Below are positions 1 to 64,000 of a stretch of DNA of 64,000 nucleotides, in pieces. The notes under the pieces are model-generated. The model saw only the letters and a program-made list of their open reading frames with translations, was not told the DNA's origin and did not search any database. The translations under genes were made by a program, and so were the position numbers. The DNA lies in the NCBI RefSeq assembly GCF_015751905.1, contig NZ_JADOUF010000001.1:1550001-1614000 (forward strand), read 5' to 3'. Position 1 is the stretch's first letter; each line of letters starts with the position of its first letter. The stretch is from Longispora fulva. Lineage in GTDB: Bacteria > Actinomycetota > Actinomycetes > Mycobacteriales > Micromonosporaceae.

Positions 1-1
1 C

Positions 2-529
2 GGACCGCAGGCCGCCGGGCACGTCGCCGCCGTCCGGGCGGTGCGCCCGATCAGCCGGGTCACCGTGGTCGGGCGCGATCCGGGGCGGGCCGAGCGGTTC
101 GCCGCGGAATGGGGCGCCGTGGTCGGCGTACCCGACGAGGTGGCGGACGCCGACGTCATCTGCTGCTGCACGACCGCCTCGACCCCCCTCTTCCCGGGCG
201 GGCTCGTGCGGTCCACCGCGACGGTCGTGGCCGTCGGCTCGCACGAACCGGCCGTCCGGGAGACCGACGACGACCTGGTGGCCCGGTCCGACGTGTGGGT
301 GGAGGCCCGGTCGGCGGCGTTCCGCGAGGCCGGCGACCTGATCGACCCGGTCGGTCGGGGCGTGATCACCCCGGGGCATGTCCGCGGCACCCTTTCCGAC
401 CTGGTCACCGGCCGGGTGGCCCCGCGCGCCGACCGGCCCCGGTTCTTCAAGGGCGTCGGCATGGCCTGGCAGGATCTCGTGGTGGCGGCCGCCGCGCATC
501 GGGGCTCGCCCTCGTCGCCGATGGGGTAG
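2..529 (+). CDS. Ornithine cyclodeaminase/mu-crystallin family protein, 5' end missing
   Basis: The frame is open from the first bases, so this is the C-terminal part (about 176 codons) of a gene that starts outside the window. The peptide runs from a Rossmann NAD-binding half (SRVTVVGRDPGRAERFA) through ADVICCCTTASTPLF to a family-typical tail with VVAVGSHEPAVRE, an EAGDL segment and FFKGVGMAWQDLVVAA. Family members bind NAD and act on amino or imino acids (ornithine cyclodeaminase, alanine dehydrogenase, ketimine reductase). The substrate cannot be told because the N-terminal substrate residues are absent. The DUF6328 gene follows after 9 nt on the same strand. Confidence 0.8.
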   Translation, partial: GPQAAGHVAAVRAVRPISRVTVVGRDPGRAERFAAEWGAVVGVPDEVADADVICCCTTASTPLFPGGLVRSTATVVAVGSHEPAVRETDDDLVARSDVWVEARSAAFREAGDLIDPVGRGVITPGHVRGTLSDLVTGRVAPRADRPRFFKGVGMAWQDLVVAAAAHRGSPSSPMG

Positions 530-538
530 AACTGGGGG

Positions 539-1006
539 ATGGTCGAGAGCGAGAGCGACCGGGCGAAGCGGAACTTCGACGAACTGCTCCAGGAGTTGCG
601 GGTCGCGCAGACCGGCAACCAGATCCTCTTCGCCTTCCTTCTGACGGTCGCCTTCACGCCCCGATTCGCCCAGGCGACCGGGCCGGAGAAGTTCGTCTAC
701 GTCCTCACCGTGCTGTCCGCCAGCGCCGCGACGGCGTTGTTCATCGCCCCGGTCAACCACCACCGGCTCACGTTCCGGCGGGGCATGAAGTCGCAGATCC
801 TGCCGATGTCGTCCCACCTGGCGATCGCGGGCCTGTTCTTCATGATGCTCGCCCTGAACGGGGCGCTGTATCTGGCCGTGCGCACGGTCGTGGGCGCACC
901 GTGGGCCGGGATCGCCACGGGCCTGATCGCCACGACCTATGTGGTGCTCTGGTATGGCGTCCCCCTCATCAGGAGGATCCGCGGCTATCCTCCCCAGGAG
1001 CCATGA
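539..1006 (+). CDS. DUF6328-type integral membrane protein
   Basis: A 155-residue protein with a short charged cytoplasmic N-terminus (about residues 1-25). Four hydrophobic stretches follow, near 28-45, 58-75, 98-118 and 125-145. The segment ELRVAQTGNQILFAFLLTVAF is the recognisable family signature of actinobacterial DUF6328 proteins, whose function is unknown. The ATG is preceded by a G-rich stretch (GGGGG) only 1-2 nt away, so initiation may be weak or coupled to the upstream gene, which ends 9 nt before. A STAS gene follows 13 nt downstream. Confidence 0.75.
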   Translation: MVESESDRAKRNFDELLQELRVAQTGNQILFAFLLTVAFTPRFAQATGPEKFVYVLTVLSASAATALFIAPVNHHRLTFRRGMKSQILPMSSHLAIAGLFFMMLALNGALYLAVRTVVGAPWAGIATGLIATTYVVLWYGVPLIRRIRGYPPQEP

Positions 1007-1019
1007 CTATCCTGTAGTC

Positions 1020-1355
1020 ATGGCAGTACTGAGGGTCGACCGCCCAGGGGTTCCGCGGCACGCCCGACTCCTGGTCGAGGGCGATCTGGACATGACCACC
1101 TCCCCGGAACTGTCGACGGCGATCCGCGCGGCCCTCGGCGACGGCGCCACCGCGATCAGCGTGGACCTCTCCGGCGTCGGCTTCCTCGACTCGACCGGCA
1201 TCCGGGCCCTGTTCGACGGGTACCTCGACGCCACCCGGCTCGGCGGCGAACTCGCCGTGCACGCCGCGAGCGACTGGGTCCGCCGGGTGCTGGAGATCAG
1301 CGGCGTCGCCGAGGTCCTGCTCGCCCCGGCCACCGCGGAGGCCCGGGGCCGCTAG
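1020..1355 (+). CDS. STAS-domain anti-sigma factor antagonist
   Basis: A 111-residue single-domain STAS protein of the SpoIIAA/RsbV class. These proteins bind anti-sigma kinases and release a sigma factor in partner switching. The core VDLSGVGFLDSTGIRALFD carries the phosphorylatable serine at about residue 58 (DSTG). The chosen ATG gives a typical domain length. No good ribosome binding site sits just before it; the nearest AGGAG lies about 20 nt upstream, so coupling with the previous gene is possible. The stop codon ends at 1355, and the convergent phosphatase gene, which has its own STAS domain, has its stop at 1356-1358. The two abut with no spacer, which supports a shared role in sigma-factor control. 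Confidence 0.85.
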   Translation: MAVLRVDRPGVPRHARLLVEGDLDMTTSPELSTAIRAALGDGATAISVDLSGVGFLDSTGIRALFDGYLDATRLGGELAVHAASDWVRRVLEISGVAEVLLAPATAEARGR

Positions 1356-3257
1356 TCACACCAGGTGCCCGAGCCCGGTGAGCTCCAGCACCTGACGCGC
1401 CGGTCCGCCGACCGGAGCCACCAGCCGCAGCCCGTCGCAGTCCGCCGCCAGCTGGTGCAGCAGGACCACCCCGGCGCTGGCCAGCTGACTCACCCCGGTC
1501 AGGTCCACCACCACCGGCAGCGCGCCGCCCCGGCTGGCCGCCATCACCGCGTCCCGGACCCGCTCGACGGTGTCCTGGTCGACCGGGCCGGACACCCGCA
1601 GCACCGGCCGCTCGTACGCGGTGCGCAACTCCTCCGCGTCCCGGCCCGGCTCGGCGGCCGACCCGAGCCGCACGGCCCGGCGCAACGGCTGGTGGAACGT
1701 CACCGCCGTCCCCGACGACGTCGCCGACACCTCCACCCGGTCCACGAGGGAGCGCATCAACCGCAGCCCCCAGCCCCGCCCGGCCGGCTCCGGGGTCGGC
1801 TCCCGCCACCGGCCGCCGTCGGACAGGGTCAGGTGCGCCACCCCGTCCTCGCCCAACCGGCACTCCACCCGCATCCGGTGCCGGACCCCTGCCGGGTACG
1901 CGTGCTCGATCGCGTTCGCCGCCGCCTCGCCCACCACCAGCTGCAACCCGTCGGCGTCCATCCCCGTGACGTCCAGCGCGGCGAGCCACGTGCCCACCGA
2001 CCGGCGCAGCCCGCTCAGCGCCCCACTGGACGCCGGGAAGTCCACGCTGAGGTCCGCACGCCGCGGCACCGGCTCGGCGGCCAGCAGGGTGACGTCGTCG
2101 GAGTACCCGGACAGGGCCAGGCGCTCCACGACCAGCGCGCACACCCGGTCGACCATCAGGTCCGGCACCGTCGTGTCGTCGCCCACCGCGTCGCGCACCA
2201 CGGCGGAGGCCACCTTCGACAGCCGGGCCATGCCGTCGGCGAGGGTGCGACCGGGGCGCTCGACGAGGCCGTCGGAGTACAACAGGACCAGCTCGCCCGA
2301 CGTGAGCGGCTCGCGGTGCACCTCGGCCTTCGCCGACCCGGAGCCGAGCGGGCCGCCCGGCGCGCCCGCCAGGAACCGGGTCACGCCGTCCGGGTCCACC
2401 ACGAGGGGGGCGGGGTGCGCGCGGCTGGCGTACCGCACCTCCCCGGCGCCCGGGTCCAGTACCACCAGGCACACCGTCGCGCCCCGCGCGGTCGGCACGT
2501 GGTCGGCCAGCCCGTCCAGGCGGGCCACGGTCTCGGCGATGTCCGCGCCGGACGTCAGCGCCTGCAGGGCCACCGCGCGCAACTGGCCCATCGCCGCCAC
2601 CGCCGGGGCGCCGTGCCCGACGACGTCCCCGACGAGCAACGCGGCCCGGCCGTCGCCCAGCGGCACCACGTCGAACCAGTCGCCCCCGGCGGCGGTGTCG
2701 GCCCCGGCCGCCAGGTACCGCGCGGACGTGCGCACCCTTGGCAGCACCGGCATCCCCTGGGGGAGCAGACCGCGCTGCAGGCCGAGGACGAAGTCGCGCT
2801 GTTCGCGGTAGCGGTGCTCGGACGCCGCGGCCCGGTCCTCCGCGGCGTGGCGCAGCCGCACCAGCTCGGTGTTCTCCACCGTGTACACCAGCAGTCCCCG
2901 GACGGTGCCGTCGGCGTGCAGGGCCGGCTGCGCGGAGTACGTGAAGAAGCCCTCCTCCAGCTCGCCGTCGCCGTCGCGGTCGATCAGGACCCGCAGTCCG
3001 GGCTGGGACCGGCCCCGGCCGGTCACGTAGATCTCGTCGAACATCGCGAAGATCTGCTGGCCCTCGAGCTCCGGCAGCACCTCGCGGACCGGCCGGCCGA
3101 CGATGTCCGCCCGGTGGCCGGCGGAGGCGCGGGCGGCCCGGTTCGCGGCGACGACCCGGTGCTCGGGGCCCTCGAAGGCCCACAGGATGGCGGGCAGGTC
3201 CTCGAAGGCGCGCACCACATCGGCCGGTTCGCCGGGAAAAGCCGTGCTTGGCTCCAT
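1356..3257 (-). CDS. PAS / PP2C (SpoIIE) phosphatase / HATPase / STAS regulator
   Basis: A 633-residue cytoplasmic signalling protein with four parts: a PAS-like sensor (about 10-135), a PP2C SpoIIE-type Ser/Thr phosphatase (about 150-400), an RsbW-like histidine-kinase-type ATPase (about 415-545) and a C-terminal STAS domain (about 555-633). Metal-binding signatures GGDWFDV (near 193) and GDVVGHG (near 211) are intact. The ATPase part has a VGEAAANAIEHAY N-box and a GWGL G-box. Carrying phosphatase, kinase and antagonist modules in one chain, it can be a self-contained partner-switching hub. The start at 3257 has an AGG about 9 nt upstream; ATG 3266 is an alternative. It faces the stand-alone STAS gene. 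Confidence 0.85.
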   Translation of the reverse strand: MEPSTAFPGEPADVVRAFEDLPAILWAFEGPEHRVVAANRAARASAGHRADIVGRPVREVLPELEGQQIFAMFDEIYVTGRGRSQPGLRVLIDRDGDGELEEGFFTYSAQPALHADGTVRGLLVYTVENTELVRLRHAAEDRAAASEHRYREQRDFVLGLQRGLLPQGMPVLPRVRTSARYLAAGADTAAGGDWFDVVPLGDGRAALLVGDVVGHGAPAVAAMGQLRAVALQALTSGADIAETVARLDGLADHVPTARGATVCLVVLDPGAGEVRYASRAHPAPLVVDPDGVTRFLAGAPGGPLGSGSAKAEVHREPLTSGELVLLYSDGLVERPGRTLADGMARLSKVASAVVRDAVGDDTTVPDLMVDRVCALVVERLALSGYSDDVTLLAAEPVPRRADLSVDFPASSGALSGLRRSVGTWLAALDVTGMDADGLQLVVGEAAANAIEHAYPAGVRHRMRVECRLGEDGVAHLTLSDGGRWREPTPEPAGRGWGLRLMRSLVDRVEVSATSSGTAVTFHQPLRRAVRLGSAAEPGRDAEELRTAYERPVLRVSGPVDQDTVERVRDAVMAASRGGALPVVVDLTGVSQLASAGVVLLHQLAADCDGLRLVAPVGGPARQVLELTGLGHLV

Positions 3258-3366
3258 ATCCGGCATCCTAGCCACGGGCACGCCGACCCCCGGGCAGGCT
3301 GGAGGCCGTGTCCGCCTCTGGGTCGCGTAAGACCGCGGGGTGCCGCCCGGGCCGACACGGCACGTC

Positions 3367-3384
3367 GACCCGGGCGGCCGGGTC
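3367..3384 (-). terminator. Hairpin at the end of the small secreted peptide gene
   Basis: Perfect inverted repeat GACCCGG-GCGG-CCGGGTC, directly next to the stop codon at 3385. There is no U-tract, as is common in actinobacteria. It could also stop read-through into the phosphatase gene. Confidence 0.5.
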
Positions 3385-3624
3385 CTACTGGAAGTAGGAG
3401 AAGGACCAGCCGGAGACGCGGAAGTGGCACTCCACGGTGTCGATGCCCCAGTACTCGGCGGCGAGGCGGTTGCTCTCGCACGCCTCGAGGGTCGGGTACC
3501 GGCTGGACTCGTGCCACGCGGGGGCCCCGAACGCCGCGGAGGCCGACGACGGCAGGGCGAGCAGTGTCGCCGCGGTGACGGCGGCCGCCGCGGCCAGGGT
3601 GGCGCGCACAAGGACTCGGTGCAT
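3385..3624 (-). CDS. Small secreted protein with two cysteines
   Basis: A 79-residue protein with a clear Sec signal peptide (MHRVLVRATLAAAAAV..., cleavage probably after ASA near residue 30). The mature part of about 49 residues holds two cysteines (LEACESN and TVECHF) that can form one disulfide. The ATG at 3624 has a GAGGAG ribosome binding site at good spacing; longer readings upstream lack a signal peptide. The mature sequence is rich in aromatic residues (YWGIDTVECHFRVSGWSFSYF). I do not recognise the family and no function can be assigned. A hairpin follows the stop codon. Direct repeats AGACTGT (3714-3720 and 3728-3734 on the complement) lie about 90 bp upstream. Confidence 0.7.
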   Translation of the reverse strand: MHRVLVRATLAAAAAVTAATLLALPSSASAAFGAPAWHESSRYPTLEACESNRLAAEYWGIDTVECHFRVSGWSFSYFQ

Positions 3625-3772
3625 GGGGGCTCCTCGAAGGTCGACCGCGGGCGAACTCGCCGGTGGGGAGCACCGGCGGACGCGCCTCGGGTCGGCCGCC
3701 ACCCGCGAAGGTCACAGTCTATAGTGGACAGTCTGGGTTGTCGATGCGTGAGCCGTCAGGCCGTGGGTATGG

Positions 3773-4237
3773 TCACAGCAGGTTCGTAGGCCCCGAGGGC
3801 ACGGACCGCGGCGGCCACGGGGTGGGGTCGGCGGCGCAGATCGCGGCGAGCGCCGAGGCGGGGGCCCCGTCCTCGGCGAGGTCCCCGAGGGTCAGGATGC
3901 CCACCGGTCTGCCGCCCTCCGCGCACACCGGCAGCCGGCGGACGGCGTGCTGGCGCATCAGTCTCAGCGCGAAGTCCACCGGATCCTCCGGGCCGAGGAC
4001 CAGGGGGTGCCCGGTGGCCAGTTCGCCGCACGTGGTGCTGTCCGGGTCCAGGCCGGCGGCCACCGCGCGGACCACCAGGTCGCGGTCGGTGAGGATGCCG
4101 CGCAGGGTGCCGCCGTCGAGGACGAGCACGTCACCGATGTCGTGGTCGGCCATGTGCTCGGCCGCCTCGGTGAGGGTGGCGTCCGCCGGCAGGCAGATCG
4201 GGCCACGGGTCATCAGGTTGCGCACGAGTCCGCGCAT
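3773..4237 (-). CDS. Tandem CBS-domain protein
   Basis: A 154-residue protein made of two CBS motifs: about 8-60 (VRNLMTRGPICLPADATL ... GILTDRDLVVRA) and about 72-130 (HPLVLGPEDPVDFALRLM ... VGILTLGDLA). Such pairs bind adenine nucleotides and act as energy sensors. The stand-alone short form is widespread and often stress- or dormancy-related in actinobacteria. It is a paralogue of the next gene, which lies 12 nt away, with the same order of motifs. The two are probably one operon and may form heteromeric dimers. Confidence 0.85.
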   Translation of the reverse strand: MRGLVRNLMTRGPICLPADATLTEAAEHMADHDIGDVLVLDGGTLRGILTDRDLVVRAVAAGLDPDSTTCGELATGHPLVLGPEDPVDFALRLMRQHAVRRLPVCAEGGRPVGILTLGDLAEDGAPASALAAICAADPTPWPPRSVPSGPTNLL

Positions 4238-4249
4238 CGGGGGATCCTC

Positions 4250-4672
4250 TCAGACGGTGGGGGGTGAGGCGCTGATGTCGGCCAGCGCGGAGTCGGGGTC
4301 GCGTTCCACGGCGAGGTCGCCGAGGGACAGGATGCCGACCGGCGTGCCGTGGGCGTCGCACACCGGCAGGCGGCGGACGCCCAGGTCGCGCATCATCTCG
4401 ACGGCTATCTCGACCGGCTGGTCGGGTTCGAGGACCGCCGGGCTGGTGGTGCACAGGGTGCCCACCGTGGTCGCGAGCGGGTCGGCGTGCAGGGCCAGGC
4501 CCCGGACCACGAGGTCACGGTCGGTGATGATGCCCTGGAGCGTGCGGCCGGAGACGACGAGTACGTCGCCGATGTTGTGGTCGCGCATCTGTTCGGCGGC
4601 GTGCACGAGCGTGGCGTCGGTGGGCACGCACACCGGGTTCGGCGTCATCAGGTAACTCACTGTGTCGGACAT
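4250..4672 (-). CDS. Tandem CBS-domain protein (paralogue)
   Basis: A 140-residue protein with the same two-CBS layout as its neighbour (VSYLMTPNPVCVPTDATLV ... GIITDRDLVVRGLAL, then PVGILSLGDLAVERDPDSALADIS). The ATG at 4672 has a strong GAGGAGG ribosome binding site 7-8 nt upstream. A longer open frame continues upstream, but it runs through the LigD-PHP gene and is a shadow. The gene lies 47 nt downstream of the LigD-PHP gene on the same strand, so it may be read from the repair operon. Nucleotide sensing is known for the family; a link to repair is only positional. Confidence 0.85.
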   Translation of the reverse strand: MSDTVSYLMTPNPVCVPTDATLVHAAEQMRDHNIGDVLVVSGRTLQGIITDRDLVVRGLALHADPLATTVGTLCTTSPAVLEPDQPVEIAVEMMRDLGVRRLPVCDAHGTPVGILSLGDLAVERDPDSALADISASPPTV

Positions 4673-4719
4673 CGGGTGTCCTCCTCTGGTCGACATGGCC
4701 CCGGGTACCCGGAAAGGGG

Positions 4720-6591
4720 TCACCGCAAACGCCGGGACCACCGCAGCAGCCGGCCGACCGGCCAGCTGTTGACGATCCGGTCGGTGGGCACCCCGGCGCG
4801 TTCGGCCCGGGCGCACCCGTTGTCGAGCCAGTCGAGCTGGCCCGGGGCGTGCGCGTCGGAGTCGATCGAGAACAGGCAGCCGGCGTCGACCGCGACCTTC
4901 AGCAGCCGCGACGGCGGGTCGAGCCGCTCCGGCCGGGAGTTGATCTCCACGGCGACCTGGTGCTCGGCGCACGCGGCGAACACGGCCTCGGCGTCGAAGG
5001 CGCTCTCCGGGCGGTTCCCGCGCTCCGAACGCAGCCGCCCGGTGCAGTGCCCGAGGATGTTCACCCGCGGGTCGCGGACCGCGCGGAGCATCCGGCGGGT
5101 CATCCGGGGCGAGGCCTCGCGCAGGCCGCTGTGCACGCTGGCCACCACGACGTCGAGCCGGTCGAGCAGGTCGCCGGCCTGGTCCAGGGTGCCGTCGGCG
5201 AGGATGTCCACCTCGATCCCGGCGAGGACCCGCATCCGGCGGCCCAGGACCCTGTTCACGGCCCCGATCACGTCGAGCTGCTCGGCGAGCCGAACGGCGG
5301 ACAACCCCCGGGCGATCGTCAGCCGCGGCGAGTGGTCGGTGACCGCGAGGTACTCGTGCCCCAGCTCCATCGCGGCGACGGCCATCTCCTCCACGGAGTG
5401 GCTGCCGTCCGACCAGCTGGTGTGGCTGTGGCAGTCCCCGCGCAGCTCGGCGCGCAGGGCCGTGGGCTCCGGGGCGCTGATCCTGCGCAGGTAGGAGGGC
5501 TCCTGGCCGGCGATGGACTCGGCCACGCAGGCGGCGGTGACGGCCCCGATGCCCGGTACGTGGGTCAGGGTGCCGGCCGCCAGGTGCGCGGCGAGGGCGG
5601 TGGCCCCGAGCCCGGCGACCGTGTCGGCGGCCTGCCGGAACGCCTGCACCCGGTAGCTGCCCTCGCCGGAGCGTTCCAGGGCGAAGGCGATGGCCCGCAG
5701 GTCCTCGGCGGGATCGCGGGCGGTGCTCCGGCGTGTCCGGGACCGGCGTGTCGGGCGCCGGGCGAGCAGCGGCGCGTACAGGTCCCCGTCGGAGGCGACC
5801 CGGTCGAGCACCTCCGGCGCCGTCCACAACCGGGGCTCCTCGTCCCAGCCGAACGGCGTCGACACGGTCGGGTGCTCCGTGGCCCGCAGCGAGTACGGGG
5901 CCACGGTCGTCTTCGCCGCGTTGTTCTGGCTCCAGTCGATGAACACCTTGCCGGGCCGCAGCGCCTTCGCCATCCGGGACACCACGTCGCCGGGCGTCTC
6001 GCGTTCGAGTTCCTGGGCGACGGCGAGGACGTAGCCGGACACCTCGTCGGAGGTCCGGTCGCCGGGCAGCGCCGCCATCAGCTGCATGCCCTTGCGGCCG
6101 CTGGTCTTCGGGAGTGCCACCAGGCCGTCGGCGGCGAGCCGGTCGCGCAGCCGCAGGGCGACGGCGAAGCACTCGGCCAGTCCGGCGGGCGGCCCGGGAT
6201 CCAGGTCGATGACGAGCCGGTCGGGGTGCTCGGGGTCGGCGGTGCGCCACTGGGGCACGTGCAGCTCCAGCGCGTTGAGATTCGCCAGCCACACCAGCGT
6301 CGCCAGGTCCTCGACGAGGGGGTACTCGACGTCGCCGACCGTCACGGTCGGTACCCAGTCGGGCCGCCCCGCCGGGGCGTTCTTCTCGAAGAAGCTCTCC
6401 CTGGCCGCGCCGTGCGGGAACCGGATCCGGGTCAGCGGCCGTCCGCTCAGGTGCGGCAGGAGCACCGGGGCGATCCGGGAGTAGTAGTCGAGGACCTCCG
6501 CCTTGGTGAAACCGTCCGGGTACATCACCTTGTCCAGGCTCGACAGCCGCAGCACCCGGCCCTCGACGTCCACGGCCACCCGGTCAGGCAT
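4720..6591 (-). CDS. Fusion of LigD-type primase-polymerase and PolX-like PHP phosphoesterase
   Basis: One uninterrupted 623-residue chain. Residues 1-285 are a LigD-type (archaeo-eukaryotic primase family) polymerase with the metal motif VIDLDPG (Asp129, Asp131), HVPQW (His111) and FIDW (Asp219). Residues 290-370 resemble the helical and helix-hairpin-helix part of bacterial PolX (VPGIGAVTAACVAESI). Residues 380-623 are a PHP phosphoesterase with all metal ligands visible: CHSH (388/390), TDH (419/420), GIE (460), SVH (487), GHC (515) and SDAH (579/581). LigD polymerases fill gaps in end joining; PHP domains of PolX proteins have 3' exonuclease/phosphoesterase activity. The start overlaps the ligase stop by 8 nt, indicating translational coupling. 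The fusion itself is unusual. Confidence 0.85.
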   Translation of the reverse strand: MPDRVAVDVEGRVLRLSSLDKVMYPDGFTKAEVLDYYSRIAPVLLPHLSGRPLTRIRFPHGAARESFFEKNAPAGRPDWVPTVTVGDVEYPLVEDLATLVWLANLNALELHVPQWRTADPEHPDRLVIDLDPGPPAGLAECFAVALRLRDRLAADGLVALPKTSGRKGMQLMAALPGDRTSDEVSGYVLAVAQELERETPGDVVSRMAKALRPGKVFIDWSQNNAAKTTVAPYSLRATEHPTVSTPFGWDEEPRLWTAPEVLDRVASDGDLYAPLLARRPTRRSRTRRSTARDPAEDLRAIAFALERSGEGSYRVQAFRQAADTVAGLGATALAAHLAAGTLTHVPGIGAVTAACVAESIAGQEPSYLRRISAPEPTALRAELRGDCHSHTSWSDGSHSVEEMAVAAMELGHEYLAVTDHSPRLTIARGLSAVRLAEQLDVIGAVNRVLGRRMRVLAGIEVDILADGTLDQAGDLLDRLDVVVASVHSGLREASPRMTRRMLRAVRDPRVNILGHCTGRLRSERGNRPESAFDAEAVFAACAEHQVAVEINSRPERLDPPSRLLKVAVDAGCLFSIDSDAHAPGQLDWLDNGCARAERAGVPTDRIVNSWPVGRLLRWSRRLR

Positions 6592-7477
6592 CCTCGACCA
6601 CCTTCCGCAGCCGGGGGAACCGCAACCGGCCCGCCATGGTCTCCTCCCCGTAGGCGACCTCGACCGTGACCAGCGGTTCCACCCAGTGCGCCCCGCGCCG
6701 GTCCTCGGCGGGCAACTGTTCGGCGAACGCGGAGGTGGGCCGCTCCAGGGGTGCCAGCAGCGCCAGCAGGTGCCGTTCGGTGGCCGCCGAGATGCCGCCG
6801 CCGACCCGGCCCCGGTAGACCAGGCCGCCGTCGGTGGGGCTGCCGACGAGCAGCGCCCCGATCCGCCGGGCCCCCGGCCGCCAACCGCCGACGACACAGT
6901 CCATCGTGTACTCGTGCTTGTGCTTGATCCAGTCGGCGCTGCGCACCCCCGGCTGGTACCCGGAGGAGAGTCTCTTGGCCATCACGCCCTCCAGTCCCAG
7001 CTCCCGGGACGCCACCCACGTGGCCGCCCCGTCGTCGAAGCTCGGCGGGACCAGCACGTGCGGGTGCGCCAGGGCGAGACCCTCCAGACGGGCACGCCGC
7101 TCGGCGTACGGCAACGCGCACAGGTCCTCCCCGGCCAGCCGGGGCGCGTCGAACACCATGTACGTCACCGGCAGCCGCGCGACCAGCGCCGCCGGCGGCC
7201 GGTCGGTGTGCATCCGCGACGCGAGCAGTTCGAAGCGCGGCACCCCGTCGTGCAGCAGCACGATCTCCCCGTCGAGCACGGTGCCGGCCGGCAGCACCAG
7301 ATCGGCCAGCTCCGGGTACCGGACGGTGATCTCCGTGCCGGACCGGGCCCACAGCCGCGGCCGGGCGTCGAACCCGGCCAGGCACCGCACGCCGTCCCAT
7401 TTGGCTTCGAACGCCCAGTTCCCGCCCGTGGGCAGCGGGCCGTTCGTGGCCAGCATCGGCGCCATCGGAGCGGGCAT
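6584..7477 (-). CDS. ATP-dependent DNA ligase (LigD ligase-domain/LigC type)
   Basis: A 297-residue ligase. The nucleophilic lysine is in EAKWDGVR (Lys26). Further nucleotidyltransferase motifs are VLDGEIV, TYMVFDAP, EGVMAKRL and IKHKHEYTMD, and an OB-fold follows to the C-terminus (VGGGISAATERHLLALL ... VEVAYGEETMAGRLRFPR). It seals nicks and double-strand ends using ATP. In bacteria this family works with Ku and the LigD polymerase in non-homologous end joining. The start at 7477 gives the normal N-terminus; ATG 7465 is an alternative. It is divergent from ku with 57 bp between the starts and overlaps the downstream polymerase-PHP gene, so the locus is a compact NHEJ module with split LigD functions. 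Confidence 0.9.
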   Translation of the reverse strand: MPAPMAPMLATNGPLPTGGNWAFEAKWDGVRCLAGFDARPRLWARSGTEITVRYPELADLVLPAGTVLDGEIVLLHDGVPRFELLASRMHTDRPPAALVARLPVTYMVFDAPRLAGEDLCALPYAERRARLEGLALAHPHVLVPPSFDDGAATWVASRELGLEGVMAKRLSSGYQPGVRSADWIKHKHEYTMDCVVGGWRPGARRIGALLVGSPTDGGLVYRGRVGGGISAATERHLLALLAPLERPTSAFAEQLPAEDRRGAHWVEPLVTVEVAYGEETMAGRLRFPRLRKVVEDA

Positions 7478-7534
7478 CCCACCATTTTCCCAGCTCACCC
7501 GGTCGATGACGGCCAATCGTGCGATGCTGGCCCG

Positions 7535-8527
7535 GTGAGGGCGATCTGGAAGGGCGCCGTGTCCTTCGGCCTCGTGGCGATCAGCGTCAAGCTGTACTCG
7601 GCCACCGAGGAGAAGGACGTGCGCTTCCATCAGGTGCACCGCGCCGACGGCGGACGCATCCGCTACAAGAAGGTCTGCGAGGTGTGCGGCGAGGAGGTCG
7701 GCACAGCCGACATCGTCAAGGGCTTCGACATCGGCGGCGGGGAACTTGTCCTCCTCGACGACGAGGACATGGCCCACCTGCCGCTGAGTTCGTCGCGGGC
7801 CGTGGACGTGCTGGAGTTCGTGCCCGCCGCGCAGATCGACCCGATCCTGTACAACAAGGCCTACTACCTCGAACCCGAACCGGTCGCCGTCAAGCCGTAC
7901 GTGCTGCTCCGCGACGCCCTGCGCACCGGCGAACGGGTCGCGATCGTCAAGGTGGCCCTCCGCCAGCGCGAACAGCTCGCCACCCTGCGGGTCCGCGACG
8001 ACGTGCTGGTCCTCAACACGATGCTGTGGCCCGACGAGGTCCGCACCCCCGACTTCGGATTCCTCGAGGACGACGTGCACGTCCGGCCGCAGGAGCTGGC
8101 GATGGCCGCCTCGCTGATCGAGTCGATGAGCGGGGACTTCGAGCCCTCGGACTTCTCCGACCAGTACCGGGCGGCGGTGCAGGAGGTCATCGACGCGAAG
8201 ATCGCCGGGCGCGAGACCGTGGCCCCGCCCCTCGTCGAGGCGCCCGCCGGCAAGGTGATCGACCTGATGGCGGCGCTCAAGGCCAGCGTCGCGCAGGCGC
8301 GCGCCGGGCACACCGGGGATGCCGAGCGGGAGGTGCCGGCTCCCCGCAAGGCGGCACCCCGCGCGGCCGCCGCCCGCACGGCCGCCCCGCCGGCCGTCGC
8401 CGCGCCGAAGAAGGCCACGGCCAAGCGGGCGCTGAAGTCGGTGCCCGAGCCGGCGAAGAAGACGGCGACGAAGGTCGCTGCGGCACCGGAGAAGAAGGCC
8501 CCGGCCCGCCGGCGCAAGACCGCCTGA
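7535..8527 (+). CDS. ku: Ku, DNA end-binding protein of NHEJ
   Basis: A 330-residue bacterial Ku. The Ku core spans about 1-255 (RAIWKGAVSFGLVAISVKLYSATEEK, YKKVCEVCGEEV, EPEPVAVKPYVLLRDALR, SMSGDFEPSDFSDQYRAAVQEVIDAK). A long Ala/Lys/Pro-rich C-terminal tail (about 265-330) ends in ARRRKTA. Ku rings load on broken ends and recruit the ligase and polymerase; basic tails of this kind in other actinobacterial Ku proteins bind DNA and aid threading. The start is GTG 7535. It is divergent from the ligase gene. The tail is low-complexity and would be expected to vary between relatives. Confidence 0.93.
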   Translation: MRAIWKGAVSFGLVAISVKLYSATEEKDVRFHQVHRADGGRIRYKKVCEVCGEEVGTADIVKGFDIGGGELVLLDDEDMAHLPLSSSRAVDVLEFVPAAQIDPILYNKAYYLEPEPVAVKPYVLLRDALRTGERVAIVKVALRQREQLATLRVRDDVLVLNTMLWPDEVRTPDFGFLEDDVHVRPQELAMAASLIESMSGDFEPSDFSDQYRAAVQEVIDAKIAGRETVAPPLVEAPAGKVIDLMAALKASVAQARAGHTGDAEREVPAPRKAAPRAAAARTAAPPAVAAPKKATAKRALKSVPEPAKKTATKVAAAPEKKAPARRRKTA

Positions 8528-8604
8528 CCCGCCGCCGTCCGGCAGCCCCTGTCACGCTTCGGCCCGGTCCGACCCGTGCCGCTCCGACCCGGGCCGCGAC
8601 GGTG

Positions 8605-8874
8605 TCACCCCACGCGGATCAGCCGGTAGCCGAGCGGCTCGGAGGGATCCTCGATCGCGAGGACGTGCAGGCCGCGGTCGACGCCCACCCGGCGCAGCAC
8701 GTCGCCGAGCGCCTCGTGCACCCCGGCGACGATCAGGTGCGCTGGCCGGCCCCGCGCGGTCTCGTTGATCGCGCGCCGCAACCGTGGGTCGCGCAGGGCA
8801 CGGGCCATCCGGTCAGCGGCCTCACGGTGGTGTCGGTCGGAACTGGCCGGCTCTGTGATCACACGCGCGAGCAT
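8605..8874 (-). CDS. Small hypothetical protein
   Basis: An 89-residue frame rich in Arg, Leu and Ala with no signal peptide or membrane segment. The ATG at 8874 has only a weak ribosome binding site (CCAGG further upstream). The sequence looks like a compact alpha/beta domain (HLIVAGVHEALGDVLRRVGVDRGLHVLAIEDPSEPLGYRLIRVG). I do not recognise the family. It lies between ku and the sigma factor on the sigma-factor strand, 120 bp downstream of the sigma stop. It may be real, but codon bias on this strand is only moderately convincing. Confidence 0.5.
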   Translation of the reverse strand: MLARVITEPASSDRHHREAADRMARALRDPRLRRAINETARGRPAHLIVAGVHEALGDVLRRVGVDRGLHVLAIEDPSEPLGYRLIRVG

Positions 8875-8994
8875 AACCAGACGCCTGGCGGCGCCCTGCG
8901 GATCGCCGCCACGGTCGAACAGGGCGTCCGGTCGGCGACCACGCCGCCGGGGACCGGACGGCCACCGCCGCCGATCACCGGTCTGGCCCGCCGA

Positions 8995-9774
8995 TCACGC
9001 GTCCCCGCTGGTCTCCATCCAGGTGTGCAGCTGGTCCAGCGCCCCGCGCAGCAGCCGCGACACGTGCATCTGGGACAGGGCCACCCGGTCGGCGATCTCC
9101 GACTGGGTCAGGTCCTCGCCGTAGCGGAGCGCGAGGATCCGGCGTTCGCGGCCGGAGAGCCGGGCGAGCAGCGGGCGCAGGCTCTCCCGGGTCTCCACGA
9201 CGTCGAGCGCGTGGTCCTCGGCCCCCAACAGGTCGCCGAGTTCCGCGCCGGAGTCGACCGGGGCCTGCAGGGACACGGCCGTGTACGCCGCAGCGCAGTC
9301 CTGCCCGGCCCGCACGTCCTCCTCGGTGATCCCGAGGTAACCGGCCAGGTCCGTCACGGTCGGGGTCCGGCCGAGCCGCTGGCCGAGCAGCGCGACCGCC
9401 TGGTTGAGTTCGAGCCGGGTCTCCTGAAGCCGGCGGGGTACCCGCACGCTCCAGGCCCGGTCGCGGAAGTGCCGTTTGAGTTCGCCGGCGATGCAGGGCA
9501 CGGCGTAGGCGGTGAAGCCGGGGCCGCGGGCCGGGTCGTACCCGTCGACGCAGCGGACGAGGGCCACCCGCGCCACCTGCACGAGGTCCTCGAGGGCCTC
9601 GCCCCGGTGCGCGAACCGGTGGGCGATCCGGTCGGCCACCGGCAGTGCCGCGGAGATGGCGCGCTCGCGCAGTGCCGCCCGGTCGGGGTGGTCGGCGGGG
9701 AGGGCGTGCAGGTGGTCCAGCGCCGCGGAGATCCGGTCCTCGGCGGGCCGGGTGGTAAGGGCGGTAGTCGACAC
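8995..9774 (-). CDS. SigB/SigF-family RNA polymerase sigma factor
   Basis: A 259-residue sigma-70 family protein of the SigB/F/G group. Region 2 is at about 45-110 (RIAHRFAHRGEALEDLVQVARVALVRCVDGYDPARGPGFTAYAVPCIAGELKRHFRD in parts), region 3 at about 120-180, and region 4 ends the protein with LSGRERRILALRYGEDLTQSEIADRVALSQMHVSRLLRGAL. Sigma factors of this group direct stress and sporulation genes and are normally held by an anti-sigma kinase. GTG 9774 is chosen for its GGAGG ribosome binding site. Divergent from it across 225 bp is an ANTAR-PP2C phosphatase, a sensible partner for releasing such a sigma factor. Confidence 0.9.
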   Translation of the reverse strand: MSTTALTTRPAEDRISAALDHLHALPADHPDRAALRERAISAALPVADRIAHRFAHRGEALEDLVQVARVALVRCVDGYDPARGPGFTAYAVPCIAGELKRHFRDRAWSVRVPRRLQETRLELNQAVALLGQRLGRTPTVTDLAGYLGITEEDVRAGQDCAAAYTAVSLQAPVDSGAELGDLLGAEDHALDVVETRESLRPLLARLSGRERRILALRYGEDLTQSEIADRVALSQMHVSRLLRGALDQLHTWMETSGDA

Positions 9775-9999
9775 GACGTCCACCTCCAGCGAAGCGTCCA
9801 CGGGGCGCGTGGCACCGCGGTCATCGAAGGGATCGCGGTGTCGGTGCCCGCTGCTGGAGCGCCGGAGCAGGCTCTTCGCCCGGGGCCTGGTCTGGACTCC
9901 TGAGCGTGCGCGTCCGCTGATAATCACACTACGCTCGTGCTTCGTCACGTGCGGTGCGCTCAGCTGGACAAATGATCGGACGGCTGATCGGATGGGGCC

Positions 10000-12258
10000 A
10001 TGACGGAGGAAGTACCCGCGAGTACCGATCCGGTGGAAGCGCTTTCGGGCATGGTGGCCCGCCTCCGCAGCGAGCGGGACGGACTGCGCCGGGCGATGCG
10101 CAACCGCGCCGTCATCGAGCAGGCCAAAGGCGTGCTCGTCGAACGGATGGCCATCGACCCGCAGACGGCGTTCGACCAGCTCGTGGAGCTGTCCACCCAC
10201 AGCAACGTCAAGCTCGTCGAGCTGGCCGCCGCGCTGGTCGCCACCCGCGCGCCCGCACCGACCGCCGTCGACGAGGGCCGCCAGCCCGGCGTGGCGGCGC
10301 TCGACCGGCTCGCGACGACGGGGGAGCCCCGCCCGGCGCCGGTCCCGGTGTCCGCGGACCTGGAAGCCCTGCGCGCCCAGCACCAGCTGCTGTCCGGCCG
10401 GGTCGCCACCTCCCGGTCCTACGACGAACTCGCCGAGACCCTGGCCGACAGTGCCGCCGGCTGGCCGCCGCCCAGCACCGTGATGGTGATGGAGAGCGAG
10501 GCCGACGGCGCGCTGCTCCTCCTCGGCGCCTGGGGGTTGTCCGCGGAGTCGCGCAGCCAGTGGGAGCGGGTGCCGCCGATCCAGGACCTGCCGATCGTCG
10601 CCGCCGCCCAGACCCGTTCGCCGGTACTGGTGGCCCACGCCCCCGACGACCGGTGGCTGTCCCGTGCCGTCGTCGCCCTGCCCCTGGTGCGCGACGACCG
10701 GGTTCTCGGCGTCATCAGCCTCGGCTGGGACGCGCCGCTGGTCGTCGACGACGAGGTCCGAACGTACCTGTTCGCGCTGGCTGAGCCGTGCGCCCGCCGG
10801 TTCGCCGAGCTCGCCGCCCCGCCGCCCGGCTCCCCGCACGACGGCGGCGCGGAGGGCCGCACCGACACCAGCGTGCTCCCGCTGCTGGTGGAGGCGTTGC
10901 GCCGGCCGGCGGTGGTGCTCGTGCCCGAGTACGACGACGACCGGATCGTCGACTTCCACGCCGAGTGCGCCAGCCCGGCGGCCTGGGAGCTGGCCACGAC
11001 CGAGGGCTTGGACGCGTCCGACGCCAGTGTCCTGACCGTCCTGCCCCAGCTCGGCAGCCAGGTGCTGCTGCCGGCGCTCGCGGAGGTGGTCCGCACCGGG
11101 GAGTCCCTGGACCTCGCCGACGTGTGGGTTTCCCCGGAACGCGAGGGCCTGCGCGGCTCGTACCTGGTGGACCTGCACGTCGCGCGGCTATGGGACCGGC
11201 TGCTGGTCACCTGGCGGGTGCACGCCGAGGCCGACCTGCTGCACGAACAGCTGCTGTTCTCCGAGGAGGTCCTCGACGCCGGCTCCTTCCGGTGGAACCT
11301 GCGCACCGGCGAGACCCGCTGGTCCCCGGGCCTGTACCGGCTGGCCGGCCGCCGACCCGGCGACGGCCCCTTCCCCGTCGAGCAGGCCGACAGGCTCGTC
11401 GACCCCGAGGACCTCGCCGGGCTGCCCAAGGCCGTGGACGACACCCTGCGCGCCGGCCGCGCCCTGCGGGTCGACCTGCGCGGCGCCGGTCACCTCGCCG
11501 GCCGGCGGCTGCGGGTCACCGCCGAGCCGAGGACCGACCCCGACGGGACACTGTGGGCGGTGCTGGGCACGGTCCAGGACGTCACCCCGACCGGTACCCG
11601 CGACCCCCGGGCCGAGCTGGCGGCCGCCTCCCGCCGGCACCGGCTCCTCGACGAACTGCTCGCTCCGCCGTCCGCCCGGCACGACGCCACCGGGCTGGCG
11701 GTGTCGGCGCGGGCCGGCGGCCTGGGCAGCTGGCACGACATCGTCCCCGCCCCCGACGGCGGCACCCTGCTCCTCGTCGGCGAGGTGGCCGGGGACGGCG
11801 CGGTCGCCGCGGCCCAGCGGCTGCGGCACGCCGCGGCGGCGTACGCGGTCGCCGGCCTCGCCCCGGGCGGCCTCCTCGCCGGCCTGAACGCCTTCCTCCG
11901 CCAGCGCGAACCGGGCCGGACGGCCACCGTCGTGGCCGCCCGGGTCGCACCCGGCGGGCGGACCGTGCGCTGGGCGGTCGCCGGCCAGGTCATCCCGCTT
12001 CTGTACCCGGCGGCCGACGCGCCCCGGGTCCTCGCCGGACCCCTCGGCCTGCCCCTGGGCGTGACCGACGGCGTCGGGTACGACGAGTCCGAGTCGCCCC
12101 TGCAGCCCGGCGACCGGCTGCTGCTCTACCCGGAGGGCCTGCTCGCCGGGGGACTGGCCGGGGGACTGGCGACCCTGCTGGCGGCGCGCGACCCGGACCT
12201 CGAGGCGCTCGCTGGCGGACGCGACCTGTCCCTGCTGCTGGCCGGCGCGACGGACTGA
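10000..12258 (+). CDS. ANTAR-GAF-PAS-PP2C phosphatase, RsbU/SpoIIE type
   Basis: A 752-residue cytoplasmic protein. An ANTAR-like helical domain is at about 30-85 (RNRAVIEQAKGVLVERMAIDPQTAFDQLVELS in parts). A GAF domain is at about 130-270. A long PAS-containing middle is at about 295-540 (FRWNLRTGETRWSPGLYRLAG). A C-terminal PP2C SpoIIE phosphatase runs from about 555 to 750. ANTAR domains bind RNA hairpins and cause antitermination; PP2C domains dephosphorylate anti-anti-sigma factors. Several usual metal-binding Asp residues of PP2C look changed (LVGEVAGDGAVAA in place of GDVxGHG, and GSWHDIV in place of GDWYD), so catalysis may be reduced. The ATG at 10000 follows a GGGG motif. It is divergent from the SigF-like sigma gene. 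Confidence 0.8.
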   Translation: MTEEVPASTDPVEALSGMVARLRSERDGLRRAMRNRAVIEQAKGVLVERMAIDPQTAFDQLVELSTHSNVKLVELAAALVATRAPAPTAVDEGRQPGVAALDRLATTGEPRPAPVPVSADLEALRAQHQLLSGRVATSRSYDELAETLADSAAGWPPPSTVMVMESEADGALLLLGAWGLSAESRSQWERVPPIQDLPIVAAAQTRSPVLVAHAPDDRWLSRAVVALPLVRDDRVLGVISLGWDAPLVVDDEVRTYLFALAEPCARRFAELAAPPPGSPHDGGAEGRTDTSVLPLLVEALRRPAVVLVPEYDDDRIVDFHAECASPAAWELATTEGLDASDASVLTVLPQLGSQVLLPALAEVVRTGESLDLADVWVSPEREGLRGSYLVDLHVARLWDRLLVTWRVHAEADLLHEQLLFSEEVLDAGSFRWNLRTGETRWSPGLYRLAGRRPGDGPFPVEQADRLVDPEDLAGLPKAVDDTLRAGRALRVDLRGAGHLAGRRLRVTAEPRTDPDGTLWAVLGTVQDVTPTGTRDPRAELAAASRRHRLLDELLAPPSARHDATGLAVSARAGGLGSWHDIVPAPDGGTLLLVGEVAGDGAVAAAQRLRHAAAAYAVAGLAPGGLLAGLNAFLRQREPGRTATVVAARVAPGGRTVRWAVAGQVIPLLYPAADAPRVLAGPLGLPLGVTDGVGYDESESPLQPGDRLLLYPEGLLAGGLAGGLATLLAARDPDLEALAGGRDLSLLLAGATD

Positions 12259-12465
12259 CGCGGGCATCCGCCAGGTCGCCGGGGAGAACGGGGTGGCCGT
12301 GACCCCGCCGCAGGACGTGCGGCGCGGGGGCGGCGGCGTAACGTTCCCGTTATCCCGATACGGCCCGGTGGGTCCGGGTGGTGCGCCAGATGAACAACAG
12401 GTGCCGTCCCGGGGCGGGCGCGCGAAGGCCCGGATTCGGCCCCGCCGGTGGTTACGCTGGGCGAC

Positions 12466-13209
12466 ATGTTGGCGAGCAGGCCCGTCCGCGAGGGCGTCCC
12501 GGAGCACGGACGCGTGCCCAAGTACTTCACCGTGAAGGCCCGGCTGGTCAGCCGGCTCGCCGAGCTGGGCGAGGGCGCGCCGCTGCCGGCCGAACGGGAA
12601 CTCGCCGCCGAGTACGCCGTGTCCCGCGCGACCCTGCGCCAGGCCATCTCCGAGCTGATCCTCGAGGGCCGGCTCAGCTCCCAACAGGGCCGGGGCACCT
12701 TCGTCGCCGCGCCGAAACTGATCCAGCCCCTCGGCCTGGTGTCCTACACCGAGGCCGTGCGCACCATGGGCCGCGAGCCCAGCCGGCGGATCGTCACGGC
12801 CGAACGGGTGCCGGCCACCCCGGTCCTCGCCGGCGTCCTCGGCCTGGCCCCCGACGCGGAGGTCATCCACCTCGAACGGGTGCTCCTCGCCGACGGGGAG
12901 CCGATCGGGCTGGAGAGCACGTACCTGTCCGCCGGGCGGTTCGCCACCCTGCTCGACGTCCTGGCGCCGGGCGCGTCGCTGTACCGGTGCATGCGCGAGG
13001 AGTTCGGCGTCGAACTGGCCGAGGCCGAGGAGCAGATCGAGACGGTGCTGGCCAGCCCGCGCGAGGCGGCGCTGCTGGGCGCGAACCCGGCGCTGCCGAT
13101 GCTGCTCGTGCACCGGGTGTCCCACGACGCGGCCGGGACCCCGGTCGAGCAGGTCCGGTCGCTGTTCCGCGGCGACCGGATCGGCTTCCGGACCCGACTG
13201 CGGGGCTAG
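12466..13209 (+). CDS. GntR/HutC-family regulator, DasR-like
   Basis: A 247-residue regulator with an N-terminal winged helix (about 20-90: RVPKYFTVKARLVSRL, LPAERELAAEYAVSRATLRQAISELI, GRGTFVAAPKL) and a UTRA ligand domain (about 95-245: LGLVSYTEAVRTMG ... LAEAEEQIETVLASPREAALLG). Residue patterns through both domains resemble Streptomyces DasR, the repressor of GlcNAc and chitin genes that responds to glucosamine-6-phosphate. A chitosan island starts 6 kb away. The chosen ATG lies 7 nt after TACGCT (12453-12458), so a leaderless transcript is likely; GTG 12448 is an alternative. No consensus DasR site was recognised near the island. A hairpin follows the stop. Confidence 0.85.
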   Translation: MLASRPVREGVPEHGRVPKYFTVKARLVSRLAELGEGAPLPAERELAAEYAVSRATLRQAISELILEGRLSSQQGRGTFVAAPKLIQPLGLVSYTEAVRTMGREPSRRIVTAERVPATPVLAGVLGLAPDAEVIHLERVLLADGEPIGLESTYLSAGRFATLLDVLAPGASLYRCMREEFGVELAEAEEQIETVLASPREAALLGANPALPMLLVHRVSHDAAGTPVEQVRSLFRGDRIGFRTRLRG

Positions 13210-13211
13210 CC

Positions 13212-13242
13212 CCTCGCGGCCAGGCCGGACCCGGCCGCGAGG
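13212..13242. terminator. Bidirectional hairpin between convergent genes
   Basis: Perfect 10-bp inverted repeat CCTCGCGGCC (13212-13221) and GGCCGCGAGG (13233-13242). It fills the 33-bp gap between the GntR stop and the metallophosphoesterase stop, and can act in both directions. Confidence 0.65.
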
Positions 13243-14061
13243 CTAGGCCGGAACCGGCAGGATCTGCCGCAACCCGAGCGGCACGCCCCGCCGGTACTGA
13301 CGCTCCCTCGGGTAGCCGATCGACACCTCCTCGAACCGCACCCCGTCCTCCACGGTGGTGCGCGGGATGTGCAGGTGCCCGTAGACCACCACCTCCGCGT
13401 TGAACCGCAGGTGCCAGTCCGCCGACCGGGTGGTGCCGCACCACTGCGCGAACTCCTGGTACCGCAGCGTCCGGGTCGCCTCCCTGGTCAACGGGAAGTG
13501 GTTGACCAGCACGGTGCGCGCCCCGTCCAGATCCAGGAGCCTCTTCTCCGTGTACTCCACCCGCGCCGAGCACCACGCGGCCCTGCTCGGATAGGGGTCC
13601 GGGAACAGCAGCGCCTCGTCCGTGGCCACGATCCCCGCGTTCAGCGCGATCTCCAACCCCTGTTCGGGGGTACTGGCGCCCTCGGGCATGAACGAGTAGT
13701 CGTACAACAGGAAGAGGGGTGCGACCGTGACCGGGCCGCCCTCGCCGGTGAACACGGGATACGGGTCCTCCGGCGTGTGCACGCCCATCTCCCGGCACAG
13801 CCGCACCAGGTGCTGGTAGCGCTCCTCGCCCCGCAGCGCGTTCGGGTCCTTCGGGTGCGACCACAGCTCGTGGTTGCCCGGGGTCCACACCACGGTCCCG
13901 AACCGGGAGGCGAAGAGCCGCAGGGTGGCCTCCACGTCGGCCACCGCCTCTCCGATGTCCCCGGCCACGAGCAGCCAGTCCTCGTCGGACTCCGGGCGCA
14001 GCCCCTCGACCACCTGCTGGTTCTCCGGATAGCGGACGTGCACGTCACTGATGGCGAACAT
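13243..14061 (-). CDS. Calcineurin-like metallophosphoesterase
   Basis: A 272-residue cytoplasmic phosphoesterase with the metal motifs in order: MFAISDVHVRY (D-x-H), VAGDIGE (GD), TPGNHELW (GNHE), LVNHFPL and YGHLHIP (GHxH). All di-metal ligands are present. Substrates of such stand-alone enzymes include cyclic nucleotides and phosphodiesters; this one cannot be specified. ATG 14061 is preferred because GAGG sits 6 nt before it; the GTG two codons upstream has the same GAGG directly touching it. It is convergent with the GntR gene. Confidence 0.85.
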   Translation of the reverse strand: MFAISDVHVRYPENQQVVEGLRPESDEDWLLVAGDIGEAVADVEATLRLFASRFGTVVWTPGNHELWSHPKDPNALRGEERYQHLVRLCREMGVHTPEDPYPVFTGEGGPVTVAPLFLLYDYSFMPEGASTPEQGLEIALNAGIVATDEALLFPDPYPSRAAWCSARVEYTEKRLLDLDGARTVLVNHFPLTREATRTLRYQEFAQWCGTTRSADWHLRFNAEVVVYGHLHIPRTTVEDGVRFEEVSIGYPRERQYRRGVPLGLRQILPVPA

Positions 14062-14138
14062 CTTCACCCTCGAATCCTACGTGGCCAGGCCGTGCCGATT
14101 TTGTCTTCTGGTTGCGCGAACGGGGCGACAATGGGCCC

Positions 14139-15209
14139 ATGCGCCGACCCGTCCCCGACCCCCGGACAGTGTTCCGCTGGGGCGTGGCGGCGGCGGCCGG
14201 GGCCGGGGGCCTGTTCCTGCTGGCCTGGGCCGTGTACGGCGTCCGGGACCTCCTCGTGCAGGTCTTCATCGCGCTGTTCGTCGCGATCAGCCTCGACCCG
14301 GCCGTCCGCTGGCTGGTCCGGCACCGGATCCGCCGGCCCTGGGCGGTCACCCTCGTGATCCTGTCTGCCGTGCTGTTCGTGGCCGGCTTCCTGCTCGCCG
14401 TCGTGCCGCCGCTCGTCCAACAGGCCCAGAACCTCGCCGCGGACGCCCCGCACTACCTCGACCAGCTGCGCCGGCAGTCCGAACGGCTGCGCCACCTCGA
14501 CGAGAAGATCCACTACCGCGACAAACTCGACGCCTGGCTGCGCACCCTTCCGGCCGCCGTCGGCAGGCAGCTGCTGACGTTCGGCACCCGGTTCTTCGGC
14601 GCGCTCGCCTCGTTCCTGCTGATCTTCGTCCTGTCCCTGTACTTCATGCTCGACCTGCCCCGCCTGGTCGACCTCCTGGTCGGGGCCGTGCCGGAGAACC
14701 GCCGCGAACGGGTCAGCCACGGGGTGCACGTCCTGATCGACAAGATCGGGTCGTACATGATCGGGAACATCGTCATCTCCCTGATCGCCGGCGTCGCCTC
14801 CTTCGTCGCCCTCGAACTCCTCGACGTGCCCTTCGCGCTGCCCCTGGCGTTCCTGGTCGCGTTCACAGACCTGATCCCGATGATCGGCGCGACCCTGGGC
14901 GCGGCCATCTGCGTCCTCGTCGCCGTCGCCTCGGTGCCGCTCTGGCCCCAGGCGATCGGGGTCGCCGGCTTCTTCGTCCTCTACCAGCAGCTGGAGAACT
15001 ACCTGATCGCCCCGCGCGTGATGCGCAACGCCGTGGACATGCCCGCGATCGGGGTACTGCTCGCGGCCCTCGTCGGCGGCCAGATCCTGGGACTGGTCGG
15101 CGCGCTGATGGCGATCCCGCTCGCGGCGGCGATCAAGATTATCTATGTCCGGGGTCGGGAGGCGCGCCGGGAGGCGGCGGCTCCGGAGTCGGAACCGGCG
15201 GGGGACTGA
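14139..15209 (+). CDS. AI-2E transporter-family membrane protein
   Basis: A 356-residue integral membrane protein with about eight hydrophobic segments. It has the typical family middle: a long cytoplasmic helical loop (about 90-140), then LLIFVLSLYFMLDLPRL, SYMIGNIVISLIAGVASFVALELL, LAFTDLIPMIGATLGA and IAPRVMRNAVDMPAIGVLLAALVGGQ, all hallmarks of the YdiK/AI-2E exporter family. The family exports or permeates small molecules; autoinducer-2 transport is shown for only a few members. ATG 14139 lies 6 nt after GACAAT, so it may be leaderless; a TTG nine codons upstream is possible but unlikely. Confidence 0.85.
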   Translation: MRRPVPDPRTVFRWGVAAAAGAGGLFLLAWAVYGVRDLLVQVFIALFVAISLDPAVRWLVRHRIRRPWAVTLVILSAVLFVAGFLLAVVPPLVQQAQNLAADAPHYLDQLRRQSERLRHLDEKIHYRDKLDAWLRTLPAAVGRQLLTFGTRFFGALASFLLIFVLSLYFMLDLPRLVDLLVGAVPENRRERVSHGVHVLIDKIGSYMIGNIVISLIAGVASFVALELLDVPFALPLAFLVAFTDLIPMIGATLGAAICVLVAVASVPLWPQAIGVAGFFVLYQQLENYLIAPRVMRNAVDMPAIGVLLAALVGGQILGLVGALMAIPLAAAIKIIYVRGREARREAAAPESEPAGD

Positions 15210-15315
15210 GGCACCCGCCGCCCCCGGCCCCGTCCGGCAGGCCCCGCGGCCCGCCGGACGTGACCGGACACCCGCCAATTTGGTAGGAAGTGTATGGATC
15301 CGGCACGATAGTCGC

Positions 15316-16494
15316 GTGACGCGGCGACCCGGATTCCTGTCCCTGGCCCTCGCGGCCGTCCTCACGATGTCCGCCTGCTCCGGCGACAAGGGCGCGAAAC
15401 CCGCCCCGTCAACGGCCACCACCCCGGCGAGGAGCACCGTGCCGTTCTCCCTCGCGGTCACCCCGGCGGCGAACGCTTCCGGCCTTCCCCTCTCGACGGA
15501 GATCGGCACAGCGGTGACCGGAGGCAGGGTCACCGGCGTCGAGGTGCTCTCCGCCGGGAAGAGAGTCGAGGGCGCGCTGCGCGCCGACGGCACCGCCTGG
15601 GTCCCGGCCAAGCCCCTGACCCCCTCGACGTCCTACACCGCGACCGTCACGGCCACCGGCGACGACGGCAGGACCGAGTCGCGCGCCACGAGGTTCACGA
15701 CGATGTCGCGGCCCGGGAACCGAGTCGGCACCGGGATGTACCTGTTCTCCGGCGGCACCTACGGCGTCGCCATGCCGGTGGTGGTCGAGTTCGTGGACTT
15801 CCAGGTGCCCGAGGCCGAGCGGGCCGCCGTCGCGCGCCGCCTGTTCGTGACGAGCGATCCGCCGCAGCTCGGCGGCTGGCACTGGTTCGGCGGCAACCAG
15901 GTCCTGTTCCGCCCCAAGGAGCACTGGAAGCCCGGCACCAGGCTCACCGTGCGCGCGGCCCTCGACGGCCACCCGCTCGGCAACGGGAGGTACGGCGACC
16001 AGGAGCGGGCCGCCAGCGTCACGATCGACGCGTCCGCCCGCTCCCTCGAGGTCGACAACGCCACGAAACAGATGGTCGCCAGGAAGGACGGCCAGGTGGT
16101 CCGGACGATGAAGGTCAGCCTCGGCAAGACGTCGACGCCGTCGTCCAGCGGGAACCTCGTCGTGATGGACAAACTCGACAAGACCATCTTCGACTCGTCC
16201 ACCTACGGGGTCCCGGCGACCTCACCCGACGGGTACCGTTCCGAGATCCACTACGCGCAGCGGCTCACCTGGAGCGGCGAGTTCATCCACGCCGCCCCCT
16301 GGTCCGTGGGCGACCAGGGGGTGCGCAACGTGTCGCACGGCTGCGTCAACGTCTCCTGGGAGGACGCCGAGTGGGTCTTCGGCTTCACCGCGATCGGTGA
16401 TCCCGTGACGATCCGGGGGACCGAGCGCACGGTGACGGCGGGCAACGGGTGGACAGCCTGGGATCTGCCGTGGGAGGAGTTCACCCAGGCCTGA
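15316..16494 (+). CDS. L,D-transpeptidase lipoprotein
   Basis: A 392-residue exported enzyme. The signal peptide ends in LTMSAC, a lipobox-like site, so it is probably a lipoprotein. Two Ig-like domains follow (about 40-125 and 130-245), then the YkuD catalytic domain (about 250-375) with SGEFIHAAPW and HGCVNVS, where Cys343 is the nucleophile. These enzymes make 3-3 cross-links between meso-DAP residues in actinobacterial peptidoglycan and are the target of carbapenems. The layout matches mycobacterial LdtA/LdtB. The start is GTG 15316. The next gene is convergent. Confidence 0.9.
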   Translation: MTRRPGFLSLALAAVLTMSACSGDKGAKPAPSTATTPARSTVPFSLAVTPAANASGLPLSTEIGTAVTGGRVTGVEVLSAGKRVEGALRADGTAWVPAKPLTPSTSYTATVTATGDDGRTESRATRFTTMSRPGNRVGTGMYLFSGGTYGVAMPVVVEFVDFQVPEAERAAVARRLFVTSDPPQLGGWHWFGGNQVLFRPKEHWKPGTRLTVRAALDGHPLGNGRYGDQERAASVTIDASARSLEVDNATKQMVARKDGQVVRTMKVSLGKTSTPSSSGNLVVMDKLDKTIFDSSTYGVPATSPDGYRSEIHYAQRLTWSGEFIHAAPWSVGDQGVRNVSHGCVNVSWEDAEWVFGFTAIGDPVTIRGTERTVTAGNGWTAWDLPWEEFTQA

Positions 16495-16514
16495 GGCCGC
16501 GCGCCGGTGCCCGG

Positions 16515-17261
16515 CTACCCTCGGCCGTCGGGGACGAGGGGCACCGGACGCCAGCTGTCCGGCTCGCGCGGGTCGGTCGTGAAGTCGTACCGCACCCGGC
16601 CGTCCGCCGACAGTGCCACCAGGGAGACCGAGCCCGTCGCGTACCGCCGGCCCTCGTGTTCCCGGTCGACCAGGATCGCCCGGTCGTCGTCCCCGGGCAG
16701 CCCGCCGCCGGCGAGGAGGTCCAGCCACCCGCCCCAGGCCGCGGCCGTCGCCAGCCCGGGCTCCGGCGTCGTCCCGCCGAGCGCGCGGAAGGCCGGCATG
16801 GTGTGGCTGACCCGGGGGTGTTCGAGGTTGTCGGCCCCGAGCGAGGAGACGATGTGCCTGCCGTCGGCCAGCTCCCGCCGGTCGAGCGTCTCGCCGTCCC
16901 AGCTCAGCAGCACCGCCGAGTCCAGGGAACACCGCAGCAGATGGAACCCGGCGTACGGCTCCGGATCCAGGTCGAGCGAACGCAGCGCCCGCAACGGCAG
17001 CGTGCCCCGGGAGACGGTGGCCTCCGCGTCCCGGGGCACCGGCTGCTGGTTGAGCACCACGGCGACCACCGGCGCCGCGGTGTCGACGGCGAGCCACGTG
17101 CCGCCGGCCACGTCGTCGCGGCCGCCCAGCACCTGCGCGCCGAGAGCCGGCCAGTACGCGGCCGGCGGGGACCACGGCCGGTCGGCGAACTCGTCGCGGA
17201 CACCGGCGAGGAGCACCGGCCACGGCCGGGAGCGGTCGAGATCGATGAACACGGTACACAT
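16515..17261 (-). CDS. TANGO2/NRDE family protein
   Basis: A 248-residue protein starting MCTVFIDLDRSRPWPVLLAGVRDEF, with Asn-Arg-Asp-Glu-type features (VRDEFADRPWSPPAAYWP; GGRDDVAGGTWLAVD) as in the TANGO2/NRDE family. The Cys at position 2 is typical and suggests an Ntn-hydrolase-like N-terminus after Met removal. Bacterial functions are unproven; heme handling has been proposed for eukaryotic relatives. The ATG at 17261 is 7 nt after a TACGCT hexamer on this strand, suggesting a leaderless message. It is divergent from the uridine-kinase-like gene. Confidence 0.75.
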   Translation of the reverse strand: MCTVFIDLDRSRPWPVLLAGVRDEFADRPWSPPAAYWPALGAQVLGGRDDVAGGTWLAVDTAAPVVAVVLNQQPVPRDAEATVSRGTLPLRALRSLDLDPEPYAGFHLLRCSLDSAVLLSWDGETLDRRELADGRHIVSSLGADNLEHPRVSHTMPAFRALGGTTPEPGLATAAAWGGWLDLLAGGGLPGDDDRAILVDREHEGRRYATGSVSLVALSADGRVRYDFTTDPREPDSWRPVPLVPDGRG

Positions 17262-17336
17262 CAGCCCCAGCGTAGCCGCGCGTCGGGCACGCTGGGGTGC
17301 GGGCGACGGTGGCTGGTGGGCGGGCATGATGGCAGG

Positions 17337-17972
17337 GTGCGGATTCGAGCGGTCACCCCGGAGGTCCTCGTCACCGAACTCGCTGACCGGATCGCCGCCG
17401 CCCCACCCGACGGCTGGGTGCGGGTCGCGCTGGACGGTGCCCCGGCGGCCCACCCGGGCCGGCTCGCCGACGACCTCGTCGCCCCGCTCCGCCTGCGCGG
17501 TCGGGCCACGCTGCGGGTGTCGGCGGCTGACTTTCTCCGCCCGGCCTCGCTGCGGTACGAGTTCGGTCGCACTGACCCCGACTCCTACTATTCCGACTGG
17601 CTGGACGCCAGGGCGCTCAACCGTGAGGTGCTCGACCCGCTCGCCGAGGGCGGCACAGGACGGGTCGTGCGCGCGCTGTGGGACGCGGCGTCCGACCGCG
17701 CGACGCGCACCCCGTACGAGGTCCTGGCCCCGGGAGGTGTCGTGCTGGTCGACGGCGCGTTGCTCCTCGGGCAGGGGCTGTCGTTCGACCTGGCCGTGCA
17801 CCTGTGGCTGTCGCCGGGCGCGCTCGCCCGGCGCACCCCGCCCGAGGAACACTGGACCCTGCCGGCGTTCGCCCGCTACGAGAACGAGGTCGGGCCGACC
17901 GGGTTCGCCGACCTCGTGGTGCGGATGGACGACCCGCGCCGCCCGGCGGTGTTCACCCCACTCGCGGACTGA
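17337..17972 (+). CDS. Uridine kinase-like protein with a degenerate P-loop
   Basis: A 211-residue protein resembling actinobacterial proteins labelled uridine kinase. The P-loop region reads RVALDGAPAAHPGRLADDLV where GxxGxGKS/T is expected; the glycine-lysine-serine core is missing. The later parts are kept: LRVSAADFLRPASLRYE, a DSYYSDWLDARALNREVLDPL substrate-type segment, and APGGVVLVDGALLLG (Walker B). It may therefore be a non-catalytic relative or use an altered site. The start is GTG 17337, behind CATGAT at short distance. It is divergent from the TANGO2 gene. Confidence 0.65.
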   Translation: MRIRAVTPEVLVTELADRIAAAPPDGWVRVALDGAPAAHPGRLADDLVAPLRLRGRATLRVSAADFLRPASLRYEFGRTDPDSYYSDWLDARALNREVLDPLAEGGTGRVVRALWDAASDRATRTPYEVLAPGGVVLVDGALLLGQGLSFDLAVHLWLSPGALARRTPPEEHWTLPAFARYENEVGPTGFADLVVRMDDPRRPAVFTPLAD

Positions 17973-18058
17973 ACACGCCCGGCCACCTCCGCCACAGGGC
18001 GACGCGGACGGGCCGCTGGAACCAGGGGCAGGTGTCGCCGTAACCGTCTGATGGGTTT

Positions 18059-18781
18059 TCAGGCGCTGGCCAGGCCGCCGTAGAAGTTGGTGGGCACGGC
18101 GCCGGGGGACTCCCCGTCCGCGAGTCCCCAGGCGGCGGCCGGCCGGATGCCGTCGGCCGTGAGCGTCCACGGCCCCAGCAGCGCCGCGAACTCGGCGGGC
18201 TCGCGCATGTGGAACGGCTCGCCCATCATGGCCAGGACCTGCGGATGGTCGGTGAGCAGCCGGCTGTCGAAGTCGAACGCCAGGTGGCTGCCGGCCGGGA
18301 CCGCGGCGTGCAGGTCGGCGAGCGCGCGGCGCAGCGTGTCGTCGTCGAAGAACACCGGCAGCCCGAAGACGGCCACGCCGACGGGGGAGCCGTTCCAGTC
18401 CGGCAGGGTCACGGTGCTCAGATCGGTCAGATCCCCGAAGGCGTACTCCACCCCCGGCACCCCGGCGACCACCTCCCGGCCGAGCGCGATGTTCTCCGCG
18501 TCGATGTCGAGGTAGAGCACCCGGGAGTCGGGCGCGTGCTCGTGCACGTTGCCGCAGGTCGGGATGCCGGCGCCGAAGACGAGGTAGTCGCGGATCCCGA
18601 GCGCGTGCAGCCGGCCGACGGCGCGGCCGATGAACCGGCGCAGGTCCCGGAACACGGCCGGTCCCGGCGGGTAGGCGGCCTCCAGCGCGCCGGCCGCCGC
18701 GACGTCCACGGGGTGGTGGTGGCTGCCGCCGAGCCAGTGGTCGATGATCCGCGCGGTGCTGGGGGTGTCCGGAGTGTCCAT
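18059..18781 (-). CDS. S-adenosyl methyltransferase (DUF574/Methyltransf_19 family)
   Basis: A 240-residue protein that begins with the family pattern (STARIIDHWLGGSHHHPVD) followed by FRDLRRFIGRAVGRLHALGIRDYLVFGAGIPT, VLYLDIDAENIALGREVV and AVFGLPVFF. It ends in VPTNFYGGLA. This family is greatly expanded in actinomycetes and is predicted to bind S-adenosylmethionine; substrates are unknown. The usual GxG motif region reads FGAGIPTCGNVHE. The ATG at 18781 lies 8 nt behind TAGGGT on this strand; a TTG three codons upstream is less likely. Confidence 0.8.
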   Translation of the reverse strand: MDTPDTPSTARIIDHWLGGSHHHPVDVAAAGALEAAYPPGPAVFRDLRRFIGRAVGRLHALGIRDYLVFGAGIPTCGNVHEHAPDSRVLYLDIDAENIALGREVVAGVPGVEYAFGDLTDLSTVTLPDWNGSPVGVAVFGLPVFFDDDTLRRALADLHAAVPAGSHLAFDFDSRLLTDHPQVLAMMGEPFHMREPAEFAALLGPWTLTADGIRPAAAWGLADGESPGAVPTNFYGGLASA

Positions 18782-18831
18782 GAGGGACAACCCTAGCGCG
18801 CGGCCCGAGGGGCGGCGGGTCGACAGCCCGG

Positions 18832-18878
<47 letters not shown>

Positions 18879-18915
18879 GCCGTCGATGTGGGACAACCTG
18901 TCCTCGGGATCTATC

Positions 18916-18934
18916 AGGAAGCCTTCCTATCTAA
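18916..18934 (+). promoter_or_regulatory. Chitosan-regulon box upstream of GH20
   Basis: AGGAA-GCC-TTCCT followed by ATCTAA; a 13-bp palindrome plus a conserved 6-bp extension. The same arrangement occurs before the GH75 gene (20752) and csxA (29346, reversed). It lies 40 nt before the GH20 start codon. The likely binder is the ROK repressor at 21615-22838. Confidence 0.65.
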
Positions 18935-18974
18935 TACGCTCGATGGCACCACCTCACCCCTCCGGAGGATCACC

Positions 18975-20690
18975 ATGAGATCCAGAACCCCGTTGGCCCT
19001 GCTCGCGGCGCTGGTCGTCGTGTCGGGCGCGGCCAGCCCCGCCCTCGCGGCCCCCGCGCCGGGCCGCGCCCCGTCCCAGGTCGGGGCCCGCAGCGCAGCG
19101 CCGGCCGGTGGCTGGGACGCCGCCCTGGCCCGGGCCTCGGACGCGGCCACCGCCGCTGAGGCCACCGAGGCGGGCACGGCGTCCGCCGCCGAGGCCGGCC
19201 GGGCACTTGCCGTCACCAGCCGCATGTCGACCCTCGTCCCGGTCCCGGTGACCGTCCAGCCCGCCACCGGCGCCGACTACCCCCTCACCGCCACCACCTG
19301 GATCTACGCCGACCCGGGCGCCGAGGCCCCCGCCGCGTACCTGGCCGGCGTCCTGCGCCCCGCCACCGGCTACCAGCTCCCGGTCCAGCCGGCCCCCGGC
19401 ACCGGCATCTCCCTGCTGCTCAGCGGCGCGGACCCGACCGTCGGAGACGAGGGCTACCAGCTCGACGTGACCGCCGCCAAGGTCGTGCTCCGGGCCCGGA
19501 CCGCCGCCGGACTGTTCGAGGGCGTCCAGTCCCTCCGCCAGCTCCTCCCCGCGAGGGTCGAGAGCCCGACGGCCCAGTCCGGACCGTGGCAGGTGGCCGG
19601 CGGGCACATCGTGGACCACCCCCGGTACGCGTACCGGGGCGCGATGCTCGACGTCGCCCGGCACTTCCGTCCGGTGGCCGACGTCGAGCGGTACATCGAC
19701 GAGGTCGCCCGCTACAAGATCAATTATCTGCACCTGCACCTGACGGACGACCAGGGCTGGCGGCTGGTGATCAACAGCTGGCCCCGGCTGGCCACGTACG
19801 GCGGCAGCACCCAGGTCGGCGGCGGCCCCGGTGGCTACTACACCCAGGCCGACTACACCGCGATCGTGGCGTACGCGCAGGCCAGGCATGTCACGATCGT
19901 CCCCGAGGTGGACATGCCCGGGCACACCAACGCCGCTCTGGCCTCCTACGCCGAGCTGAACTGCGACGGCAAGGCCCCGCCGCTGTACACCGGGGTCGAC
20001 GTCGGCTTCAGCACGCTGTGCGTGCACAAGGAGCTGACGTACCGGTTCATCGAGGACGTGGTCACGGAGCTGGCGGCGCTGACCCCCGGCCCGTACCTGC
20101 ACCTCGGCGGGGACGAGGCGACCTCGACCACTCCGGCGGACTACGCGACGTTCGTCAACCGGGTGCAGGCCATCGCCCACGCGCACGGCAAGATCGTGCT
20201 CGGCTGGCACGACGTGGTGCACGCGACGCCGCTGCCGACGACCGTGGCCCAGTACTGGGGGACCGAGACCAGCGACGCCCAGGTCGCGGCGGCCACGAAG
20301 AAGGGCACCACGCTCATCATGTCGCCAGCGAGTAAGGCGTACCTGGACATGAAGTACACCGCGAGCACCCCGCTCGGCCAGGACTGGGCCGGGCTGATCG
20401 AGGTGAAGGCCGCCTACAACTGGGACCCGGGCTCCTTCCTCAGCGGCGTCGCGTCCTCGGCGATCACCGGGATCGAGGCCCCGGTGTGGACGGAGACGCT
20501 GAAGTCGCAGCGCGACGTCGAGTACATGGCGTTCCCGAGGCTGCCGGCCCTCGCCGAGCTGGGCTGGTCGCCGAAGTCCACCCACGACTGGAACACCTTC
20601 AAGGTGCGGCTCGGCACGCAGGGCCCGCGCTGGAAGGCTGCCGGCGTCACGTACTACCGCTCGCCCCAGGTGCCCTGGGCGACATCCTGA
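18975..20690 (+). CDS. Secreted GH20 beta-N-acetylhexosaminidase
   Basis: A 571-residue exported enzyme with a Sec signal peptide (RSRTPLALLAALVVVSGAASPALA). An Ala-rich linker comes next, then an N-terminal GH20b domain (about 90-215) and the GH20 TIM barrel (about 220-560). The catalytic pair is in HLGGDEATS (Asp380, Glu381); YRGAMLDVARHF and VPEVDMPGHTNAAL are also typical. It removes terminal GlcNAc or GalNAc from chitin oligosaccharides, by substrate-assisted catalysis known for the family. ATG 18975 is chosen for its GGAGG ribosome binding site; the 29 codons upstream would read through the operator. It is followed by the chitosanase and probably belongs to the same regulon. Confidence 0.9.
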   Translation: MRSRTPLALLAALVVVSGAASPALAAPAPGRAPSQVGARSAAPAGGWDAALARASDAATAAEATEAGTASAAEAGRALAVTSRMSTLVPVPVTVQPATGADYPLTATTWIYADPGAEAPAAYLAGVLRPATGYQLPVQPAPGTGISLLLSGADPTVGDEGYQLDVTAAKVVLRARTAAGLFEGVQSLRQLLPARVESPTAQSGPWQVAGGHIVDHPRYAYRGAMLDVARHFRPVADVERYIDEVARYKINYLHLHLTDDQGWRLVINSWPRLATYGGSTQVGGGPGGYYTQADYTAIVAYAQARHVTIVPEVDMPGHTNAALASYAELNCDGKAPPLYTGVDVGFSTLCVHKELTYRFIEDVVTELAALTPGPYLHLGGDEATSTTPADYATFVNRVQAIAHAHGKIVLGWHDVVHATPLPTTVAQYWGTETSDAQVAAATKKGTTLIMSPASKAYLDMKYTASTPLGQDWAGLIEVKAAYNWDPGSFLSGVASSAITGIEAPVWTETLKSQRDVEYMAFPRLPALAELGWSPKSTHDWNTFKVRLGTQGPRWKAAGVTYYRSPQVPWATS

Positions 20691-20701
20691 TAGATCGGCT
20701 C

Positions 20702-20730
20702 TTGACCAGTTAAATCGATGATTGTAGGTT
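20702..20730 (+). promoter_or_regulatory. Predicted promoter of the GH75 chitosanase
   Basis: TTGACC (20702-20707), a 17-nt spacer and TAGGTT (20725-20730). The predicted start near 20738 puts the downstream box at about +14 to +32, a position suited to repression. Confidence 0.5.
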
Positions 20731-20751
20731 GAGCGGCGCGGGGGATCAGAA

Positions 20752-20770
20752 AGGTAACCTACCTATCTAA
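20752..20770 (+). promoter_or_regulatory. Chitosan-regulon box upstream of GH75
   Basis: AGGTA-ACC-TACCT followed by ATCTAA, ending 12 nt before the chitosanase ATG and just before its GTGGAGG ribosome binding site. It has the same form as the boxes before GH20 and csxA. Confidence 0.65.
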
Positions 20771-20782
20771 GTGGAGGTCCCC

Positions 20783-21460
20783 ATGCGTCGACCCGGACTC
20801 GCGGCATTCACCCTCGCGGCTGTGACCGTGCCCCTGCTGACCGTCCCCGCGACGACCGCCTCGGCGGGCACCCTCGCCGGCCCGACCGCCGCCCAACTGC
20901 TCGCCCGGGCCGGGCAGGGCTGCACCGTGGTGTCGCACGGCAAGTACGCCACCGACGACGACACCTCGTCCACCGTGAACATCTGCAAGGCGGGCTCCGC
21001 GTTCGTCTGGAAGGCCGATCTGGACGTCGACTGCGACGGGGTGCAGACGAGCCACTGCAACCACAGCACGGATCCGTGGTACCAGGACCAGACGTCCTTC
21101 CAGACCTCGAAGGGCAAGTCGTTCACGGCCGACGTCACGCACTACTTCGTGATCCCGCTGCCCAGCTCGCGGTTCAGCTACAAGTCCAACGGGATCAAGC
21201 CCGGCAGCGTCGCCGCGGTCATCTACAACAACAAGGTCGTCTACGCGGTGTTCGCCGACGAGGGCCCGAGCAACATCATCGGGGAGGCGTCCTACGCCAC
21301 GGCCCAGGCCCTGGGCATCAACCCGGACCCGGCCAACGGCGGCGTCGACTCGGGCGTGACCTACATCGTGTTCCCCGGCCAGGTCCCGAGTCCGGTGGAG
21401 ACCAACAGCGTCATCGACAGCAAGGGCGCGGCGGCGGCCAACGCCTTCGTGAACAGCTAG
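20783..21460 (+). CDS. Secreted GH75 chitosanase
   Basis: A 225-residue secreted enzyme with a signal peptide (RRPGLAAFTLAAVTVPLLTVPATTASA). The GH75 core has VWKADLDVDCDG and FADEGPSNIIGEAS. Asp159 and Glu168 are nine residues apart, the spacing of the catalytic pair described for fungal GH75 chitosanase. Four to five cysteines (GCT, NICKAG, VDCDG, SHCN) may form disulfides. It cleaves chitosan internally to glucosamine oligomers, which suits the neighbouring exo-glucosaminidase and importer. ATG 20783 follows GTGGAGG; the GTG at 20771 lies within that site. A strong hairpin follows the stop. Confidence 0.9.
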   Translation: MRRPGLAAFTLAAVTVPLLTVPATTASAGTLAGPTAAQLLARAGQGCTVVSHGKYATDDDTSSTVNICKAGSAFVWKADLDVDCDGVQTSHCNHSTDPWYQDQTSFQTSKGKSFTADVTHYFVIPLPSSRFSYKSNGIKPGSVAAVIYNNKVVYAVFADEGPSNIIGEASYATAQALGINPDPANGGVDSGVTYIVFPGQVPSPVETNSVIDSKGAAAANAFVNS

Positions 21461-21465
21461 CAGTA

Positions 21466-21489
21466 GGGGCGGGCTTCACGGCCCGCCCC
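21466..21489 (+). terminator. Hairpin terminator after chitosanase
   Basis: Perfect 9-bp stem GGGGCGGGC / GCCCGCCCC with loop TTCACG, 5 nt after the stop codon. No T-run follows. Confidence 0.75.
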
Positions 21490-21614
21490 ACCATCACACC
21501 CATCAAATCTTTCGGTGGGCCTCTCCTGCAGCGTCGGCCCTGGATTCCGGAGTGATCGGTCACGCACCTCGGCCACCCGGACGCGGGCGATCACCCGGTC
21601 GTCCGGGGCGGCGG

Positions 21615-22838
21615 TCAGAACGCCGGGCTGCCCAGCCGCGCGAACAGCGCCTCGCGGGCCGCCGACAGTGACGCCTCCAGCGCCCCGAACAGCACCGCGT
21701 CGTCCTCCACCCCGGTCACCGCGATCGGGGTCCGCAGCTCGCCGATCTCGCCCAGCGAGGCCTCCACGGCCGCCCGGAGCGGATCGGCCCCGGCCTGCGC
21801 GACCTCCCCGGCGAGCACCACCAACGGCGGGTCGAGCACGGCCACGACGGCGGCGAGCCCGACGGCGATACGCGCGGCCAGTACCCCGAGAAACGCCCGG
21901 CCCCGCCCGGCGGCCTCCTGCGGCCCACCCGCCAGCGCCGCGCCTCCGGCCGTCCCCACCGCCGCCACGGCCAGCGCCACCGCGTCATGCGCCGTCTCCG
22001 CCACGAACCCGTACTCCGCGGCCAACGCCACCACGGCGGGCCCGCCCACGAGCTCCTCGTAGTCGGGCCGCCGCTCGGCCCCGGGCAACCCGACCGGCAT
22101 GTACCCGATCTCCCCGGCCCCCTGCCGGGCCCCGCGCAGCAACGTCCCCCCGAGGTCGATGGCCAGCCCGACCCCCTCGCCGAGCCACAGCATCGCGAAC
22201 CCCGCCGAGGGGTCGGCCGCGGCCACCCCCCGGTGCCGCTCGGCCACGGCCGCGAGGTTCACGTCGTTGTCGACGTGCGCGGCCCGGTACGCCCGGCGGA
22301 CCTCGCCGAGCAGCCCCGGCCGCTCCCACCCGGGCACGTGGATGTGCCGAACCATGTCGGTGCGCTCGTCGTAGGACCCGGGGATCGCCAGCTGCACGTG
22401 GTCGAGCTGGTCGACCCGCAGCCCGGCCCGTCGGCACAGCTCCTCGACGGCGCCGGTGACGGCCCGGGCCGCGTCGGTACCCGCGAAGTCGACCTCGACC
22501 TCGATCCGGGCCCGCAGCGCGCCGGACAGGTCGCACACGGCCGCCGCGATCGTGGAGGCCTTGCGCACGGACACGGCGGCGGCGTAGGCCGCCTCCGGGT
22601 TCGCCGCGTAGATCTCGGCGGTCGGCCCGGGCCCACCGCCCTGGGTGCGACCCACGGTCAGGGCGAGCCCGGCGTCCTGGAGCCTGCGGAGCACCTCGGA
22701 GGTGGACGGCTTGGACAGGCCGATCAGCGCGCGCAGGTCGGCCCTGGTCAACGGGCCGCTCTCGAGCAGGTGCGCGAGTGCCGCGGACTCGTTGATGGCG
22801 CCCAGGAGCCGGGACGAGCCAGAGACCCTAGCCATCAT
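21615..22838 (-). CDS. ROK-family transcriptional repressor (CsnR-like by context)
   Basis: A 407-residue regulator with an N-terminal winged helix (about 10-75: LESGPLTRADLRALIGLSKPSTSEVLRRLQDAG) and a ROK sugar-kinase-like domain. The usual ROK zinc site (CxCGxxGCxE) is absent: the region reads GEIGYMPVG...RRPDYEELVGG with no cysteines. It lies 39 nt downstream of the second permease gene on the same strand and is probably the last gene of the csxA-transporter operon. In Streptomyces, a ROK regulator (CsnR) represses chitosanase and a similar transporter operon. The shared boxes upstream of GH20, GH75 and csxA are its likely targets; that link is inferred. The start is ATG 22838 or 22835. 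Confidence 0.85.
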   Translation of the reverse strand: MMARVSGSSRLLGAINESAALAHLLESGPLTRADLRALIGLSKPSTSEVLRRLQDAGLALTVGRTQGGGPGPTAEIYAANPEAAYAAAVSVRKASTIAAAVCDLSGALRARIEVEVDFAGTDAARAVTGAVEELCRRAGLRVDQLDHVQLAIPGSYDERTDMVRHIHVPGWERPGLLGEVRRAYRAAHVDNDVNLAAVAERHRGVAAADPSAGFAMLWLGEGVGLAIDLGGTLLRGARQGAGEIGYMPVGLPGAERRPDYEELVGGPAVVALAAEYGFVAETAHDAVALAVAAVGTAGGAALAGGPQEAAGRGRAFLGVLAARIAVGLAAVVAVLDPPLVVLAGEVAQAGADPLRAAVEASLGEIGELRTPIAVTGVEDDAVLFGALEASLSAAREALFARLGSPAF

Positions 22839-22877
22839 GCCGCCTTCGTCGGTAACGGAGTGTGGAGCAACAGTGTC

Positions 22878-23714
22878 TCAGCCCTTCACCGAGGCCGCAG
22901 CCAGCCCGTCGACCACATATCGCTGGAAGGCCAGGGCGAGCAGCACCGGGGGCAGGGTGGCCAGCACGCCGCCGGCCGCGACGAGCCCGAAGTCGGCGCT
23001 GTAGCGGCCGGTGAACTCGGCGATCGCGACCGGCACGGTCTTGGCCTCGGGCGTGGCCGTGAAGATCAGCGCGTAGAGGAACTCGTCCCAGGACATCAGG
23101 AACGTGAACATCATCGTCGCGAACAGCCCCGGCCGGGCAACCGGCAGCACGACCCGCAGCAGGGCCCCGAGCCGGCTGCACCCGTCGACCCGGGCGGCCT
23201 CCTCCAGCTCCACCGGGAGGGAGAGGAACTGGTTCGTCATGATCCACAGTACGAAGGGCGTGGTGAACGACGTGTACACCACGATCAGTCCGATCTTGCT
23301 GTCCAGCAGCTGGAGCTGGGTGAGCACCAGGTACAGCGGGATGAGCAGCGCGATCGGGGGCAGCATGTACGCGATCAGGAACGCCACCATCGTGCTCCGC
23401 CGGAACCGGAACCGCAGCCGGGCCAGGGCGTAGCCGCCCAGCACCCCGATCACCATGGACACCGCGACCGTGCCGAGGGCGACGATCACGCTGTTGCCCA
23501 TCGACTGCCGGAACAGCCCGGCCACGTCGGAGCCGTCGGAGTTGGCGATCGCGTCGTACCGCGACCAGGTCGGGTGCTCGGGGATCCAGTGCAACGGCCG
23601 GGCGAGCAGGTCACGGGGCTCGGACACGCTGGCGATGACGAGCCAGGCCAGCGGGGCGAGGAACACCGCGGCCACGAACGCGGCGGCGGCGTGGATGAAG
23701 ATCTTGTACCTCAC
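22878..23714 (-). CDS. Carbohydrate ABC transporter permease, MalG type
   Basis: A 278-residue inner-membrane permease of the CUT1 class with six hydrophobic helices. It has the EAA loop EEAARVDGCSRLGALLRVVLPVARPGL that docks the ATPase. It pairs with the upstream permease. GTG 23714 overlaps the preceding stop in a GTGA junction, so translation is coupled. No ATP-binding protein is encoded in the operon; as in other actinomycete CUT1 systems a shared MsiK-type ATPase elsewhere probably energises it. The substrate is probably glucosamine or chitosan oligomers, judged from csxA in the same operon. Confidence 0.88.
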   Translation of the reverse strand: MRYKIFIHAAAAFVAAVFLAPLAWLVIASVSEPRDLLARPLHWIPEHPTWSRYDAIANSDGSDVAGLFRQSMGNSVIVALGTVAVSMVIGVLGGYALARLRFRFRRSTMVAFLIAYMLPPIALLIPLYLVLTQLQLLDSKIGLIVVYTSFTTPFVLWIMTNQFLSLPVELEEAARVDGCSRLGALLRVVLPVARPGLFATMMFTFLMSWDEFLYALIFTATPEAKTVPVAIAEFTGRYSADFGLVAAGGVLATLPPVLLALAFQRYVVDGLAAASVKG

Positions 23715-24661
23715 AGCAGTGCCCCCCTCTTGCGCAGCGTCCGCAGATACACCACGGACAGCACCAGCACCACGGCCGTGACCAGGTACGACAGCGCCGA
23801 ACCGTAGCCGAGCCGCTGGTCGGAGAACGCCCGGACATAGGTGTAGAACGCCACGGTCTGCGTGCCGCTCGCCGGGCCGCCGCCGGTGACGATGTAGACG
23901 ATGTCGAAGATGCGCACCGTGTCGATGGTGCGCAGGACGAGCACGATCACGATGCTCGGCACCAGCATCGGCACCGTGATGGAGAAGAAGGACCGGATCG
24001 GGCCGGCCCCGTCGATCCGGGCCGCCTCGTACAGGTCGGACGGGATGTTCTGCAGGCCCGCCAGGAGCAGGAACGCCACGAGCGAGGTGTTCTTCCAGAC
24101 GTCGGCGGCCATCACCATGTTCAGGGCCAGAAACGGGTCGGACCCCAGCCACGACCTGTACTCGTCCATCAGCCCGAGCTGGGTCAGCACCGCGTTCAGC
24201 GCGCCGTACTGCCCGGAGAAGATGTAGCGCCACATCGCGCCCGACACGATCGTCGGCAGCGCCCACGGCACGATCACGATGGCCCGGAACAGCCACCGGG
24301 CGCGCAGCGGCGCGTTGAGCAGCAGCGCGATGCCGACCCCGAAGACGACCTCGAAGAAGATGGAGGTCACGGAGAAGTACGAGGTCTGCCACACGGCCCG
24401 CCAGAACCCGGGGTCGCCCAGGGCCTCGACGTAGTTGGACACCCCGACGAACGGGGTGCTGTCGTCCAGCGGCCCGTCGACGTCCAGCACGGACGTGACC
24501 AGGGTGCGTACGACGGGGTAGACGACGACGCCGAACACGACGAACGCGGCCGGCAGCAGCAGGAAGAGCGCGAAGCGGGCCTCGCCCCGCCCCGCGCGGG
24601 AGGGACGCACGGGCGTCTCCTGCGCGCGGGGCGGGGCGGGCCGGTTGAGCTGGTCGGTCAC
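23711..24661 (-). CDS. Carbohydrate ABC transporter permease, MalF type
   Basis: A 316-residue permease of the CUT1 class. It has an Arg/Pro-rich cytoplasmic N-terminus (about 1-28), six transmembrane helices and the EAA motif YEAARIDGAGPIRSFFSITVPML. Periplasmic-side loops include DVDGPLDDSTPFVGVSNYVEALGD, typical of MalF partners. GTG 24661 overlaps the stop of the binding-protein gene by 4 nt (GTGA), and its own stop overlaps the next permease in the same way, giving a tightly coupled operon. Confidence 0.88.
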   Translation of the reverse strand: MTDQLNRPAPPRAQETPVRPSRAGRGEARFALFLLLPAAFVVFGVVVYPVVRTLVTSVLDVDGPLDDSTPFVGVSNYVEALGDPGFWRAVWQTSYFSVTSIFFEVVFGVGIALLLNAPLRARWLFRAIVIVPWALPTIVSGAMWRYIFSGQYGALNAVLTQLGLMDEYRSWLGSDPFLALNMVMAADVWKNTSLVAFLLLAGLQNIPSDLYEAARIDGAGPIRSFFSITVPMLVPSIVIVLVLRTIDTVRIFDIVYIVTGGGPASGTQTVAFYTYVRAFSDQRLGYGSALSYLVTAVVLVLSVVYLRTLRKRGALL

Positions 24662-25926
24662 TTGAGCTCGCTCGCGGCGGCGGCTGCGGCGTCGTCGAGC
24701 GCCTTCTGGACGGGCTTGCGGCCCAGCAGGGCGTTGGAGATCTCGCCCTGCAGGATCTGCGACACGGCGTTGTAGTGGTTCACGCCGGGCCGCAGGATCA
24801 GCGAGTCGAGCTCGGCCTTCGCGGCGGCCACGGTCTCCGGGCTCGTCGCGACGACCGTGTCCTTGGTGTAGGAGGCCTTCCACACCGGCAGGGAGCTCTT
24901 CGCGTACTGCTCCTGCGTCGCCGCGCTCGTCAGGTGCTGGATGAGCTTCCAGGCGTCGTCGGGCTTCTTGCTCGTCGCCGGGATCGCCAGCGCCATCGAC
25001 CCGTTGCACCCGGGCCGCTTGCCGCCGTCGCCGGCCGGGGTCTGGCCGATGGTGACCTTGCCCTTGACCTTGCTCTCCTTCTCGTCCTGGGTCTTGGCCC
25101 ACATGAACGTCCAGTTCAGCGCGAACGAGGCGTCGCCGTTCGGGAACGCCTTGGCCACGTCGTCCTCCAGGCTCTCCATCGAGGCCGGGTTGCTCAGCCC
25201 CTCGTCGAGGGTGGACTTCATGAACTGCAGGGCCCTGACCCCGCCGCCGGTGTTGAACGCCGGCTTGCCGGCCGCGTCGAGGAACGTGCCGCCGAACGCG
25301 CCGAGCAGCTGGGTGTAGTCGCAGATCACGGCCTCGGTCTGCTTCCAGCTCCAGATCAGGGGGTACTTCACCACCCCCTTCGCCTTGATCGCGCGGGCCG
25401 CCTCGACCACGCCGGACCAGGTGGTCGGCGCGGTCGGGGCGAGCCCGGCGCGGGTGAGGTGCTCGGTGTTGGAGTACAGGTACTTGGCGTCCAGGATCCA
25501 CGGCACGCCGTAGAACCTGTCCTTGTAGACGGCTGTGGACAGCGCCCCCTCGAGCATCTGGGTCTTCCACTCGGCCGGCACCCGGGGGGTGATGTCGGCG
25601 ATGAGCTTCTTCTCCGCGAACTCGGGGGGCCAGATCACGTCGATGAGGACCACGTCGAAGGTGCCGGCCGGGGCCGCCGCGACGATCTTGTCGCGGAGCG
25701 CCTCGTACGCCACGAAGGTTTTGTTGATCTTGATCTTCGGGTTGTCCTTCTCGAACAGCGCCACCATCGCCGAGATGTCCTCCTCGGAGTACCCGGCCTG
25801 CTGCATGAACAGCACGTTCAGGGTGCCCTCGGCCGATCCCGAGGACGTGCCGCAGGCGGCGAGGGCAGCGCCGACGCCCGTGAGCCCGATCGCGCTCAGG
25901 ACGGTGCGCCGTGACCAGTTGTCCAT
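24658..25926 (-). CDS. Sugar ABC transporter substrate-binding lipoprotein
   Basis: A 422-residue extracellular solute-binding protein (family 1). The N-terminus combines twin arginines (NWSRRTVLSAIGLTG) with a lipobox (ALAACG), so export by Tat followed by lipidation is plausible. The mature part has the two-lobed pattern (VLFMQQAGYSEEDISAMVALFEKDNPKIKI ... YGVPWILDAKYLYSN). It would deliver sugars to the two permeases that follow. It starts 26 nt after csxA stops, with a GGAG ribosome binding site. Linked to chitosan breakdown by position; the ligand is probably a glucosamine oligomer. Confidence 0.9.
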   Translation of the reverse strand: MDNWSRRTVLSAIGLTGVGAALAACGTSSGSAEGTLNVLFMQQAGYSEEDISAMVALFEKDNPKIKINKTFVAYEALRDKIVAAAPAGTFDVVLIDVIWPPEFAEKKLIADITPRVPAEWKTQMLEGALSTAVYKDRFYGVPWILDAKYLYSNTEHLTRAGLAPTAPTTWSGVVEAARAIKAKGVVKYPLIWSWKQTEAVICDYTQLLGAFGGTFLDAAGKPAFNTGGGVRALQFMKSTLDEGLSNPASMESLEDDVAKAFPNGDASFALNWTFMWAKTQDEKESKVKGKVTIGQTPAGDGGKRPGCNGSMALAIPATSKKPDDAWKLIQHLTSAATQEQYAKSSLPVWKASYTKDTVVATSPETVAAAKAELDSLILRPGVNHYNAVSQILQGEISNALLGRKPVQKALDDAAAAAASELK

Positions 25927-25952
25927 CTAGTACTCCAGAAATGTGCGGGTGG

Positions 25953-28900
25953 TCAGGATGTTTCGAGGTAGTCCGCGTTCGGACCGCCGTTGGCCGTGGT
26001 CGCCGTCGCGCGCACGGTGCTGGTGCCGGCCGGCAGTGGCACGTTCAGGGTCACCGAGGCCCAGGTGTCCCAATTGCCGGTGCCGGGGAATGCCACGTCG
26101 GTGGCGACCACGGTCCCGTTGACCGTGATGGTCATCGGGCGGTTGACCGTGGTGCCGTTGGCGTAGCGCAGGGTGAGTGTCGAGGTGCCTCCCGTGACGG
26201 TCCACTGCACCCAGCCGCCGGTGATGTTCGTGTAGTCCACGAATCCGGAGCCGGAGTAGCCGAGGTGGTTGCTGGCCACCGTGGCTTGCGAGAGGGTCGC
26301 GTTCTCCGCCTCGTACCGGCCGGTCGACGTGCCCGGCGTGGTCACCGACAGGGGAGCGGTCGGCGGCGAGGAGTTGCCCGCCGCGTCGCGGGCCACGACG
26401 GTGTAGGCGTAGGTGGTACCTGCCGTCAGGGTCGGGTCCGTGTACGTCGTGCCGGTCACCGTGGCGATCGGGCTGCCGTCGCGCAGCACGTCGTACCCGG
26501 TCACGCCCACGTTGTCGGTGGACGCGTTCCACGCCAGCGCCGCGCTGGTGCCCGTGACCGCCGTGGCGCGCAGGTTGCCCGGCGTGGACGGCGGCTGGCC
26601 GTCGCCCCCGCCGCCGGCCGGCACGGTCTGGGTGGCCGCGTTCCAGCCGGACACCCGGACCTTCGGCGCGGCCCCGTGCAGGTCCGCCGTCCGGTACGTC
26701 GCGGTCAGCGTCGTCTGCTCGCCCGGCCACAGGCTGACGGCGTTGTCGGACCACTTCACCGGCAGCACCGGCTTGTCGCCCGTCCCGACCAGGTGCGCGT
26801 CGAGGTAGAACGCCGGCGTCTTCGCCGTGCCGGTGTTCTTCAACGTCACCGACGTCGTGGTGGTGTCGCCGCTGACCGTGGAGGACGCGGTCGCCGACAC
26901 CGGGGCCTGCGCCATGCCGGTCAGGCCCTTGAGGTCGGCGTAGGAGGTGGTGGGGACGTAGTACCAGTCGTTGTTGGGCCAGTCGATGACGTCGTCCTTC
27001 GTCGACAGCCAGTACACGTTGCGGCTGACCTCGTGGCCGCTGGCGTCGGTCAGCAGCAACCGGGCCAGGTAGGTGGTCGAGAGCCCGGTCACCGATGCCG
27101 GCACGGTCACCGCCGCGGCCTTCCCGCCGCCACCGGCCACGGAGAGCCCCGTCGCGGTCTGGGAGAACTTGTTCGTCCCGTCCGGGTTGAACAGGTCCAC
27201 CTTCACGGTCAGACCCGACGCGGCTCCCGGCTGGGAGTTGACGACCACGACCTGCCGGTTGTCATAGGAGTACTGCACGTGCAGCGGCTCTCCCGCCTTC
27301 TTGGCCCCATAGTAGGAGCCGCCCTGGTCGAGGTAGTAGTCGAACAGCTGCCAGTGCAGCGACGTCCAGCCGCTGTTGAGCATCCAGTAGATGACCCCGT
27401 CGGCCGGGTTCGACGCGTCGGTGAAGTTCCGGCCGAACGACTCGAACTGCGCGCGGGTGTTCTCGTACTGCGCGAGCTGCGCCTTGCGGACGTAGTCGTC
27501 CAGGCTGGTCGGGGCCCCGTAGCGCCCCGTGATCGCGTTGTCGAAGATCTTCAGGGTGCCGAAGGTGGCCGACTGCGACCGGTGGTACTGCGTCGCGTTG
27601 TAGTTCTTCCACAGCGTGTCCAGCTCGGCGGACGACATCATCCGCTTCAACGTGTCCAGGGTTGGCACGTCCGGCCCCGCGCTGGTCTCCGAGGCGAACC
27701 CGAAGGCCCCGCCCTCGCGCTTGTTGTACCAGTACCCCGGCGGCACCCAGTCGTACGGACCCGGCATCTTCATCCCCGACGCGCCCGTGATCGGGGCGGA
27801 CCGGTCAGCGGCCGACGCGACGACCGGGGTGGCCCAGTCGGCGGCGTTGAGCGCGTCCACGTAGTTCTTCTCGATCGTCGCCGTCGGGGCGAAGTCGCTG
27901 CCGATCAGGAACGAGATCACGCTCGGGTGATCCCGCAGCCGGCGCGCCTCGGCCGTCATCGAGTCCTTGGCCGTGACGTAGTCGGCGGCGGTCCAGGTGT
28001 CGCCGGGTTCGCCGCCGTTGACCTGGCCCTCCCACTTGTCGCAGCACTCCCAGCCGGGCAGGGTGAGGATGCCCATCTCGTCGGCCATCGCGAAGAACTC
28101 GTCCGGCTCGATGTGCCCCTCGAGGCGCACCGTGTTCAGGCCGAGGTCGAGGACGTAGCGCAGCTTGTCGGCGGCGTAGCCGGCGTCCCAGCGCAGGAAC
28201 AGGTCCGGCGACCAGCCGCCGCCCTTGATCAGCAGCGGCCTGCCGTTGACGCTGTAGCGCCGGTGCCCGCTGCCGTCCAGGGGTGCCTTGACGTCGCGGA
28301 TCCCGAACCTCTCCGTGTACGTGTCGGAGACGGCGCCCCCGACGCTCGCGGTCAGCGTCAGGTCGTTGAGGGTCTGCGCGCCCATCCCCGCCGGCCACCA
28401 CAGCCCCGGGTTGTTCACCGTGACCTGCCCGAACGTGACCGTCTTCGTCTCGTGCGCGGCGAGGGCCACGGTCTGGGTGAGCGCGGCTCCCGCCACGGAA
28501 CCGGCCACTGTCGCGCTGACCGCCGCCGCCGAGTCGTTGCGGACCTCGGCCTTCACGGTCAGGTCGGCCCGGGTCAGGCCCGGGTTGAGGGCGGTGACAA
28601 CGTGCCCGCCGCGCAGCGCGACCGCCCCGCCCCGGTGCACCCGGACGTCGCGGACGATGCCCATGTTCCTGTCCGGCGGGGTCTGGGCCCAGTCGATCCA
28701 CCCCATGGACAGGTCCTTGTTGGGGTCGTTCGGGTAGACCCGGATCGCGATGCTGTTCACCCCCGCGCGCACGAGCGCGGTCAGGTCGAACTCGTGCGCC
28801 GTGTACGCGCCAACGACCTGCGCGCTGGTGGCCACCTGGGTGCCGTTGACGAAGATGTCCGCCTTGGACAGCACTCCGGAGAGGTTCACGTAGGTGCGCG

Positions 28901-29306
28901 TCGAGGTGTCCGTGACGGCGAGGTCCGCCCGGTACCACCACGGCACCGTGAAGTCCGCCGTCGGGATGTTCTTCATGTTCGTCGAGTAGAACGGGTCGGG
29001 GTACTTGTTGTTCTGCAACAACCCGGAAAGCACGGTCGACCGCGCGCCGACCGGGTACCAGCCGGCGGTGTCGTACCCGGGCTGGGAGATCTGGGCACCG
29101 GTGCCGCCCGTCTTCGCCGAGGACTGAAGCAGGAAACCGGGGATCGCGGTGCTGCTGCCGGGGGCGGCGGGAATGGCGACCGACGCGGTGGGGGACGCGT
29201 CGGCGCGGGTGGGGGAGCCGGCGACGATGCCGGTTCCCGCGAGGACCACCGCGACGACGGCCGCGAGGGGGAGTCGCAGTCGGGCGTGGTTCGAGGGGGG
29301 TTCCAC
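25953..29306 (-). CDS. csxA: Secreted exo-beta-D-glucosaminidase, GH2, with FN3 and CBM35
   Basis: A 1117-residue exported enzyme with a signal peptide (about 1-37). The GH2 sugar-binding, Ig-like and TIM-barrel parts span about 45-900, a fibronectin type III domain about 905-985, and a CBM35-like module about 993-1117 (YEAENATLSQATVASNH ... VDYTNITGGWVQWTV). The catalytic pair fits CsxA of Amycolatopsis: Asp471 in FLIGSDFAPT (acid/base) and Glu540 in FASETSAG (nucleophile), within one or two residues of the published 469/541. It releases glucosamine from the non-reducing end of chitosan oligomers. GTG 29306 follows AGGAGG. It heads the operon with the transporter and ROK gene, and has a promoter and box upstream. 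Confidence 0.92.
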   Translation of the reverse strand: MEPPSNHARLRLPLAAVVAVVLAGTGIVAGSPTRADASPTASVAIPAAPGSSTAIPGFLLQSSAKTGGTGAQISQPGYDTAGWYPVGARSTVLSGLLQNNKYPDPFYSTNMKNIPTADFTVPWWYRADLAVTDTSTRTYVNLSGVLSKADIFVNGTQVATSAQVVGAYTAHEFDLTALVRAGVNSIAIRVYPNDPNKDLSMGWIDWAQTPPDRNMGIVRDVRVHRGGAVALRGGHVVTALNPGLTRADLTVKAEVRNDSAAAVSATVAGSVAGAALTQTVALAAHETKTVTFGQVTVNNPGLWWPAGMGAQTLNDLTLTASVGGAVSDTYTERFGIRDVKAPLDGSGHRRYSVNGRPLLIKGGGWSPDLFLRWDAGYAADKLRYVLDLGLNTVRLEGHIEPDEFFAMADEMGILTLPGWECCDKWEGQVNGGEPGDTWTAADYVTAKDSMTAEARRLRDHPSVISFLIGSDFAPTATIEKNYVDALNAADWATPVVASAADRSAPITGASGMKMPGPYDWVPPGYWYNKREGGAFGFASETSAGPDVPTLDTLKRMMSSAELDTLWKNYNATQYHRSQSATFGTLKIFDNAITGRYGAPTSLDDYVRKAQLAQYENTRAQFESFGRNFTDASNPADGVIYWMLNSGWTSLHWQLFDYYLDQGGSYYGAKKAGEPLHVQYSYDNRQVVVVNSQPGAASGLTVKVDLFNPDGTNKFSQTATGLSVAGGGGKAAAVTVPASVTGLSTTYLARLLLTDASGHEVSRNVYWLSTKDDVIDWPNNDWYYVPTTSYADLKGLTGMAQAPVSATASSTVSGDTTTTSVTLKNTGTAKTPAFYLDAHLVGTGDKPVLPVKWSDNAVSLWPGEQTTLTATYRTADLHGAAPKVRVSGWNAATQTVPAGGGGDGQPPSTPGNLRATAVTGTSAALAWNASTDNVGVTGYDVLRDGSPIATVTGTTYTDPTLTAGTTYAYTVVARDAAGNSSPPTAPLSVTTPGTSTGRYEAENATLSQATVASNHLGYSGSGFVDYTNITGGWVQWTVTGGTSTLTLRYANGTTVNRPMTITVNGTVVATDVAFPGTGNWDTWASVTLNVPLPAGTSTVRATATTANGGPNADYLETS

Positions 29307-29327
29307 GATGCCTCCTGAGGGGCGACG

Positions 29328-29346
29328 TTAGATAGGTAGGCTACCT
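29328..29346 (-). promoter_or_regulatory. Chitosan-regulon box upstream of csxA
   Basis: On the minus strand AGGTA-GCC-TACCT followed by ATCTAA; the 13-bp part is the best palindrome of the set. It sits 21 nt before the csxA start codon and just downstream of the predicted promoter. Confidence 0.7.
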
Positions 29347-29355
29347 AACCAATGG

Positions 29356-29384
29356 AGCGTAGCGACGGCCCTCGATCCTGACAA
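29356..29384 (-). promoter_or_regulatory. Predicted csxA operon promoter
   Basis: Minus strand TTGTCA (29384-29379), 17-nt spacer, TACGCT (29361-29356). The predicted start lies at about 29349, so the box covers about +4 to +22. Confidence 0.55.
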
Positions 29385-29400
29385 GACGCTGTCCCTTACA

Positions 29401-29444
29401 TCCCCGAAAGGGGACGTTGCCGCCCGTTGAGCGGCCCCGTCCCC
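29401..29444 (-). terminator. Hairpin cluster downstream of helD
   Basis: Two overlapping inverted repeats: TCCCC-GAAA-GGGGA (29401-29414), and GGGGACG (29410-29416) with CGTCCCC (29438-29444) that encloses CCGC/GCGG. They lie 70 bp after the helD stop on its strand and separate it from the csxA promoter. Confidence 0.45.
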
Positions 29445-29513
29445 TGTGCGGTCATCTACCGCGCCCCGGCCCGGCGGCGGGCGCCGGCGTCGCAGCCGTC
29501 AGCCGCCCGGGGG

Positions 29514-31742
29514 TCAGCGCGGCTTCAGCCCCCGCAGCACCTCGGGCACCTCACCCGGGCACAGCACCCCGAGCCGCCGCGTCGACCGGGTCAACGCCAC
29601 GTACAGGTCGTTGTGACCCCGGGGCGACTCGTCGAGGATCGCCTGCGGGTCCACGATCAGCACTGAGTCGAACTCCAGGCCCTTGGCGTCGCGGACCGTC
29701 AGCACCTGGTCGTGCACGCCGACTTTCCGCAGCTCCGGCCGGCCCTCCGGCACTATCACGCCCACCCGGCCGTGCGCGCCCTCCTCGGCGAGCAGCGCCG
29801 CGATCCGGCCGGCCAGGTCCTCGACCTGCTCCACCCAGGGGTCGATCCCCACCGAGCGCACCGGGCGCGGCGCGGCCAACGACGGGTCCACGACGGCGAG
29901 CACGTCGTCGGCGACCGCCATGATCTCCGCCGGGGTGCGGTAGCTGACCGTGAGCTCCGCGAGGCGCCACCGCTCGGCGACGTAGCCGCCCAACGCGTCC
30001 TGCCAGGACGCGGCCCCGGCCAGGTCACCGGTCTGCGCCACGTCCCCGACCAGGGTCATCGACCGGTTCGGGCTGCGGCGCATCAGCAGCCGCCAGACCA
30101 TCGGCGACAGCTCCTGCGCCTCGTCCACGATGATGTGCCCGAACGCCCACGTCCGGTCGGCCGCCGCGCGCTGGGCGGCCGTCAGCCGTTCGACGTCCTC
30201 CTGGCGCTCGGCGAGCTGCCCGGCGTTGACGACGTCGGCGACGAGCAGCAGCTCCGGGTCCAGCTCGTCCTCCAGGTCGATCGACCGCGAACCCAAGGCG
30301 ATATCCATGACGCCCTCGGCGTAGTCGGCGTCGACGGCCGGTCGGGCCGCGGACTCGACGGGCTCCTCCTCGCCGAGCAGCTCGGCGGCCTCGTCCAGCA
30401 GCGCGACGTCCGCCGGGGTCCAGGCGCCCCGGGCCCGGTACAACGAGAGGCGCTCTTCGGAGGTGAGCAGGTCACCGGCCGCGATGTCGATCCGGTCCCG
30501 GTCGGCGTAGAAGTCGGCGAGCAGCCGCTCCGGGGTCAGCTCCGGCCACAGCTCCTCGAGGGTCGCGGCCACCTCGGGGTCGGCGGTCAGCTCCTCGCGG
30601 ATCTCCACCAGGTCGGCGGGCCCGAGCAGGTTGTCCCCGCCGAGCGGGTCCGCGCCGATGCGGTCGGCGGCCTGGCGGACCAGGGCGTCGAGCACGTCGT
30701 CGACGAACGTGGGCCGGGCCAGGTTGTGCGGCCGGCCGGTGCCCAGTGCCCGGGTGCGGGCCCGCTCGCAGGTCACCGGGTCCAGCCACAGCGGCTCGTG
30801 GTCGTAGGTGAGCTCGAGGGGCTCGTCGGGCACCCGCTGCCGGTCGGCCACGGCGTTGGCGAGGACCTCCGCCATCACCAGCCGGCCCTTCACCTCGGCG
30901 ACCCGCGCCGGTTCGGCCGCCGTCGCGGTCACCCCGGGGAACAGGCCGCCGGGGGTACGCAGCAGCACGCCCGTCTCCGCCAACGACGGCAGCACCTGGG
31001 AGATGTACCGCAGGAACGTCGGGTTCGGCCCCACGATCAGCACCCCGTGCCGTGACAGCTGCTCGCGGTGCGTGTAGAGCAGGTAGGCGGCCCGGTGCAG
31101 CGCGACGGCCGTCTTGCCCGTGCCCGGGCCGCCCTGCACGACGAGGACCCCGCCCATCTCGGAGCGGATGATCACGTCCTGCTCGGCCTGGATGGTCTCC
31201 ACGATGTCGCGCATCCGGCCGGTCCGCCGGGCGTCCAGGGCCGCGAACAGCGCCGCCTCGCTCGTGATGCCCACCTCGGCGTCGTCGCGGGCCGCCTCCG
31301 CGAGGTCCAGCACCTCGTCGTCGAGCTCCGTGACGTACCGGCCCTGGGTCCGGATGTGCCGGCGGCGGCGGACACCGTCGGGCGCGGCGGCCGTGGCCAG
31401 GTAGAACGACCGGGCGGCCGGGGCGCGCCAGTCCATCAGGAGCTGCTCGTGGGCGCCCTCGGTGTCGAACAGCCCGATCCGGCCGATGTGCCGGACCGTG
31501 CCGTCGTCGAGGTCGAGTCGGCCGAAGCACAACCCTTGCTCCAGCGCGCCGAACTCGACCACCTGGTCGGAGTAGAGCGTGCTGGCGGAGTCGCGCTCGG
31601 ACCGGTTCTGCGGGGTGCCGCCGGGGGTGTAGCGCAGGGTGGAGGCCAGTCGCTCCCGTGCCCCGGCGCGCAGGGCGTCGAGGTGACCGTAGAGCATGGA
31701 CAGGTAGTCCTGTTCCTGGCGGAACTCGGCGGCAGTTGACAA
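29514..31742 (-). CDS. helD: HelD/HelR-type RNA polymerase recycling helicase
   Basis: A 742-residue UvrD/Rep-like ATPase of the HelD family. An N-terminal coiled-coil arm (about 1-80) reaches into RNA polymerase in known structures. Walker A is GGPGTGKTAVALH (near 208) and later motifs are HIIVDEAQELSPM, LVGDVAQTGD, LTVSYRTP and NDLYVALTRS. HelD removes stalled polymerase from DNA; related actinobacterial HelR proteins protect against rifamycins. The start is TTG 31742, with a very good AAGGAG ribosome binding site 7 nt upstream; the rare start may limit expression. The leader of about 85 nt, from a minus-strand TATACT (31837-31832), contains a strong hairpin (see 31788-31815). Confidence 0.9.
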   Translation of the reverse strand: MSTAAEFRQEQDYLSMLYGHLDALRAGARERLASTLRYTPGGTPQNRSERDSASTLYSDQVVEFGALEQGLCFGRLDLDDGTVRHIGRIGLFDTEGAHEQLLMDWRAPAARSFYLATAAAPDGVRRRRHIRTQGRYVTELDDEVLDLAEAARDDAEVGITSEAALFAALDARRTGRMRDIVETIQAEQDVIIRSEMGGVLVVQGGPGTGKTAVALHRAAYLLYTHREQLSRHGVLIVGPNPTFLRYISQVLPSLAETGVLLRTPGGLFPGVTATAAEPARVAEVKGRLVMAEVLANAVADRQRVPDEPLELTYDHEPLWLDPVTCERARTRALGTGRPHNLARPTFVDDVLDALVRQAADRIGADPLGGDNLLGPADLVEIREELTADPEVAATLEELWPELTPERLLADFYADRDRIDIAAGDLLTSEERLSLYRARGAWTPADVALLDEAAELLGEEEPVESAARPAVDADYAEGVMDIALGSRSIDLEDELDPELLLVADVVNAGQLAERQEDVERLTAAQRAAADRTWAFGHIIVDEAQELSPMVWRLLMRRSPNRSMTLVGDVAQTGDLAGAASWQDALGGYVAERWRLAELTVSYRTPAEIMAVADDVLAVVDPSLAAPRPVRSVGIDPWVEQVEDLAGRIAALLAEEGAHGRVGVIVPEGRPELRKVGVHDQVLTVRDAKGLEFDSVLIVDPQAILDESPRGHNDLYVALTRSTRRLGVLCPGEVPEVLRGLKPR

Positions 31743-31765
31743 GCCAACTCCTTGTTTGGTACGGT
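31736..31765 (+). promoter_or_regulatory. Predicted promoter antisense to the helD start
   Basis: Plus strand TTGACA (31736-31741, full consensus), 18-nt spacer, TACGGT (31760-31765). It reads away from helD, into its leader, toward an intrinsic terminator only 22 nt downstream. Confidence 0.45.
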
Positions 31766-31771
31766 CGCGTC

Positions 31772-31815
31772 TCTGGTAACACGTCTCGAACCGCTCTTCG
31801 CAGCGGTTCTTTTTT
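31772..31815 (+). ncRNA. Candidate short antisense RNA over the helD leader
   Basis: A promoter-like sequence on the plus strand and a Rho-independent terminator define a possible transcript of about 44 nt with no coding capacity. It would be complementary to the helD 5' leader. This is a prediction from promoter and terminator spacing only. Confidence 0.35.
31788..31815 (+). terminator. Canonical intrinsic terminator
   Basis: GAACCGCT-CTTCGC-AGCGGTTC followed by six T residues; a perfect 8-bp stem with a U-tract, rare in DNA of this GC content. There is no plus-strand gene before it. On the minus strand the same repeat forms a hairpin in the helD leader. Confidence 0.75.
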
Positions 31816-31831
31816 GTTGCACGAACTTCCC

Positions 31832-31837
31832 AGTATA
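31832..31837 (-). promoter_or_regulatory. Possible -10 element of helD
   Basis: Minus strand TATACT, 90 bp before the helD TTG start. No convincing -35 element was seen at the usual distance. Confidence 0.35.
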
Positions 31838-32156
31838 CCCATGCCCGTCGCCCGGGGTGGCGTCGCCGGCCGACCCGGCTACTGGGCGACCCGCGACGGC
31901 GGGGACGTGCGTCCCGGCTCGGGACCCGTGGCAGATGTCGCGGAGAACCCGACGGCAGCGGCCGGTCACCCGCACCTGGTAGCCGCCCTCGAGGCGGGGC
32001 GTCGCGCGCCTGGCGCCCACATCGCCCCAGCTCCCAGGCTTACGCTCCGTCAAACCTCCCGAGGTGGTCGGATAGTCGACAATCGACTGATTGCTATGCC
32101 TTGGCTACGCTGGGAATCGGGAGACTCGCCACGGGGAGTAACGGACTGGGGGATCG
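31838..32156. other. Intergenic stretch between helD and the LuxR regulator
   Basis: No convincing gene. GC-rich to about 32035, then more AT-containing sequence with the LuxR promoter region (see 32074-32111). Frames that cross it lack ribosome binding sites and family similarity. Confidence 0.6.
32074..32111 (+). promoter_or_regulatory. Predicted promoter and operator of the lanthipeptide regulator
   Basis: TCGACT (32083-32088), 17-nt spacer, TACGCT (32106-32111). The -35 region is half of a palindrome AGTCGA-CAA-TCGACT (32074-32088), which could bind a regulator. The message would have a leader of about 40 nt before the TTG start at 32157. Confidence 0.45.
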
Positions 32157-32771
32157 TTGATTCGTACGGTGCTCGGACACGAGAGAGCGCTCTGGCGGGG
32201 AGCACTGAGAGCGATGCTCGCCCGGGAGCGCGATCTGATCGTGGTGGCCGAGGTGGGGCGCGGCGAGGATCTTCTGACCGTCGCCCTCCGTGAGCGGCCC
32301 GAGGTCGTGGTGCTCGACATCGCGCTCCCCGGCACCGTCGAGGTCGACGAGCTGTGCGTGACGCTCTGCGAGGAGTTACCCGACGCCGGGATCCTCGTCC
32401 TGGTCGACCGGCGGACCTCGGCGGCCATCGGGCCCGAACTCACCCGGCTCGCGCCCCGGGTCGGCTTCCTCGCCACCGACTCCTCGCCCCGCCAGCTCGT
32501 GGACGGTATCCGGGAACTCGCCCGGGGCAAGCCGGTGCTCGACATCGACATCGCCGTCGCCGCCCTGTCCGCGGAGAACAACCCGCTGACCAGCCGGGAA
32601 CGCGAGGTGCTCCGCAAGGCCGTGGACGGCGCGCCGGCCGGGGAGATCGCCGCGGAGCTGTTCCTGAGTACCGGCACGGTGCGCAACTACCTGTCCAGCG
32701 CGGTGTCGAAGACCGGCGGCCGCAACCGGATCGAGGCCATCCGGATCGCCCAGGACGCCGGCTGGGTCTGA
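32157..32771 (+). CDS. LuxR-type orphan response regulator, RamR/AmfR-like
   Basis: A 204-residue regulator with an N-terminal receiver-like domain (about 1-120) and a LuxR/NarL helix-turn-helix (about 138-200: LTSREREVLRKAVDGAPAGEIAAELFLSTGTVRNYLSSAVSKTGG in parts). The receiver is atypical. Asp54 (VVVLDIALPG) is kept, but the acidic pair near the N-terminus is replaced by GHE and the usual lysine is missing (GFLATDSS), so classical phosphorylation is doubtful. TTG 32157 has a GGGGGA ribosome binding site. Codon 74 is TTA (32376-32378), which in Streptomyces would make translation depend on the bldA tRNA. It is convergent with the lanthipeptide operon, as ramR/amfR regulators lie next to ramCSAB/amfTSBA. 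Confidence 0.85.
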   Translation: MIRTVLGHERALWRGALRAMLARERDLIVVAEVGRGEDLLTVALRERPEVVVLDIALPGTVEVDELCVTLCEELPDAGILVLVDRRTSAAIGPELTRLAPRVGFLATDSSPRQLVDGIRELARGKPVLDIDIAVAALSAENNPLTSREREVLRKAVDGAPAGEIAAELFLSTGTVRNYLSSAVSKTGGRNRIEAIRIAQDAGWV

Positions 32772-32776
32772 CCACC

Positions 32777-32797
32777 GGCCCGACGGCGGGTCGGGCC
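32777..32797 (+). terminator. Hairpin after the LuxR regulator
   Basis: GGCCCGAC-GGCGG-GTCGGGCC, a perfect 8-bp stem starting 5 nt after the stop codon. Confidence 0.6.
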
Positions 32798-32885
32798 CGC
32801 CACGGTCGTCGGGTCGCCTGCGCCGGGTGGGTCGATGCGGCCCGGCCGCCGCTGTGGGAGGTGTCGATCCCGTCCGTTGTCCGGT

Positions 32886-34574
32886 TCAGGGGGCCGGCTG
32901 GGTCTGGCCGGCCCGCCAGTGCCCGAGGAGTTCGCGGTACAGCGGGGACGCCGCCAGCACCGTGTCGTGGTCCCCGACCGCGGCGGTCACCCCGTCGAGG
33001 ACCAGCACCCGGCGGGCCCGCGACGCGGAGCTGATCCGGTGCGCGATCACCACCACGGTCCCGCCGCGCGCCGCGAACGCCTCCTCCGCCCGGCGCTCCG
33101 CCTCCGCGTCGAGGTGGCAGGTGGCCTCGTCGAGGACGACGACGGGCGCGTCGGCCAGGTACGCCCGGACCAGGGCGAGCAGCTGGCGTTCCCCGGCGGA
33201 CAGGCTGGCGGGGGACAGGAGGGCGGAGTAGCCGCCGAGGCGGGCCAGTAACGCGTCTGCGCCGAGCGCGGCCACCGCGTCGTCGAGCAGGGGGGCGCTG
33301 GCGTCGGGGCGCAGGTAGCGCAGGTTCTCCCCGACGGTGCCGGTGAAGACGTACGCCTCCTGGGGGATCAGGACCCGCTGGTCGGTCCGCAAGGCCGTGA
33401 CGGTGCCGGCGTCGGGGGCGCGCAGACCGCAGAGCAGGCCGGCCAGCGTGGACTTCCCGATCCCGCTCGGGCCGACGACGGCGAGGTGGTCACCCTCGGG
33501 GATGTCGAGGTCCAGGTCGCGCAGCACGGGTTCGGAGTGCGGCCCGTAGGCGAACGTGACGCCGCGCAGCCGGATCCCGCCCTCCCGCACGGAACCCGGG
33601 CCGGCCGGGCGCGGCGTGGACCCACTGTCCGGAGTGGACGTGTGGCCGGCGTCCAGGATCCGGCCCAGGGTGACCACGAACCGCAGGCCGCCGCCGCCCA
33701 GCCCGTTCACCAGCGCGCCCAGCGCCGGCTGCAGCCCGACCAGCACGTACGTCAGCGCGCCGAGCAGCGCGCCGGCCGTCAGGCCCCGCCCCACCAGCCA
33801 CGGCCCGGCCGCGAGCAGCACCAGCAGCGGACCCCACCCGCCCACGGCGAGACACAGGGTCCGCAGCGCGCCGACCCGGGCCAGCGCCAGCTCGGCCGCC
33901 GCCTGCTCGGCCACCGGGCGGCCGACCAGCGCCGCCGCGTGGTCCTCGGCGCCGACCCCTGTGACGTCGCGCAACCCGGCGAGCACGGCACCGGCGGCGC
34001 CGGCCAGCCGCTCGTCGGAACGGACGTACGCGCGCTGCCGGCCGGTCGCCACGCCCAGGGTGGCCAGGAACGCGCCGAGTCCGAGCAGGAACGGCGGCCC
34101 GACCAGCACCCCGACCACCGGCGCGGTGGAGGCCAGGCCGACGGTCGCCCCCACGGCGGTGACGACGAAGCCGCGCACGACGACGACCAGGCCGGCGTAC
34201 GTGTCGCGGACGATCTCCACCTGGTGGGTCAGCCGGGCCACGGCCCCGTCGTCGGGGCGGCCGGCGACGCCCCGGCGCAGCGCTCCGCGCACCACGTGCC
34301 GGACGAGGTCGTCGCGGAACGGCTCGACCAGGTCCCCGAGCCGCCGGTACACCTGTCGGGCCCCGAGCGCGCCGACCCCGGCGGCCCCCAGGAGTGCGGC
34401 GAGCCAGGCGAGCCCGACGAGCGGCCGGCCGGCGAGGAAACCGGCGTCCACGGCCCGGGCCACGGCCAGGCCGGACAGGGCCGCGGGCACCGCCTCGGGC
34501 ACCGACCAGGCGAGGAACGCCGCCGTGGGCCGGCGCCGCAGCGCCGCTAGCGCGTACCGCACCTCGCGCCTCAC
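32886..34574 (-). CDS. ABC exporter half-transporter of the lanthipeptide cluster (second)
   Basis: A 562-residue membrane-ATPase fusion. The transmembrane domain spans about 1-310 (six helices) and the nucleotide-binding domain about 340-560. Motifs are VVGPSGIGKSTLAGLL (Walker A), a Q-loop near LIPQEAYVF, LSAGERQLLALVRAYL (signature) and VVVLDEATCHLD (Walker B). It probably forms a heterodimer with the upstream ABC protein to export the lanthipeptide, as AmfA/AmfB and RamA/RamB do. GTG 34574 overlaps the stop of the first ABC gene (GTGA), so the two are coupled. It is the last gene of the operon, convergent with the LuxR gene. Confidence 0.88.
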   Translation of the reverse strand: MRREVRYALAALRRRPTAAFLAWSVPEAVPAALSGLAVARAVDAGFLAGRPLVGLAWLAALLGAAGVGALGARQVYRRLGDLVEPFRDDLVRHVVRGALRRGVAGRPDDGAVARLTHQVEIVRDTYAGLVVVVRGFVVTAVGATVGLASTAPVVGVLVGPPFLLGLGAFLATLGVATGRQRAYVRSDERLAGAAGAVLAGLRDVTGVGAEDHAAALVGRPVAEQAAAELALARVGALRTLCLAVGGWGPLLVLLAAGPWLVGRGLTAGALLGALTYVLVGLQPALGALVNGLGGGGLRFVVTLGRILDAGHTSTPDSGSTPRPAGPGSVREGGIRLRGVTFAYGPHSEPVLRDLDLDIPEGDHLAVVGPSGIGKSTLAGLLCGLRAPDAGTVTALRTDQRVLIPQEAYVFTGTVGENLRYLRPDASAPLLDDAVAALGADALLARLGGYSALLSPASLSAGERQLLALVRAYLADAPVVVLDEATCHLDAEAERRAEEAFAARGGTVVVIAHRISSASRARRVLVLDGVTAAVGDHDTVLAASPLYRELLGHWRAGQTQPAP

Positions 34575-36403
34575 GTCGGGAACACCGCCCGGTAGCCGGG
34601 GTCCGACCACAGGGCGTCATGCGGGCCGACGCCCCGGACCCGGCCGTCCTCCAGCCACACGACGAGATCCGCCCGGGCCGCCGTGGACACGCGGTGGGTG
34701 ACGATCAGACGGGTACGGTGCCCGTGGTCCTCGGTGAGCGTCCGACTGATCCGCATCTCGGTGACCATGTCCAGGCTGGACGTCGCGTCGTCGAGGACGA
34801 GGAGCCGGCCGGCGTGCCAGGCCCGGGCCAGGCCGAGCCGCTGGGCCTCGCCGCCGGACATCGGGGCGTCGGCGAGCGCCGTGCCGTAGCCCCGGGGGAG
34901 CCGGGTAACGAAGTCGTGGGAACTGGTGGCGTGGGTCGCGGCGAGGACCCGGGCCGGGCCACGGCCCATGCCGACGGCGTCGGCGACGGTGTCCCCGACG
35001 AGGACGGGCCGCTCGAACGCGCTGGCGACAGCCGCCCGCAGGGCGGAGTGCCGCAGCTCGGGGAGTGGCACGCCGTCGAGGAGCACGGTGCCGGAGTCCG
35101 GGTCGCGCAGCCGGGCGGCGAGCGCGGCCAGGACCGACTTGCCGGCCCCCGACCGGCCGACGACCGCCACGGCCGAGCCCCCGGGCACGTCCACGGTGAT
35201 CCCGTCGAGGACCATCCGAGGCCCTGACGACCGGTCCACCAACGAGTCCACCCCGCTCGGCCCGGCCCCGCTCGGCCCGGCCCCGCTCGGCCCGGAACCC
35301 GAAGGCGCGGTGCTGGACGGCGCGAAGCGGGACGCGGCGGAGTCACGTCGTGTGGACGCGGACGGCGGGGGCGGGGTGTCCGCGCGCACCGTGACGTCGA
35401 CGAACTGGAGGCGGCCCGGGCCGGGGGGCAGGTCGCGTGCGCCGTGGGTCGCCGGGGTGAGCGTGAGGACCTCCTCCAGCCGGGCGGCCCCGGCCCGCGC
35501 CCGGGCCAGGCGGCCGAGGAGTCCGGTGAGCCCGCCGAGGCCGGCGCCCTGCACGGCGTACTGGCCCGCGGCGAACAGGTCGCCCGCCGTGATCCGGCCT
35601 GCGGCGAGGGCCAGGCCCCCGGTGGCCAGGACGGCGACGAGGACCAGGGGGCCGACGAGCGCGCCCTGGGCAGCGGTGCCGGCCAGGACGTGCCAGGCGC
35701 GTACCCCGTGCCGGCGCAGCTCGACCAACGGTCCCAGCACCCGGGTCTCCTCCCGGTGTGCGGTGCCGGCCGCGGCGATCGTGCGGGCCCCGGCGAGGGC
35801 TTCGGCGAGCCGGCCGGCGATCCGGCCCTGGGCCTCCTGGTAGAGCCGGGCGGCCTCCGTGGTGCGCCGGGTGAACGTGCGCAGGACGAGTGCGACGAGG
35901 CCCAGCCCGGCGAGGAACGCCCCGGCCAGCCACGGGTCGAGCACGGCGAGGAGGACGAGGCTGCCGGCCGGGGGCAGCACGGCCGCGACCAGCAGCACGA
36001 GCGCGGGGCCGGCGTGCGCGGCCGAGGCTGCGCCGGAGGACACCCGGGTCACCAGGTCGCCGGGCGCGAACGGCCGGGCCGGCCCGGGGCCGAGGTCGAG
36101 GACGTGCCGGACCAGGCGGCGGCGGAGCCTGGCCGTGGTGTCGGCGACGGAGGCCGCGCCGGCGTAGCCGCCGACGAGGTCGCAGGCGACGACCACCGCG
36201 ACGGCGAGCGCGGCCCAGCCGACCCATGACAGTCCGCGCGGAGACCTGTTCCCGCCGGCGACCAGGCCGTCGACCGCCAGACCCAGAACCCAGGGCAGCG
36301 CGAGCCGGGCGGCGCCCGCGCCGATCGCGGTCACCGCGACCAGCGACAGCCAGCCCGCACCGGCTCCCGCCCTGCGAGCCGCACCTCCGACCCCCACTGG
36401 CAT
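34571..36403 (-). CDS. ABC exporter half-transporter of the lanthipeptide cluster (first)
   Basis: A 610-residue ABC exporter with six transmembrane helices (about 15-300) and an ATPase domain (about 335-600): VVGRSGAGKSVLAALA (Walker A), MSGGEAQRLGLARAW (signature), LLVLDDATSSLD (Walker B; Asp replaces the usual catalytic Glu). Loss of that Glu is common in one partner of heterodimeric exporters. The linker before the ATPase has three GPSGA-type repeats from a tandem 15-bp DNA repeat. ATG 36403 has a GAGGAG ribosome binding site. It follows the precursor gene, with a strong hairpin between them. Confidence 0.88.
   Translation of the reverse strand: MPVGVGGAARRAGAGAGWLSLVAVTAIGAGAARLALPWVLGLAVDGLVAGGNRSPRGLSWVGWAALAVAVVVACDLVGGYAGAASVADTTARLRRRLVRHVLDLGPGPARPFAPGDLVTRVSSGAASAAHAGPALVLLVAAVLPPAGSLVLLAVLDPWLAGAFLAGLGLVALVLRTFTRRTTEAARLYQEAQGRIAGRLAEALAGARTIAAAGTAHREETRVLGPLVELRRHGVRAWHVLAGTAAQGALVGPLVLVAVLATGGLALAAGRITAGDLFAAGQYAVQGAGLGGLTGLLGRLARARAGAARLEEVLTLTPATHGARDLPPGPGRLQFVDVTVRADTPPPPSASTRRDSAASRFAPSSTAPSGSGPSGAGPSGAGPSGVDSLVDRSSGPRMVLDGITVDVPGGSAVAVVGRSGAGKSVLAALAARLRDPDSGTVLLDGVPLPELRHSALRAAVASAFERPVLVGDTVADAVGMGRGPARVLAATHATSSHDFVTRLPRGYGTALADAPMSGGEAQRLGLARAWHAGRLLVLDDATSSLDMVTEMRISRTLTEDHGHRTRLIVTHRVSTAARADLVVWLEDGRVRGVGPHDALWSDPGYRAVFPT
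35251..35295 (-). repeat. Three perfect 15-bp tandem repeats in the ABC linker
   Basis: Unit CCCCGCTCGGCCCGG three times in a row without change. In the gene it encodes a Gly-Pro-Ser-Gly-Ala repeat between the membrane and ATPase domains. Copy number may vary by slippage. Confidence 0.85.
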
Positions 36404-36424
36404 CTAGACTCCTCGATACGGGCC

Positions 36425-36459
36425 GTGGCCCCGGGCGAGCGACAATCGCCCGGGGCCAC
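36425..36459 (-). terminator. Strong hairpin between precursor and exporter genes
   Basis: Perfect 14-bp stem GTGGCCCCGGGCGA / TCGCCCGGGGCCAC with a 7-nt loop, starting 19 nt after the precursor stop and ending 21 nt before the exporter start. No U-tract. It may partly terminate transcription or protect the precursor mRNA end, raising precursor over exporter output. Confidence 0.7.
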
Positions 36460-36478
36460 GGTCGGGTGCGCGGTGGTG

Positions 36479-36595
36479 CTAGTCGCAGAGCAGCACGCTG
36501 AGGCCGCTCTCGCCGCACAGCGCGACGCTCAGGTTGCTGCCGCCGTGGCCGTGCTCGGGGGCGGTGGTCAGGCCCTGCAGGTCGAGAAGTGTCAT
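36479..36595 (-). CDS. lanA: Class III lanthipeptide precursor, SapB/AmfS-like
   Basis: A 38-residue peptide. The leader has the LLDLQGL motif (residues 3-9) that recruits class III synthetases; a His/Gly-rich stretch follows. The core SNLSVALCGESGLSVLLCD holds two SxxSxxxC units: Ser20, Ser23, Cys27 and Ser30, Ser33, Cys37. This is the pattern of SapB, where each unit gives one lanthionine ring and dehydroalanine residues. Ring-forming residues have the same spacing as SapB, while the residues between them differ. The gene lies 22 nt after lanKC with a strong GAAGGAG ribosome binding site. The product would be an amphipathic surface-active peptide for aerial growth; labionin instead of lanthionine rings cannot be excluded from sequence. 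Confidence 0.92.
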   Translation of the reverse strand: MTLLDLQGLTTAPEHGHGGSNLSVALCGESGLSVLLCD

Positions 36596-36617
36596 CGGAT
36601 TCTCCTTCGAGGGATTC

Positions 36618-39185
36618 TCAGTGACCCGCGCCGGTCGGCGCGGGGGTCTGTGGGGCCGGCGCCGGGCGCGGCCAGGGGGAGAGCAGAGGCGCGTGCACGG
36701 GCTCGTCGTGCAGGACGGCGCCGAGGGCGAGCAGCACGCCGGCCGTGCCGGTGGCCAGGTCCATCGACAGCCGCAGCAGCGCGGTGCCCGGGAAGGCCGT
36801 CCCGCCGCCGTGCGGCAGCGCGTGCCAGTCGAGGCCGCGCACCTGCCGGGCGACGTCCGGGTCGGTCCGCGGGTCCGGCGACCGGCCGGCCAGGTAGAGC
36901 AGGATCCCGGCCCGACCGGTGAAGAGGCCCGGCAGGACGTACATCGGGGAGCGGGCCGCCAGCGCCACGCCCCGGCTGGCCGCGGCGAACTCCTCGTCGG
37001 CGCGCCGGGCCAGGTACCCGTCGAGCACCAGCCCGATCCCCACGCTGCCCACGTCGAGGTACGGGTTCGTCCGCCACCCCTCGTCGACCTCCAGCACCCC
37101 GGAGGGCCGCACGGAGCACCGCGCGAGGTCCTGGCGCAGGGCCGTGGCCGCGTGGTCGAGATACCCGGTGTCCCCGGTGTCGTCGTAGGCCCGCAGGAAC
37201 AGCAGCGCCCGGCCGGCCCCGCCGCGCATCAGCCCGACCCCGGAACCGGCCCGGCCCCCGGCGGCCCGGTCCGCGACGAGCTCCGCCGCCCGGTGCGCCA
37301 CCGCCCGCAGCGACGGCTCCCCGGTCCGGTCGGCGAGGTGCAACAGGTTCAGGCCGACGCCGGCGAGGCCGCCGAACAGGTCGGCGGGCAGTCGTTCCCA
37401 GTGTTCGCGGAGGAAGACGTCGACGGCGTCGAGCGCCTCCTGGCGGTACCCGAGGTGGTCCAGGGTGAACGCCGCGCCGTGCAGGCCGTCGTACAGGCCC
37501 AGGCGGGTGCCCGGCGCCGGGGTGCGGACCCGGCGGACCAGCCAGTCCTCGCACCGCTGGTGGCGGCCGGCGCCGGTCGCCGACAGCGCGTGCAGCACTC
37601 CGGCCGCGCCGTACGCCAGGCCCAGGCCGCCCACCTCGAACTGCCCGATGTCGCCGGGGAACAGCCGGTCGTCGCGCTCCGGGGTCGCGCTGGCCACGAT
37701 GGACCGGGCGAGGTCGGCGCGCAGGGTCGGCCAGCCGGCCGGGTCGGGTTCGATCCGGGCCAGGGGCGCCACCGGCAGCCCGGGCGGGGCGATCACCTCG
37801 ACGGCGCGGGCGAGGAACGTCGGCGGTACCGGGAAATGGTCCTGGATGATCTCGGCGTGCCGCCGGGCCTTGGGCCGGTGCAGCCACAGGAGGTTCGTCA
37901 TCGGCAGGAACAGGGCGAGGCGCAGGCAGGCCAGGGAGTACAGGTCCAGGTCGACGCCGGTGACGCCGCGCGGGGCCGCGAAGCCCTGATTGCCGAGGCC
38001 GGCGCGGGTGGAGTCCTCCACGAAGGACGCCACCTCGAAGTCCAGCAGGGTCACCGGACCGTCGCCGACCAGCACGTTGAACAGGTGCAGGTCGCCGTAG
38101 ACCACGCCCCGGGCGTGCACGGCGGCCAGGGTCTCGGAGACCTGCCGGTGCACGTCCATGGCCCAGTCGGTGTAGCGGGCCCGGTCCCCGGCGTCGGCCG
38201 TCGGGTCGATCAGGGGGTAGCGCCGGACGATCTCGGAGCTGAGCACCGTGCCCTCGACGTACTCCATCACCAGGAACCGGTGCTCGCCGAGCGTGAACAG
38301 GTCGTGCGCGCGCGGGATCCCTGGGATGCCGTCGAGCCGGCGGAGCATCGCGTACTCGTGCTCCACCCGGCGGACCGCGTCGTGTCCCCAGGCGTCCAGC
38401 CCCGAGTGCGGCCGGCCCTCCTTGAGCACCACCCGCGCGCCGGTCCGGGCGTCCAGCCCGGTGTAGACGCCGCCGCCGTTGGAGAAGTGCAGCACCCCGT
38501 CGATCGTGTACGGCAGACCGGCGACCGTCACGGCGTCGCGCGCGGCCAGGTGCGGAGCGAGGAACCCGGGCAACGTGACCCAGTCCGGCACGTGGAACAC
38601 GGGGTCGCGCCGGTCGGCCACGAGCGTGCCGTCGGGGGCGCTGATCGCCGGCACCAGCTCGCCGTCGTCGCCGACCAGGTGGCGGCGGGCGAAGGCGCCG
38701 TAACGCACGTGCAACGGCCCGTTCCCCCACCGCAGGTCGGTCAGGATGGTGGGATTGGGCTCCCCGTCGAGCAGGGCCCCGAGCTCGGTGAGGATCGTCT
38801 CGCACGCGGCGTCGTCGGCCGGGTACAGGGTGACGAGCTTGCCGCTGTGCCCGCGCGGCGCGTACTTCGACACCCGGGCGGTGAGCGCGGCCCGGGACCG
38901 GAGGAACTTGAACCCGATGCCCCGCGGCACGCAGTAGTCCCACACCGCGTCGAGGATCCGGTCGGCGTTGTCCCGGGTCGCCGAGGCGTGGATCTTCCAG
39001 CCCTGCGGCGGCAACGCGGCGTCGGGGCGGCGGAAGACCAGCCAGTCGTCCTGTTCGGCGCGGGACCAGCCGGCCGGCAACGGGCGGTCGGCGGTCGCGA
39101 AGGACTGTCCGGCGGTCGCCGCGGAGTGCAGGGCGTCGTAGAAGGTCCGGTCCGCCAAGCAGTAACTCTCGTACCGTTCTGCCAT
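36618..39185 (-). CDS. lanKC: Class III lanthipeptide synthetase LanKC (RamC/AmfT type)
   Basis: An 855-residue three-domain enzyme. The N-terminal lyase-like domain spans about 1-215. The Ser/Thr kinase domain spans about 220-470: VVLKEGRPHSG lysine, catalytic loop GVVYGDLHLFNVLV, DFE in LLDFEVAS. The C-terminal LanC-like cyclase spans about 490-850, with Gly-rich helices (GLYDGLHGAAF, GGLAGVGLNLL, DVGSVGIGLVL, FTGRAGILLYL) but no Cys/His zinc ligands, which marks class III rather than class IV. It phosphorylates and eliminates Ser in the precursor, then forms the rings. ATG 39185 is chosen by similarity at MAERYESYCLADRTFYD; a 27-codon extension is possible. It heads the operon with the precursor and two ABC genes. 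Confidence 0.92.
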   Translation of the reverse strand: MAERYESYCLADRTFYDALHSAATAGQSFATADRPLPAGWSRAEQDDWLVFRRPDAALPPQGWKIHASATRDNADRILDAVWDYCVPRGIGFKFLRSRAALTARVSKYAPRGHSGKLVTLYPADDAACETILTELGALLDGEPNPTILTDLRWGNGPLHVRYGAFARRHLVGDDGELVPAISAPDGTLVADRRDPVFHVPDWVTLPGFLAPHLAARDAVTVAGLPYTIDGVLHFSNGGGVYTGLDARTGARVVLKEGRPHSGLDAWGHDAVRRVEHEYAMLRRLDGIPGIPRAHDLFTLGEHRFLVMEYVEGTVLSSEIVRRYPLIDPTADAGDRARYTDWAMDVHRQVSETLAAVHARGVVYGDLHLFNVLVGDGPVTLLDFEVASFVEDSTRAGLGNQGFAAPRGVTGVDLDLYSLACLRLALFLPMTNLLWLHRPKARRHAEIIQDHFPVPPTFLARAVEVIAPPGLPVAPLARIEPDPAGWPTLRADLARSIVASATPERDDRLFPGDIGQFEVGGLGLAYGAAGVLHALSATGAGRHQRCEDWLVRRVRTPAPGTRLGLYDGLHGAAFTLDHLGYRQEALDAVDVFLREHWERLPADLFGGLAGVGLNLLHLADRTGEPSLRAVAHRAAELVADRAAGGRAGSGVGLMRGGAGRALLFLRAYDDTGDTGYLDHAATALRQDLARCSVRPSGVLEVDEGWRTNPYLDVGSVGIGLVLDGYLARRADEEFAAASRGVALAARSPMYVLPGLFTGRAGILLYLAGRSPDPRTDPDVARQVRGLDWHALPHGGGTAFPGTALLRLSMDLATGTAGVLLALGAVLHDEPVHAPLLSPWPRPAPAPQTPAPTGAGH

Positions 39186-39217
39186 GCCGCGCCCCGATCC
39201 GATCGGCGGTGTCAACG

Positions 39218-39238
39218 ATTCCCATCTTTCGGGGGAAT
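39218..39238 (-). promoter_or_regulatory. Inverted repeat upstream of lanKC
   Basis: ATTCCC-N9-GGGAAT, 33 bp before the chosen lanKC start. A TACTGT hexamer on the minus strand (39252-39247) could be its -10 element. It may be a regulator site or leader hairpin; the evidence is only symmetry and position. Confidence 0.3.
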
Positions 39239-39371
39239 GGCGCGGCACAGTAGTGCGGTCCGTCATAGGGCGGATATGAATCGCTCACCGAAGATTCGTG
39301 GGTATTTCACGACCGCGAACGCGTTTAGAAACTCCTTCCGACGGTAACCTCCGCGACCATCCGCTGTGGAC

Positions 39372-40061
39372 TCAGCGCAGTCCCGGTCGGACCGTCAGGT
39401 CGGTGACCTCCGCGTCCCGGGGCAGGTCGAGGGCCGCCATCACCGCCGAGGCGACGCTGTCGGGCTGGATCCACTCCTCCGGCACGTAGTCGGCGCCCTC
39501 CTGCAGGTGCACCTTCTCCTGCATCGCCGTCGCGGTCCGCCCCGGGTACACGCTCGTGACCCGTACCCCGTTGCCGTGCTCCTCGGCGCGCAGGGCGTCG
39601 GCGAGGGCGCGCAGGCCGAACTTGCTCGCCGCGTACGCGCCCCAGCCGGCGTGCGCGGCGAGCCCGGCCCCGGAGTTGACGAGCACCACGTGGCCGGCCG
39701 CCGCGCGCAGCGCCGGCAGCGTCAGCCGGGTCAACTCCGCCGGTCCGGCCAGGTTCACCGCGAACATCGTCTGCCAGATCTCCGGATCCAGGTCGCCCAC
39801 CGGGCCCAGCTCCACCGCTCCGGCGCAGTGCACGAGCGCGTCGAGCCGGTCGGGCAGCAGGCCGGCCAGTTCGGCGGCGAGCTCCGTCGGCCGGCCCACG
39901 TCGGCGACGAGGACCTCGGTGCCGGGGAACTCCTTGGCCAGCGCGTCGAGCGCCGCCCCGTCCCGGCCGAGCAGGAAGAGCCTGTCCCCCCGGTCGTGCA
40001 GTCGTTGTGCGATGACCTTGCCGATACCGCCGGTGGCCCCGGTGAGCAGTGAGTTCGCCAT
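39372..40061 (-). CDS. Short-chain dehydrogenase/reductase
   Basis: A 229-residue classical SDR: TGATGGIGK (NADP-type Gly motif, about 8-16), VHCAGAVELG (NAG-like), a catalytic Ser in VLVNSGAG and YAASK (Tyr-x-x-x-Lys) at about 148-152. The substrate is not predictable from sequence. ATG 40061 is preceded by GGGG; an ATG three codons upstream is also possible. It is divergent from the SMP-30 gene (82 bp) and unrelated to the lanthipeptide operon by strand spacing. Confidence 0.85.
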   Translation of the reverse strand: MANSLLTGATGGIGKVIAQRLHDRGDRLFLLGRDGAALDALAKEFPGTEVLVADVGRPTELAAELAGLLPDRLDALVHCAGAVELGPVGDLDPEIWQTMFAVNLAGPAELTRLTLPALRAAAGHVVLVNSGAGLAAHAGWGAYAASKFGLRALADALRAEEHGNGVRVTSVYPGRTATAMQEKVHLQEGADYVPEEWIQPDSVASAVMAALDLPRDAEVTDLTVRPGLR

Positions 40062-40143
40062 GGACCCCATGATGCCAGCCGGCCCGGTCGGGTCCCTGGC
40101 AACTCCGTGGCAGTTGTCGGGCGCGCCGGCTAATGTCCCGACC

Positions 40144-41007
40144 ATGATCGACACCTACGTCCTGCCCGGCGACGGACTCTTCCCCGAGGGCATCACCGAG
40201 GACCCCGACGGCCGCACCTTCTACGTGTCCAGTTCCCGGAAGGGCACCCTTTTCCGGGGTACCACCGACCGGGCCGACCTTGAGGTCTGGCAGCCGGCCG
40301 GCGCCGACGGCCGGACCGGTGCGCTCGGCATGACGGTCGACGGGCACGGCCGGCTGCTGGTCTGCGGGTTCCGCACCGGCCACCTGTTCGCCTACGACCT
40401 GGCCACCGGCGAACTGGTCGCGCGGCGGACCGTGCCGGGGGACAAGGTCCTGCTCAACGACATCGTGGTGGCGGGCGGGCACGCCTACGTCACCGACTCC
40501 GAGCGCCCCGTGCTGTGGCGGTGGCCGGTGGGCGCGGAGATCGGCGAGCTGGAGGAGTGGCTGACGGTGCCGGACCCCGGCGCGCTGCCGTACCTCAACG
40601 GGATCGTCGCCGTGCACGACGGCGCGACGCTCCTGGTCGCGGCCCAGGGCACCGAGGTGCTGTGGCGGATCGACGTGGCCACCGGCGCGGCCGAGCGCGT
40701 GGAACTGGGCGGCCCGCTGGCCGCCGACGGCATGGTCGTGGCGGACGGCGCGCTGTTCACCTGCGACAACGTCGAGCTGCCCGACGGCACGGTGGAGTAC
40801 GCGGTCAGCCAGGTGGCACTGTCCGCCGACGCGCGCACGGGGAAGGTGACGCGGCGCTGGGTGCGGTCGGCGGCGGACACCCCGACCACGATCGCGTACC
40901 TGGGCGGCCGGATCCTGCAGGTCAACTCGCAGTTCGGTGCCGAGCGGGCCGGCACCGCCACCACCCCGTTCACTGTTAGGGCCCTGGACGTGACCGACAG
41001 TCACTAG
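40144..41007 (+). CDS. SMP-30/gluconolactonase-like beta-propeller protein
   Basis: A 287-residue six-bladed propeller-like protein without a signal peptide: LFPEGITEDPDGRTFYVSSSRKGTLFRG, LGMTVDGHGRLLVCG, LLNDIVVAGGHAYVTDS, LPYLNGIVAV and GPLAADGMVVADGALF. Metal-ligand positions of SMP-30 (Glu near 15, Asn in LLNDI, Asn in LNGI, Asp in AADGM) are present, so a lactonase-type hydrolase is reasonable. ATG 40144 lies 7 nt behind TAATGT, indicating a leaderless message. The peptidase gene follows 9 nt downstream with its own TAGGCT. Confidence 0.8.
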   Translation: MIDTYVLPGDGLFPEGITEDPDGRTFYVSSSRKGTLFRGTTDRADLEVWQPAGADGRTGALGMTVDGHGRLLVCGFRTGHLFAYDLATGELVARRTVPGDKVLLNDIVVAGGHAYVTDSERPVLWRWPVGAEIGELEEWLTVPDPGALPYLNGIVAVHDGATLLVAAQGTEVLWRIDVATGAAERVELGGPLAADGMVVADGALFTCDNVELPDGTVEYAVSQVALSADARTGKVTRRWVRSAADTPTTIAYLGGRILQVNSQFGAERAGTATTPFTVRALDVTDSH

Positions 41008-41016
41008 GCTGGCGGC

Positions 41017-42132
41017 GTGACCCACGACGCCGAGCTGTACCCGGCCGACCGGCTCGACCGGGCCCGCACGGCCGCCGTCGCCGCCGGGTACGACGCGCTG
41101 CTGATCTCGCCGGGCCCGGACCTGCGCTACCTGACCGGGTACGACGCCCAGCCCCTCGAACGCCTCACCTGCCTGGTCGTGCCGGCCGGCGGCGAGGCGT
41201 TCCTCGTCGTGCCCCAGCTGGAGCGGCCGGCCGCCGCGGCGTCGCCGGTCGGCGGGCTGGGGATCGAGATCGCCGGCTGGGCGGAGACCGACGACCCGTT
41301 CCAGCTGGTCGCGGCCCGGTTGCCGGCCGGACTGGGCCGGGTGGCCGTGGACAACCACATGTGGGCGGAGAAGGTGATGGCCTTCCGGGGCGCGCTGCCC
41401 GGGGTCGACCAGGGCCTGGCCGGCGACGTGCTCAGCGGGCTGCGGATCCGCAAGTCCGCGGCCGAGGTGGCCGCGCTGCGCCGGGCCGGGGCGGCCATCG
41501 ACCGGGTGCACTCCCGGATGGCCGACTGGCTGCGCGCCGGCCGCACCGAGCGGGAGGTGGCCCGCGACATCGCCGAGGCCATCCTCGCCGAGGGGCACGC
41601 GCGGGTGGACTTCGTGATCGTCGCGTCCGGCCCGAACGGGGCCAGCCCGCACCACGAGGTGTCCGACCGGGTGGTCGCCGACGGCGACCCGGTGGTGGTG
41701 GACATCGGCGGCACCATGCCCGACGGGTACTGCTCGGACTCCACCCGCACCTACGCCGTCGGCCGGCCGCCGGACGACTTCACCGACTACTACGACGTGC
41801 TGCTGCGTGCCCAGACCGCCCAGACCGCCGCTGTGCGGCCCGGGGTGACGGCCGAGGTGCTCGACGCGATCGGCCGGGACATCATCGACACCGCCGGCTA
41901 CGGGAAGAACTTCATCCACCGCACCGGCCACGGCATCGGCCTCCAGACGCACGAGGAGCCGTACATCGTGGCCGGCTCGACGCTGCCGCTGGAGCCGGGG
42001 ATGGCGTTCTCCGTGGAGCCCGGCATCTACCTGCCGGGCCGCCACGGGGCGCGGATCGAGGACATCGTGGTGTGCACGGAGACCGGCGGCGAACGCCTCA
42101 ACGTCACCGGGCGGGATCTGGCGCTGCTGTAG
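41017..42132 (+). CDS. M24 family Xaa-Pro aminopeptidase/dipeptidase
   Basis: A 371-residue cytoplasmic peptidase with a creatinase-like N-terminal domain (about 10-135) and pita-bread catalytic domain (about 140-365). Metal ligands are visible: Asp in VVVDIGG and CSDSTRT, His in RTGHGIGLQTHEEP, Glu in AFSVEPGIYL and RIEDIVV. It removes N-terminal residues next to proline. GTG 41017 lies 6 nt after TAGGCT, which overlaps the end of the preceding gene, so it can be read as a leaderless message as well as by read-through. Its 3' end overlaps the convergent FAD gene by 29 bp. Confidence 0.9.
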   Translation: MTHDAELYPADRLDRARTAAVAAGYDALLISPGPDLRYLTGYDAQPLERLTCLVVPAGGEAFLVVPQLERPAAAASPVGGLGIEIAGWAETDDPFQLVAARLPAGLGRVAVDNHMWAEKVMAFRGALPGVDQGLAGDVLSGLRIRKSAAEVAALRRAGAAIDRVHSRMADWLRAGRTEREVARDIAEAILAEGHARVDFVIVASGPNGASPHHEVSDRVVADGDPVVVDIGGTMPDGYCSDSTRTYAVGRPPDDFTDYYDVLLRAQTAQTAAVRPGVTAEVLDAIGRDIIDTAGYGKNFIHRTGHGIGLQTHEEPYIVAGSTLPLEPGMAFSVEPGIYLPGRHGARIEDIVVCTETGGERLNVTGRDLALL

Positions 42133-43444
42133 CCCGCCGGGCGCCGAAGAGCACCTTCCACACCATTTTCGGGGTACGCAGCGCCTCCGGCCCCTCGATC
42201 AGGTGCTGCACGGCCGTGAACGTCCGGCGCACCTCGGGATCGGTCTGCGCGGCGATCTGGATCCGCCGCGAGTACCAGTTGAGCAGTCCGATGCCCTTCG
42301 GTCGGGGCCCCTGGGTCTGCGGGTAGGCGAAGTCCCCGCCCACCGCGAACTGCCACGGGGTGGAGATCACCGCTGCGGCCCGCTGGTAGAAGGCCGTGGT
42401 CAGTTCCGCGTCCACCTCCGCGCGCCCGTCGAGGAGTTCGCCGAGCGCGACGGCCTCCAGGGTCGCGCAGGTCATGCCCTGGCCGTAGATCGGGTTGAAG
42501 CTGCAGATCGCGTCGCCGAGGGCCACGTACCCGGCGGGCACCGATGTCAGGTCCTCGAAGTGCCGGCGCCGGCTGGACGGAAACCCGTGGTAGGCGATGT
42601 CCCCGAGCGGCGCGCACCGCTCCAGCAGGCCCGCGATGTCCGGGTGCGGCAGGGACCGGATGTGCTCGTCGAACCCGGCCTCGTCCTTCGGGTACGCCCC
42701 GTGCCAGCCGCCCACGGTCACCAGCCACCGGTCGCCCTCGACGGGCAGCGCCAGGCCGACCCTGCTCTCCTCGGGCGCGGACGGCACCACGAACACGGCC
42801 TGACCGGCGGCGAGATCGCCGGGCTTGCGGGTGAAGAACCGGGTCGCGTACCCCACGCCGACCTTGACCTCGGTGACCGTCGGGGCGTCGAAGCCCAGCG
42901 CGCCGAGCCACCGGTCCGAGCGCGAGCCCCGCCCGGAGCAGTCGACGACGAGGTCCGCGCCGACGGTCTCGCCGGTGTCCAGGACGACGCCGGTGACCTT
43001 GCCGTCCGCGCCGACCAGGTCGGAGGCCGCCACCCCGTCGCGGATCTCCACAGTGGGCAGCCGTGCCACCCGGCGGCGCAGGGCCAGCTCCAGCAGCGGC
43101 CGGCTGAACGTGACGAGCCGCAGCCCGATCGGGATCCGCTCCCAGGTCGCCCCGAACCGGTGGAACGTCAGGTCCAGCCCCGGGTCGAACTCGCTGGCCC
43201 CGTCGGCGACCAGCTCGGCCATCAGGCCCGGGAACTGCTCCTCCAGGGCCTGCTGTCCGGCCACGAGGAGCACGTGCCCGTGGCCGCTCTGCGGCACCCC
43301 CTTGCGGGGCGTGGCCGTGTCCGGCAGGCCGTCGCGGTCCAGGACGAGGACCCGGGCGAACCGGGGCGCGAGGGCGCGGGCGGCGGCGAGGCCGGCGATG
43401 CCCGCGCCGATCACGACGGCTGACTGGTGCGAAGGCGTTCCCAT
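42104..43444 (-). CDS. FAD-dependent oxidoreductase (PHBH/halogenase-like fold)
   Basis: A 446-residue flavoprotein with an N-terminal VVIGAGIAGLAAARAL dinucleotide motif, RDGLPDTATPRKGVPQSGHGHVLL after it, and GYVALGDAICSFNPIYGQGMTCA (GD motif for FAD ribose). Middle blocks (DLVVDCSGRGSRSDRWL) match actinobacterial monooxygenase-like proteins often called 2-polyprenyl-6-methoxyphenol hydroxylase-like. The GHGHVL motif region and lack of WxWxIP argue against a flavin halogenase. The substrate is unknown. The start ATG 43444 abuts the downstream end of the propeller gene operon. Confidence 0.8.
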   Translation of the reverse strand: MGTPSHQSAVVIGAGIAGLAAARALAPRFARVLVLDRDGLPDTATPRKGVPQSGHGHVLLVAGQQALEEQFPGLMAELVADGASEFDPGLDLTFHRFGATWERIPIGLRLVTFSRPLLELALRRRVARLPTVEIRDGVAASDLVGADGKVTGVVLDTGETVGADLVVDCSGRGSRSDRWLGALGFDAPTVTEVKVGVGYATRFFTRKPGDLAAGQAVFVVPSAPEESRVGLALPVEGDRWLVTVGGWHGAYPKDEAGFDEHIRSLPHPDIAGLLERCAPLGDIAYHGFPSSRRRHFEDLTSVPAGYVALGDAICSFNPIYGQGMTCATLEAVALGELLDGRAEVDAELTTAFYQRAAAVISTPWQFAVGGDFAYPQTQGPRPKGIGLLNWYSRRIQIAAQTDPEVRRTFTAVQHLIEGPEALRTPKMVWKVLFGARRATAAPDPAR

Positions 43445-43453
43445 CCCTGCATG

Positions 43454-44389
43454 TTAGGCGTTTGGTCCGTTGTGCGGTGCGGGGGAGGACCCGTCGACCA
43501 GTCGGGTCGGGGCGCCGGAGCCGTCGGCGGGCACCGTCCACACCGTACCGGCGCGGCCGTAGCCCACGGTGGCGTCGTCGAACCAGACCGCCTGGTCGTC
43601 GACCTCGGCCGACTCCGCGAGGGGGTGCTCGGCCATCGTGGACAGGTCGAGGACGTACAGTCGCCAGCCGGTGCCGACCCGCTTCTTGAAGGCCAGGCGA
43701 CCGCCGTCCGGGGACAGCGACGGGCACTCGACGTTCTCCCGCACCGTCCGCGCGCTCCACTCGGCGAAGTCACCGCGCACCAGGTACGTCCTGCCCCTGC
43801 TGGCCAAGGTCGCGTAGAACGTGTTGTCGTCGGCGGCGAAGGTGACGCCCCAGACGTTGATGTCGGGCGCGTGGTAGCGCTCGCCGTCGACGTACAGCTG
43901 CAGGTTCTCGATGTTGACGACGAAGGTGCCGGTACGGGCGTCCAGGATTCCGGTGGCCGTGGAGAACGTGCCGGACGCGGCGTAGGAGTCCCCGGTGGTG
44001 AAGGTCGTCCAGGACAGGAACCGACCGGTGGGCGACACCTGGGCCCGGCTCGGGATGCCGGGCAACTGCAGCCGGCGGGTCTCCCGCAGGTGCCCGTCGA
44101 GGACGATCCCGGTGGTGGTCGGCACGGCCCCGGGGGTCGCCACCAGGCACAGTCCGGTGCCGGCCGCCGCCGAGAACCGGTCGCACGCCCGGTCGCCGGT
44201 GGTGACCTGGCCGTCGGGGCTGCGGGCCGTCACCCGCCCGTCGGGTGCCCGGAACAGCAGCGCGCGGGCGTCGAGGGTCAGCGCCGCGCCTGTGGCCGTG
44301 ACCCGGCGCGCGGAGTGCAGGGTGTACCCGACCGCGACGGCGACCAGCACCACCGCCGCGACCAGCGTGATCCACAGTCGAGCCTTCAC
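43454..44389 (-). CDS. Membrane-anchored beta-propeller (TolB/PD40-like) protein
   Basis: A 311-residue protein with one N-terminal membrane anchor (WITLVAAVVLVAVAVGYTL). The extracytoplasmic part has repeated propeller-like blades (SPTGRFLSWTTF, PSLSPDGGRLAFKKR, YVLDLSTMAEHPLAE, DDQAVWFDDATVGYG). Such proteins usually bind partners. GTG 44389 overlaps the MFS stop (GTGA) and has an excellent AAGGAGGA ribosome binding site, so it is coupled to the MFS and phosphatase genes. Confidence 0.75.
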   Translation of the reverse strand: MKARLWITLVAAVVLVAVAVGYTLHSARRVTATGAALTLDARALLFRAPDGRVTARSPDGQVTTGDRACDRFSAAAGTGLCLVATPGAVPTTTGIVLDGHLRETRRLQLPGIPSRAQVSPTGRFLSWTTFTTGDSYAASGTFSTATGILDARTGTFVVNIENLQLYVDGERYHAPDINVWGVTFAADDNTFYATLASRGRTYLVRGDFAEWSARTVRENVECPSLSPDGGRLAFKKRVGTGWRLYVLDLSTMAEHPLAESAEVDDQAVWFDDATVGYGRAGTVWTVPADGSGAPTRLVDGSSPAPHNGPNA

Positions 44390-45582
44390 GAGTCCTCCTT
44401 CGGCAACAACAACGGCGCGGCCACCAGCGCGCACGCCAGCCCGACGGCGGCCACCGCCAGGGCAGCGGTCATGCCCCACCCGGTCCACGCGGCGCCGAAC
44501 AGCACCGACGAGCCCAGCCGGGCCAGGGCCTGTGCGGTCTGCACCTTGGCGAGGGTCCCGGTCCGCCGCGCCGGGTCCGACAGCGGCCCGGCGAGGGCCA
44601 TCAGGACCCCGTCGGTCGCGGCGTAGAACACGCCGTGCAGGGCGAGGGCCGCCACGAGCAGGGTCGCCCCGGCGATGGGTGACAGCAGCAGGGCGTACAC
44701 GGCCGCCAACGCCCCGTGCCCCGCGAGGAACACGAGCCGTCGGCCGTACCGGTCGGCCAGCATCCCGGCGGGCACGGCCAGAGCCAGGTACAACCCGGCG
44801 GTGCCGAGCGGCAGCAGCGGGAAGTACCCGTCGGGCAGCGCGAGCCGGTCGCGGAGCACCAGGTAGACGAACGGGTCGGCGACCGTGACGACCCCCAGCA
44901 GCGCGGCGGTCAGGCAGATCCGCCGCACGGCGGGCCCGGCCGTGCCGCGCGCGACGACGGCGCGGGCGACCCGGGGCGCCTCGTGGACGAACAGCACCAG
45001 CAGCAGCACCCCGAACGCGCCGATCCCGCCGCTGACCACGAACACGGCGTCGTACCCGCCGGACGCGACGGCGAGGATCCCGAACGCGACCAGCGGCCCG
45101 AGGAGCGCCCCGGCCGTGTCCATGGCCCGGTGCACGCCGAACGCCTGGCCGAGAGCCCCGGCCGGCGAGCTGAGCGTGATCAGCGCGTCGCGGGGCGCGG
45201 TGCGGATGCCCTTGCCGGCCCGGTCGACGACCAGCGCGCCTACCAGCCACGGCACGGTGCCGACCAGGAAACCGAGCCGGGCGAACGCGGACAGCCCGTA
45301 GCCGAGGCCGGCGACGAGCTTGTGCCGCTGCCAGCGGTCGGCCGCGTGCCCGCCGGCGAGGCGGACCAGGGCGGTGACCCCGCCGTACAGGCCGTCGAGG
45401 AAGCCGAACTGCAGCGGACTGAGCCCGAGGCCCAGGACCAGGTACAGCGGCAGGACGGCGGTGACCATCTCGGACGACACGTCGGTGACCAGGCTGACCG
45501 TGCCGAGTACGAGCACGGTGCCGGCCACCCGTCGCCCGGACCGGGACGCGACGCGCGCGTCCCGGTCGAGGGTGACGTACAT
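44386..45582 (-). CDS. MFS transporter
   Basis: A 398-residue 12-helix major facilitator. The loop between helices 2 and 3 reads GGHAADRWQRHKLVAG, and the second half has AGMLADRYGRRLVFLAG. The N-terminal block (GTVSLVTDVSSEMVTAVLPLYLV) resembles MFS proteins near phosphate or drug-efflux types. Substrate unknown. The ATG at 45582 shares one base with the stop of the metallophosphatase gene (TGATG), so the three genes form a coupled operon. Confidence 0.85.
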   Translation of the reverse strand: MYVTLDRDARVASRSGRRVAGTVLVLGTVSLVTDVSSEMVTAVLPLYLVLGLGLSPLQFGFLDGLYGGVTALVRLAGGHAADRWQRHKLVAGLGYGLSAFARLGFLVGTVPWLVGALVVDRAGKGIRTAPRDALITLSSPAGALGQAFGVHRAMDTAGALLGPLVAFGILAVASGGYDAVFVVSGGIGAFGVLLLVLFVHEAPRVARAVVARGTAGPAVRRICLTAALLGVVTVADPFVYLVLRDRLALPDGYFPLLPLGTAGLYLALAVPAGMLADRYGRRLVFLAGHGALAAVYALLLSPIAGATLLVAALALHGVFYAATDGVLMALAGPLSDPARRTGTLAKVQTAQALARLGSSVLFGAAWTGWGMTAALAVAAVGLACALVAAPLLLPKEDS

Positions 45583-46949
45583 CAGTGGCAGGTGTACGTC
45601 GGGCTGGTGTCCAGCACGCTGTTGTCCACGCCGATCAGCTGCGAGCTGAACGCGTTGTCCGAGAACGTCAGCTTGAGCACCCCGAACTTGCCGGTGATCC
45701 GCTTGAGGCTGTTGGGCTGCACGTTCACGATCGGGTACGGGTTCGCCCCGCCCATCCCGCCGAGGATCTCCACCGGCCCCTTCGGGTCGGACTGGGCGGT
45801 GGGCGACTGCGGGCCGAACCGCTCGTAGTGGTGGTCGTGGCCGTTGAGGATCAGGTCGGTGCCGGCCGTGTACAACGTGTCCCAGACCGGCTTGCTCACC
45901 GGGTCGTTGCCGTGGTCGCCGGAGCTGAACAGTGGGTGGTGCCAGTACGCGGCCACGCAGCCCTTGGAGTTCGCGGCCAGGTCGGCCTTGAGCCAGGCGA
46001 GCTGCGCCGCGTTGTCGAACAGGTTGGAGTCCAGGGCGAGGAAGTGCCAGTTGCCCTCGTCGTAGCTGTAGTAGCTCTTGCCCTGCGGGAACGCGATCGC
46101 GCCGAAGTAGCCCTTGTAGCCGACTTCGAACCCGGCCGGGTCGTAGGTCTCGTGGTTGCCCGGGGCCGGCTTCGTCTTCGCCTTGAACGCGCCCCAGGTG
46201 GTGTCGTAGTAGGCGCGGAAGTCCGACAGGCGCGCGTCGTCGTACTGGTTGTCACCCATCGTGATGACGAACTTCGGGTTCATCCCGGCCACGACCTGGG
46301 CCGTCTTCGGGTGCTGACAGCTCGAGGTCGACGCCGTGCACTGCTCGGCGATGTCCCCGGCCGCCGCGACGACGAAGGAGCCGCCCGGGCTCGCGGTGGG
46401 GCTGGGGCTGGGACTCGAGCTCGGGCTCGCCGAAGGGCTCACCGACGGGCTCGGCGACGGGCCGGGGCCGCCGGGGGTGCCGTACACCTCGACCTCGTGC
46501 AGGGAGTAGCCGTAGGAGGTGCCGCGCTGGGTGCCGGTGACCCGGACGTACCGGCCGGCCCCGGTCAGGCCGGTCAGGTCGTCGGTGCCACCGTTGCCGG
46601 CGGTCGTGGTGTAGATCCGGGTCCAGTTCGTGCCGTCGTTGGAGACGTCGAACTGGTACTTCTTCGCGTAGGCGGCCTCCCAGACCAGCTTGATCCTGGA
46701 CACGGCGGACACCGCGCCCAGGTCCACCTGGATCCACTCGGGATCGTGGCCCTCGCGGGAGGCCCAGCGGGTGCTGGTGCTCCCGTCGAAGGCCTTGTCG
46801 GCCGAGTAGGACGAGGTCTCCACGGAGGAGGCCGTGGCCGGCTTGTTCCTCGACAGCAGCGGATCGGCCGCCTGGGCGGCGGTGACCCCGACGCCGAGCA
46901 GGGCCGCGACGAGGGCGATCGGGATGACGGTATGGCGTAAACGGAACAC
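45582..46949 (-). CDS. Secreted metallophosphoesterase with N-terminal F5/8C (CBM32) module
   Basis: A 455-residue secreted protein: signal peptide (about 1-27), discoidin/CBM32 module (about 30-160: KPATASSVETSSYSADKAFDGSTSTRWASRE), a Pro-Ser-Ala linker (about 163-190) and a calcineurin-like phosphatase (about 195-455: AAGDIAEQ, MGDNQYDDAR, PGNHETYD, YWHHPLFSSG, LNGHDHHYERF). The module should hold the enzyme on cell-surface or polymeric carbohydrate. GTG 46949 follows AGGAGG. Codon 4 is TTA (46940-46938), rare in such DNA and a possible bldA-dependent switch for the three-gene operon it heads. Confidence 0.88.
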   Translation of the reverse strand: MFRLRHTVIPIALVAALLGVGVTAAQAADPLLSRNKPATASSVETSSYSADKAFDGSTSTRWASREGHDPEWIQVDLGAVSAVSRIKLVWEAAYAKKYQFDVSNDGTNWTRIYTTTAGNGGTDDLTGLTGAGRYVRVTGTQRGTSYGYSLHEVEVYGTPGGPGPSPSPSVSPSASPSSSPSPSPTASPGGSFVVAAAGDIAEQCTASTSSCQHPKTAQVVAGMNPKFVITMGDNQYDDARLSDFRAYYDTTWGAFKAKTKPAPGNHETYDPAGFEVGYKGYFGAIAFPQGKSYYSYDEGNWHFLALDSNLFDNAAQLAWLKADLAANSKGCVAAYWHHPLFSSGDHGNDPVSKPVWDTLYTAGTDLILNGHDHHYERFGPQSPTAQSDPKGPVEILGGMGGANPYPIVNVQPNSLKRITGKFGVLKLTFSDNAFSSQLIGVDNSVLDTSPTYTCH

Positions 46950-47138
46950 GTCTGCCTCCTGGGCAGGGAAACACGGGCGGGCGTCCCCACCGTCCTCAGG
47001 GGGAGGGCGGTGGCTCGGCGGGCGCGCGTGCGCCAGCCGACGGCCGGGTCAGTGCTTCTTACTGAGCGCGTCACCTCGCAGTGGGGAGGCCGCGCCGAGC
47101 CGCTGGATCGATCACAGCGGATCATGCGGGTGTTTGTC

Positions 47139-47157
47139 AAGCAACCTAACTATCTAT
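47139..47157 (+). promoter_or_regulatory. Weaker copy of the chitosan-regulon box
   Basis: AAGCA-ACC-TAACT-ATCTAT, identical in 15 of 19 positions to the box before GH75. The left half of the palindrome is poor. TTGTCA (47134-47139) overlaps its left edge. It is 88 bp before the amidase start and about 190 bp before the divergent phosphatase start. Confidence 0.45.
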
Positions 47158-47245
47158 TGGCACCCTTGAGGTCATTCAAGATCGCTGATACAAAGGGAGC
47201 GCTGCGCGGGACGGCCATCCGTCCCTACTCCTCCGTGGAGGAAAC

Positions 47246-48349
47246 ATGTCCGACCCCTCGACGCCGCGCCGTGCCCTGACCGGATCCGCCCTGTCCCGCC
47301 GGACCGTGTTCCGGGGCGCCGTCGCCCTCGGTGCCGGCGCGGCGCTCGGTGGCCTGGAGCTCTCCGGGGCCGCGTCGGCCGCCGTCACCGTGCCCACCAT
47401 CGCCAGCTGCGCCTCCTGGGGCGCCCGCCCGCCGGCCGACCCGCTGACCGAGATCACCACGGACCCCAACAAGATCCTGATCCACCACACCGCCACCCCG
47501 AACGTCACCGACTACTCCCAGGCGCACGCCTACGCCCTGGCCCGCTCCATCCAGAACTTCCACATGGACGACAACCACTGGTCCGACACCGGCCAGCACT
47601 TCACGGTCAGCCGCGGCGGGTACGCGACCGAGGGCCGCCACTTCAGCCTCGCCCACCTGACCAGCGGCGCCGGCATGGTCGTCGGCGCGCACTGCACGGG
47701 GCAGAACAACCAGGCGATCGGGATCGAGAACGAGGGCACCTACACCTCGACCACCCCCACCACGGCTCAGTGGGCCAAGCTCGTGGACCTGTGCGCGTAC
47801 ATCTGCGAGCGGTACGACCTCGCGCCGACGAAGATCTACGGACACCGCGACTACCTGAACACCAGCTGCCCGGGCGACGCCTTCTACGCCCAGCTGCCCC
47901 AGCTGCGCCTGGACGTCGCGGCGAAGCTCAACGGCACGCCGCCGTTCTCCGTGGTCGTCGACAACTCCGCCGCCGGGTTCCGGGCGTCGGCGGCGTGGGA
48001 CACCTCCAGCTTCTCCGCCCAGCGCTACGGCGCCGACTACCGGTTCGCCACCCCGGTCGGATCCAGCGACGCCGCCTACTACGCGGCGACGCTGCCCGCC
48101 GCGGCGAACTACAAGGTGGAGACCTGGTACCCGGCCGACGCCGGCTACAACGCCGCCACGCCGTTCGTGGTGTTCGCCTCCGGCGGCAACCGGACGGTCA
48201 ACGTCAACCAGCAGGCCAACGGGGGAGGGTGGCGCGACCTGGGCACCTACCCGTTCGGAGCGGGCGCCCGCGACGTCGTGGCCGTGAGCCGTTGGACGTC
48301 GGGGACCCAGTACGTGATCGCCGACGCGGTCCGGATCACCCGGGTCTGA
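47246..48349 (+). CDS. Tat-exported N-acetylmuramoyl-L-alanine amidase with golvesin-like C-terminal domain
   Basis: A 367-residue exported protein. A Tat signal is at the N-terminus (SRRTVFRGAVALGAGAALGG). An amidase_2/PGRP domain spans about 50-225, with zinc ligands expected at the HHTATP histidines, the GHRDY histidine and the SCPG cysteine. A C-terminal beta-rich domain (about 232-367: VVVDNSAAGFRASAAWD ... YRFATPVG ... VETWYPADAGYNAATPFVV) resembles golvesin or xanthan-lyase binding modules. It would cut the amide bond between MurNAc and L-Ala. The ATG follows TGGAGGAA. The chitosan-type box upstream suggests it may share control with the hydrolases. Confidence 0.9.
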   Translation: MSDPSTPRRALTGSALSRRTVFRGAVALGAGAALGGLELSGAASAAVTVPTIASCASWGARPPADPLTEITTDPNKILIHHTATPNVTDYSQAHAYALARSIQNFHMDDNHWSDTGQHFTVSRGGYATEGRHFSLAHLTSGAGMVVGAHCTGQNNQAIGIENEGTYTSTTPTTAQWAKLVDLCAYICERYDLAPTKIYGHRDYLNTSCPGDAFYAQLPQLRLDVAAKLNGTPPFSVVVDNSAAGFRASAAWDTSSFSAQRYGADYRFATPVGSSDAAYYAATLPAAANYKVETWYPADAGYNAATPFVVFASGGNRTVNVNQQANGGGWRDLGTYPFGAGARDVVAVSRWTSGTQYVIADAVRITRV

Positions 48350-48360
48350 CACCCGCCGCC

Positions 48361-48384
48361 GGACCCGGGACACCTCCCGGGTCC
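48361..48384. terminator. Bidirectional hairpin between amidase and SARP genes
   Basis: Perfect 10-bp stem GGACCCGGGA-CACC-TCCCGGGTCC that fills the gap between the two stop codons. Confidence 0.75.
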
Positions 48385-48386
48385 GG

Positions 48387-50351
48387 CTAGGAGTCCACCG
48401 TCGACTGCAACCGCAGAGCTTCCGACGTGTACGCCGCCGCCAACGCGTTCGTGTGCAGCTCGCCCAGCCGGCGCGCCGTGCGGGCCTGTGCCCGCCGGTC
48501 CCCGATCCGCTCGAAGATCTCCCAGGCCCGGGTCAGCCGCGCCACCGCCCCCACCGTCCGGTCGAATCCGGCGAGGTCGGTCAGGCAGTACGCCTCGCCG
48601 TGCGCGTCCCCGAGCGCCGCGAACCCCTCCAACGCCGCCCCCATCGCCGCCAGCGCCCCGGCCCGGTCCCCGGACCGCAGCCGGACGACGCCGAGCTGGT
48701 GGGTCAGGTGCGCGGTGCGGTGCGCGTCGTCGACCTCCCCGGCCAGCCGCAGGCCGGTGAGCAGCGCGTCGGCCGCCGCGCGCAGGTCGCCGCCGGCCAG
48801 CGCGACCGCGCCGAGTGCCCCGTGCACGTACGCCTGGCCGTGCCGGTCGCCGTCGGCGGAGTAGAACGCCAGGGACCGCCCGAGGCAGTCGCGGGCCTCG
48901 TCGAGTTCGCCCCGGATCCGGTGCACGGCGCCCAGCCCCGCGCACGCGCCGGCCTCGCCGCGCGGGTTGCCGAGCCGCGCGTACAGCAGCCGGGACCGGC
49001 CGAACGCCTCCGTCGCCGCCCCGTACCGGTCCCGGTACAGGTGCACCTGCCCCAGGTCGCGCAGCGTGACCGCCTCGCCGAGCAGGTCACCGGCCCGCCG
49101 GCACGCCGCGTGCGCGGCCCGGGTCGTGCGCTCCCAGTCCGTGGTCCGCCCCACCAGGTCGCACCACGGCACGAGGGCGTGCGCGAGCTCCCACGCCAGA
49201 TCCGGGTACCCGGCGCGCGCGGCCAGCCCGACGGCCGCGACCAGCGAGTCCCGCTCGGCCGTGAACCAGGCCACCGGGTCGGCCGTGAGCACGTCGCCCC
49301 CGGGCACCGGCCAGCGCTGCGCGACCAGCGCCCCCGGACCGAACACCCGCACCGGCAGCGTGCGGGCCGCCCGGTCGGCGAGGGCCAGGTAGCCGCCGAG
49401 GACCCGGCGGACGGCCGCGTCGTCGGGGACCCCCGGCAGGTCCGGGGCGAGCAGTCCGACGAGGACGGGCAGGGCGAGCCGGGGCTGGCCGAGGGCGTCG
49501 ACGCCGTGGTCGCGTACCAGTCGACGGGTGTGCAGGGTTTCCAGCACCGACCGCCAGGAGGTGCGGTCGGCCAGCGCCCCGACCACCCAGCCGGGCACCG
49601 GCCCGAGCCCGAGCCGGGCCAGGCCGCGCAGCACCCCGGCCGCCTCGCCGTCCAGCCGCGCCGCCCCGGCGAGCCCCGGCACCTCGTCGCGGAGCAACAG
49701 CGACCGGTGCAGGGCCCGCAGCGCCTCGCCCGGCTCGACGCCCAGCTCCTCGGCCAGGGCGCGCCGGGCCCGGACGTAGGCGGCCAGGGCCTCGGCGCGC
49801 CGCCCGGTGGCCTCCAACGCCGTCATCAACAGCAGCCACGAGTCCTCGCGCAGCGGATCCTCGGCGACCAGGGCCCGCAGATCCTCCAGCCGGCCCGCCG
49901 GGTCGGCGGCGGCCCCGGCCTGCCGCACGGACCGCCACCGCTCCACCAGCCGGTCCACCTCTGCGGCCCACAGCGGGGACTGCGGCAGGTTCTCCACCGG
50001 GAATCCGCGCCACAGCCGCAGCGATCCGGGGTCGTCCGCGTCGAACCGGGCAGCGTCCAGCTCGCCGTCGCCCAGTTGGAGCCGGTACCCCGGTGGCCGC
50101 CGGTGCAGCCGGTCGTCGCCGAGCAGGCCGCGCAGGTAGCTGACATAGGTGTGCACATTGGCCACGGCGGAACGCGGCGGCCCGTCCGGCCAGAGCACCT
50201 CGACCGCGTGGTCCACGGACACGGTCCGGCCGTGGTGCAGGGCGAGGGTGGCCAGCAGCTGCCGGGGCTTGCGGCCCTCGACGGTAACCGTAACCCCGTC
50301 GCGGACCAGTTCCAAAGGGCCGAGGATCCGCAGTTCGAAGCCGTCCGACAT
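48387..50351 (-). CDS. SARP/BTAD-type regulator with TPR region
   Basis: A 654-residue regulator. An OmpR-like winged helix is at about 5-95 (FELRILGPLELVRDGVTVTVEGRKPRQLLATLALH), a bacterial transcription-activation domain at about 100-225 (WAAEVDRLVERWRSV ... YVRARRALAEELGVEPGEALRALH), and C-terminal TPR-like repeats at about 380-650. The NB-ARC ATPase usual in large SARPs is missing: the 250-380 part has no P-loop. SARPs activate secondary-metabolite and morphology genes. ATG 50351 is preferred; GTG 50366 is an alternative. Divergent to nothing close, it ends at the amidase terminator. Confidence 0.82.
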   Translation of the reverse strand: MSDGFELRILGPLELVRDGVTVTVEGRKPRQLLATLALHHGRTVSVDHAVEVLWPDGPPRSAVANVHTYVSYLRGLLGDDRLHRRPPGYRLQLGDGELDAARFDADDPGSLRLWRGFPVENLPQSPLWAAEVDRLVERWRSVRQAGAAADPAGRLEDLRALVAEDPLREDSWLLLMTALEATGRRAEALAAYVRARRALAEELGVEPGEALRALHRSLLLRDEVPGLAGAARLDGEAAGVLRGLARLGLGPVPGWVVGALADRTSWRSVLETLHTRRLVRDHGVDALGQPRLALPVLVGLLAPDLPGVPDDAAVRRVLGGYLALADRAARTLPVRVFGPGALVAQRWPVPGGDVLTADPVAWFTAERDSLVAAVGLAARAGYPDLAWELAHALVPWCDLVGRTTDWERTTRAAHAACRRAGDLLGEAVTLRDLGQVHLYRDRYGAATEAFGRSRLLYARLGNPRGEAGACAGLGAVHRIRGELDEARDCLGRSLAFYSADGDRHGQAYVHGALGAVALAGGDLRAAADALLTGLRLAGEVDDAHRTAHLTHQLGVVRLRSGDRAGALAAMGAALEGFAALGDAHGEAYCLTDLAGFDRTVGAVARLTRAWEIFERIGDRRAQARTARRLGELHTNALAAAYTSEALRLQSTVDS

Positions 50352-50517
50352 CGACACATCACCCACGATTCAAGATCGATGGGGCTGAGCCTAGCGGTGG
50401 CCGATCTTCCGGACCAGTGCCGTGTGGAGGGAATCTGTAGCGGCCCTGGAGGACCGGACAGCAGGCTGGGCGCGCCCCCGCGCAGCAGCGGAACCCGCGC
50501 GAAAGGAGCCCTTCGTG

Positions 50518-50545
50518 GGGCCCGCCGTCCCCCGTCGGCGGGCCC
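50518..50545 (-). terminator. Hairpin downstream of the broken hrpB
   Basis: Perfect 10-bp stem GGGCCCGCCG / CGGCGGGCCC with loop TCCCCCGT, 8 bp beyond the hrpB stop. The remaining 150 bp up to the SARP start hold no recognisable element. Confidence 0.6.
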
Positions 50546-50553
50546 GCGGCACG

Positions 50554-52721
50554 TCACTTCCGGGGCGTCACCCGGCGGGTCGGCGGTGCCGTCGTCGGGT
50601 CCTCCGGCCACGGATGCCGCGGATAGCGCCCCCGCAACTCACCCCTCACCTGCGGGTACGCGTTCCGCCAGAACGACGGCAGGTCGCCGGTGACCGCGAC
50701 CGGCCGCCCGGCGGGGGACAGCAGGTGCAGGACCACCGGCACCCGACCCTCGGCCACCGTCGGCGACGCGGCCCAGCCGAACACCTCCTGCACCTTCACG
50801 GCGAGCACCGGGGCCGCCGGGTCGGCGTAGTCGAGCCGGACCATCGATCCACTGGGGACGGCGAGCCGCTCCGGCACCACCTGGTCGAGGCGGGCGGCCT
50901 GTGCCCACGGCACCAGGCGGCGCAGCGCCGAGGCCACGTCGGTCCGGGCGAGCTGGGCCCGCCGGACGGCCTTGCGCAGCTCCGGTCCGAGCCACTCGGC
51001 GGCCCGGTCGAGCAGCGTCGCGTCGTCCACGGCCGGCCACGGTTCCCCCAGCGCGCGGTGGCAGCAGGCGAGCCGGTCCCGCAGTCCCCGGGCCGTCGGC
51101 GACCAGTCGAGCAGGCCCAGGCCCTCCCTGCGCAGTCCGGTGAGCAGCGCATCGGCGACCAGTTCCCGGTCGGGCGCCGTCAGCGGGCGTTCCACCAGGA
51201 CGATCGCGCCCAGGCGCTCCACCTGGCGGGCGAGGACGTCGCCGTCGGTCCAGGTGACCTGCTCCTCGGTGCGCACCATCGGGCCGCCCAGCTCGCGGGC
51301 GGTCGCCTCGTCGAGCGGGGCGGCCAGCCGGATCCTGGCGGACGCGCGGCCGGTGGGCCGGTCCGCGGTGGCCACGGCGAGCCACGGCAGGCCGGTGAGC
51401 GGGGAGCCTTCGGCGAGTTCGGCGCCGGTGCCGCCGGCCATCAGGTACTCGCGGCCGCCGGCCCGGCGCAGCTTCGCCAGCCGCTCGGGGAACGCGAGCC
51501 CCACGACGATCCCGGCCGCCGTCTCGTCGGGGATCCAACCCTGTCCGGCGGCTGGTTCCCGGCCGCCGTGGATGCCGCTGCCACGGGAGGCCTTGCCGCC
51601 CGGCGGGGTCGTGCTCCGGTCCGGCAGCAGCCGGCGGGTCTCGTCGCGCCAGCGGGCCGTCGCCGCCCGGTCCACATTGTCCCGCAGCCGCCGCCAGTCC
51701 GCCGCCAGGTCGTCGGTCGTGTGCGCCTCCTCCGTCAGCAGCGCCACCACCTCGGCCGCCGGCCGGTGACCAGCGCGCCCAACCCCCGGGCCAGGTCGAT
51801 CCGGGGCGCACGGGCCAGGCCGGCGTCCACCACGATCCGCACCCCGGGCACGGTGAGGCTGCTCTCGGCCACGGCACTGGCGAGCACGACGCGGCGGCGG
51901 GTGCCGGGTCGCAGCACGGCGTCCTGGGTGCCGGCCCCCTGCCGCCCGTGCAACGTCAGCACCTCCACCGGCCCGCCGTAGGGGTCCGTGAGGCCCGACA
52001 GCCGGCCGGCGACGGCCGCGATCTCGCCGGCCCCGGGCAGGAAGACGAGCACGTCGCCCTCCGCCTCGCGCAGCGCCCGGCGCACGGTGGCCGCCACGTG
52101 GTCCAGGAGCCGCGGGTCGACCCGCAGCCCGTGCGGTGGCGGCAGCGGTCGGTCCGGGGGACACCACACGGTGGTGACCGGGTGCAGCGCCGCGTCGGCG
52201 GAGACCACCGGCCCGCCGACCACCCGGGCCAGCCGGTCCGCCTCTGCGGTCGCGGACGTCGCCAGCAGCCACAGGTCCGGGCGCAACGCCGCCCGGACGT
52301 CCACGGCGAACGCCAACGCCAGGTCGGTGTCCAGGTGCCGCTCGTGGCACTCGTCGAGCATCACGGCGCCGACCCCGGGCAGTTCGGGGTCGCGGGCGAG
52401 CCGGCGGACCAGTACCCCTGTGGTGACGACCTCGATCCGGGTCCGGGGGCCGACCCGGCGGTCGCCGCGCACCGCGTACCCGACGGTGTCGCCGACGTCC
52501 TCGCCCAGCAGGGCGGCCATCCGGCGCGCCGCGGCCCGGGCGGCCACCCGGCGGGGTTCGGCCACCACCACGGTGCCGGTGACGTGTTCGGCGAGGGCGA
52601 GGGGCACCACGGTCGTCTTGCCGGTGCCGGGCGGGGCGACCAGTACCCCCGCGTGGTGTTCGGCCAACACTGCGAGCAGCGACGGGAGCACGGCCCCGAT
52701 GGGCAGATCGGTGCGCAGCAT
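50554..52721 (-). pseudogene. hrpB: hrpB ATP-dependent helicase with internal deletion and frameshift
   Basis: The 5' part (52721 to 51735) encodes the RecA1 and RecA2 start of Hrp[15 protein letters not shown] (Walker A), [22 protein letters not shown] (DEAH), [11 protein letters not shown] and [20 protein letters not shown]. After [12 protein letters not shown] it shifts frame and stops at 51735. The other frame picks up at [10 protein letters not shown] and continues to 50554 through the HrpB C-terminal domain ([28 protein letters not shown]). The stretch that should lie between them, with the QRAGRAGR motif VI and the winged-helix part, is absent. So about 150-200 codons were lost at about 51765 and the reading frame was broken. 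Motif VI is needed for ATP hydrolysis, so the gene is probably dead. Confidence 0.8.
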
Positions 52722-52860
52722 CCCGACAGCTTCGCACGGCCCGACGTCGACCCGGCCGGACTCCGCCCGGGCGTCGGTCACCGGGAACGTCCACCCGGCG
52801 TTTCATGATCGAACCCCGGCAACGGCCCCGGTGCGCGATGCGCCCGCTTACGATGCGAGC

Positions 52861-53247
52861 ATGAGCGGAAAAGTAGTACATTTCGAGATTCCAGCCGACG
52901 ATCTGGAACGCGCCCAGTCCTTCTACGCCGGAGCCTTCGGCTGGAACCTGGACCCGATGCCCGACTACGGCTACACCATGGTCCGCACGGTCGACACGGA
53001 CGAACAGGGCATGCCCAAGGAACCCGGCGCCATCAACGGCGGCATGGCGAAACGGAAGGCTCCCCTGACGAGTCCGGTGCTGACCATCGACGTCGAGGAC
53101 ATCGACACGGCGCTGGAGAAGGTCACCGAGCTGGGCGGGAAGGTCCTGGAGGGCCGCCAGGAGGTGATGGGGATGGGGTTCACGGGCTACTTCGCCGACA
53201 CCGAGGGCAATACGATCGGCCTCTGGCAGAACGCCACGCCCGCCTGA
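52861..53247 (+). CDS. VOC (glyoxalase/bleomycin resistance-like) protein
   Basis: A 128-residue single VOC domain: [27 protein letters not shown] at the start, a Gly/Met-rich middle and [20 protein letters not shown] at the end. The metal-type His and Glu positions are partly kept ([15 protein letters not shown]). This subfamily is abundant in actinobacteria and usually of unknown substrate. The ATG lies 6 nt behind TACGAT (52849-52854), so a leaderless message is likely. It is convergent with the TetR gene, 8 bp away. Confidence 0.85.
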
Positions 53248-53255
53248 CGGGTACG

Positions 53256-53861
53256 TCAGTCCTCAACCCGGCCGTAGATCGCCCTGCGCACGATCGTGAC
53301 CAGGGTGTCCACCGTCTCGTCCGGGTCCGCGCCGCTGTCCCCGGCCAGCACGGCGTACTTCATCACCAGGAGGGTCCTGGCCAGGACGTCGGCGGGCGGC
53401 CCTGGCGGGGCGAGGCCGGCCGCGCGGTCCCGGGTGATTCGGGCACTGGCCTGGCGCACTCCGTCGGAGACCAGCCGCTCGCGGAGTTCAGCGAAGGCCG
53501 GTTCCGGGTCGGGGGCCGTCATGACCTGCCGGAGCAGCGCGCCGTGGGTCCGCCAAAGCCGGGCGCTCGTGGCCATGGTGCGGCGCAGCGACTCGACGCC
53601 CGAGCCCTGGCCGTCGAGCCACTCGGCGCTCTCGCGGTGCATCTCCTCGGCGATCTCACCCATCAGGTGGGTGACGACGGCGGCTAGGGAGTCGAAGTAG
53701 AAGTAGAACGACGAGCGGGAGATGCCCGCCGCGCGGGCGATCTCGTCGATCGTGATCTGGCGGAGCGGCTTGTCCTCGACCAGGCGCCGGGTGGCGGCGA
53801 GGATGTCGAGCTCGCGCTGGTCGCCCTTGCTCAGTCCGCGTCGCCGCCGTCCCGGTTCCAT
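53256..53861 (-). CDS. TetR-family repressor of the adjacent DHA2 exporter
   Basis: A 201-residue TetR regulator: helix-turn-helix at about 15-60 ([44 protein letters not shown] in parts), ligand domain after it. The chosen ATG is 7 nt downstream of TAGCAT on this strand (leaderless); GTG 53879 would add six residues. It is divergent from the DHA2-family MFS gene, and two palindromes with TCGACA/TGTCGA arms lie between them. The usual logic is repression of both genes until a drug-like ligand binds. Confidence 0.88.
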
Positions 53862-53883
53862 CCGGTCGATGCTACCCACGTTC

Positions 53884-53898
53884 TCGACACAGTGTCGA
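53884..53898. promoter_or_regulatory. Palindromic operator 1 for TetR
   Basis: TCGACACAGTGTCGA, a perfect 15-bp palindrome around a central A. It lies 23 bp upstream of the TetR start. Confidence 0.65.
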
Positions 53899-53917
53899 CG
53901 ATCACCGACGACAATAA

Positions 53918-53932
53918 TCGACAGTGTGTCGA
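53918..53932. promoter_or_regulatory. Palindromic operator 2 for TetR
   Basis: TCGACA-GTG-TGTCGA, the same half-sites as operator 1, with centres 34 bp apart (just over three helical turns). It lies 48 bp before the exporter start. Confidence 0.65.
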
Positions 53933-53980
53933 TTCTGTGCGACGGTGGATTCTTCCCCGACTCCGCTCTGACCAGAATCG

Positions 53981-55477
53981 ATGCGCACCATGCCCCAGCA
54001 GCACAAACCCCGGCCCGAGGGCCTGATCCTGTTCGCGCTCGGTCTCGGCGCCATGATCGTCTCGATGATGCAGACCCTGGTCGTCCCGATCCTGGGCACC
54101 ATCGGCCACCGGCTGCACGCCAGCTCCACGGACGTCAGCTGGGTGCTCACCGCGAACCTGCTCGCCGCCGCCGTGCTGACCCCGCTGCTCGGCCGGCTCG
54201 GCGACCAGCTGGGCAAGAAGAAGGTGCTGGTCGCCAGCATGATCGTCCTGGTAGCCGGCTCGCTGCTGGCCGCGACCACCAGCTCGCTGGGCCTGTTGAT
54301 CACGGCCCGGGCGCTGCAGGGCGTCGGTACCGCCATCTTCCCGCTCGCGATCGGCATCGCCCGCGACGAGATCCGGCCCGCGAAGCTGCCCGGAGCGATG
54401 GCGCTGATCAGCGCGACGCTGTCCGTCGGCGGCGGGGTGGGCCTGGTCGCCACCGGCCTGCTCATCCAGGGTGACAACCCCGACTACCACCGGGTGTTCT
54501 GGCTCGCCACCGCCCTCGCAGCCCTGGCCCTTGTCGCCGTCGTGGCCCTCGTGCCGGCCGGTACCCGGGCCAAGGTCGCCAGCCGGGTCGACTGGCTCGG
54601 GGCCGCGACCCTCGGCGCGACGCTGGTCGCACTGCTCCTGCCGCTGTCGCAGGGCAACAGCTGGGGCTGGACCTCCGCGCGCACCCTGGGCCTGTTCGCC
54701 GCCTCCGTCGTCCTCGCCGGCCTGTGGGTGCTCGTCGAGCGCCGGGTGGCCGCGCCGCTGGTCGACCTGCGGATGTTCGCCCGCCGTCAGGTCGCGATGA
54801 CCAACATCGCCGCCCTGCTGTTCGGCTTCGCGATGTTCGGGATGTTCATCGGGGCCTCGACCATGGTGCAGATCCCGCACGCGCTGGCCGGGTACGGCTT
54901 CGGGGCGACGGTGCTGCGCGCGGCCGTCGAGTACCTGCTGCCCAGCTCCCTGGTCAGCGTGCTCGCCGCACCCCTGGGCGGCCTGCTCGTCCGCCGGATC
55001 GGGGCCAAGGCCGTCCTCGCGCTCGGCACGGTCACCGGCGTCGTCGGGTTCAGCTCGTTCGCCCTGTGGCACGAGAAGTCCTGGCAGGTGATCGCCGCCG
55101 TGATGATCTCCGGAGTGGCCATCTCCCTCGGGTACGCGGCCATGCCGGCCCTCATCGTCGCCGCCGTGCCCGTCGAGCAGACCGGCATCGCCAACGGGCT
55201 CAACTCCATCGCCCGGACCGTCGGCAGCTCCGTCGCCAGCGCCGTCGTGACCACGCTGCTCACGTCGCGGCTGGTCGTGCACAAGCCGTTCCCGCCACTG
55301 CCCGCCGAGTCGGGCTTCACGCTGACGTTCTGGCTGTGCGCCGGGGCCTGCGCGCTCGCTGCCCTCGTGACCCTGATCGGGGTACGCGGCAACACGCACT
55401 CCGAACCGCCGCACGTCGTGGCGCTCAACGACGTGGAGGCGCTCCCGGAGCTCGCCGGCGCCGGTCGGAAGATCTGA
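53981..55477 (+). CDS. DHA2-family MFS drug exporter
   Basis: A 498-residue major facilitator with about 14 hydrophobic helices. It has the DHA2 signatures LTANLLAAAVLTPLLGRLGDQLGKKKVL (motif A) and LQGVGTAIFPLAIGIARDE (motif C region). The second half includes PALIVAAVPVEQTGIANGLNSIARTVGSSVASA, typical of EmrB/QacA. It would export cationic or hydrophobic compounds with proton antiport. ATG 53981 is used; ATG 53990 is equally possible. Controlled by the divergent TetR and twin palindromes. Confidence 0.88.
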   Translation: MRTMPQQHKPRPEGLILFALGLGAMIVSMMQTLVVPILGTIGHRLHASSTDVSWVLTANLLAAAVLTPLLGRLGDQLGKKKVLVASMIVLVAGSLLAATTSSLGLLITARALQGVGTAIFPLAIGIARDEIRPAKLPGAMALISATLSVGGGVGLVATGLLIQGDNPDYHRVFWLATALAALALVAVVALVPAGTRAKVASRVDWLGAATLGATLVALLLPLSQGNSWGWTSARTLGLFAASVVLAGLWVLVERRVAAPLVDLRMFARRQVAMTNIAALLFGFAMFGMFIGASTMVQIPHALAGYGFGATVLRAAVEYLLPSSLVSVLAAPLGGLLVRRIGAKAVLALGTVTGVVGFSSFALWHEKSWQVIAAVMISGVAISLGYAAMPALIVAAVPVEQTGIANGLNSIARTVGSSVASAVVTTLLTSRLVVHKPFPPLPAESGFTLTFWLCAGACALAALVTLIGVRGNTHSEPPHVVALNDVEALPELAGAGRKI

Positions 55478-55579
55478 CGACGTCGAGCCGCCGGCACGGG
55501 CCGCCACGTGACCCGGCCGGCGGTGGAGTGGGTGCACACCCTCGCCGGGTTCCTCGCGGACCACTTCCTGGCCTGGGGA

Positions 55580-57538
55580 TCAGCCCACCCCGATCTCGCG
55601 CATCGCCTCCTCGAAGCGGCGCAGCGCGCGGCGGGCCTCCCCGTGCCGGCCGCTGTCCCGCAGCAGCCGGAGCAGGAACCGGTGACACCGCTCGTCGTAC
55701 GGATCGATCGCCAGCGACCGGTGCACGTACCGGATCGCCTCGTCCGGCGGGCTGATCTCGGCGAGGACCGTCAAAACCCGCAGGTACACGCTGCGCGCCT
55801 CCTCCCGCAGCGGCACCGACCACTCGTCGTACGGCTCGTCGGCCAGGAAGTCCCCGCCGTACAACCGCTCGGCCTCCGTGAGGACCCGGCCAGCCTCGGC
55901 GAGGTCGCCGCGCTCGTGGGCGGCCAGCCCCCGCCCCGCGTCGGTGAGAAACACGTCCACGTCCAGCCACAGCCGGGACGGGTCGACGGCGGCGCTGGCC
56001 CGGTCCACGCGGAGGAAACCGCTGGTCCGGTCCGGGTCGAGCTGGCCGCGCAGCCCGGACAGCTCCGTGGACAGCCGGTGTCCGACGTCCCCGGGGCCGC
56101 TCGCGCCCCACAGCAGCTCGGTCAGCTCCTCCCGGGGCACCGGCCGGCCGCGCCGGGCGAGCAGGATCCGTAGCAGGTCGCGTGCCTTACGGCTCGGCCA
56201 GCTGACCGGCGGCGCGCCCCGCCCGCCGGCCCGGACCTCGAACCGGCCGAGGGTGCGGATCACGATCGGCTCCGCGCCGGGCTCGCACAGCCCGGCCGCG
56301 ACCAGCCGGTGCCGGGCCCGGCGGCCCTCCGAGCGCTCCTCGTCGGTCGCGCCGGGCAGACCGGCCAGTTCGACGGCCATCCGGTCGGCGTCGCCGGTCG
56401 CCCCGGCTTCGGCCCAGATCGACCGGGCCTCGGTGAGGGCGGCGTGCCGGGCGGCCGGGTCGGCGGCGAGCGCGGACCGGAGTTCGAGGGCGTCGGCCAG
56501 GCCCGCGCGGTCGCGGTGCCGGCGGGCGATCCCCTCCGCACGGGTGACGGCGGCCATGGCCTGGTCGGGGCGTCCCGCCGACCGTTCGACCCGGGCCGTG
56601 GACAGTTCCGCGACCCCGAGGAGGCGGCCCACGGCCCGGCTGGCGGCGTTCTCGGCCAGGGCGGCGGCCACCTCCGGCTCGGAATCGGCGAGCAACAGGA
56701 CCAGACCGGCCGTGGCGGGGACGATGCCCTGCAGGTCCGCGCACGACTCCGAGATCCGCAGCGCCTCCTCGTGCGCCGTCCGGGCCAGGGTGGGCCGGCC
56801 CTGGCGGCGGTAGACCTCGCCGAGCCCGTTCAGCGCGTACGCGGCGGCCGCGTCCCCGGTGTTCTGGCACAGGGTGAGCGCGATCTGGAACCGCTCGACC
56901 GCCTCGTCCAGCACGCCCAGCCGGAGGAGCGCCTGCGCGTGGTTGGACACCGCCACTACCAGGTACGCGGGGGTGCCCGCCAGCTCGGCCGCCGCGGTGG
57001 CCACCTCGGCGGCCTCTCTGGCCGTGGCGTACGCGGCGACCTCCAGCGCCTGGGACGCCTGGTTCGTCCGGATCCTGGCGATCTGCCGCCGGTCGCCGGC
57101 CCGCTCGGCGTGCACGAGGGCCCGGCGGTAGTGGAACTGGTTCGCGCCCCGGTCCCCGAGGCGCTCGGCGTGCAGGGCCGAGGCGACGTGCGCGGCGGCC
57201 AGCGCCCGTTCGCAGCCGGCCGCCGTCGCGATCCGCAGCGCCCGGGCGGCCAGATCGCCGCAGCCCGGCACGTCGCCGACGGCCCACCGGGCGGTGGCGC
57301 TCCACGCGGCCAGCTGGGCCTCGTCGCCGGTGTTCTCCGTCGGGTACGCCCCGCGGTCGAGGATCTCCGTCGCGGTGGCGAGCCGGCCGGCGAGGTAGTG
57401 CACCATGCCGAGCCGCCATGCGAGCCCGGGCGGGAGGGGGCCGGTCGGACCGGCCAGCGCCGCGAGGACCGCCAGCGCGGCCTCGGGCTCGGCGTCGGCC
57501 AGTTCCTCGGCGTGCAGCAGCGGCTCCCGCTCGCCCAT
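55580..57538 (-). CDS. TPR regulator with C-terminal winged helix and BTAD
   Basis: A 652-residue protein with the domain order reversed from a classical SARP. TPR-like repeats cover about 1-420 (for example DEAVERFQIALTLCQNTGDAAAAYALNGLGEVYRRQGR). Then comes a winged helix (about 425-515: IRTLGRFEVRAGGRGAPPVSWPSRKARDLLRILLARRGR) and a BTAD (about 530-650: EEARSVYLRVLTVLAEISPPDEAIRYVHRSLAIDPYDERCHRFLLRLL). It probably senses a protein or peptide through the TPR part. ATG 57538 has GGGGAG at good spacing; in-frame starts up to 57679 exist but would overlap the next gene's promoter. It is divergent from a secreted protein gene. Confidence 0.8.
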   Translation of the reverse strand: MGEREPLLHAEELADAEPEAALAVLAALAGPTGPLPPGLAWRLGMVHYLAGRLATATEILDRGAYPTENTGDEAQLAAWSATARWAVGDVPGCGDLAARALRIATAAGCERALAAAHVASALHAERLGDRGANQFHYRRALVHAERAGDRRQIARIRTNQASQALEVAAYATAREAAEVATAAAELAGTPAYLVVAVSNHAQALLRLGVLDEAVERFQIALTLCQNTGDAAAAYALNGLGEVYRRQGRPTLARTAHEEALRISESCADLQGIVPATAGLVLLLADSEPEVAAALAENAASRAVGRLLGVAELSTARVERSAGRPDQAMAAVTRAEGIARRHRDRAGLADALELRSALAADPAARHAALTEARSIWAEAGATGDADRMAVELAGLPGATDEERSEGRRARHRLVAAGLCEPGAEPIVIRTLGRFEVRAGGRGAPPVSWPSRKARDLLRILLARRGRPVPREELTELLWGASGPGDVGHRLSTELSGLRGQLDPDRTSGFLRVDRASAAVDPSRLWLDVDVFLTDAGRGLAAHERGDLAEAGRVLTEAERLYGGDFLADEPYDEWSVPLREEARSVYLRVLTVLAEISPPDEAIRYVHRSLAIDPYDERCHRFLLRLLRDSGRHGEARRALRRFEEAMREIGVG

Positions 57539-57659
57539 CACACTCCCCGTCCGTGCTCGTCCGGGTTCGGATCCCGTTCGGACTTCTCCCGGAGGTTCCC
57601 ACTCATGCTCGTCCGTGGGTGCCGGCATGGCATCGAAAGTATCGGAAGAAGGACTCCAC

Positions 57660-58247
57660 ATGCGAGGACGAACTCTCACACCACGAATCGCCCGAATGTT
57701 CGCGGCGTTGGCGATGGTCCTGGCCGGCCTGTTCGTGGCCGTCGGCCCGGCCCAGCCGGCGCAGGCCGGCTCGCCCTGCGTTCCGCTCTACGACAGGTGG
57801 GGCCGCATCGTCGGCTGGGACTGTCCACCGCAGCTCTGGGACCCCTGGGGCTGGAACCGCCCGGACCCGCCCTGCTTCTGCCCGGACTGGGTGATCGAGT
57901 GGCGGGACCTGATCGACCCCGAGCGTTTCCTGACCGACCTGAACGAGGGCCTGAGCCGGGAACGGATGGGTGACACCGCCGGGGCGCTGGACGTGCTGAC
58001 CCAGTCCGCCAAGGAACTGCAGGGCAACCAGTTGACGTTCGGCTCGGTGGGCCAGTTCTACGCCGAGGAGGGCGTCTACAAGGAGGGCCAGGACGACGCG
58101 CTCGCCGACGCCGGGTACCTCATCGCCTCCGGCGAGCGCTACCTGCAGAAGGCGATGGTCGACGAGCAGAACGCCGGCTACTACAACCGGCTGGCCATGA
58201 ACCGGTTCGACAAGGCGATCAGCCGACTGATGGAACGGCGGCAGTAG
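57660..58247 (+). CDS. Secreted Trp/Pro/Cys-rich protein of unknown function
   Basis: A 195-residue protein with a signal peptide (MRGRTLTPRIARMFAALAMVLAGLFVAVGPAQPAQA). The N-terminal mature part is rich in Trp, Pro, Asp and Cys (SPCVPLYDRWGRIVGWDCPP, RPDPPCFCPDWVIEWRD), with four cysteines likely paired outside the cell. The rest (about 95-195) is helical, with TPR-like spacing (LNEGLSRERMGDTAGALDVLTQSAKEL; ALADAGYLIASGERYLQKAM). I do not recognise the family. The ATG follows GAAGAAGGA. Its divergence from a TPR-BTAD regulator suggests regulation by that protein. Confidence 0.75.
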   Translation: MRGRTLTPRIARMFAALAMVLAGLFVAVGPAQPAQAGSPCVPLYDRWGRIVGWDCPPQLWDPWGWNRPDPPCFCPDWVIEWRDLIDPERFLTDLNEGLSRERMGDTAGALDVLTQSAKELQGNQLTFGSVGQFYAEEGVYKEGQDDALADAGYLIASGERYLQKAMVDEQNAGYYNRLAMNRFDKAISRLMERRQ

Positions 58248-58282
58248 CCGCCGGCCGGTGGCCGCGGCGGTGCGGGACCCTG

Positions 58283-58317
58283 CCGGTCCACCCGCCGCGG
58301 CCCCCGCGGTGGACCGG
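58283..58317 (+). terminator. Hairpin between the secreted protein and GlyRS genes
   Basis: CCGGTCCACC (58283-58292) and GGTGGACCGG (58308-58317), a perfect 10-bp stem with a GC-rich 15-nt loop. It lies 36 bp after the secreted-protein stop. A TAGGCT hexamer follows (about 58344) and may be the GlyRS -10 element. Confidence 0.6.
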
Positions 58318-58393
58318 GGAGCAGGGGGCGCGGCGGTCGAGGATAGGCTGAAAGGGCTGCTCGCCGCCCGTACCCCATTGTGAGGTTTGTCCC

Positions 58394-61397
<3,004 letters not shown>

Positions 61398-61411
<14 letters not shown>

Positions 61412-62543
61412 CCCCACCCCACAGGTCGTCACGCCCGCCGTCCCCGGGTCGTTCCCGTGGAGCGTCCTGCACGACCGGCACCCGAAACTGGTGGCCGGCG
61501 TGCGCGATGCCCACCCCTACGGCCCGGACCAGCGCCGGGCCCTCGACGCGCTGGTCGCCGAGTCCCTGACCGGCGTGATCGCACGTCTGCCCGCCGACGC
61601 GCACGACGCGGCGCGGTGGGAGACCTGGGGCACCGGCCACTACGGCCGGCGCTGGTTCGACGTGCCCTTCCTGTTCGCCGAGAGCTACTTCTACCGCCGG
61701 ATCCTCGACGCCGTCGGCTATTTCGCTCCGGGTCCCTGGCAGGGCGTGGACCCGTACGCGTACCTGAAGTCGGCGGAGGCCCGCACCAGCTCCCCCTCGA
61801 CCGGTTCGCTGCGGGAGCTGCTGGTCGCGGCCGTCTGGGGCAACCGGGCGGACCTGAGTTTCCGGATCGGCCAGCACGGCGGGCCGGCCGACGAGGGCTC
61901 GCTCGTCGTGGACGACTCCGCGGCCCTGTGCGCGGCGCTGGAGGCCGGGCTGGGCCGGGAACTGTGCCTGGTCGCCGACAACGCCGGCGGCGAACTGCTC
62001 GCCGATCTCGCCCTCGTCGACCACCTGCTGGCCACGGGGCTGAGCGAGCGGGTGGCGGTGCACGTGAAGCCGTACCCGTACTTCGTGTCCGACGCCCTGG
62101 CCACCGATGTCGCCGAGTGCGTGTCCGTCCTGGACCCGGCGACGCGCGACCGGCTGCTGGCGGCCGCCGCCGAGGGCCGGTGGACGCTGCGCACCCACGA
62201 CTTCTACCGCGCGCCGCTGTCCTACCACCACGCGCCGGAGGATCTGCGGGCCGAGTGGTCGGCGGCGACCCTGACCGTGTTCAAGGGGGACCTGAACTAC
62301 CGCAGGCTGGTCGGCGACGCGCACTGGCCGGCGCTGACGCCGTTCGCGGACGTCGTCGAGTATTTCCCGGGGCCGGTGGCGGCGCTGCGTACCCTGAAAT
62401 GCGAGGTTGTCGTCGGTCTCGCGGCGGGGACCCTGGCGGCGCTGGACGCCTCGGGGGAGGAGTGGCGGGTGACCGGTGCGCACGGGTTGCTCCAGACGGC
62501 CGGCCTGGACAGCCGACCCGGATCCTCCCCGGCGCCCGGTTAG
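61398..62543 (+). CDS. ARMT1/DUF89 family damage-control phosphatase-like protein
   Basis: A 381-residue protein of the DUF89/ARMT1 metal-dependent phosphatase family. The metal motif is CLVADNAGGELLADLALVDHLL (Asp-Asn), followed by HVKPYPYFVSD and LTVFKGDLNYRRLVGD (Lys-Gly-Asp motif). Early blocks (DAARWETWGTGHYGRRWFDVPFLFAESYFYRRIL) are typical of bacterial members. Relatives remove phosphate from damaged sugar phosphates. GTG 61398 lies inside the GlyRS 3' end (14-bp overlap), so translation is coupled. Its last codons overlap the convergent lipoprotein gene by 4 bp. Confidence 0.85.
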
Positions 62544-63058
62544 CGGACGGGTGGAGGCGGCGTCGGCCCGGGGCACGCGGTGCCGAGCTTCTCGGTCAAA
62601 CCGCGCAACCGGTCGGACAGGCCGGTGTCCTGCCCGTGGTTGAGTTCCTTGTAGAGGTCGACGGACGCCGTGCGGTACTCGCCGGCCAGCCCGGTCAGCG
62701 CGCTCTTCAGTTTCGGGTCGACGGCGTGGCCGGCCTCGGTGTCGTACGCGGTCGCGAGGTCGGCCAGCGCCTGCGCGGCGGGTCGCTCGGCCTCCTCCGC
62801 GGCCTTGTCATCGTGACGGTCGACGGCGGCGTCGAACGCCTGCATGCTGGTGTTGAACGCTTTGAGCTGCATGACCATGGCCATTGCCGCGTTGCCGCAC
62901 ACGTCGCGCCGGTTGGTCACCGGGTCGACCGTCGGGCTGGGCGAGGCGCTGGCCGTGGGCCGCGCGCCACCGGCGGCCGGGGCGGCTCCGTCGTCACACC
63001 CACCGGCCGTGCCCAGCACCACGGCAGCCGCCACCACCGCGAACAGACGCCTCTTCAC
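62540..63058 (-). CDS. Secreted lipoprotein of unknown function
   Basis: A 172-residue protein with a short signal (VKRRLFAVVAAAVVLGTAGGC), where Cys is the lipid site. A Ser/Pro/Ala linker (about 24-45) and a mostly helical domain follow. It holds two further cysteines (VCGNAAM and GTACPG). GTG 63058 has GGGGAGGG upstream. The domain (MVMQLKAFNTSMQAFDAAVDRHDDKAAEE ... ELNHGQDTGLSDRLRGLTEKL) resembles small actinobacterial exported proteins but I cannot name a family. It is convergent with DUF89. Confidence 0.75.
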   Translation of the reverse strand: MKRRLFAVVAAAVVLGTAGGCDDGAAPAAGGARPTASASPSPTVDPVTNRRDVCGNAAMAMVMQLKAFNTSMQAFDAAVDRHDDKAAEEAERPAAQALADLATAYDTEAGHAVDPKLKSALTGLAGEYRTASVDLYKELNHGQDTGLSDRLRGLTEKLGTACPGPTPPPPVR

Positions 63059-63651
63059 AAGCACCCTCCCCGTCGAACGGAACCCGCGAAGGCTAGCCGA
63101 CCCTCCCGGCCCCGCGCAGCCCTGTCCGGCGCGCTGTCCCCGAACGCGCGACCTCCGTCCGGGCCCGGTCGTTGTTCCGGGTGAGGTGCCGCTGGCGTGG
63201 TCGCGCGCGGTGGGCCGCGTACCCTATGAATCTGACGTTTTCCCGACTCGATGCCCATCAAAGACATAAAGGGCAACGACCATAGGGGTGTACCGGGCGG
63301 GGGCCCGGGCGGTGGCGGGCATCCAGCCCGAACCCGAATGGTGGTGGGGACAAAGACGGGTGCGGCTGCAGCGCACCGTCCCCACCACCATCCGCCCCCG
63401 CGTGCGGCGGGACCAGATGATGGCGACCCGCGTCCCAGGTTCTCGCCCATCGGACGGCGGCTGTGTCGTGGGTGGAGTCGATGTCCTGGTCAGTCGCTTT
63501 GTGTGGCTGGTGGAGCGAACCTTCCGGGCACTGATGGCATATCGGGACATCGAAATTTTTGGTGCCAGTTGGTGGTAACCCCTTGTGTGCCCGGATCGCG
63601 GTGCGTAGCGTCCCCGCAACCGCCGGCGGAGCAGCGCGAAGCGGAGAAGGG
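63059..63651. other. Gene-poor, lower-GC stretch before the HINT gene
   Basis: Nearly 600 bp without a convincing gene. Open frames of 100-230 codons exist on both strands but have no ribosome binding sites, no recognisable domains and unlike codon use. It contains a large hairpin (63338-63391), the short segment GCGGGC-ATCCA-GCCCG (63316-63330 region), and at 63251 a phrase reading MPIKDIK that looks like a piece of a HINT domain. From about 63230 on, GC content falls below the rest of the window, suggesting foreign or decayed DNA. Confidence 0.55.
63338..63391. repeat. Long inverted repeat with nested hairpin
   Basis: ATGGTGGTGGGGAC (63338-63351) and GTCCCCACCACCAT (63378-63391) are perfect complements. 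Inside, GGTGCG and CGCACC form a second stem around GCTGCAG. The whole can fold as a cruciform or a very stable RNA hairpin. Confidence 0.8.
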
Positions 63652-64000
63652 ATGCTGGGACGCTCTGCTGAAGCTTGTTTGCGAAACAGCTTCGCGCCCG
63701 CAACCCTGGTCCTCATGGCGGACGGCTCCACCAAGCCAATCAAAGACGTGATGGTCGGCGACTTGGTCTGGGCCACTGATCCAGAGACCGGCGATGCGAC
63801 CGCTGAACCCGTCACCCAACTGCATCTCAACAATGACCATGACCTCACCGACCTGCAGATCATCAATGCGGCCGGCGAGACCAGCATCATCCACACGATG
63901 CAAGAACACCCCTTCTGGGACGCGACAGAGCGTACATGGGTCGACGCTGGCAAACTGCCCCCCGGTCACGGACTGACCACCTCCAACAGGTCGGCCCAAT
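63652..64000 (+). CDS. HINT-domain protein of the polymorphic-toxin (pretoxin-HINT) type, 3' end missing
   Basis: The frame stays open to the window end. ATG 63652 has GGAG 5 nt upstream. The peptide reads MLGRSAEACLRNSF, then APATLVLMADGSTKPIKDVM, VGDLVWATDPETGDATAEPV, HTMQEHPFWDATERTWVDAG and so on. Cys9 is the expected self-splicing nucleophile and the QEHPFW histidine the second HINT motif. In RHS and related toxins this domain releases a C-terminal toxin by autoproteolysis. Here only eight residues precede the catalytic Cys; the same frame has a stop at 63532 and no RHS repeats are seen upstream. Either the start is truncated or this is an orphan toxin tip. The toxin part lies beyond the window. 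Codons with A/T in third position are more frequent than in neighbours. Confidence 0.7.
   Translation, partial: MLGRSAEACLRNSFAPATLVLMADGSTKPIKDVMVGDLVWATDPETGDATAEPVTQLHLNNDHDLTDLQIINAAGETSIIHTMQEHPFWDATERTWVDAGKLPPGHGLTTSNRSAQ

Follow-up and report, generated by a model that had tools for sequence, protein, structure and literature searches.

Does a class III lanthipeptide precursor with two ring units, the layout of SapB, descend from SapB-type ancestors, or can this layout also be reached from a precursor with three? The question is raised by a locus of Longispora fulva, located in a stretch of 64,000 nucleotides that was analysed as a whole (hereafter the window) and predicted to hold a complete SapB/AmfS-like cluster. 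The locus consists of the following features:

36618..39266, minus strand: lanKC, class III lanthionine synthetase of 882 aa with RamC N-terminal region, kinase and LanC-like cyclase
36479..36595, minus strand: lanA, 38-codon precursor with an LLDLQ leader and two SxxSxxxC units (from translation, PF19402 and NF033212)
36423..36461, minus strand: perfect 16-bp hairpin between lanA and the gene for exporter half 1
34571..36403, minus strand: ABC exporter half 1 (ABC1), 610 aa, PF00664 and PF00005
32886..34610, minus strand: ABC exporter half 2 (ABC2), 574 aa, PF00005
32157..32771, plus strand: convergent LuxR/GerE-type regulator, 204 aa, TTG start, atypical receiver

The genes named in the original prediction (lanKC, lanA, two ABC genes and a LuxR regulator) are all found where it placed them. 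Its span of 32074-39266 covers these genes, although the start lies 83 bases upstream of the regulator start and the strand was left unstated: lanKC, lanA and both ABC genes lie on the minus strand and only the regulator on the plus strand. All five frames are open, and the 5' end of ABC2 overlaps the end of ABC1 by 40 bases, provided that its GTG start is correct.

The translation of lanA, MTLLDLQGLTTAPEHGHGGSNLSVALCGESGLSVLLCD, carries two SxxSxxxC motifs behind the LLDLQ leader, as predicted, and the leader motif and every ring residue of both units are retained. Family membership is likewise borne out, with 52.9 bits against Pfam RamS (PF19402, cut-off 24.3) and 52.1 bits against NCBIfam SapB/AmfS (NF033212, cut-off 25), both well above chance; lanA is the only PF19402 match at E <= 0.001 across the host genome. 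As these standard family models recover the gene, its description as easily missed was overstated. LanKC reaches 1063 bits against the equivalog model NF038151 (cut-off 575) versus 354 bits against the class IV LanL model, which is under the cut-off of 650. It matches PF25816, PF00069 and PF05147 in Pfam, and the LanKC structures 8sam and 8sao in the PDB align with its residues 72-858 and 74-858, while 7wj6 aligns over the kinase region. The membrane region of ABC2 gave no Pfam match (PF00005 only). The regulator scores 51 bits for GerE and 22.2 bits for the receiver domain, under the cut-off of 30.2.

The predicted order KC-A-ABC-ABC with a convergent regulator is also confirmed and is widespread, as KC-ABC1-ABC2 occurs in the same order and strand in 57 of 67 relatives (three of the ten exceptions are contigs cut within ~1 kb) and a convergent homologue of the regulator is found in 50 of these 67. 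A Streptomyces locus with a RamS-like precursor (L018) is among those that have both. A matching precursor model, a LanKC, two units after LLDLQ, and paired ABC genes with a neighbouring LuxR-type regulator are all present, and, judged by sequence, the locus is a further member of the already known SapB/AmfS kind. In such a locus, LanKC would bind the LLDLQ leader of the precursor, phosphorylate serines in both SxxSxxxC units, eliminate water and add each cysteine to form lanthionine or labionin rings, after which the paired ABC proteins would export the peptide; the convergent LuxR-type protein would regulate the operon. We infer this ring chemistry, export and regulation, together with a surface-active role in aerial growth. 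With four waters lost (-72.04 Da), the predicted neutral mass of the modified peptide is 1806.864 if the core begins at SNLS and 1920.907 if it begins at GGSNLS.

Comparison with SapB (ramCSAB-R) and AmfS (amf) of Streptomyces was made through L018, standing in for the genes of S. coelicolor and S. griseus, whose loci are named in PMC13380574. L018 shares with the window two units, a leader of the LLDLQ or LFDLQ type and the KC-A-ABC-ABC order with a convergent regulator, and the unit count and spacing indeed match those found in SapB-type cores, e.g. in L018. Its LanKC, however, is only ~50% identical to that of the window and falls outside the set of 24 rows in which the latter is nested. 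In a quick tree of 68 LanKC rows, the window is contained in three successively larger sets, of 12, 19 and 24 rows, with SH-aLRT values of 100, 99 and 99. In the 24-row set, the precursors of all 23 other rows have three cysteines, among them those from Longispora albida and from the genome of the stackepeptin producer; 17 of the 23 rows have three strict SxxSxxxC units and six a first unit shorter by one residue. SapB-type cores are found instead in a separate LanKC clade of 30 rows (29 of 30; L122 is without a found precursor), as well as in L089 and L018. Direct SapB kinship, as implied by the two-unit layout in the original prediction, was thus not upheld, since the LanKC lies inside a three-unit, stackepeptin-type set; compared with SapB/AmfS, the two-unit layout of the window looks secondary.

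The individual units point the same way. Averaged over the 17 strict loci, unit 1 of the window is closest to unit 2 of its relatives (6.1 of 8 residues, vs 3.0 for their unit 1) and unit 2 is closest to their unit 3 (6.7 of 8). Secondary loss of the N-terminal unit is the best reading of the two-ring layout, and the DNA is compatible with a clean deletion of 9 codons as well as with a shorter one combined with decay of unit 1. Very probably, then, this is a two-unit SapB/AmfS-family class III lanthipeptide locus of a stackepeptin-like lineage, in which a three-unit ancestor would have lost its N-terminal unit on the way to L. fulva while units 2 and 3 remained. With its LanKC inside the three-unit set and two units in its precursor, the locus appears to descend from the stackepeptin type and is not classed as one.

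Alternatively, the locus could descend directly from SapB-type ancestors with two units throughout. The unit count, the C-x2-S linker and the spacing would agree with this, as would the matches to both curated SapB and RamS models. In the LanKC tree, moreover, L089, with its SapB-type core, branches off immediately outside the three-unit set, and because of this position two units are probably the older state overall. In a careful LanKC tree of 36 rows (the 23 three-unit rows, the window and 12 two-unit rows of our choice), a three-unit clade excluding the window was nevertheless rejected, with an lnL difference of 89 and a p-AU of 1.4e-7. An ABC2 tree covering 17 of the 23 three-unit loci places the window in the same group of 18 rows (100/100), although a sister relationship between the window and the three-unit rows is not rejected by ABC2 alone (p-AU 0.073). 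By eye, the two units of the window have 4 and 5 of their 8 residues in common with SRASLLLC and SSLSVTTC, below what they share with units 2 and 3 of three-unit loci. Direct SapB descent is disfavoured by the LanKC trees and seems highly unlikely.

Besides SapB and AmfS, the closest known systems are two with three-unit precursors. Stackepeptins were found in Stackebrandtia nassauensis, and a locus of this species (L073, genome G046) presumably encodes them. It shares the 12-row LanKC set with the window (SH-aLRT 100), has the same gene order and convergent regulator, and its LanKC is 65% identical; its precursor differs in having three SxxSxxxC units, of which units 2 and 3 have 6 of 8 and 7 of 8 residues in common with the two of the window (by eye). 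Longispora albida DSM 44784 (L021, L024, L065) has the same gene order within the same genus group, with 76% identity in LanKC, 74% in the regulator and, for L065, 71% in ABC2 over 571 aa, and differs by a 48-residue precursor with three units, compared to 38 residues and two units in the window. Within the 12-row set, the quick tree leaves the order of the window, L. albida and the other ten rows unsettled, and the genus is represented by these two genomes only.

In another scenario, lanA alone was swapped by recombination for the two-unit lanA of another cluster; the small size and rapid evolution of precursor genes would favour it. Such a replacement is extremely unlikely, as the core, the downstream stem and the spacing all track those of the same-genus L065 in the DNA alignment, and none of the listed two-unit loci has the units of the window. 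The short precursor could also be a step towards loss of function in a decaying cluster; one unit is gone, after all, and in another genome of the family (G156) an in-frame TGA interrupts the LanKC frame. Here, however, all five reading frames are intact, both units keep their ring residues behind a retained leader motif, and the hairpin is perfect, which makes decay highly improbable.

It is possible, and suggested here tentatively, that a three-ring stackepeptin-type morphogen shed its N-terminal unit, independently re-creating the two-ring architecture of SapB with its function kept. If true, ring units would be modular, and the peptide would be able to do without the N-terminal one. A change in unit number is not new as such, since a published subfamily already places SapB together with stackepeptin at 2-3 cysteines (PMC11251773). 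No report of ring-unit loss was found in the literature on stackepeptin, class III lanthipeptides of Micromonosporaceae, SapB/AmfS of Micromonospora, repeats in ramS, multiplication of motifs and chaplins, in a body of accessible text that includes few subscription papers. The loci of the window and L. albida, one ring unit apart in the same genus, raise the questions of what role the extra ring plays and whether a single synthetase takes both precursor lengths. They also caution that counts of ring motifs do not fix the lineage of a cluster.

Whether the peptide acts at the cell surface is a separate matter from its origin. Four chaplin matches in the host genome make a surface role plausible, and morphogen activity of the product would be plausible as well. 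Perhaps less likely, the product is made and serves another purpose, e.g. as an antibiotic-like or signalling peptide, which would be compatible with loss of the N-terminal unit. In its favour, SapB-type clusters have been reported in almost half of the Micromonospora genomes from strains without aerial hyphae (PMC5765111). Indirectly, the chaplin matches would argue against such a purpose, as would S. nassauensis, which carries a three-unit relative and forms aerial mycelium on some media (PMC3035245). A literature search on Longispora morphology yielded nothing useful. Among the relatives, chaplin distribution tracks clade lines and was not counted as a sign of linked function.

Beyond lanKC, a 906-codon frame (39325-42045, minus strand) was rejected as a tailoring gene: it has no family match, whereas the frames that it overlaps have family matches and a codon-position composition of the typical kind. 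Upstream genes for a short-chain dehydrogenase, an M24 peptidase, an SGL-like protein and an FAD protein were excluded from the cluster, as nearly no homologues lie beside the loci of relatives. In 72 other loci, most with ~2.5 kb upstream (the FAD gene being beyond reach), and in 20 named loci (~19-23 kb long in 17 cases), a search at E up to 1e-8 gave two short-chain dehydrogenase matches only, of 36% downstream of lanKC in L111 and of 28% more than 5 kb upstream in L022. Excluded before all counts were L081 (G156, interrupted LanKC), L023 (partial match only), four duplicate named loci (L006, L010, L011, L015), the named loci L004, L005, L009, L013, L020, L021 and L022 as regions already present, and G022 and G152, with matches split or cut by contig ends. 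The precursor pattern search, which can miss unusual precursors, gave none for L112, L120 and L122.

Scans for consensus promoters gave no hits close to lanA or to the regulator gene. The intergenic strand between lanA and ABC1 folds at -42.5 kcal/mol (z -4.13), with 0 of 200 shuffles equally good, and the pairs of the hairpin covary over eight chosen loci, both sides being changed in 7 of 16 pairs. The hairpin is presumably an attenuator or a 3'-end stabiliser of the lanA message.

The window holds an ordinary, intact SapB/AmfS-family cluster, as the original prediction had proposed, with all genes intact:

32157-32771, plus strand, LuxR-type regulator gene, convergent to lanKC-lanA-ABC-ABC
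32886-34610, minus strand, second ABC exporter gene (ABC2)
34571-36403, minus strand, first ABC exporter gene (ABC1)
36423-36461, hairpin separating lanA from ABC1, its 16-bp stem perfectly paired and its loop of 7 bases
36479-36595, minus strand, precursor gene (lanA), matching RamS and SapB/AmfS models
36618-39266, minus strand, synthetase gene (lanKC), matching the class III synthetase model

The translation of lanA, MTLLDLQGLTTAPEHGHGGSNLSVALCGESGLSVLLCD, scores 52.9 bits against Pfam RamS (PF19402, cut-off 24.3) and 52.1 bits against the NCBIfam SapB/AmfS model (cut-off 25), and is the sole PF19402 match (E <= 0.001) in the host genome, a single contig of 8,676,660 bases. LanKC scores 1063 bits with the class III synthetase model, does not reach the class IV cut-off, and aligns with PDB entries named LanKC (8sam, residues 72-858; 8sao, residues 74-858). 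The host also encodes two further lanthionine-synthetase-like proteins, L002 (G000:C1:2789265-2790386) and L003 (1936983-1938026), whose matched N-terminal stretches are best fitted, partially and below the 650-bit cut-off, by class IV LanL (474 and 376 bits).

In an even draw of 150 family genomes that included the window's own, 59 had a LanKC match at E <= 1e-150. Sixty regions were fetched, comprising 59 of the 61 listed LanKC places outside the window and one from a separate search; G022 and G152, where matches were split or cut at contig ends, are absent. Together with named loci these gave 67 relatives, after exclusion of L081 (interrupted LanKC), duplicates L006, L010, L011 and L015, L023 (partial match only), and L004, L005, L009, L013, L020, L021 and L022, which were already among the fetched regions. 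The LanKC frame of L081 (G156) carries one in-frame TGA, reflecting either a pseudogene or a sequencing error. Comparison within the Longispora genus group, where the host is placed, covers one other genome, that of L. albida (G001), whose precursor is identical to the one at the L. albida DSM 44784 locus L021.

LanKC-ABC1-ABC2 share order and strand in 57 of the 67 relatives; of the other ten, three are on contigs that break off no more than about 1 kb from lanKC. In 50 relatives the regulator has a convergent homologue downstream. In three its position differs: L066 and L067 carry it upstream and L113 downstream, each time on the same strand. Nine relatives showed none in over 5 kb of downstream sequence, and for five the downstream stretch is shorter than 5 kb. 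The convergent layout recurs in the Streptomyces locus L018, which has a RamS-like precursor, and this supports the proposed match to the gene order of the ram system. At three SapB-type loci (L088, L090, L092) the convergent regulator directly follows lanKC-lanA, and no ABC1 or ABC2 homologues were found within about 6 kb downstream (E <= 1e-8).

SapB-type cores (SRASLLLCGDSSLSVTTC and close variants) accompany LanKCs 50-57% identical to that of the window, occupying 29 of the 30 rows of one LanKC clade (no precursor was found in the remaining row, L122) as well as L018 and L089. Closer relatives, from 58% upward, have three-cysteine precursors, with three strict SxxSxxxC units in 17 loci and a first unit one residue shorter in six; L086 (58%) has two units and falls outside this set. 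In L106, L108 and L123 the precursor is of a further type, whose STLT-x3-C and SNLS-x3-C units occur two or three times, set apart by a longer linker.

In a quick LanKC tree of 68 rows the window lies in nested sets of 12, 19 and 24 rows (SH-aLRT 100, 99 and 99), the other 23 members of the largest all being three-cysteine loci and L089 forming the next branch outside. In a careful 36-row tree, including 12 two-unit rows of our choosing, forcing the three-unit rows into a group that excludes the window lowered the log-likelihood by 89 units (p-AU 1.4e-7). The ABC2 tree, which took in 17 of the 23 three-unit loci, again grouped the window with them (100/100 for 18 rows), although on ABC2 alone a sister position was not rejected (p-AU 0.073). 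The cluster thus likely originated within a three-unit lineage, losing the N-terminal unit. The comparison with SapB holds for family membership and gene order; the two-ring likeness itself appears secondary. Given where L089, L018 and the 30-row clade place SapB-type cores, the two-unit state is probably the older one overall, with a single gain of three units in this part of the tree and a return to two in the window.

Averaged over the 17 strict loci, window unit 1 shares 3.0, 6.1 and 5.4 of 8 residues with the relatives' units 1, 2 and 3, and window unit 2 shares 3.0, 5.4 and 6.7; judged by this sharing, the window retains units 2 and 3. Its precursor has 38 residues against 48 in L. albida; the difference comprises nine residues in the stretch from LLDLQ to the retained units, plus one in the linker. 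The DNA alignment with L. albida fits a clean deletion or, alternatively, a shorter deletion with substitution of the unit-1 cysteine. The locus of G046, probably Stackebrandtia nassauensis, an organism reported as the source of stackepeptins (PMC6429369), sits in the window's 12-row set. Variation in unit number was already known, as PMC11251773 describes SapB and stackepeptin within one subfamily with 2-3 cysteines; the present analysis adds the direction of the change at the window locus.

Four chaplin matches in the host genome would suit a surface or aerial role for the product. Such matches occur in 94 of the 150 family genomes, and in 20 of 21 three-unit genomes by our classing compared to 8 of 26 SapB-type ones (Fisher p 5e-6), a split that follows clade lines and is thus not independent evidence; the sole three-unit genome without a match, G128, is 86% complete. 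Carro et al. (PMC5765111) had already described SapB-type clusters in nearly half of the Micromonospora genomes they studied, the strains being ones that lack aerial hyphae. According to the durhapeptin paper (PMC13380574), the S26T variant of a two-unit class III peptide induced aerial hyphae in some Streptomyces, but the producer itself, S. coelicolor and S. griseus did not respond in this way; the same source counts more than 4,000 sequences under the SapB/AmfS annotation and calls the lanthionine or labionin outcome hard to predict from synthetase sequence.

The strand between lanA and the exporters folds at -42.5 kcal/mol (z -4.13). Stems of a similar kind are known downstream of lantibiotic precursor genes. 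Among 60 loci whose precursor was recognised, the window being one of them, 46 carry a stem of 12 bp or more within 140 bases, compared to 16 of 200 base shuffles made from five of those loci. Across eight loci, whose choice for similar stems itself favours the structure, both sides changed in 7 of 16 pairs, 96.9% of cells pair, and four of five measures exceeded shuffles, the number of further pair types not doing so (206 of 500 as high). The window stem is not followed by a T-run, so that a role in partial termination or in stabilising the message is putative. A plus-strand terminator-like hairpin with a T-run lies at 31788-31809, upstream of the regulator.
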